A DNA stretch of 24,862 nt from a virus, in the IMG/VR virus record IMGVR_UViG_3300037321_000106, positions 1 through 24,862 of that record. The stretch is one strand, 5' to 3'. Position numbers and translations under genes: made by a program. A model generated the notes under the pieces. That model was not told the origin of the DNA. It saw only the letters and a list, made by a program, of their open reading frames with translations, and made no database searches. Shown here in pieces: positions 1 to 24,862 of the stretch (its first letter is position 1; each line of letters opens with the position of its first letter).

Positions 1-1
1 G

Positions 2-91
2 GAGAAGGAGACGCCATCGGGGCGCGATGAAGATCACGACTATCAATCCTGGAAAGAGCAGCAGATGATCGACGGGGAGGATGCCCAATGA
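2..91 (+). CDS. 3' end of an unknown early protein (partial)
   Basis: The reading frame is open from the left edge and stops at a TGA that overlaps the next ATG as ATGA. Only the last 29 residues are visible. They are hydrophilic and acidic and end in IDGEDAQ. The overlap style matches the downstream early genes, which is why I read it as a real gene tail. No function can be assigned from this fragment. Confidence 0.5.
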   Translation, partial: EKETPSGRDEDHDYQSWKEQQMIDGEDAQ

Positions 92-300
92 GCAAAACGA
101 AAGCAGTCCACGACCTCAACTCCTCGATCCGCGCTCACTACTACGCCGACTACACCGAGTCGATGGAAACGAAGACCCTGATCCTGATCCGGCGCGATCT
201 TCTGAAATGTTCTCAGATCCGCTATGACTCATCGTGGCACGCGAAAAGGCTCGCCCGAATAAACCAAGTTCTCAGATCCCGCAACGAACTGCCGAAATAA
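88..300 (+). CDS. Small basic early phage protein, unknown function
   Basis: This 70-residue protein is not recognised. It is rich in Arg, Lys, Ser and Tyr, has no membrane segment or signal peptide, and is probably alpha-helical (for example TKTLILIRRDLLKCSQIRY). The start overlaps the stop of the preceding frame as ATGA. A GGGGAGG sequence about nine bases upstream could serve as a ribosome binding site. It is the first complete gene of the early plus-strand operon. The composition would suit a small cytoplasmic, perhaps nucleic-acid-binding, protein, but that is only inference. Confidence 0.6.
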   Translation: MSKTKAVHDLNSSIRAHYYADYTESMETKTLILIRRDLLKCSQIRYDSSWHAKRLARINQVLRSRNELPK

Positions 301-316
301 TCTCCAAAATAACACC

Positions 317-436
317 ATGAACCAAATACTACAAACCGCCATCACCATCGCCGTCATCGCGTCGCCTGCATTCCTGCTGGGATTCGCAACCGCCGCCCTA
401 CTCGCTACCCGCAGAATCCACAACCGCCACAGATGA
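317..436 (+). CDS. Very small membrane protein (39 aa)
   Basis: This short frame encodes 39 residues with a single hydrophobic stretch (about residues 8 to 31, rich in Ala, Ile, Leu and Val) followed by a basic tail RRIHNRHR. That pattern predicts one membrane segment with a positively charged cytoplasmic end. It starts at an ATG preceded by AACACC and its TGA overlaps the next ATG as ATGA. Spacing and the coupled overlap support expression. No family is recognised, and such small phage membrane proteins have many possible roles. Confidence 0.5.
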   Translation: MNQILQTAITIAVIASPAFLLGFATAALLATRRIHNRHR

Positions 437-585
437 GAACCTACCGTGTGAAATACCGTCACGGAATCTGGCTGCTGCAACGTCGCCGGTGGATCTTCCT
501 TTGGGAAACCATGGAACGGGGCACGCGGTTCAAAATAACCGCCGCAGCCATCTATCTCGAAAAAACGAAAAGAGCACCACTCTAA
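433..585 (+). CDS. Small basic protein (50 aa), unknown
   Basis: This 50-residue frame starts within the stop of the preceding 39-residue gene (ATGA). It is strongly basic and aromatic, with an RRRW segment, a central WIFLWE and a C-terminal KTKRAPL. The middle looks like short beta strands followed by a helix (TAAAIYLEKTKR). It is not recognised. Its place in an overlapping run of genes and the absence of any competing frame support it. Confidence 0.45.
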   Translation: MRTYRVKYRHGIWLLQRRRWIFLWETMERGTRFKITAAAIYLEKTKRAPL

Positions 586-588
586 ATC

Positions 589-609
589 CTCTCACCTATA
601 AATACCAAT
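589..609 (+). promoter_or_regulatory. Conserved TATAAATA leader directly before an ATG
   Basis: The sequence CCTATAAATACCA, preceded by CTCTCA, ends just before the ATG at 610. Nearly the same sequence precedes the ATG at 2930. TATAAA (597 to 602) resembles a -10 box placed so that transcription would begin at or next to the ATG, giving a leaderless or near-leaderless message. No convincing -35 box is visible, so a translational role is also possible. Confidence 0.45.
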
Positions 610-1554
610 ATGAACACTGAAACCACCACCGCAGCAAAGTCTGCCGCCATTGTGACCACCGAAAACCTGATCCTCGTCGGCCCGGGTTATTCCCTAGAAA
701 TCCCAGAATCAGCCGATAAGCGAAAGCTGGCTTTGATCTTGGCCGCGCAGCAGATCACCGAAGTCTCGACGACCGAACAGGCCGAGGACGCATCCGGCGA
801 GATCAAGGCGCTGGCCAAGATCCGAAACGAGATCGAGCGAGGCCGCACCGCGGTTAAAGCTCCGGTCATCGCGCTTGGAAAAAGAATCGATGAGAAGGCG
901 AAGGAATTCGGCGACGCCCTCCAGATCGAGGAAACCCGCCTCACCGGCCTTGTATCAGACCACGCCTACAAGATCGAGGTTGCCCGCCGCCAAGCCGAGG
1001 CCGAAGCTCGCCGTATCACCCAAGAGCGCGAAGCCGCGGCACGCAGGGCGGAAGCTGCCCGTATCGCTGAGGTTGCGCGTATCGCCGAGGAGGCTCGCCA
1101 AGCTGAGGTTGCAGCCGCCGCAGCCATCAAGGCCGCCGAGGACGCAGCCGCAAAGCAGGTCGCCGACGACGCCGAGGAGGACATCGAAGCCGAGATGGCG
1201 CGTGCCGCCGCGATTGACGCGAAGAACGCAGCCGATAAGGCCGCAATCGTCGCCGCAGAGATTGCCCGGATCGCCGAGGAGGAACGCCAAGCCGAATCCG
1301 CCCGACTGGCCGAGGAACAACGCCAAGCATCGGTCGCCGCCACCCAGCAGGTGAAAGGGGTTTCATTCCCGATCGCCTTCGAGGTCGAGGACATCGCTGA
1401 ACTCTACAAGGCTTATCCGGCACTCGTCGATCTAACGATCCGCACCCGCGACACGAAGGATTTCTTGAAAGCGAAGTCCGCCGAACTCGACGATCAAATC
1501 CCAACCATTCCAGGGCTTCGCGTTTTCCGCGAGGCGAAGGTCGGAACCCGATAA
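610..1554 (+). CDS. Ala-rich coiled-coil protein upstream of the recombination genes
   Basis: This 314-residue protein has an N-terminal region (about 1 to 95), a long Ala/Glu/Arg-rich heptad region (about 100 to 245) and a small C-terminal domain (about 255 to 314). The C-terminal part contains FEVEDIAELYKAYPALVDL. The central part is built from repeats such as ARIAEEERQAE, typical of a long coiled coil. Proteins of this design are often encoded next to RecT/exonuclease pairs in phages, and here the RecT-like gene follows after a tRNA-like element. A role as a recombination or DNA-transaction partner is inferred only from that context. There is no Shine-Dalgarno sequence; the start follows the TATAAATA leader. 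Confidence 0.75.
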   Translation: MNTETTTAAKSAAIVTTENLILVGPGYSLEIPESADKRKLALILAAQQITEVSTTEQAEDASGEIKALAKIRNEIERGRTAVKAPVIALGKRIDEKAKEFGDALQIEETRLTGLVSDHAYKIEVARRQAEAEARRITQEREAAARRAEAARIAEVARIAEEARQAEVAAAAAIKAAEDAAAKQVADDAEEDIEAEMARAAAIDAKNAADKAAIVAAEIARIAEEERQAESARLAEEQRQASVAATQQVKGVSFPIAFEVEDIAELYKAYPALVDLTIRTRDTKDFLKAKSAELDDQIPTIPGLRVFREAKVGTR

Positions 1555-1559
1555 AATTT

Positions 1560-1669
1560 GCGACGAGACAGCAGGCAGGGGAAGGAACGCCCATGAAATC
1601 GCTCGCTTCATACGCGAAAAGAGCCTGTGACTGGAGCCTTAGCGAGTTCGATTCTCGCCCGTCGCACCA
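1560..1669 (+). tRNA. tRNA-like element with T-arm, acceptor stem and encoded CCA; oversized
   Basis: The 3' part is convincing. A perfect 5-bp T-stem (GCGAG/CTCGC, 1642 to 1658) closes a 7-base loop TTCGATT, followed by CCGTCGC, A and CCA (1659 to 1669). The acceptor partner GCGACG lies at 1560 to 1565, pairing six of seven positions. Between them a 7-base loop TTCATAC (1607 to 1613) with a short stem TCGC/GCGA would give anticodon CAT. The total is 110 nt, too long for a normal tRNA. A D-arm is poorly defined (GGC/GCC at 1574 to 1591) and the variable region is 23 nt. It may be a divergent or decayed phage tRNA, or a captured tRNA 3' end (an attachment-site-like remnant). Confidence 0.35.
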
Positions 1670-1675
1670 ATCTCC

Positions 1676-1704
1676 ACCCGCTGAGCCTGCAAAGGCCAGC
1701 GGGT
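1676..1704 (+). terminator. Hairpin downstream of the tRNA-like element
   Basis: An 8-bp perfect stem ACCCGCTG/CAGCGGGT is extended by an inner GCC/GGC around the loop TGCAAA. Only a short TTT follows, so it is a weak intrinsic terminator at best. It may otherwise be an RNA-processing structure for the upstream RNA. It lies in the 175-base gene-free stretch between the coiled-coil gene and the RecT-like gene. Confidence 0.4.
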
Positions 1705-1729
1705 TTCCGGGTGTAACCAACACCAAAAT

Positions 1730-2872
1730 ATGAATACAAACACCGCACTATCCCAACAACCATCATCGAATCCAATTTCGATGTTCACATCACGCGAATG
1801 CTTTGCCTTGCTCCAAGAGCAAGCCGAATGGGTATCGAAGTCAGACCTGCTCCCGAAGGAGTTCAAGGGTAACGCCGCCAACTGCGGAATCGCAATGGAA
1901 ATGGCGCTTCGCCTCGGAGCCGGATATTTCCAAGTGATCCAGAATCTTTCCGTGATCCAGGGGCGCCCCAGCTTCTCCGCGTCCTTCCTGATGGCGATGG
2001 TGAATGCCTGCGGTCGATTCTCACCGTTGGAATACCGCATGGAAATCACCGGCCCGGAAAAAACCGTTGTCGTCGAATACTCGGAAAGGGAGGGATTCGG
2101 GAATAGCGCGAAATACGTCACGAAAAAGCTGAACTACACCTACACGCCGACAACGTGCCGCGCGGTTGCCACCGACCTCCGCACCGGCAAGGAAGTAGTC
2201 GGGCCACCGGTATCCTACGATCTTGCGATCTCCGAAAAGTGGATCGCAAAATCCGGATCGAAGTGGCAGGGCGAAATGCGCGAACTGATGCTTACCTACC
2301 GCGCCGGATCGTTCTTCTCGCGCGTCTATGCTTCCGACCTCACCCTCGGGATGCAGACCGCAGAGGAGCTTCACGACACGATCGATGTCGAGGCTCGGGA
2401 CGTTACTCCGCCCCGCCAGGAGCAGGCATCGACGGCCAACCCTCACCGCCGCGAAGCAAAGCCCGAAGAGAAGGTCGCGCCGGCGGAGAAGGCTGCACCG
2501 CCCAAGACCACCCGCAAACCCGCAGCCGACAAGGCCGCTTCGCTGAAAGATGAGAAACCGCCGACCACCACCCAGCGCGGAACCGTCGTCAACTTCGCCT
2601 CCGTGGAGACTGCCACAGGTGAAAAAGCGAACGGCGAATCATGGACGAAATACGCGGTCAAATACATGACCTACGAAGGCAAGGAAGAGCAAGCATCGAC
2701 ATTCTCATCCACGATCATCGCACCTTTGGAATGGGCCGACGAAGGTGCGCGGATCGCCATCGAGACGACTCCCTCATCGAATCCTAAATATGCCCCAACG
2801 CTGACATGGCTGGAGGTCATCCCATCGGACGACTCGACCGCCGAAGATCCTGACGCCGAAGTCCCTTACTGA
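1730..2872 (+). CDS. recT: RecT-family single-strand annealing protein with C-terminal OB-like domain
   Basis: The protein (380 aa) anneals complementary single strands and works with a 5'-3' exonuclease in phage recombination. Residues about 20 to 225 show RecT hallmarks: NCGIAMEMALRLG, the core IQGRPSFSASFLMAMVNACGRF, and the late YRAGSFFSRVYASDLTLGM. A basic, Pro/Ala/Lys-rich linker (about 226 to 282) leads to a second domain (about 283 to 368). That domain carries GTVVNFASVE, a WTKYAVKY strand, STFSS and IAIETT, a pattern resembling single-strand-binding OB folds. RecT proteins are usually about 270 residues, so the extra domain explains the length. An exonuclease gene follows immediately, the classical pairing. 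The start follows an A/C-rich leader without Shine-Dalgarno. Confidence 0.88.
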   Translation: MNTNTALSQQPSSNPISMFTSRECFALLQEQAEWVSKSDLLPKEFKGNAANCGIAMEMALRLGAGYFQVIQNLSVIQGRPSFSASFLMAMVNACGRFSPLEYRMEITGPEKTVVVEYSEREGFGNSAKYVTKKLNYTYTPTTCRAVATDLRTGKEVVGPPVSYDLAISEKWIAKSGSKWQGEMRELMLTYRAGSFFSRVYASDLTLGMQTAEELHDTIDVEARDVTPPRQEQASTANPHRREAKPEEKVAPAEKAAPPKTTRKPAADKAASLKDEKPPTTTQRGTVVNFASVETATGEKANGESWTKYAVKYMTYEGKEEQASTFSSTIIAPLEWADEGARIAIETTPSSNPKYAPTLTWLEVIPSDDSTAEDPDAEVPY

Positions 2873-2881
2873 TCCCAACCC

Positions 2882-2906
2882 AGCCGGGGGTTCTATCCCC
2901 CCGGCT
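2882..2906 (+). terminator. GC-rich hairpin between recT and the exonuclease gene
   Basis: A 9-bp perfect stem AGCCGGGGG/CCCCCGGCT encloses the loop TTCTATC just after the recT stop. The downstream bases (TCACTCTC) are pyrimidine-rich but not a T-run. It is therefore a possible inefficient or attenuating terminator. The TATAAATA leader of the next gene follows directly, suggesting a boundary between transcription units. Confidence 0.45.
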
Positions 2907-2909
2907 TCA

Positions 2910-2929
2910 CTCTCAACCTATAAATACCA
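2910..2929 (+). promoter_or_regulatory. Second copy of the TATAAATA leader, before the exonuclease gene
   Basis: CTCTCAACC then TATAAATACCA ends at the ATG of the nuclease gene and repeats the element before 610, differing by one inserted A and the final spacing. TATAAA (2919 to 2924) is five bases from the ATG. This fits a -10 box of a leaderless transcript, or an AT-rich translation signal. The hairpin just upstream makes a new transcription start plausible. Confidence 0.45.
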
Positions 2930-3841
2930 ATGAAAATTCACGATAAACTGATCCAAGGCTCGCCTGACTGGCTGGCCTTCCGCGCCGGGAAAATAACGGG
3001 CACCGACGTGGCTAACTTTTGCCTTGAACCCATCTCGCTGAACCTCACAGTCGCACAGATTCACGAAATCCTCACGAACTGCGCGATCCCGTTCAAGAAG
3101 TCGGCACCAAAGGGCGAACTGGTCGCCCACCTGCCAGACCCAGGGCAATACATGGAGCTTTCCACAGCCGCCCGCAATCTCCTGCTCCAGAAGATCGGCG
3201 ACGCGAAGCAGCAAGACCCGTGGCAGCTCGCCCAAGCGGCCAAAGAGGAACGCCAATTTTCCTACATGATCCCCATTGATCGCGGGAACAAGCTGGAGCC
3301 AGCCGCCCGCGCCTTCTACGAGCGGAAGACCGGAATGGCGATCACCGAGGTTGGATTTGTCTCCGACGACTCGGAAGGGTATGGGATGAGTCCCGATGGG
3401 CTGGTTCTCGACCAGAACGGAAATATCCGAAAGGGAATCGAGCTAAAGTGCCCCATGCCAGATTCCCACCGCCGCTGGCTCCTCGATCACTACGGCAAAG
3501 GAACCGTTCCCGCAGATCACTTCTGGCAATGCCAGATGGGAATGGTGTCGTGTGAGTGCGACGAATGGGATTTCCTTTCATTCTGCCCCACCGAGGCTCC
3601 GCTTCTGGTGACACTCTACCGCTCGGAAACTACCGACCAACTCGAAGCAGGCCTGGAGGAAATGCTCGCCCAGAAACGCACCCTCCAGGATCGCTTGGCC
3701 GATATGTGGGATGCGGAGTTTGGCGGAGCGGCGGGAATCGGCCTCCTGACGTTCCACAACGGGAACCCGATGTTCGACATCGACGGGAACCCGCTCGACC
3801 AAGACGGGAACCTTATCGGCGCGGAGGGGCAGGGATCATGA
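2930..3841 (+). CDS. YqaJ/lambda-type recombination exonuclease with SAP-like insert
   Basis: This is a PD-(D/E)XK nuclease predicted to resect double-stranded ends for the RecT-like partner. The N-terminus has the family signature SPDWLAFRAGKITGTD. Catalytic candidates are E123 (in KLEPAARAFY), D156 (in GMSPDGLV), and E171 and K173 (in ELKCP), followed by the helix with Q202. Between the first motif and the nuclease core, residues about 39 to 68 (LTVAQIHEILTNCAIPFKK then KGELVAHL) resemble a SAP/HeH DNA-binding motif. The last 30 residues contain repeated DGNP/DGN motifs (NGNPMFDIDGNPLDQDGN), an unusual acidic tail. The length of 303 aa is above the usual 200 to 250 because of these additions. 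Its stop overlaps the next start. Confidence 0.88.
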   Translation: MKIHDKLIQGSPDWLAFRAGKITGTDVANFCLEPISLNLTVAQIHEILTNCAIPFKKSAPKGELVAHLPDPGQYMELSTAARNLLLQKIGDAKQQDPWQLAQAAKEERQFSYMIPIDRGNKLEPAARAFYERKTGMAITEVGFVSDDSEGYGMSPDGLVLDQNGNIRKGIELKCPMPDSHRRWLLDHYGKGTVPADHFWQCQMGMVSCECDEWDFLSFCPTEAPLLVTLYRSETTDQLEAGLEEMLAQKRTLQDRLADMWDAEFGGAAGIGLLTFHNGNPMFDIDGNPLDQDGNLIGAEGQGS

Positions 3842-3948
3842 GCGAGAAGCTACCTGAAAATGCCTTTCTGGACTTTTACGTGGCTACTGAATGCTTTAAT
3901 TTTGCCGACGCATGGATCGAAGCCCGCAACAAAAAGGAGGGCGCATGA
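3838..3948 (+). CDS. Very small protein (36 aa), unknown
   Basis: This 36-residue frame is coupled at both ends. It starts inside the exonuclease stop (ATGA) and its own stop overlaps the start of the ASCH-like gene (ATGA). The sequence is acidic and aromatic (FLDFYVATECFNFADAWIEAR) and probably a single amphipathic helix. The last codons also contain the AAAGGAGG ribosome binding site of the next gene. It could be a real mini-protein or mainly a translational bridge. No family is recognised. Confidence 0.5.
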   Translation: MSEKLPENAFLDFYVATECFNFADAWIEARNKKEGA

Positions 3949-4322
3949 GAAATATATCATTCTCACTCACGACTCCGCAATTCATCGACGGATCCAAGGA
4001 TGTTACCCGCCGCCTCGGATGGGATTTCTTGAAAGTCGGCGACCGCCTGATGGCCTGCGAGAAATGCCAAGGGATCCAGAAAGGCGGGCTTGTCCGGCTG
4101 GGTGAAATCGAAATCCTTCATGTCTCCCGCCAGCCACTTTCCGTCATGCGTGATTTTTCCAAGTGGGGACAAGAGGAAGCAAAACGCGAAGGATTCCCCG
4201 AAATGTCCGGCGAAGAATTCGTTAAGTTTTTCTGCAGGGAAATGAAATGCGAGCCATCTAAAATCATCACTCGGATCAAGTTTCGGAAGGCCGACTACAA
4301 AACCCCCGAAAATGAAGCCTAA
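3945..4322 (+). CDS. ASCH-domain-like protein
   Basis: The 125-residue protein begins FSLTTPQFIDGSKDVTRR, continues LGWDFLKVGDRLMACEK, then GIQKGG and LGEIEILHVSRQPL. This is the arrangement of small phage ASCH-like beta-barrel proteins, which belong to the PUA-like fold and are thought to bind RNA or modified nucleotides. The C-terminal half (MSGEEFVKFFCREM) is helical and precedes a final strand ITRIKFR. I chose the ATG at 3945 because AAAGGAGG sits five bases upstream and because it overlaps the previous stop; a longer upstream frame lacks this support. The molecular target in this phage is unknown. Confidence 0.7.
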   Translation: MRNISFSLTTPQFIDGSKDVTRRLGWDFLKVGDRLMACEKCQGIQKGGLVRLGEIEILHVSRQPLSVMRDFSKWGQEEAKREGFPEMSGEEFVKFFCREMKCEPSKIITRIKFRKADYKTPENEA

Positions 4323-4476
4323 ATGCGACGGAAAAGTATGCTTTTCGAAGCGGGAAGCGGAAACAGCCCGAAATGCCCGGACGAAAGGCCGCGGCCAACG
4401 GCGCAACCGACCTGCCTTCCTGCGAATCTACCAATGTGAGAAATGCGACTTCTGGCACCTCACCAGCAAACCCTGA
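4312..4476 (+). CDS. Small Cys-containing protein (54 aa), zinc-ribbon-like
   Basis: This frame encodes 54 residues starting inside the end of the ASCH-like gene. It has two Cys-rich ends: KCDGKVCFSKREA near the start and YQCEKCDFWHLTS at the end, with a basic middle (TKGRGQRRNRP). The CxxC...W-H-L-T-S ending is typical of small phage proteins that fold around a metal. The function is likely nucleic-acid related, but this is inference. Competing frames here are shorter or lack any motif. Confidence 0.65.
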   Translation: MKPKCDGKVCFSKREAETARNARTKGRGQRRNRPAFLRIYQCEKCDFWHLTSKP

Positions 4477-4490
4477 ACCCTACCAATTCT

Positions 4491-5213
4491 ATGAAAAACA
4501 ACGAAATCATCATTATCGCCGGCCTTCCCCGATCAGGGACAAGCCTTGTCTGTCAAATGCTCTCTGCGGCCGGTATCCGGGTCGCCGGAGATTACCCGAT
4601 GTTTGAGCCTGACGAGATACTGGAATCTCCTGACGCCGCTTTTATCTCCACTTGCGAGGGCGGGGCTGTGAAGCTCATCGATCCTCACCATCACATCATC
4701 CCGAAAGACTACGCTTACCGGATCGTCTTCCTCTCACGCTCAAAACGCCAGCAAGCGCTTTCCACTGCTAAATTCATGATTGCGATGGACATGGTTACAA
4801 ACGGGCGATGCTTTACCGACGCCGGACTCGGGAAGATGCGCGAATCTTTGATCCGTGATGAGAAGCTGGCGCTTGCTGAGCTTTGGACGCATGGTTGCCC
4901 GATTCACCGGATTAAGTTTGAGGATCTGATCGGACAGGCGGCGGTGGCAGTTTCCTCCCTTGCGGACTTTCTGGGTATCGACCAGAACCTTGTCGGCTCG
5001 ATGGTGGCTGCGATCCGCCCGCGACCGCACGGAGCCTTGAACTACCCCGGATTGCTGGAGGTCGAACTCATGCAGGAGCAGGAAGCCCGCGATGGCAAAT
5101 CCCCCGCCTACGACCCCCTGCGGTGCGAATGCAAGTTTCCCGGAGTCGTCGCCCCGTGCGGATACTGCAAAGACGGGGACTACTGCCTGGAGGACGAGCA
5201 ATCTAAGCCTTAA
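4491..5213 (+). CDS. Sulfotransferase-like protein with Cys-rich C-terminus
   Basis: The 240-residue protein opens IIIIAGLPRSGTSLVCQML. This is the 5'-phosphosulfate-binding loop of PAPS-dependent sulfotransferases (PRSGTS at 13 to 18). YRIVFLSRSKRQQALSTAKF (about 76 to 95) matches the region that binds the 3'-phosphate (R83 and S91). IHRIKFEDLIGQ followed by FLGID is the usual late helix region. It would transfer sulfate from PAPS to an unknown acceptor. The tail adds CEC, CxxC and a final Cys (212, 214, 223, 226, 232), a likely metal-binding cluster not usual for the family. I chose the ATG at 4491, after ACCAATTCT; 16 further upstream residues look like leader translation. Host glycan or phage-component modification are both possible. 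Confidence 0.72.
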   Translation: MKNNEIIIIAGLPRSGTSLVCQMLSAAGIRVAGDYPMFEPDEILESPDAAFISTCEGGAVKLIDPHHHIIPKDYAYRIVFLSRSKRQQALSTAKFMIAMDMVTNGRCFTDAGLGKMRESLIRDEKLALAELWTHGCPIHRIKFEDLIGQAAVAVSSLADFLGIDQNLVGSMVAAIRPRPHGALNYPGLLEVELMQEQEARDGKSPAYDPLRCECKFPGVVAPCGYCKDGDYCLEDEQSKP

Positions 5214-5221
5214 TCACCACC

Positions 5222-5884
5222 ATGCCATTCCACGAAACATCCGTCCCGCCGATGAAAGTTCTCGTCCGCCGCGAGTTCATGACCGATCACCAGACCGGAC
5301 ACGGCGAATACGAAACCGGAATCCTGATCAGCGTCCGGTCAATCCCCGGCAGTTGCGCCCTCTTCCAAGTCCTCCTCGAAAACGGAGTTCTTCGCGACAA
5401 GCTGCCTATCCACGCCTTACACCACGAAGCGCATGAGCACGTTCACCCATTCCACCACCTCCAGCTTTGGAACTGTTTCAGCGCGAATTTCGCCATCGTC
5501 GAGCTCCAGTTCCTCTCCGGACTGATCGTCGATGTGAAGATGAAAAGCGGGGAATGGGTCAGAGGTCGCTACCTTTGGACAATGCAATGGGGGTCTGACG
5601 TATCTCACGGCTTCGACCTTTCGCTTGCCGTCGATCCCTCCGAGCACAAGTCCGGCCACCTGATCGAGCTGGACTGCGGCGAGTATGCGATCCAGCCGAA
5701 CAATCGCCTGCGCTGGCATGAGCCATCGCACGTCACCAAGCCCTTCCCTGAAAAGCCTGATTACAAGGTCAACACCGACGAATGGAACTGCGAGGCGTTA
5801 GCCAAGTGGACGACGGAGGATTCGGACGCTTGGCTTTACGAGGTGGTGGAGACGGAACCCGTGAACGATACCATCACCCCATGA
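5222..5884 (+). CDS. Conserved-looking early protein, unknown function
   Basis: The 220-residue protein is not recognised. It is soluble, rich in Trp, His and acidic residues. A His cluster (LHHEAHEHVHPFHHLQLWNC, about 66 to 85) could bind metal. The second half (GEWVRGRYLWTMQWGSD, then SGHLIELDCGEYAIQPNNRLRWHEPS) looks beta-rich. It begins after CACCACC and its stop overlaps the RusA start (ATGA). Its position between the sulfotransferase-like and resolvase genes suggests an early role, but nothing specific can be claimed. Confidence 0.65.
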   Translation: MPFHETSVPPMKVLVRREFMTDHQTGHGEYETGILISVRSIPGSCALFQVLLENGVLRDKLPIHALHHEAHEHVHPFHHLQLWNCFSANFAIVELQFLSGLIVDVKMKSGEWVRGRYLWTMQWGSDVSHGFDLSLAVDPSEHKSGHLIELDCGEYAIQPNNRLRWHEPSHVTKPFPEKPDYKVNTDEWNCEALAKWTTEDSDAWLYEVVETEPVNDTITP

Positions 5885-6390
5885 ACCCCATCCGATTTCA
5901 TCTCCCGATCATCCCTCCGACCGCCACCAGCCAGAGCGCCGGCAAGAGGATGTTTATCCCGAAAGACTCCCAAGGCCGAGTCACCGGGCGACCGATGTTT
6001 TTCAAAAACAAGGCATCAAAATCCGCCGAGCACGATCTCCTGCTGCTGCTGAGCCAATTCGTTCCCGCTAAACCGCTCACCGGCCCCATCGCCTTGTCGG
6101 TGGATTTTGTCTGGCCTTTCCGGAAATCCGAACCGGCATGGAGAAAAGCATTGGGGCGCGTCCATCATACCTCAAAACCTGACGGTTCTAACGCTATCAA
6201 GCAAATTGAGGACTGCATGACGAAGCTCCAATTCTGGGAGGACGATAGCCAGATCGCCGACCTCCACATCTCGAAAGCTTGGGACGATCATATCGGGATC
6301 TCGGTGGAAATCCGCCAGCTTGAAGATCCTCCTCGCCAACCGGCAAAGAGAAAGCAGACTCAGAACCCTGATGAACCCTCCTTGCTGTGA
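5881..6390 (+). CDS. rusA: RusA-family Holliday junction resolvase
   Basis: RusA is a dimeric, metal-dependent nuclease that cuts branched DNA made during phage recombination and replication. The 169-residue protein shows the family core: D75 in LSVDFVWPF, then SKPDGSNAIKQIEDCM with D101, N104, K107 and D111, then WEDDSQIADLHISKAW with D121, D122 and K132. These acidic residues match the catalytic site. I chose the ATG at 5881, which overlaps the previous stop; a longer upstream extension in the same frame would sit inside that gene. The Lys/Arg/Pro-rich C-terminal tail (about 150 to 169) is extra. The gene overlaps the methyltransferase start. Confidence 0.87.
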   Translation: MNPIRFHLPIIPPTATSQSAGKRMFIPKDSQGRVTGRPMFFKNKASKSAEHDLLLLLSQFVPAKPLTGPIALSVDFVWPFRKSEPAWRKALGRVHHTSKPDGSNAIKQIEDCMTKLQFWEDDSQIADLHISKAWDDHIGISVEIRQLEDPPRQPAKRKQTQNPDEPSLL

Positions 6391-8192
6391 ACTACCTCTC
6401 AATTTGCTCCGGGATCGAAGCCGCCTCCGCCGCATGGGCGGGGCTGGGCTGGGAGGCGGTGGGCTTCTCGGAGATCGAGCCTTTCCCGTGCAAGGCGCTT
6501 GCCGCCAACAACCGCGCCTCCCGCCCCATCCACATGCCGGATGCGGATGAGGAGGGCATTTCCGCAGACGATAGGAAATCCCGCGCTGCGGCGATCCGTG
6601 CCGTAAGAAAGCTCCCCGACCACACACCCGGCCAGACCATCCCGAACCTTGGCGATATGAGCCGCTGGCGGGAGTGGCCTGCCGAACTTCTCGCCTCCGT
6701 GGACATCCTCGTCGGCGGGACGCCCTGCCAGGCATTCTCCGTGGCGGGACTCCGCAACTCCCTCGCCGATGAGCGGGGCAACCTGACACTAACCTATGCC
6801 AACATCCTCGAAGCCATCGACAGCGCCCGTGCTCTGCACGGACGACCTCCCGCTATTTGCCTCTGGGAAAACGTCCCCGGAGTCCTCTCCACAAAAGACA
6901 ACGCCTTTGGATGCTTTCTGGCTGCACTGGCCGGAGAGCATGAGCCTTTGCAACCGCCAGGGGGAAAATGGACGGACGTTGGTTATGTGCGCGGTCCCCA
7001 AAGAACAATCGCGTGGCGGATCCTCGACGCCCAATATTTCGGCGTTCCCCAACGACGCCGTCGTGTCTTCGTTATCGCAGGTGCTGGAGAAGGGTTTCGT
7101 CCCGAAGAAATACTTCTTAACGAAGAAGGCGTGCGCCGGGATCATCCGCCGAGCCGCGAAGAGGGGAAGGGCGTTGCCGCCCTCACTGCAAACGGCGTTG
7201 GAACATGCGGCGCTGATGACAACCAAGCCCAAGCAGGACATCTGATCGCGCCGGCCGTTACGGCGAAGTGGGCGAAGGGTAGCGGCGGGCCTGCGGGGGA
7301 TGAATGCCAGAACCTTGTCACCCACACGCAATACGGAGAAATCGCCGGAACATTGACCGCTCGCCATGATTCGTCCCCATGCGATGATCGCGGGCAGAAT
7401 GTCGTGGCGGTTTCCACTAAACCTACCGCCTACCGCACCTCCGGGAACTGCGGTGTCTGGGAAACCGGGGAGAAAACCGATGCGCTCACCACCGGCTCAG
7501 ACCCTTTCTCCCACCTGCTGGCCTTCTCCCCCCAAGGAGGGGCTGCATCCTGCTGCCCGGCAACCGAAGCACCCACCACCGGTCTTCCACTGATCACTTC
7601 CACCGCCTTCGCCCAGAACTCCCGCGATGAGATCCGGGTGCAGGGCGACGGGGAAATCTGCGGTGCGCTCTCCGCAGAGCCGGGGATGAAGCAGACCACG
7701 TATCTGGCCTTCGAGACACGCTTCGCGAGAAACGGGCGGGGTGCCCCATCCGATGTAGTCCCTCCCCTCAAGGCGGAATCGGGATCAACAGGCAAGGGCG
7801 ACGGGGCCCCCTGCGTTGCCTTCAATTTCAACCAATCCGCGAAAACCCGCTCGATGGGGGAGACGGAGGAACTTTCACCGACGTTACAAACCAATGGGAA
7901 GACAGCGGCAGCCACCTCCTCCGCAGTCCGCCGCCTGACCCCGCTGGAGTGCGAGCGCCTCCAGGGCTTTCCCGACAACCACACCCTCCTCCCCGGCAGC
8001 TACAAGCCGCGCAAGGGCGAAGACCATGCGGAAACCGTGGCCTACCTGATCGTCCACGGCTTCACGCCGGAGGAGGCGGAGCAGCTTTCCGGCCACCCGG
8101 ACGGGCCACGCTACAAAGCCTGCGGCAACAGCATGGCCGTGCCGGTCATGCGCTGGCTGGGTAAGCGCATCCAATCTTTCTACAAATCATGA
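6387..8192 (+). CDS. dcm: DNA (cytosine-5) methyltransferase
   Basis: This enzyme adds a methyl group from S-adenosylmethionine to cytosine C5 and probably protects phage DNA from host restriction. The ordered motifs are visible: I (SICSGIEAAS, about 5 to 14), IV with catalytic Cys114 (GGTPCQAFS), VI (ENVPG, 161 to 165) and VIII (PQRRRRVFVI, 221 to 230). IX (RRLTPLECERLQGFPD) and X (GNSMAVPVMRWLG, about 580 to 592) lie near the C-terminus. Between VIII and IX is a long variable region of nearly 300 residues, as in phage multi-target enzymes; it carries several ALTA/TLTARHD/ALTTG/ALSAEPG segments. The start is a GTG overlapping the RusA stop. The target site cannot be read from sequence. Confidence 0.93.
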   Translation: MNYLSICSGIEAASAAWAGLGWEAVGFSEIEPFPCKALAANNRASRPIHMPDADEEGISADDRKSRAAAIRAVRKLPDHTPGQTIPNLGDMSRWREWPAELLASVDILVGGTPCQAFSVAGLRNSLADERGNLTLTYANILEAIDSARALHGRPPAICLWENVPGVLSTKDNAFGCFLAALAGEHEPLQPPGGKWTDVGYVRGPQRTIAWRILDAQYFGVPQRRRRVFVIAGAGEGFRPEEILLNEEGVRRDHPPSREEGKGVAALTANGVGTCGADDNQAQAGHLIAPAVTAKWAKGSGGPAGDECQNLVTHTQYGEIAGTLTARHDSSPCDDRGQNVVAVSTKPTAYRTSGNCGVWETGEKTDALTTGSDPFSHLLAFSPQGGAASCCPATEAPTTGLPLITSTAFAQNSRDEIRVQGDGEICGALSAEPGMKQTTYLAFETRFARNGRGAPSDVVPPLKAESGSTGKGDGAPCVAFNFNQSAKTRSMGETEELSPTLQTNGKTAAATSSAVRRLTPLECERLQGFPDNHTLLPGSYKPRKGEDHAETVAYLIVHGFTPEEAEQLSGHPDGPRYKACGNSMAVPVMRWLGKRIQSFYKS

Positions 8193-8464
8193 ACCCCGCC
8201 ACCATCACCTACCGCCGCGCTGGCCGCCAAGTCCGCGCAAAGGGCATGATTGTCCGCACCAACCCGGAAACCGGGCTCTTTCGCATCCAACCCGCCCGCC
8301 CGCGCTGGAAAGCGATCTGGATATCCGCCCAAGAGATCCAGCAGGGCGGTTCCATTCCCGCTTCTCCTGCCGAATTCCACCATTGCCCCGCAGTCGGGAG
8401 AATGGTCGATGGGCTGCGATGGCTTCTTGACAGGAAGGAATCACTCACTCCCACCCACCCATAA
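8189..8464 (+). CDS. Small basic protein, unknown
   Basis: The 91-residue protein starts inside the methyltransferase stop (ATGA). It is basic and probably beta-rich: ATITYRRAGRQVRAKGMIV, a turn at TNPETG, LFRIQPARPRWKAIWISAQEI. This resembles a small SH3-like or Tudor-like barrel, followed by a flexible end. It has no recognised catalytic motif. Such proteins next to phage methyltransferases are often conserved but unassigned. A partner role for the methyltransferase is only a guess from the overlap. Confidence 0.6.
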   Translation: MNPATITYRRAGRQVRAKGMIVRTNPETGLFRIQPARPRWKAIWISAQEIQQGGSIPASPAEFHHCPAVGRMVDGLRWLLDRKESLTPTHP

Positions 8465-8468
8465 TCCC

Positions 8469-8753
8469 ATGTTTTTACCCGGCCAACAAGTAGTCTGCAT
8501 CGATGGTAAATTTTCGCCAAGTCTCTCTCGGTTTTTCCCTAGCCTGCCGCAGGAGGGCAATACCTACGTCATCCGGGATATTATCCCAGGCATCAACCCG
8601 AACGGCGGGGAAGGTGAAATCGCCGTCTATCTCCAAGAAATGACCGGATGGATCAATGATTTCGGGATCGAATGTGGCTTCAACGGCGAGCGGTTCGCCC
8701 CGCTGGAAACCATCACCGACAAAGCAGAGGAGCGCGAAGTTGCCTTTGCCTGA
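8469..8753 (+). CDS. Small SH3-like phage protein, unknown
   Basis: The 94-residue protein MFLPGQQVVCID... has a pattern often seen in small unassigned phage early proteins: PGQQVVCID, then GNTYVIRDIIPG, IAVYLQEM and a late GFNGERFAPLE. The strands and the position of the last motif suggest a small beta barrel. I chose the ATG at 8469; longer frames reach back inside the preceding gene. The last 33 bases, including the stop region, recur with three changes at 11272 to 11304 near the convergent junction. Function is unknown. Confidence 0.65.
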   Translation: MFLPGQQVVCIDGKFSPSLSRFFPSLPQEGNTYVIRDIIPGINPNGGEGEIAVYLQEMTGWINDFGIECGFNGERFAPLETITDKAEEREVAFA

Positions 8754-8776
8754 AAACCTTCCACGATAACCTAAAT

Positions 8777-10192
8777 ATGAGCCAATTTAAAACCGACGAA
8801 TGGGCGAGCCAGCCCGATGATGTTGCCCGCGCCCTGCCGTTTTGCGTAGGCCCCGAGAAATCGACCCTCTCGGATCTGCTGAAATATCCGGAGTTGCTCG
8901 ACGAGGCTCCGAGCCTTACTCCTGAGCATTACTACCTTCCTGGGCATCGCGCACTTTTCGAGGTGCTGGCGGATCGGATTCGCAACGGCAAAACCATCGA
9001 ACTCGTCTCGCTGGTTCAGGTTTTGCTCGATACAGGAAAGCTCGATCTGATCGGCGGTCCAGGGTATTTGACTGAACTCTACACCTATTCGCCCGCGACC
9101 GGTAATTTTCAGGCGCACATTGAAAATCTCACGAACAAGCTGGCTTGCCGGATGGCCATCCGCTTGGCCAACGAGATTGTCAAGGTCGCGTATTCAGCAC
9201 CGGAGCCATCGGAGTTGATCGAAATCACCTCAACTCCCATCACCCTCCTGCACGACACGCTGACCGGCTCCCGCCCATCGAACGATACGAAGGCGCTCTT
9301 GAAGGCATTCTACGAGGCGTTTCAGGATCGAATTGAAGGGAAATCTCTGCCGCCCGGAATCTCCATTTCTCTGTCGCTGCTGAATCGAATGTTTAGAGGA
9401 TTACAGAAAGGGCAGGTTTACGTCCTGTCGGCCTATCCTGGTGGTGGTAAAACGACCTTAGCTATGCAGTTGGCCGTCGATGCCTCCTTGGGCGGTGCGA
9501 ACACCCTCGCTTGCTCGTTAGAGATGTCAGATGCACAACTGATGCAGCGTTGCGTTCCCTACGTTGCGAAAATCCACGGGAAGGCGGTTTCCGATCCGAA
9601 AGACTACATGCGAGAGCATGATCTTAATGGGATGCCTAAAAAGATCACGGATGCACTTGGAACCGCGATCCGTAGCATGGTTGTCGCGCCGTTTCAGATC
9701 GAGGATTTGATCGGATCAAACGTCCACCAGATCGCGGCCATCATCCGGCGAGCTCACAGGAAGAAGCCGCTCGATGTCGTCGTCGTGGATTTTATCCAGC
9801 GGATCACGCCGGCTCCGGAGAAGGCCCGGGAAAATCGGGAGCAACAGCTTTCCCATGCGTCCAATATCCTCGCTAATCTCGCAAATGAGCTTAGGTTTTG
9901 CCTAATTCTCCCATCACAGCTCAACAAGGAGGGCGCGGCCAAGCACGCCGAGACGATCAATGAGGATGCAGACTTGCACCTGAAAATCATGCAAGATGCT
10001 CAAAAGAACCACCTCGGGATAAAGGTCGAGAAAGACCGACACAACGGGCATTCTGGGAAGACCCTACCTATCGTGCTGGATGCGGAATACCTGCGATTTA
10101 AGGAGGTCGATCCGGACACGATCAACGAAGAGGCTCCGTCTAAGAGACCTCGGAAGTCACAAGAGGGGAATAGCTACTGGGACGAGGACTGA
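8777..10192 (+). CDS. dnaB: DnaB-type replicative helicase
   Basis: This is a hexameric 5'-3' helicase that unwinds DNA at the phage fork. The N-terminal DnaB domain (about 15 to 130) has the family features LLKYPELLDE, YYLPGHRALFEVLADR and IGGPGYLTEL. The RecA-like motor follows: Walker A at 221 to 227 (PGGGKTT, preceded by VYVLSAY), H1a E249 in SLEMSD, Walker B at about 333 to 338 (DVVVVDFIQRI) and late LILPSQLNKEG and EKDRHNG. The length of 471 aa is normal. I chose the ATG at 8777, after CCTAAAT; an in-frame extension upstream lies in the previous gene and looks non-coding. No loader or primase gene is seen here. Confidence 0.93.
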   Translation: MSQFKTDEWASQPDDVARALPFCVGPEKSTLSDLLKYPELLDEAPSLTPEHYYLPGHRALFEVLADRIRNGKTIELVSLVQVLLDTGKLDLIGGPGYLTELYTYSPATGNFQAHIENLTNKLACRMAIRLANEIVKVAYSAPEPSELIEITSTPITLLHDTLTGSRPSNDTKALLKAFYEAFQDRIEGKSLPPGISISLSLLNRMFRGLQKGQVYVLSAYPGGGKTTLAMQLAVDASLGGANTLACSLEMSDAQLMQRCVPYVAKIHGKAVSDPKDYMREHDLNGMPKKITDALGTAIRSMVVAPFQIEDLIGSNVHQIAAIIRRAHRKKPLDVVVVDFIQRITPAPEKARENREQQLSHASNILANLANELRFCLILPSQLNKEGAAKHAETINEDADLHLKIMQDAQKNHLGIKVEKDRHNGHSGKTLPIVLDAEYLRFKEVDPDTINEEAPSKRPRKSQEGNSYWDED

Positions 10193-10195
10193 ACC

Positions 10196-10789
10196 ATGAG
10201 CGGCAGCAAAAAAAGATTCACCGTTGCTCCGTTCGCGCATGTGCGGGGCGCTTGCTCATGGTGCGGGACGAAGGACTTGCCGAAAGGTCGGCGGTCGTGG
10301 TGCGGCGATGAATGCGTCGACGCCTACCTGATGGTCTCATCATCGGAGCACATCCGCAAGAAGGTTTTCGAGCGCGACAAGGGGATTTGCTCCGCTTGCG
10401 GGTGCGATGCTGATCTCGATTACAAGGCGTGGCAGGAAAGACGTAAAGAGGCGCTGCGGCTGGCTGACCGGCTGATCTGGTCGTCTCGATCAAACATGGA
10501 ATGGCGCGATGGAAAGATGATGGGTTGCGCCGTTCGGGATGATTTAGATCCTGTTGGCTGGAGCAAGGATGGGCGGAAGTTTTCGGATTACATCGCGGCC
10601 AAATACGCGGCCGGGCGATGGACCGACGGGAAGCGAAAAAGCGGATGGGATGCTGATCACATCGTGCCAGTTGCGGAGGGCGGTGGCGAGTGCTCGCTGG
10701 AAAACTACCGGACGCTATGCCACCCGTGTCACAAGATTGAAACGGCGGCACTTGCCGCTAGGCTAGCCACGAAGAGGAAAGGGCTATGA
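10196..10789 (+). CDS. HNH endonuclease with N-terminal zinc motif
   Basis: The 197-residue protein has two parts. Residues about 18 to 40 carry Cys20, Cys23, Cys36 and Cys40 (CSWCG, then WCGDEC), a zinc finger. The second part has CSACGC (65 to 70) and a beta-beta-alpha metal HNH site: DADHIVPVAEGG (His155), then LENYRTLCHPCHKIE (Asn170, Cys175, Cys178, His179). HNH proteins cleave or nick DNA; near replication genes they may act in packaging, recombination or as free-standing nucleases. A long helical, basic insert (about 72 to 150) separates the two metal sites. The start follows GAACC, three bases after the helicase stop. Confidence 0.85.
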   Translation: MSGSKKRFTVAPFAHVRGACSWCGTKDLPKGRRSWCGDECVDAYLMVSSSEHIRKKVFERDKGICSACGCDADLDYKAWQERRKEALRLADRLIWSSRSNMEWRDGKMMGCAVRDDLDPVGWSKDGRKFSDYIAAKYAAGRWTDGKRKSGWDADHIVPVAEGGGECSLENYRTLCHPCHKIETAALAARLATKRKGL

Positions 10790-11055
10790 GCAAGGATTCG
10801 GGCTTTGGTGACATCGTTGAAATCGCCATCAAGATCATTGCCGAGGTCACGCAAGGCGGGCACCGCGTCGATCGGTGCGTTTGGGAGGTCGAGCCGAGGA
10901 TTTATCGGATCATGGTCGATGCTAATTTACCCCATGCAACGCCTGACCCGGTAGGCCAATATACCGCCTACCTGATGGGAGTTCCCTTGAGGATCGTGGA
11001 TACCCCTGGGAGCGGGATGCTACTGAAAATGGTCAACCTCCAAATGCAGGAGTGA
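10786..11055 (+). CDS. Small protein at the end of the early operon, unknown
   Basis: The 89-residue protein overlaps the HNH gene stop (ATGA) and has a purine-rich GGAAAGGG a few bases upstream, a reasonable ribosome binding site. It starts with a helix (DIVEIAIKIIAEVTQGG), then beta strands (CVWEVEPRIYRIMVDANLP) and ends MLLKMVNLQMQE. No family is recognised. It is the last plus-strand gene before the convergent junction. Confidence 0.6.
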   Translation: MSKDSGFGDIVEIAIKIIAEVTQGGHRVDRCVWEVEPRIYRIMVDANLPHATPDPVGQYTAYLMGVPLRIVDTPGSGMLLKMVNLQMQE

Positions 11056-11271
11056 CTACCTTCCATCATTCAGCTCCGAGGATTAAGCCGATCAAGCGCC
11101 TCGATCAAATCTCTGTTCTGGGCGGATTTCTCGGTCCTGATTTCCTGATTCAAATCCGCAATCTCGTCTCGGTGCGCGTTTCTCTCAACTGCAAATTGAG
11201 CTTCCATGACCTCAATCCTCTTGTCTCTTGCATCTGTGCCGCGAGTGGCGGCAACCAGTCACTGAAACCGT

Positions 11272-11304
11272 AGAGGAGCGCGGAGTTGCCTTTCCCTAAA
11301 AACC
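11272..11304 (+). repeat. 33-bp imperfect copy of the 3' end of the gene at 8469
   Basis: AGAGGAGCGCG, one change, AGTTGCCTTT, one change, CCT, one change, AAAACC: 30 of 33 bases match positions 8726 to 8758. In the plus frame it even encodes VEERGVAFP then a stop, echoing AEEREVAFA at the end of the 94-residue protein. It looks like a recombination scar or a remnant of a duplicated gene end. Confidence 0.7.
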
Positions 11305-11317
11305 AAGTTTTTAGGGA
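11293..11317. terminator. Perfect hairpin at the convergent junction
   Basis: TCCCTAAAAAC pairs with GTTTTTAGGGA over 11 bp with a 3-base loop CAA. It lies between the last early plus-strand gene and the end of the late minus-strand operon. Its position suits a bidirectional terminator, although the T-run is inside the stem rather than after it. Confidence 0.45.
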
Positions 11318-11345
11318 TTGGATGATGTCGGGCATATTGTTTGTG

Positions 11346-11897
11346 TTATTTGATCCAGTCTTTCACGGAATGCACGGTCAGGTGGTGGCGGCGCTTGCGA
11401 TAGACCCCCTGCCCGTCGCGGTCCGCTTCGCTGCCCACTGCTGCGTTGGCGGATGTATTGGCCTCTACGGTGATGAAGGTCTTTCCGTCAAAGCTTTCAA
11501 GCAGCCCGGTATGGGCTATCCGTTTCCGGGCTTTGTTCCAGATACCGAAACACTCACCGCCCTTTATTACGGTGGTTTTTGAAACGCGCTGCCCCCCGCG
11601 CACATGATCCGGCGACCATGCACTTTTCGGGTAGGGAGATACGTCAAGAGCTTGCTCGCCAACCCAATAATTGAATGCGGCACAATAGGGATATCCGCCT
11701 TTTGGGTTCAGTCCGACGCTGGCGATGTATTTCTCCACCTCCCCGTCATTCTTTCCAGTCTTCTCCACGATGCCAACTTGTGTCGAAGCGACGGCAAGGA
11801 TTTTCTCCCGGTCGGTTTTTGGAACCGGTTCCGGCGCGTGTTTCGGGATCGCCTTTAGTGAGGCGAAGGCGACAACAAGCATTGCGATGGTTTTCAT
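11346..11897 (-). CDS. CHAP-type endolysin with N-terminal export segment
   Basis: The 183-residue protein is a predicted peptidoglycan hydrolase. After a hydrophobic N-terminus (MKTIAMLVVAFASLKA) comes the catalytic domain: REKILAVASTQVGIVEK, then GGYPYCAAFNYWV with the active Cys72, IAHTGLL with His129 and FITVEANT with Glu145/Asn147. This is the Cys-His-acid order of CHAP amidases or peptidases. The N-terminus suggests a signal-arrest-release or Sec-exported lysin. I chose the ATG at 11897 because it lies one base after the stop of the holin-like gene; a start six codons upstream would overlap it. The gene sits at the end of the lysis cassette. Confidence 0.8.
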   Translation of the reverse strand: MKTIAMLVVAFASLKAIPKHAPEPVPKTDREKILAVASTQVGIVEKTGKNDGEVEKYIASVGLNPKGGYPYCAAFNYWVGEQALDVSPYPKSAWSPDHVRGGQRVSKTTVIKGGECFGIWNKARKRIAHTGLLESFDGKTFITVEANTSANAAVGSEADRDGQGVYRKRRHHLTVHSVKDWIK

Positions 11898-11898
11898 A

Positions 11899-12279
11899 TC
11901 AGAGAAGTGCCGCAAGTATCATTCCGCCGCCCATGATTACAGCCCACAATGAGCCAAAAAACAAGGAGAGGCGCACGGCTGGCGATGTGTTGAAAAAGTC
12001 GTGGAGGAAACCCTCCTTTTGGTCAAACCAGTTATCAATCGCAGATGGAAAGCAGAACCTCCAAAGCACCCAAAAGAGAATCACGAATGCAACAATGCCA
12101 ACCACCGCAAGGGCAATGAATGACACAACGCCAAAATCAAGCGATGCGGCGGTTGGGTCAACTTCACGGGCGCATCCACCGAAATTGGCGAATGCCACAA
12201 GCAATACAATTCCAATCAGGATTTCGTTTTTCATTGACCAAAGCCATTTTGCTCCGGGTATATTTAATAGTGATTTCAT
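11899..12279 (-). CDS. Holin-like membrane protein (three predicted TM segments)
   Basis: The 126-residue protein has three hydrophobic segments: about 18 to 34 (NEILIGIVLLVAFANF), 49 to 73 (VVSFIALAVVGIVAFVILFWVLW) and 104 to 126 (LSLFFGSLWAVIMGGGMILAALL). Short basic and acidic loops separate them, and CAREVDP follows the first. Its size and topology, immediately upstream of the lysin, suit a class I holin that opens the inner membrane. No sequence family is recognised, so the role rests on position and topology. An internal ATG (codon 16) could give a shorter form, as in dual-start holins. The leader is a tandem AAACAAACAG repeat. Confidence 0.6.
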   Translation of the reverse strand: MKSLLNIPGAKWLWSMKNEILIGIVLLVAFANFGGCAREVDPTAASLDFGVVSFIALAVVGIVAFVILFWVLWRFCFPSAIDNWFDQKEGFLHDFFNTSPAVRLSLFFGSLWAVIMGGGMILAALL

Positions 12280-12317
12280 TTTGTTTGTTTCTGTTTGTTT
12301 CTGTTTGTTTTTGTTTA
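12280..12317 (-). repeat. Tandem AAACAAACAG leader before the holin-like gene
   Basis: On the minus strand this gap is about three 10-base units of AAACAAACAG (perfect at 12291 to 12310, close match at 12281 to 12290). They lead directly to the ATG at 12279. It is A/C-rich, unstructured and has no Shine-Dalgarno sequence. It probably acts as a translation enhancer, and repeat number could tune holin output. Confidence 0.55.
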
Positions 12318-12629
12318 TTAGGGTTTGGATTCCAACTGTTGCACACGTTGCTTCAGGTAGTCAATGGATGAGTTATGCCCATCCACATCCCGTCGAAGTT
12401 GCTTTGTGTCACCCGCTACATCGGCCAAAACGGTGAGAGAAGCGGTTTGAACTAATTGCAAATTTGCAATTTGTTTCTGTTCCTTTTTTAGATCATTGAG
12501 GTCATCGGGAAGCGTGCGGAGCGGAGCGATGAACCATATCCCTGTCGCCACCATCCCAAACAGTGTTGTTAGGGCTAGGGCAGAGTTGAGATTGAATCCG
12601 GCGGATGTCATTCGTTGGCGGGTAGTCAT
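12318..12629 (-). CDS. Single-TM protein with coiled-coil tail (lysis cassette)
   Basis: The 103-residue protein has one membrane segment (about 16 to 35, SALALTTLFGMVATGIWFIA) then a long coiled coil (DDLNDLKKEQKQIANLQ... DYLKQRVQQLESKP). I chose the ATG at 12629 because it overlaps the stop of the preceding gene (ATGA). A longer upstream frame is Arg-rich and implausible. The design is that of an i-spanin, a holin partner or antiholin. Because the upstream gene already looks like a complete one-protein spanin, an antiholin or accessory role is also possible. Confidence 0.6.
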   Translation of the reverse strand: MTTRQRMTSAGFNLNSALALTTLFGMVATGIWFIAPLRTLPDDLNDLKKEQKQIANLQLVQTASLTVLADVAGDTKQLRRDVDGHNSSIDYLKQRVQQLESKP

Positions 12630-13198
12630 GGTATGATCGTTTTCTTTGTGAATTTTGCGACGGCGAGGAGGACGAGCAAAAGGAAGGCGAGGATTGCACC
12701 TGCCCATATCATGGTTTTCACGCCTTTGCCTAAAGCGGCGTTGTCGGACTGCTTGGCCATGTGGATTTTGATTTTCTCGACTCCCTTGTCCTGATTCTTG
12801 GCTGAGGCTTCGAGGTTGCCCATGCCTTCATCGGCAGTGCGCTGGAGTGCTTGCGCGGCAGTGGAATGTTTCATCGTGCCATCGGCAGCGGCTTCTGCGA
12901 ACATGTTGCGTGTGCGGACTTCTGTTAGCATATCCCACTGCTTTTGCCATGCGTCCGGCTCTGCGGAGGTGGCCCGCATTGAGTCGGCATGGGAGAGCGC
13001 ATCATTGATTCCCATGCTTACATCCTTGACCTGCTTTGCAATATCCTCCACGCCGCTATGCACCCGCTTGGATGCCTCGCCTGCCGCCCTGACATCCGCC
13101 CGCGCCGTTGCAACCGCAGGGGCGATAGGCTCAACGACGATTGCCTTCGGCACGCAGGATGCGAGGGCGAGGCAGAGGATGGCAGCCAGGCATTTCAT
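12626..13198 (-). CDS. Candidate unimolecular spanin (lipoprotein with C-terminal TM)
   Basis: The 190-residue protein starts with a lipoprotein signal ending LASC (Cys15 as the lipidated residue; the next residue is Val, so no inner-membrane retention signal). A helical, coiled-coil periplasmic region follows (about 30 to 158). Near the C-terminus is one strong membrane segment (about 163 to 181, MIWAGAILAFLLLVLLAV), with a basic end AKFTKKTIIP. A lipid anchor in the outer membrane plus a C-terminal inner-membrane anchor is the layout of u-spanins, which fuse the two membranes at lysis. No sequence family is recognised, but the lysis genes follow directly. The leader is AAAACCACC before ATG. 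Confidence 0.6.
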   Translation of the reverse strand: MKCLAAILCLALASCVPKAIVVEPIAPAVATARADVRAAGEASKRVHSGVEDIAKQVKDVSMGINDALSHADSMRATSAEPDAWQKQWDMLTEVRTRNMFAEAAADGTMKHSTAAQALQRTADEGMGNLEASAKNQDKGVEKIKIHMAKQSDNAALGKGVKTMIWAGAILAFLLLVLLAVAKFTKKTIIP

Positions 13199-13205
13199 GG
13201 TGGTT

Positions 13206-14027
13206 TTAGAATGCTGCGAGCAGCCCCCGGATGGCTTCCCGTTGCGCGGTTGTGAGCGTCACTTTGCAGAAAAATTGCACGATCCACGATCCGGTGAGCG
13301 TTGCGGATGGTGTGGTGTTATATGAGCCGGAAATATACAACCTGTCGTTGGTTGCGTAGCCCGTTGCGGCGGGCGTGAAAACCTGTGATCCGTTAGAGAG
13401 GTTCATCGTAACTTCTGAATCGTTTTTCCAGATTCCTGCCGTGCTCCCGAATGTGCCGAATTTGCAAACTTCCGTGAAGTCCTCGTTAGCTGTCCAAGTA
13501 AATGTTGAGCTGCCTGTCCGATCGCCGCCGCCTCCGTCCTCTTGATAAGTCGTATAGGTTTCTCCGGATAAAACCGCCGTTGAAGTGACAGATACTAAAA
13601 AGCGTCTGGTAGAAGAATCCCCGAACCACCAACGGATGAAAAACCCGCCGTCTGGCGATGATGCGTCTTTGGGCTTGAAGCGCGTCATCACGAACCCTTC
13701 TGAGAGAGCCTGAAACCCCGGTAGGTCCATGTAGGCATACCGCCCCGCGCCGTTGAAATTCATGTCTGCCGCTGCCCATGGTGGTGAGCCGACAAGGACG
13801 ATGTTGTTAGTTGTCCATCCGCCGAGGCAGTTGACGGTCGAGCCTGATCCGTTCGCCTGCGCGGATTTGAAGCTCCCCCACCGCGAATGCTGGTAGAGGG
13901 ACTGGGATTTTAGATAGGCAGTTAAAGCATTGTGCGCCGCCAAATCCGTCGCGCCCGATGCCGATGCGAAAGCCTGCACATCTGCGTCCAGTGCATTTGC
14001 AAACATCATATTACGGGCGGCGAACAT
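13206..14027 (-). CDS. LamG/concanavalin-like virion protein
   Basis: The 273-residue protein has a helical N-terminus (FAARNMMFANALDADVQAFA and SGATDLAAHNALTAYLKSQ). Beta-strand sequence follows, with Trp, Gly and Ser (GGWTTNNIVLVGSPPW, FIRWWFGDSSTRRFLVSV, YISGSY). It ends LTTAQREAIRGLLAAF, a tail typical of phage LamG-like jelly-roll proteins. These usually sit on fibres or the head surface and bind carbohydrate. It lies between the fibre-associated coiled-coil gene and the lysis cassette. The start overlaps the previous stop by one base (TAATG). Confidence 0.6.
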   Translation of the reverse strand: MFAARNMMFANALDADVQAFASASGATDLAAHNALTAYLKSQSLYQHSRWGSFKSAQANGSGSTVNCLGGWTTNNIVLVGSPPWAAADMNFNGAGRYAYMDLPGFQALSEGFVMTRFKPKDASSPDGGFFIRWWFGDSSTRRFLVSVTSTAVLSGETYTTYQEDGGGGDRTGSSTFTWTANEDFTEVCKFGTFGSTAGIWKNDSEVTMNLSNGSQVFTPAATGYATNDRLYISGSYNTTPSATLTGSWIVQFFCKVTLTTAQREAIRGLLAAF

Positions 14028-14320
14028 TAGAGAGCTTCGAGGGCTGCGGTTTCGGCTTTGAGAGCCTCGATCTTGGCGAGTCGTTCAAGCCTGAGCTTTT
14101 CAGTTGCTGGAGTCAGAAACTCTGCGGCAAGGGCTTCGTATTGGGCGGCTTCACCGGATTGCAGGACGGTGGTAACCTTGGCTTCCATGGCGGTTTGGTA
14201 TGCTTGTAGCGCGGTAAGCCGATCCTTGGTTTCAGCAAGCTCGGCGGCAATTTCTCCAATGCGGGCGGTTGCTTGATCTAGGCGGGATTGATACTCGGTT
14301 GCGGTTTCGATTAGGTTCAT
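14027..14320 (-). CDS. Small coiled-coil protein next to the fibre gene
   Basis: The 97-residue protein is almost wholly helical, with heptad patterns (ARIGEIAAELAETKDRLTAL and EKLRLERLAKIEALKAETAA). It has no signal peptide or membrane segment. Position after the large fibre and before the LamG-like protein suggests a fibre chaperone, a fibre-connecting protein or a tail component. No family is recognised. The leader has no Shine-Dalgarno (CATAACAAA before ATG). Confidence 0.6.
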   Translation of the reverse strand: MNLIETATEYQSRLDQATARIGEIAAELAETKDRLTALQAYQTAMEAKVTTVLQSGEAAQYEALAAEFLTPATEKLRLERLAKIEALKAETAALEAL

Positions 14321-14347
14321 TTTGTTATGGGGTAATGGTTGTGTCGG

Positions 14348-16072
14348 TTATGGGGTGATATTTGGGAGAACTGAGGCATACCACATTGAGCCGTCTGCCA
14401 CGAATGAAATAATATCCATTCTGCCTGCGGTCGCAGTGATCGTCGGAGCGGTGTCGCCTGAGAATTTAACGCCCGTGAAAGTCGCTGTTCCGTTTCCGGT
14501 TGCGGCGGCTTGTTTGAGGTAAAGGGTAAAAAACTTGCCAGCGGTGGCGGGCGGCATCGTGAAGGTGCAGGCGGTCGAGGCTGTTAGAGTGGCCGTCAGC
14601 ACGGTTCCTGAAGTGATTGCGAGCGTGTGGGATGAGACAACCGTCCCGATCGCGACGACTCCCTCGGTAATGGCCTGGGTGGATACCTCTCCGCTAAAAG
14701 CCTGCGCCCCGGTGAACGTCTCGCCGTCCCATGTCCCTGCACCGACTGTGATGTTTCCGGTCAGCGTGGTGTCCCCGTTGTTGGCGATGACGAATTTCCC
14801 GTTGCCGAAATTCGCATGATTGCCTTCTTCGCTGAAGCCGTAGATGCCGTTGCCGGAGTCGCTGTAGCCGAAGATGCCGTTGCCGGAGTCGCTGTCGCCG
14901 AAGATGGCGGTGCCGGAGTCGCTGTAGCCGTAGATGGAGGTGCCGGAGCTGCTGGAGAACGAGGCACCACCATCAATATCTCTTTTTACGATTGTATCAC
15001 CCGTCGCGGATGATGTCGCGTCCGAGATCTGCGCGGAGAGCAGTCCTGTTAGACCGGAACCATCGCCATCGGGCTGGAGTGCTGATGTAGCTAGATCACC
15101 CTGCGCTGCGGTGGCCGCTCCGATGCTGGCCGGGGTGATGGCGGCTATGAGCGCGGCGACCTCTGCGGTGTCTAGGGTGGTCTCGATCCAGAGGGCGGCT
15201 CCGGTGGTGGAGTCTGTGCATCTCCATGCTTCGTCGTTTGTGGTGTCGATCCAGATGGAGCCGATTTCGTAGCCTGCGGCTGCGTCGTCTGTGACGGTGG
15301 GGGCTGCGGTGGCGGCGTAGTTGTTGAGGGATGGGAGGGCGTTGACCCGCGTATTGATCGCGTCGAGATCGACCGCTCCGCTAACGGTGATGAAATCGGT
15401 CTTGGCTGTGACCGCATCCAGGTTGCCCTGCACAGTTGCCGCCGCACCCGCTGTCTCTGCTCCGATGCTGGCGGGGGTGATATCCTCGATTAGGGCGTTG
15501 ATTTCACCAAGGCCGATGAGCTGGTCGTCATAAATGGTGAAGTCAAAGACTCCTGCTCCTTCATCGGTCACAGTGAATATGACGTAGTGGCCGGAGGCTA
15601 CCGTAAGTAAGTTGGTGTTTGAGGGGTCGCGGATAACTAAGGGGAATGAGGCGGCGTTGAAAATCTCCACCCTGGTAGTGAGGGTCTCGCTCTGGGCGAT
15701 TGTGAGCATGAGCATGATCTCAGCCCCTCCCACGTAGATGTGTCGGGTGTCGTCCACGATGTCGGCGGCAGTGCTGATTAGGGCGACTGCTCCGATATCT
15801 GTTAGCACCTGAGCGGGTGTCCGTTGCTCAATCCCTCCCGCTGCCGCGACTCGGAGCATGTTCAGGGCTGTCAGTCCGGTGGTTTGGAGTCCGGAGGTTT
15901 GCGTGGTTGCGCTCAACGTGTTTCCAGTCAGCGCCAAGCCTGTTCCGATCTCGATCTCCTCACCCAAACCCTCACCAGCAGAGTGACGACCAAAGATTAC
16001 GCCGGTCTTCGATGCCCAGATGTAGCTGACGGCATTTGCAAAGGTTTGGATTACGCGGCTGCGGATGTTCAT
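14348..16072 (-). CDS. Large tail fibre / receptor-binding protein
   Basis: The 574-residue protein shows fibre features. Residues about 36 to 60 contain GLALTGNTLSATT. ITPASIGAETAG and ITPASIGAATAA are repeated collar-like segments. A Ser/Gly/Asp-rich zone follows (about 375 to 420) with 10-residue repeats such as GNGIFGYSDS and GNGIYGFSEE. The C-terminal part is beta-rich (LAITSGTVLTATLTASTACT, FTMPPATAGKFFTLYLK). Such proteins form trimeric shafts with receptor-binding ends. The N-terminus (NIRSRVIQTFANAVSYIW) may attach it to the virion. Its neighbours, two hydrophilic proteins and a coiled-coil protein, are likely partners. Confidence 0.75.
   Translation of the reverse strand: MNIRSRVIQTFANAVSYIWASKTGVIFGRHSAGEGLGEEIEIGTGLALTGNTLSATTQTSGLQTTGLTALNMLRVAAAGGIEQRTPAQVLTDIGAVALISTAADIVDDTRHIYVGGAEIMLMLTIAQSETLTTRVEIFNAASFPLVIRDPSNTNLLTVASGHYVIFTVTDEGAGVFDFTIYDDQLIGLGEINALIEDITPASIGAETAGAAATVQGNLDAVTAKTDFITVSGAVDLDAINTRVNALPSLNNYAATAAPTVTDDAAAGYEIGSIWIDTTNDEAWRCTDSTTGAALWIETTLDTAEVAALIAAITPASIGAATAAQGDLATSALQPDGDGSGLTGLLSAQISDATSSATGDTIVKRDIDGGASFSSSSGTSIYGYSDSGTAIFGDSDSGNGIFGYSDSGNGIYGFSEEGNHANFGNGKFVIANNGDTTLTGNITVGAGTWDGETFTGAQAFSGEVSTQAITEGVVAIGTVVSSHTLAITSGTVLTATLTASTACTFTMPPATAGKFFTLYLKQAAATGNGTATFTGVKFSGDTAPTITATAGRMDIISFVADGSMWYASVLPNITP
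14811..14960 (-). repeat. 30-bp coding repeats in the fibre gene
   Basis: About five tandem units with a 30-bp period (clear at 14841 to 14930) encode GTSIYGYSDS, GTAIFGDSDS, GNGIFGYSDS and GNGIYGFSEE in the fibre frame. The alternating hydrophobic and Gly/Ser pattern fits beta-solenoid rungs. Unit number could vary by slippage or recombination. Confidence 0.8.
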
Positions 16073-16078
16073 AAGTGA

Positions 16079-16399
16079 TTAGCAGTTGGAGGTTGGGATC
16101 ACACCGGTAAGCGGGATGCTGAATGAAATGCTGAAAGCGATGTTTGCCCGCTCCGTAGATGTCCTGGACGTTAGGTTCTTGGAATCAACTTGGCGATCTG
16201 AATTTGATTCCCGCAAAGAAGAACTCTTCTTTTTGCCGATTGAATTCCCGGTTGACTCAAGGTTGCGCTCGTTGCGGCTCTCATCCTGAGAGGTTTTGGT
16301 CGCCGTGGTTTTATCGGATCCCGTTTTGATGGAGCCGATAACCTGATTATAGGTCTGACCTCCTGAATTCTCGGTTCTGCTGGTGAGTTCTGGTGACAT
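16079..16399 (-). CDS. Ser/Thr-rich hydrophilic late protein, unknown
   Basis: The 106-residue protein is polar and low-complexity for most of its length (SRTENSGGQTYNQVIGSIK, TKTSQDESRNERNLES). Its end is hydrophobic (IAFSISFSIPLTGVIPTSNC). It has no recognised domain. Its position directly before the fibre gene, and the similar composition of the upstream 138-residue protein, suggest a disordered virion linker or assembly factor. It starts after a TTTTGACA-free, AT-rich gap with no Shine-Dalgarno. Confidence 0.5.
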   Translation of the reverse strand: MSPELTSRTENSGGQTYNQVIGSIKTGSDKTTATKTSQDESRNERNLESTGNSIGKKKSSSLRESNSDRQVDSKNLTSRTSTERANIAFSISFSIPLTGVIPTSNC

Positions 16400-16405
16400 T
16401 TTGAT

Positions 16406-16822
16406 TTAGTCCCCGAAATTGCGTTGATTTGAAACTTCGGTTTGGACGTGCTTGTTTTCGCTGCGGTCGTTATCTTCGCTGGATCTGGTTCCGCTATCCG
16501 AACCTGCTCCTTTCCTGGTGTCGGTGGAGAATCCTCCCTGCTTTTCGGCGGTTTCCTGATTGTCGGTGGCCTCGCCTTTGTCGGTGGATGTTTCTTTTCC
16601 GGTGGTAAGTCCGCTCTCGCTGTTTTCGCCTTTCTCGGTGCTTACCGATTCGAGCGCCTGCCATCCTGATGGCGCGATTACGATCATCTGGAAGTCGATT
16701 TTTTCAGGCAGCTCAACCTGATGATTTCCGTTTTTCCGAGCGATCGCCACGGAGTCGTAAACCGCCTGAATGGTGGCCGCCGTGTGGGCGGCGAGGTCTT
16801 CGAGTTGGACTACATTGATCAT
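16406..16822 (-). CDS. Hydrophilic late protein with ordered N-terminus, unknown
   Basis: The 138-residue protein has a folded-looking N-terminus (MINVVQLEDLAAHTAATIQ, ending near LPEKIDFQMIVIAPSGW, about 1 to 55). A polar, acidic, low-complexity tail follows (KGENSESGLTTGKETSTDKG, RKGAGSDSGTRSSEDNDRSE). It is probably partly disordered. The next gene has a similar tail-like composition, so the two may act together at the fibre base. No family is recognised. Confidence 0.55.
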   Translation of the reverse strand: MINVVQLEDLAAHTAATIQAVYDSVAIARKNGNHQVELPEKIDFQMIVIAPSGWQALESVSTEKGENSESGLTTGKETSTDKGEATDNQETAEKQGGFSTDTRKGAGSDSGTRSSEDNDRSENKHVQTEVSNQRNFGD

Positions 16823-16825
16823 GGG

Positions 16826-17692
16826 TTAGAATCCGTAAGGGGTTCCGACTTCGTTGGAAGGCGTTGCGTAGGTGTCTGATGGCGACAAGGCGCGGAATTT
16901 TGCAATCGCCTTGTCGCTGGCCGTGACCGCCGAGGCTTTGGTCTGCTTATCTCTCCAAAGCTCGGATGTTGTCAGTATCCCCCTGGCGACCGGGAGAAGG
17001 TAGGATTCGACCCATTCCTCACGGACTGGCAGTTTTGTCCCCGTGGTGAGCAAATCGGCAAACTTGATCCGGGTTGGGGCAAGCGAAACATCGGCCTCGA
17101 AGCGATACGTTTTTTCCGGCATCGGGTGAAACCTGATCACGGCTGGGTTTGTCGAATTCCGGTTCCCGGCATTTCCTTCCACCCAATAAATCGTTGGTCG
17201 TCCGGTATCCTTCTTTTTGAACCGGCTGCCGCGCAATCGACTTTGGGTGATTTCTTTTCCTTCCCCGAGGATAACCGGATCGCTGATGATTTCCAGATAC
17301 GGTTCGGGCAGCAGGAGTGAATCGGAGTAAATCGTCGCCCCTACGGTTGCTGTCGCTCCGGTGTAGGGGTGAAGCAGCGTATTGCCTCCGGTGATCTGGT
17401 TGTCGATGTCGTCGCCTTCGATTCGGATCGTCTTGGCGTAATCGGTGACCGGGAAATTGTTTCCGGCGATTTCCACCGATCCGTTTGTCACATCAAAGAC
17501 CAAAGCCCTTGGGGCGGCTAGGAAGAATGATCCTACGGTGGTTTTGCTCTTTGATCCCGAGAGGGAATCAATTTGCTGAATCGCCCCGTTGGTGGCATCC
17601 AGTATTTCAAGCCGCGCGTCTGCGGTCAGGTCGTTGGGGCTGCTGACGTTCAGATCCCGAACCAATCGGGCGAGGAAGGAAATTGCGTTCAT
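16826..17692 (-). CDS. Adaptor/connector-like virion protein (paralogue 2)
   Basis: The 288-residue protein begins with a helix (LARLVRDLNVSS and DARLEILDATNGAIQQID). A beta-rich middle follows (KTIRIEGDDIDNQ, TVGATIYSDSLLLPEPY, IRFHPMPEKTYRFEADVS). A C-terminal helix begins REEWVESYLLPVARGILTTS and continues ELWRDKQTK. The layout of an initial helix, a beta domain and a late VESYLLPVA helix resembles head-tail adaptors or tail tubular proteins of podoviruses. The preceding gene has the same late motif, so the two look like tandem duplicates. It starts within that gene's stop (ATGA). Confidence 0.55.
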   Translation of the reverse strand: MNAISFLARLVRDLNVSSPNDLTADARLEILDATNGAIQQIDSLSGSKSKTTVGSFFLAAPRALVFDVTNGSVEIAGNNFPVTDYAKTIRIEGDDIDNQITGGNTLLHPYTGATATVGATIYSDSLLLPEPYLEIISDPVILGEGKEITQSRLRGSRFKKKDTGRPTIYWVEGNAGNRNSTNPAVIRFHPMPEKTYRFEADVSLAPTRIKFADLLTTGTKLPVREEWVESYLLPVARGILTTSELWRDKQTKASAVTASDKAIAKFRALSPSDTYATPSNEVGTPYGF

Positions 17693-18876
17693 TTCGGTGT
17701 CTCCTCCCGTTTATTGCGGTTGTCTCCGGCATTTCCGGGAAGCGGATCAGCAAGGCCAAGCGAGATCGATGCACGCTGGTATTCCCGGTCGATGGTAGGC
17801 TTGAGCTCCTGCTGGCGGAAAAGGTAGTATGAGGAGGCGAGATACTTTGCGATGGGCAAAAGTAGCGTTTCGACATACCTGTGCGGGATCGGGATCACCG
17901 GGCAGGTAATCAGATCATCAGACCTAAATCGCGGAGCCTCCTTCACGACGTTGAGAAGGAAGCTGACGCTTGCTCCGACAACAGCTGGAGTGACGTGCAG
18001 GACGCATTTCGCGGGATCTACCCCGGATTGGGTCATGCGCTCGACGTGATACGCCAGCGGCTCGGTGGTGGTTTCCCCGTCCAGGTAAAGATCGGAAAAA
18101 GTCTCAATCTCTCCGATGGTGCCGATTGGAACAAGCGGGCGGCGGTTATCCGCCCTACGGCACGGGCCGATCACGTTTTGGATGTCGTCGGCAAGATCAA
18201 TCGAGGATTCGCCATCCGCCAAGGTCAGGGTGAGCGTTTCGTTCGCCCAGTAGTCCCGCCCCTCGGCGTTATTCCAAACCATTTGCATCGCCGCATTCAA
18301 ATCGTTGAGAGCACGATCACGCGCAAAGTCAGGGGCGGATTTCCGGCAAAACATTCCCCACATGGACAGGATTTCATCCACGACCTGGCAGACCGACATT
18401 CCCAGAAGATCGCTCGCTCCGGCGAGGTCAAGATATGCCTCCATTCTGGACTCGAACCTAGCTGAAATATCCCTTGTTCTTGCGACCGAAAGCGGAACCA
18501 CGGCGCTGAATCCACTCGCGAAATTTGCTGAAATATCCCTTGTTCTTGCGACCGAAAGCGGAACCACGGCGCTGAATCCGTTTGTGAAATTGGCCGAGAT
18601 GAAAATGCCCCGACTGACCGAAAGCGGAACCACGGCGCTGAATCCGTTTGTGAAATTGGCCGAGATGAAAATGCCCCGACTGACCGAAAGCGGAACCGCA
18701 GCGCTTAATCCGTTTGCGAAATTCCCGGAAACCCGTTGGGAGCGGGATACCGACATAGGAACTGCCGCCGATAGCGATGATGCAAAAACAGCCGTAATCA
18801 CGACGCGACCGATCGACAACGGAATCACGGCGCTAACGCTGGCTCCGAGAGTTGAGCTGATAGCTTGGTTGGCCAC
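17689..18876 (-). CDS. Adaptor-like virion protein with six N-terminal 22-residue repeats (paralogue 1)
   Basis: The 395-residue protein has two parts. Residues about 7 to 138 are six 22-residue repeats, each built on F, SAxVPLSV, R and IS; the middle units are nearly identical in DNA. Residues about 139 to 395 look like the neighbouring adaptor-like protein: a helix (SVCQVVDEILSMWG, RALNDLNAAMQMVW), a beta middle, then RYVETLLLPIAKYLASSYYL and FRQQELKPTIDRE. This matches the VESYLLPVA helix of the next gene. The start is a GTG nine bases after the previous stop, preceded by AATCTAAAATC. The repeats may form an exposed beta structure on the virion; this is inference. Confidence 0.6.
   Translation of the reverse strand: MANQAISSTLGASVSAVIPLSIGRVVITAVFASSLSAAVPMSVSRSQRVSGNFANGLSAAVPLSVSRGIFISANFTNGFSAVVPLSVSRGIFISANFTNGFSAVVPLSVARTRDISANFASGFSAVVPLSVARTRDISARFESRMEAYLDLAGASDLLGMSVCQVVDEILSMWGMFCRKSAPDFARDRALNDLNAAMQMVWNNAEGRDYWANETLTLTLADGESSIDLADDIQNVIGPCRRADNRRPLVPIGTIGEIETFSDLYLDGETTTEPLAYHVERMTQSGVDPAKCVLHVTPAVVGASVSFLLNVVKEAPRFRSDDLITCPVIPIPHRYVETLLLPIAKYLASSYYLFRQQELKPTIDREYQRASISLGLADPLPGNAGDNRNKREETPK
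18463..18858 (-). repeat. 66-bp tandem coding repeats
   Basis: Five full 66-bp units (18463 to 18792) plus a degenerate sixth (18793 to 18858) encode 22-residue repeats in one frame. The repeats nearest the adaptor-like domain are the most alike (NFTNGFSAVVPLSV and NFASGFSAVVPLSV), and those at the start are diverged. This gradient is typical of recent tandem duplication from one end. Confidence 0.9.
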
Positions 18877-18885
18877 GATTTTAGA

Positions 18886-19689
18886 TTATTGTAGGGAGAT
18901 CGACAATGCGCCGGCGGCTAGGGTTACATCATCCCCATTCAGAGCCGTTCTTGATGCGGCGACGGTTCCGACGAAGAGCATGTTTCCGGTCGAGACATCA
19001 TCCCAAAGGCCGAGATGCGTGAGGATTGCCGTTCCGGAGGCCACGCTGGCGTTGAAGCTCTCAATACTGGTGTTTGCCGCCACTCCACCGGAAGAGGCAT
19101 CAAAGGCCGTCGCTGACCGGGCGTAGCCTGAATCAGCCCATTCGGTGAGCACGTCCCCGACGAGGGCGGTTCCAAGCCCGACGAACAACGATGGCATCGT
19201 GTATGCCGACGCCCCGAACATCAGATCCAACAGCTTGCGTTGCGCGTAGGGGGTGAGCCCTCCCGCCGCAATGTTGCTGATCGTGATTGCAATTCCACCG
19301 GATGCGACACTTGGCCGGTCATTGATTGCCACCGTCCTTTGTGTCGATAAGGCACCGTGTGAGATCATGTTGGTTCCGCTGGTGGCCGCCACATCGTAGA
19401 TCGCCCAATGGGTGACAGTCCCCCACGCGGCAGTCGCTTGCGGGAAGGTGAATGTCGCGCCGTTCACCTTTGTTGGCGTCCCTGAAACCGCGCACTCAGG
19501 AAAGTTGGTCAGGTTATTTAGGATTGCGACACGGGCATAGCTTCCTCCGCTTACCTCATTGCCGACTCCGGACTCGCCGGGATCTGCCGTGAAGAGGCCA
19601 AGGTAAAGGGTTCCCGCAGGAGTGTAAGCTCCCGTCCCGAGGATGTGATCGAGAAGCTCATTCTCGGCATAATCTGATAAAACGCTCAT
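18886..19689 (-). CDS. Duplicated-domain tail-fibre-like protein
   Basis: The 267-residue protein contains two related halves. The first (1 to 138) has SDYAENELLDHILGTGAY, LYLGLFTADP, GGSYARVAI, THWAIYD and RTVAIN. The second (about 144 to 267) has TPYAQRKLLDLMFGASAY, LFVGLGTAL, SGYARSAT, THLGLWD and RTALN in the same order. A single copy of this domain is seen in phage tail-fibre-like and tail tip proteins. It is probably a virion surface or tail component. The start follows CACCACCACC before ATG. Confidence 0.65.
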   Translation of the reverse strand: MSVLSDYAENELLDHILGTGAYTPAGTLYLGLFTADPGESGVGNEVSGGSYARVAILNNLTNFPECAVSGTPTKVNGATFTFPQATAAWGTVTHWAIYDVAATSGTNMISHGALSTQRTVAINDRPSVASGGIAITISNIAAGGLTPYAQRKLLDLMFGASAYTMPSLFVGLGTALVGDVLTEWADSGYARSATAFDASSGGVAANTSIESFNASVASGTAILTHLGLWDDVSTGNMLFVGTVAASRTALNGDDVTLAAGALSISLQ

Positions 19690-19727
19690 GGTGGTGGTGT
19701 GATTGGTTGGAGTTTGTCAGGAACCGA

Positions 19728-20327
19728 TTACTTGGACTCTTGGAAAGCGGCCTTCTTCATGCCGTATTTCGACTCGAAGGATTTCCAGTGGAGGTTGTCG
19801 AGGTCGTCCTGCTCTTCGGCGGTGAACTTGGAAGCAGGCTCCTCGGAGGTATCCGTTTTTACCTGAAACGCTTCGTTGGTGTCAGGAGTTTCCGGATCAT
19901 CGGCCTTAAAGGTTCCGTCGTCCTCGCGGGCGCGTTCAAGCTCCTCCTCGGCAGGCTCCTCGGCAGGCTCCTCGGCAGGCTCCTCGGCGGCAGCCCTTGC
20001 GGCGGCGGCGACCGCTTCCTTGGTTGCTGCCTTCCTGATGTTTTCAGCAAGCTCCTCAGCGGCTGCGGCAGACTCCACGGCGTCGGCGGACTCCTCGGCG
20101 GTCAGGGCTTGCGGACAGAAGGCGAATCCCTCGGAATTGTAATCCGGCGAGAAAACATTTTTTGACGCTTCGTTGAATTCATCAAACGTCAAGGGGCGTC
20201 CCAGGTAGAGGTATTTCCCGAATTTCTCAGACCATTTAAAATCGTCGAGGCGAGGGAACTGATACTGGCTCAAGCGGGTTGAGATGAAGACGATGAATAG
20301 GAGAATTTGTGTCTTTGGATTGCTCAT
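19728..20327 (-). CDS. Acidic, Ala/Glu-rich late protein, unknown
   Basis: The 199-residue protein starts with a hydrophobic stretch (TQILLFIVFISTRLS). A short conserved-looking part follows (FPRLDDFKWSEKFGKYLYLG and RPLTFDEFNEASKNVF), then an Ala-rich helix (ESADAVESAAAAEELAENIR). EEPAEEPAEEPAEEE is encoded by 12 to 15-bp direct repeats (about 19941 to 19990). The end is acidic, then HWKSFESKYGMKKAAFQ. It lies after the capsid gene terminator and before the fibre-like protein. It may be a head decoration or assembly protein. The leader AAACCACC supports the start, but the hydrophobic start may alternatively be untranslated. Confidence 0.5.
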   Translation of the reverse strand: MSNPKTQILLFIVFISTRLSQYQFPRLDDFKWSEKFGKYLYLGRPLTFDEFNEASKNVFSPDYNSEGFAFCPQALTAEESADAVESAAAAEELAENIRKAATKEAVAAAARAAAEEPAEEPAEEPAEEELERAREDDGTFKADDPETPDTNEAFQVKTDTSEEPASKFTAEEQDDLDNLHWKSFESKYGMKKAAFQESK

Positions 20328-20344
20328 AAAATTGGTGGTTTCGT

Positions 20345-20389
20345 AGAAAGAAAAGGGAGGCAGGCGGGAGCGCGGAGGCTCCCGCCTGC
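20345..20389 (-). terminator. Intrinsic terminator after the major capsid gene
   Basis: On the minus strand a 12-bp perfect stem (GCAGGCGGGAGC/GCTCCCGCCTGC) with a 6-base loop is followed by CTCCCTTTTCTTTC. It lies 25 bases after the capsid stop. It probably lowers expression of the downstream virion genes relative to capsid protein. Confidence 0.8.
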
Positions 20390-20413
20390 GGGTTGTTGCG
20401 TAAGGGGAGCCGA

Positions 20414-21880
20414 TTAGGCTCGGGTCGGCAGTTTGATTCCAGGGTAGGAGATCGCGTGACGAATACGCAGGGCGCTGGTAACGCGGTCTTTCCGGTCAAC
20501 CTTGAAGGATTGGCCGAAGATCGAGGTGATGTAGCGGTCTGTGACGAACTTCCCGTTAAGCCTTTCAACGGTGTGATCGGCACGGAGGCTGCCATAGCCG
20601 CGAAGGATCGCGCTGCGAGCCATCACGATGGTGTCACCGATCGGCACCGCGAAGGAGTTGACCGGGATGATCATCGATCCGAGCGGATGCGCGGTGGTGT
20701 TCAGCGCGGCGTCGTAAACGACTCCGCCAACGGTGGTGTTCTGGACTCCAGCGACAGTTGCACCGAGGTGGATCGTGCTGGTGATCTTGTTGCCATCGTT
20801 GCCGCCGGTGTAGCCATACATCCCCCACTTGCCCGCATCCGCACCCGTGAGGTTGTAGATGACGAAGTATTTGGTGAGTGCCGCCTCGGGGGTGATCGCT
20901 CCGGTATCGACAAAGCTGTAAGGCGCTCCGGCGAAGTATTGGAAGAAATCAGCTTCCGCGTGGTCGTCCGCATTGCCGCCGCCGTAAACGACCCGTGCGG
21001 TGGTGCCAGCCGTGAGGGCGGCATTGCCGAGGAACGCTTGTGGGTTAATGAACGATCCCATCGGCCCTACACCATCATGGATGATTGGGTTGTAGGGAAC
21101 GATCGTATGGCCATCGATCGAAGGATAGCCACCCGCGAAGATGGTGTTTCCTGCACCGCGCTTGTCGCCGTTTTGCAGAACCGTCTGCCATCCGGAATCC
21201 AACTTGAATCCCATCAGCGCCGTAGTGGACGAAATGAAGGATTGCGAGTAGATCGGGGACTTCGATCCGCGCTTGGCGATGTTTGCCGGGAGGCCGCCGA
21301 GCGGAAGCAAGGTATGGCCAGCGGTCACAGCCTCCTGCCAGCGGAAGATGTCGGCGGACTTGAGGGTGTCGAGCGTTTTTCCGCCTGCGAAGACGACGTT
21401 TGCCTCGGGCAGCTTGTGGAAGAACAGCGCGAAAACCTCCTTGGTCTTCTCGCGTCCGAGCCACTTGCCGAGCTCGACGTTCACGCCGCTCTCGATGTCG
21501 CCCTTCATACCCAGGATCTCTTCCATGCGCTTGTTCGTACGAACCGCGTTGCGGATGAAGTCGATCTTGAGCTTGAAGTTGCCCTGGCGGATGGTTTCGA
21601 AGTCACCCGAGTTTTCGAAAAGTGCGTCCCCCCGCTTCCCTTTTCCGTAGAAACCGGATTGGGTCGTGAAGTTCATGATTGATCCCTGGCCTTTGGAAAG
21701 GTCGGTTTGCGACCAGATGTGGCCGGTTTCGGATCGTGACTCCATCTCCATGAAGAAGTCTTCGTTCTGCTCTGCGAGCATCGCGCCCTTTCTCCAGAGC
21801 TGGCGGATGTTTGCTGCGTTCCCCAGAGGGGTTGTTCCCAGCGTTGTAGCTGTGTTTGGTGATACTTGGTCGTAGGCCAT
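20414..21880 (-). CDS. Major capsid protein, N4 gp56-like
   Basis: The 488-residue protein resembles the HK97-like major capsid proteins of the N4 gp56/DUF4043 group. It opens MAYDQVSPNTATTLGTTPLG, then WRKGAMLAEQNEDFFMEM (about 29 to 46), MNFTTQSGFYGKGKRGDALFE (about 69 to 89), FKLKIDFIRNAVRTNKRMEE (about 101 to 120) and the helix ELGKWLGREKTKEVFALFF. Later come YPSIDGHTIVPYNPIIHD, QAFLGNAALTAGTTARVVYG and DTIVMARSAILRGYGSLRAD, and it ends RIRHAISYPGIKLP. It forms the icosahedral shell. A scaffold-like acidic protein lies immediately upstream. Its leader is AACGAACCACCATT before ATG, without Shine-Dalgarno. Confidence 0.88.
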   Translation of the reverse strand: MAYDQVSPNTATTLGTTPLGNAANIRQLWRKGAMLAEQNEDFFMEMESRSETGHIWSQTDLSKGQGSIMNFTTQSGFYGKGKRGDALFENSGDFETIRQGNFKLKIDFIRNAVRTNKRMEEILGMKGDIESGVNVELGKWLGREKTKEVFALFFHKLPEANVVFAGGKTLDTLKSADIFRWQEAVTAGHTLLPLGGLPANIAKRGSKSPIYSQSFISSTTALMGFKLDSGWQTVLQNGDKRGAGNTIFAGGYPSIDGHTIVPYNPIIHDGVGPMGSFINPQAFLGNAALTAGTTARVVYGGGNADDHAEADFFQYFAGAPYSFVDTGAITPEAALTKYFVIYNLTGADAGKWGMYGYTGGNDGNKITSTIHLGATVAGVQNTTVGGVVYDAALNTTAHPLGSMIIPVNSFAVPIGDTIVMARSAILRGYGSLRADHTVERLNGKFVTDRYITSIFGQSFKVDRKDRVTSALRIRHAISYPGIKLPTRA

Positions 21881-21970
21881 AATGGTGGTTCGTTAGATGT
21901 TGGTGGTTGAGCCTCTTTTGAGGCGGATTCACCGACTAACTGACCAATGGCGCTCTACGAGAAATCCAGC
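21881..21970 (-). other. Gap between the scaffold candidate and the capsid gene
   Basis: These 90 bases hold no gene. They contain a small hairpin GCCTC/GAGGC with a 4-base loop (21911 to 21924) without a following T-run, and the ACCACC leader of the capsid gene. The longer arms GGATT/AATCC on either side may enclose a larger fold. Confidence 0.5.
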
Positions 21971-23047
21971 CTATCCTGCGCGTCCTACGAGTCGTTCGTA
22001 GTCATCCAGCGATTCAAGACCATCAATCTTCGCTTCGAGCCCTTGGGGGTTGTCGGCGGCGGTTGAGCGAGCGTTTCCGCTTGCGGGTTTCATCGTGGTG
22101 ACGTTTTTTGCGAGTTTCCGAGCAGGCTGGGTGGCTGTTTGAGCCATCAGGGTTCCTGTCTCCCTTGCTGCTTGGCGGCCAATATCCCAGAGTTTTGTCG
22201 GCGAATTAAAAACGGGGTCGCCGTTCTTTTTTGCCAAAGCATCAAGCTCTTGGGCTCGCTTGTAGATCGCTGACTTGGGATCGTTGAGGCCCGGATATGC
22301 GCTGATCGCTTTCGCGGAGCTTTCATTCCATTCCTTTTCCGCCGCGTCGGCATGGGATCGCTGGGCTTGCGCCTCGCTGACCTTCAACGCTTCCGCTTCC
22401 TTTGCCAGCTTGCGAAGCTCCTGTTTGATTTCAACCTGGCGATCCACATCGATAAGTCGAATGGCATCCAGTTCTTCCTCTTCAAGTTCTTCGATCCTTG
22501 TGCGAGTCTCGTCGTAAGTAGATTTCGGCTGATCGGACTCCTGATTGCTAGTTCCCTCCGTTTTTGAGGCTGGGGGTTGATCCCCGGAGTAAATGCGGGA
22601 AGCCTCGACCAAGCTGACGCCTTTCGCTTTCGCGATGGCGGCCACGGCCTTGTCCTCCTCGTTTTTGAACCTGAAACGGTCGCTCGTCTTTGCAGCGGGC
22701 TCCTCTTCGGGTTCCTCCTCCTCTTCGGATTCATCAGAATCATCCTGCTCCTCTTCCTCTTGGGAATCCTCGTCGGGATCGGGAGTCGCATTTTCCCTGT
22801 CGTACTTCTCGTCGGCGGTTTCTTCGTCGTCGTCGGCGTCGGATTGCTCCTGAGTGCCTTCTTCGTCGTTTACCCCACTGAGAGTTCCCTTCAGTGCTTC
22901 GATCTCATCCTCGTATTTTTCGAGCTCGGAGATTTCTTCGTCACCACTATTTGTGGAATTCATCACATCCAAAGGATCGATGACCGTCGTTGTGGCGGCT
23001 TCTTGAGCCGGATCGGCTTGCGCCTGACCTGTATCGTTTTGTGCCAT
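21971..23047 (-). CDS. Candidate scaffolding protein (acidic, helical)
   Basis: The 358-residue protein lies directly upstream of the capsid gene. It is very acidic in its first part (DADDDEETADEKYDRENA, then a Glu/Asp-only stretch about residues 98 to 118). A helical, charged middle follows (DKAVAAIAKAKGVSLVEASR, ELEEEELDAIRLIDVDR, LRKLAKEAEALK), with a basic C-terminus (ATQPARKLAKNVTTMKP). Scaffolds of tailed phages share this profile and position and have little sequence conservation. No protease motif was seen. It is the first gene of the late minus-strand operon and sits almost at the predicted transcription start. Confidence 0.6.
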   Translation of the reverse strand: MAQNDTGQAQADPAQEAATTTVIDPLDVMNSTNSGDEEISELEKYEDEIEALKGTLSGVNDEEGTQEQSDADDDEETADEKYDRENATPDPDEDSQEEEEQDDSDESEEEEEPEEEPAAKTSDRFRFKNEEDKAVAAIAKAKGVSLVEASRIYSGDQPPASKTEGTSNQESDQPKSTYDETRTRIEELEEEELDAIRLIDVDRQVEIKQELRKLAKEAEALKVSEAQAQRSHADAAEKEWNESSAKAISAYPGLNDPKSAIYKRAQELDALAKKNGDPVFNSPTKLWDIGRQAARETGTLMAQTATQPARKLAKNVTTMKPASGNARSTAADNPQGLEAKIDGLESLDDYERLVGRAG

Positions 23048-23056
23048 GTGGCCTTG

Positions 23057-23085
23057 AATTCAGCAAAACCTAATCGTCTTGTCAA
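23057..23085 (-). promoter_or_regulatory. Predicted late promoter for the minus-strand operon
   Basis: A perfect TTGACA (23080 to 23085, minus strand) is followed 17 bases later by TGAATT (23057 to 23062), a weak -10 match. The start of transcription would fall about 23050, only a few bases before the ATG at 23047. The opposite strand reads TTGTCA at nearly the same place (23079 to 23084). Confidence 0.45.
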
Positions 23086-23107
23086 GCTGCTTATCGCCTG
23101 TTACTGA
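23079..23107 (+). promoter_or_regulatory. Weak divergent promoter for the right-hand plus-strand unit
   Basis: TTGTCA (23079 to 23084) precedes a 17-base spacer and TACTGA (23102 to 23107), which matches the -10 consensus poorly. Another AT-rich option (GATTAT, 23106 to 23111) lies nearby. Transcription would start at or next to the ATG at 23114. The short palindrome CTTGTCAAG is shared with the minus-strand promoter. Confidence 0.3.
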
Positions 23108-23113
23108 TTATTC

Positions 23114-23734
23114 ATGAGTGGATCACTTCCTCCAGGGATAGGCGAAAGAAACAAGATGGAAAGGCGAATCGCGTCCTTGGAGCGATTCATTGGACAGTTC
23201 AGGGTTAGCCGGATCTTTGCCCGCAGCCAATTCGGGAAAACCCGGCAATACGAGATTCTGGCACGGGAAGGAAGATTCAAGAAATTCAGCGAACTCGCCG
23301 CCGGTCCGTTTCTCCTGTCTGTGGCACCAGTCGAAGAATCCTACGAGTGGCAGGTTGCCATCTATGGAAGCAGCGTTCTGGATGGCACAAACGGAGAAAA
23401 CCTTGTTCCGGAGACGCTTGGCCTCTTTGGAGTTCCCCAAAGAATCAGCGCTACGAAAAATATCGTTTTGTCGGCGGCGATTGACAAAGACCTCGCGGCC
23501 TCCGACTGGAAACTGGAAACCATGGATGATCCGGATGAGATCATCATGGATGAGACTTCTGGCCGTCAAACCAAGCTGAGGCTCCTCATCGGGACGATTC
23601 ACTTTGATGACGAAGTGGCGTCCGCCAAGCAGCTTATTTTCACCGGACAGCGCCTCACTTACGGCTTCCTCAACGGGAAGCTGGTGAGAGTCTTCGAGTC
23701 AGCCCCATCACACCCGGATTCAATAGATGTCTGA
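23114..23734 (+). CDS. Unknown protein of the right-hand plus-strand unit
   Basis: The 206-residue protein has a basic helical N-terminus (NKMERRIASLERFIGQFRVS, then FARSQFGKTRQYEILAREG). Beta-rich sequence follows (EWQVAIYGSSVLDGTNGENL, TKLRLLIGTIHFDD, LIFTGQRLTYGFLNGKLVRV). The pattern of strands ending in FLNGKLVRVFE is common in small structural proteins, but I do not recognise a family. It is divergent from the late operon and overlaps the next gene's start region by eight bases. It has no Shine-Dalgarno. Confidence 0.65.
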   Translation: MSGSLPPGIGERNKMERRIASLERFIGQFRVSRIFARSQFGKTRQYEILAREGRFKKFSELAAGPFLLSVAPVEESYEWQVAIYGSSVLDGTNGENLVPETLGLFGVPQRISATKNIVLSAAIDKDLAASDWKLETMDDPDEIIMDETSGRQTKLRLLIGTIHFDDEVASAKQLIFTGQRLTYGFLNGKLVRVFESAPSHPDSIDV

Positions 23735-24862
23735 ACGAATTACATTCAGGGGCAGGGGCAGGGGCTGCGTGGTGAGCGACGGTGCTGAGCCTATGGCGGC
23801 GGTGTCCATCACCGAGCCGAGGGTGAAGTTTATCAAAGGCTGGCTGACTGGCGGGGTAGATCCCGGCGACGGCAGTGTGGAGTGTGGGGATCGGAAACCT
23901 CATTGCCTGGAGGTGACATTATCCCAACTCGAAGAGTTGGCCTACCGTGTAAGGGACGCCCAGCTCACAACAGGCGGATTCACCGCCAATTATTTGCGCA
24001 CCACGCCGGTCTTTAGTCACTCTGTCACCGACGACACCACGATGACATTCAATATCGGCGGGGGGGCGCTTCCAGAGCCGCTCGTTCACATCACGGAGTT
24101 CCCCCACACCTCCCTAGCAGGGAATCCTGAGACTGGGTCGAACAGAATTATCCGGGGCAACCAGACACCCACCTTCAGCACACTGCACCAAGATTACGAC
24201 GAAGAAGGGAACCCCCTCCCCGAGCATTACGTCGAAGAGCCCAACGGGACGGGTAAGCTCGAGGTTTCACCCCTCAACCCGGCATGGTTCGGAGCGCGTT
24301 ACGAGGCCGATCCTTCCGGCTTGCGCGGACTGGCAGCCCGAGACCCTATCAGTGAGCTTGCGCTGTGGAACCGCATGCCGGATTACGGATTATTCTTGGG
24401 TTCAGGTTTCGACCACTCCATCTTTTCGAGTTTCTCGGCTGGCGAAAGCAACCCTGTTGCATCTCTCTACGCGGTATACGGGGAGGGGGATATGGAGGGG
24501 AGGGACAGCCTTGGTTTCTCGGAGTCCTTCCATCTATTCGACCAGGCGGACGCAAAGCTGGATCTGGATCTGCGCTTTGTTGCTTACGTGGATGTTACAG
24601 GTTCAGGGCGCCCTTTGGATCCGGGCAACAGGCTTTTTATCTCGGCACATTTCCTCGCACATTTGGATATACCCGGCTACTGGAACACCCCTGACTTGGT
24701 CACTGTGCAGAGCACCCGATATTCCACGTACAACGACATCAGCGCACCGGTTATCAACCTGAAGTTGAAGTTCTCCGGAGAAAACAACTTTGCTTCCTGC
24801 CGTGTGCATCCTTGGTCATTCTCCTCCGACTACATAACCATCTCCAACGTCACCGACTTTGT
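23727..24862 (+). CDS. Large unknown protein, partial at the right edge
   Basis: The frame starts at an ATG inside the end of the 206-residue gene and stays open for 378 residues to the edge of the window. The N-terminus is basic and Gly-rich (RITFRGRGRGCV) and contains CGDRKPHCLEVTLSQLEELA. The remainder is beta-rich and polar (TTGGFTANYLRTTPVFSHSV, DLDLRFVAYVDVTGSGRPLD, APVINLKLKFSGENNFASC). Its character is that of a virion or tail protein rather than an enzyme. No domain is recognised and the 3' end is missing. Overlap with the previous gene suggests translational coupling. Confidence 0.7.
   Translation, partial: MSERITFRGRGRGCVVSDGAEPMAAVSITEPRVKFIKGWLTGGVDPGDGSVECGDRKPHCLEVTLSQLEELAYRVRDAQLTTGGFTANYLRTTPVFSHSVTDDTTMTFNIGGGALPEPLVHITEFPHTSLAGNPETGSNRIIRGNQTPTFSTLHQDYDEEGNPLPEHYVEEPNGTGKLEVSPLNPAWFGARYEADPSGLRGLAARDPISELALWNRMPDYGLFLGSGFDHSIFSSFSAGESNPVASLYAVYGEGDMEGRDSLGFSESFHLFDQADAKLDLDLRFVAYVDVTGSGRPLDPGNRLFISAHFLAHLDIPGYWNTPDLVTVQSTRYSTYNDISAPVINLKLKFSGENNFASCRVHPWSFSSDYITISNVTDF

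Follow-up and report, generated by a model that had tools for sequence, protein, structure and literature searches.

P0001, a 395-residue protein encoded on the minus strand of an IMG/VR virus record, is probably a head-tail adaptor whose N-terminal array of seven repeat units forms the 'rope' running along the axis of a beads-on-a-rope side fibre. The record (hereafter the window) is 24,862 bases in length and is probably a fragment. The features on which this reading draws are listed below.

16826..17692, minus strand: P0002, 288 aa, adaptor-domain paralogue without repeats
17689..18876, minus strand: P0001, 395 aa, putative repeat 'rope' at the N-terminus plus predicted head-tail adaptor domain
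17692..18444, minus strand: predicted podophage head-tail adaptor domain of P0001 (Foldseek; pLDDT mostly 76-90)
18886..19689, minus strand: P0003, two tandem gp80-type domains (family of the GP4 fibre I bead protein), directly upstream of P0001
20414..21880, minus strand: major capsid protein (phrog_334 major head protein, E=5.4e-09)

P0001 opens with an array of 22-residue repeats

The start codon of P0001 is a GTG located 9 nt past the P0003 stop, at the place where its relatives carry an ATG. Residues 7-137 (DNA 18466-18858) comprised six repeat units of 21-22 residues each, and a diverged seventh unit formed the junction with the adaptor domain.

18796..18858, minus strand: repeat unit 1, residues 7-27, 21 residues, the most diverged
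18730..18795, minus strand: repeat unit 2, residues 28-49
18664..18729, minus strand: repeat unit 3, residues 50-71
18598..18663, minus strand: repeat unit 4, residues 72-93
18532..18597, minus strand: repeat unit 5, residues 94-115
18466..18531, minus strand: repeat unit 6, residues 116-137
18400..18465, minus strand: diverged junction unit 7, SARFESRMEAYLDLAGASDLLG, residues 138-159, joining the array to the adaptor

The core motif SA[VA]xP[LM]S[VI] fell at residues 15, 36, 58, 80, 102 and 124, giving spacings of 21, 22, 22, 22 and 22, and the units measured 66 bp each, other than unit 1 at ~63 bp. TRF detected the array independently with a period of 66. BLOSUM62 autocorrelation of residues 1-137 peaked at lag 22 (z = 24.9; 0 of 500 shuffles reached the peak), cf. 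z = 0.5 for residues 138-395 of the same protein and z ≤ 1.5 for seven other window proteins. These measures bear out a preliminary description of this DNA, which had reported six 22-residue tandem repeats opening the 395-residue protein, with near-identical units next to the adaptor and drifted units at the start: the adjacent adaptor-proximal units (3-4, 4-5 and 5-6) matched at 18-20 of 22 residues, and unit 1 matched the other units at 6-8 of 22. Unit 7 (SARFESRMEAYLDLAGASDLLG) was scored equally or higher by 91 of 20,000 shuffles, and its LxGASD end was kept in most relatives. A 30-bp stretch, GACCGAAAGCGGAACCACGGCGCTGAATCC, was present in 3 copies in the window record and was absent from every other IMG/VR contig searched. 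P0001 matched no family in Pfam or PHROGs, gave no tblastn match in the phage collection, and had no relatives among the genome contigs searched.

The C-terminal domain and the head/neck gene block

The best Foldseek matches of the P0001 C-terminal model were the adaptors of cyanophage A4, VP1 and Pa223 and GP4 gp81 (adaptor entries 9k09_d, E=5.3e-06, 8zkk_B, 9nwi_A and 8jov_G), and the P0001 model had no significant match outside adaptors. The C-terminal part is thus predicted to have the head-tail adaptor fold, and the adaptor-like domain of the preliminary description stands, as all top matches were podophage adaptors. The 250 C-terminal residues share the fold of the P22 gp4/T7 gp11 type of podophage adaptor, which includes GP4 gp81 and the adaptors of A4, VP1 and Pa223; nothing equivalent to the repeat arm at the N-terminus of P0001 is present in the known podophage adaptor structures (targets of ~200-220 residues). 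Searching PDB sequences with P0001 itself or with the adaptor, rope and P0002 profiles gave no significant match.

The neighbouring gene had been described as a paralogue lacking the repeats, and this was corroborated, since the P0001 and P0002 families aligned by hhalign with E = 4.5e-12 and P0002 was without periodicity (z = -0.4). P0002 is probably a second adaptor. GP4 has two 12-copy proteins at the adaptor position (8jov_G and 8jov_2), which were reached via Burkholderia phage homologues. The gene order of capsid, P0007, gp80, adaptor and adaptor paralogue forms a head/neck block, which fits an adaptor. Two successive low-complexity proteins rich in Ser, Thr and Asn follow P0002 (16079-16399 and 16406-16822, minus strand) and occupy the same place in the related loci L004, L007 and L012; the second has a conserved terminal tail, 'ANI..xISFSIPxxGxxP'.

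Repeats are kept in relatives and vary by whole units

Relatives of the P0001 C-terminal domain were drawn from 15 distinct IMG/VR loci at 29-72% identity. In nearly all of them the ATG start lay 0-20 nt past the stop of the upstream gp80-type gene, ahead of the repeats, and most opened with 21-22-residue units; a profile made from the clear units picked up the remaining ones in register. A period of 21-22 was found at z ≥ 4.5 in the N-termini of 10 of 12 family members tested (an eleventh gave z 2.2), cf. 0 of 12 for the adaptor parts of the same proteins. By eye, units numbered seven in the window, six in L009 and L010, five in L007, four in L004, L006, L012 and L045, three in L011, L046 and L061, two in L047, and one in L055, which retained just a single short unit. 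In L008 and L060 the N-termini were long but showed no clear period of 22 residues. In L060 (2537-4747), the adaptor relative carries a 489-residue N-terminal extension with another type of repeat (VTGxxTFNxSA), which replaces most of the rope.

L046 and L047 were 98.5% identical in gp80, 97.1% in the adaptor and 97.2% in the P0002-like protein. Their fused N-termini differed by exactly 21 residues, or one unit, and a separate repeat ORF located between the gp80 and adaptor genes also differed by 21 residues. Since these two loci differ by exactly one unit at two sites, repeat number changes by whole units. In both loci (L046, 3101-3860; L047, 3212-3911) an in-frame TAA splits the rope from the adaptor-fused piece, with an ATG three bases on and repeat units on either side of the TAA; readthrough or a two-part rope is possible.

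The preliminary description had proposed comparing repeat number in related phages, and the repeats proved to be kept there, with a copy number that varied from 1 to 7 by whole units. It had also named homologues starting after the repeats as evidence against its reading; nearly all relatives started before the repeats; L046/L047 have a separate repeat ORF in between, and L055 has one short unit left. An in-frame ATG at residue 145, just ahead of the adaptor, could be taken as the true start, which would leave the repeats untranslated or junk. We consider this scarcely credible, given that relatives start ahead of the repeats, 0-20 nt behind gp80, that the units stay in frame as multiples of 3, and that the residue motif is kept though the DNA differs. 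Internal-start and junk readings were rejected on the start sites of the relatives.

P0003 is a tandem gp80 protein

The protein encoded directly upstream, P0003, matched Pfam PF23140 ('Podophage GP4 fiber I protein gp80') in two stretches (E=5.4e-59) and 8jou_a by phmmer (E=1.4e-07), and its model matched 8jou_a in Foldseek (TMt 0.76). PDB entry 8jou, titled 'Fiber I and fiber-tail-adaptor of phage GP4', contains 10 gp80 chains and 3 Ig-like collar chains. A gp80 gene was located upstream in all P0001 relatives examined, mostly 0-20 nt away. The adaptor and repeats of the preliminary description were retained here, although the neighbouring tandem gp80 bead gene, for which GP4 fibre I is the precedent, had been missed. 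According to the GP4 tail study, each fibre I reportedly consists of five gp80 dimers joined by an elongated rope protein. Details of this rope were not found in the literature searched. The gp80 of 8jou is described as a dimer that forms a fibril from an adhesin to the tail collar (PMC13243795).

gp80 genes adjoin repeat proteins in other phages

Periodicity was measured in the neighbours of gp80-family genes, with lags of 15-30 allowed. Neighbours with a period of 20-22 were found in BcepIL02 (z 10.1), DC1 (9.5), POI1126 (8.4), Oline (7.9), L018 (7.5), C72C1 (6.2), L013 (16.7), L017 (22.4), L023 (28.7), L027 (30.2), MEP401 (12.0) and cta39025 (6.2), cf. a background of 135 other ORFs of the same loci, for which the 95th percentile was z 2.3 and three reached z ≥ 3.5 at lag 20-22. 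High values at lag 20-22 came from Lessievirus, rhizobial and marine podophages, a mycobacteriophage (Oline gp32) and siphophage-like contigs. In Lessievirus, the gene after gp80 is built of 20-residue repeats (BcepIL02 gp56, z 10.1), and in most of these phages the collar gene comes next. The siphophage-like contigs L013, L017, L023 and L027 encode, upstream of gp80, proteins of 300-1040 residues in which near-perfect 21-22-residue repeats are numerous; in L013, L017 and L027 an N-terminal extension is followed by the repeats and then by a short C-terminal tail. Two marine podophage proteins beside gp80 (L029, 2447-3208; L065, 4489-4794) have a recurring 'E.GDxRITE.GDxRI' motif.

Among 12 named phages chosen by their gp80 match alone, 5 had a 20-22-residue repeat neighbour and 7 had none, so that pairing of gp80 with a repeat protein is frequent, yet not universal. 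The five include the myophages PVJ1 and Lietuvens, in which the repeat signal is confined to the first 130 residues: ~125 residues of N-terminal 20-residue repeats are fused to a Phage_Mu_Gp48 domain (residues 130-268 in PVJ1 and 130-266 in Lietuvens), and the gene adjoins gp80. The Lietuvens signal was modest (z 3.4; 0 of 500 shuffles).

Collar genes, predicted fold and profile comparisons

An HMM of the GP4-type Ig-like collar found a collar alongside free ropes, including those of L023 and L037, which were outside its training set. The same HMM found a collar in 0 of 12 fused-rope records (the window and 11 related ones), some of which may be incomplete. With the rope fused to the adaptor, no collar would be needed, and its absence from these records is suggestive of this.

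The preliminary description had raised a regular beta fold for the repeats. AlphaFold modelling of P0001 alone drew short beta strands in each unit at pLDDT 30-55 and gave no confident regular fold, so that this expectation was not borne out. In an artificial read-through chain joining P0003 to P0001, which was modelled from a shallow alignment (15 rows) as one chain and not as a multimer, the repeats were no better than alone (pLDDT 23-50) and no confident contact was predicted. Comparison of the fused repeats by hhalign with the Lessievirus, rhizobial, C72C1/L018, Oline and siphophage ropes gave results no better than shuffled columns, cf. the siphophage ropes L017 and L027, which resembled each other (0 of 100 shuffles as good). 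Because the fused repeats have no profile homology to free ropes, our claim is that the array works like a GP4 rope, not that it is a homologue of one.

Comparison with known systems

The window resembles GP4 fibre I (PDB 8jou) and its Lessievirus relatives, whose rope is phrog_19041, in that a gp80-family gene and the gene for a 20-22-residue repeat protein are neighbours in the neck/tail block, adjoining the adaptor genes. It differs from them in that its gp80 is a fused tandem pair, its rope forms part of the adaptor protein and is not free, no Ig-like collar homologue was found, and its repeats show no profile homology to free ropes. In Psychrobacillus phage PVJ1 and Sporosarcina phage Lietuvens, too, N-terminal 20-residue repeats are fused to a structural domain of the virion and encoded immediately behind gp80, but there the anchor is a baseplate protein (Mu gp48) where P0001 has a podophage adaptor; the literature searched contained no account of these repeat proteins as ropes. 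The neck fibre of A-1(L) (gp82-gp81-gp80), in which five bead chains are held on a neck ring, works alike, whereas its beads are trimers joined head to tail through their own beta-hairpins, without a rope (PMC10966104). Equating A-1(L) gp80 with GP4 gp80 was rejected, as it is a different protein and the shared number is a coincidence.

Other features of the window

A 30-bp tandem repeat in four copies (14829-14948, minus strand) lies inside the fibre-like P0004 and encodes GYSDSGNGIFGYSDSG-type decapeptides. On the plus strand, a C-5 cytosine methylase (6387-8192) contains a long insertion that splits its Pfam match into two stretches, and a sulfotransferase-like gene (4443-5213) gave weak matches above threshold (PF13469, PF00685).

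A beads-on-a-rope fibre and its alternatives

In the model that we favour, the C-terminal domain of P0001 would sit in the adaptor ring below the portal, and the 22-residue units would project outwards as an arm. Each unit, or pair of units, would be clasped by the gp80-type domains of P0003 (a fused pair), which is proposed because gp80 genes recurrently pair with repeat proteins. Repeat number would set bead count and fibre length, and would change by gain or loss of whole units. A separate rope protein on a 15-fold Ig-like collar does the same job in GP4-type phages; in the window phage, fusion of the rope to the adaptor would replace that collar. We infer the binding of rope to gp80, the display outside the particle and the use of repeat number as a length ruler. 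By eye, the 285-residue Lessievirus ropes hold about ten or eleven units (BcepMigl only ~seven); compared with the ten gp80 chains in 8jou, this count, which is from Lessievirus ropes and not from GP4's own, suggests one unit per gp80 domain. Several points stand against the model: AlphaFold predicted no confident contact, homology to free ropes was lacking, and 7 of 12 gp80 phages were without a repeat neighbour. Furthermore, an adaptor ring is normally 12-fold and would thus give 12 arms, cf. five in GP4, which also counts against it.

The repeats might instead be a self-sufficient exposed beta structure, such as stacked hairpins or a small solenoid, arranged round the adaptor ring as its own spike or collar, with gp80 merely a fellow neck part. 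The short beta strands that AlphaFold drew in each unit agree with this, as does the frequent occurrence of beta-rich repeats in phage fibres. Rope and gp80 can also be uncoupled, given that some phages with gp80 have no rope. We nevertheless regard it as unlikely, since the partnerless repeats reached only pLDDT 30-55 with no significant non-adaptor Foldseek match, and since it leaves the recurrent pairing with gp80 across unrelated phages unexplained.

Low predicted confidence, along with a length that varies freely from 1 to 7 units, could equally point to a flexible, length-tolerant spacer or intraparticle arm (e.g. to the portal, capsid floor or DNA) that has no specific partner, and terminal extensions of neck proteins that touch the portal are known in other podophages. 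The conserved 21-22-residue register and the LxGASD-type junction argue for a repeating unit of binding or folding, and siphophages and myophages show this period next to gp80 as well; we rate a spacer as improbable, below the self-sufficient beta structure. It is more improbable still that the repeat is itself adhesive, a surface-exposed, copy-number-variable region for host binding or surface change. Whole-unit changes between relatives whose flanking proteins are 97-99% identical, and the near-identical recent copies in the window, would suit such a region, but the siphophage ropes L013, L017 and L027 hold their repeats in mid-protein, as connectors and not as a tip.

More tentatively than for P0001 itself, gp80 beads on a rope of 20-22-residue repeats may represent a side-fibre system that is widespread among podo-, sipho- and myophages and has so far gone unrecognised. 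Its rope would be free or grafted onto any available virion ring (adaptor, Mu gp48 baseplate or Gly-rich minor tail protein), and the number of repeats would act as a genetic ruler of fibre length, changing in single steps. If this is true, an anonymous repeat becomes a testable part with one 22-residue unit per bead, and fibre length would be written in repeat number, providing phages with a simple means of altering side-fibre length in either direction. Many 'hypothetical' repeat proteins encoded next to gp80-family genes ('head protein', phrog_240), mycobacteriophage minor tail proteins among them, would also gain a function, as might the repeat-like stretches that the LSH1 study's authors found puzzling (PMC13243795).
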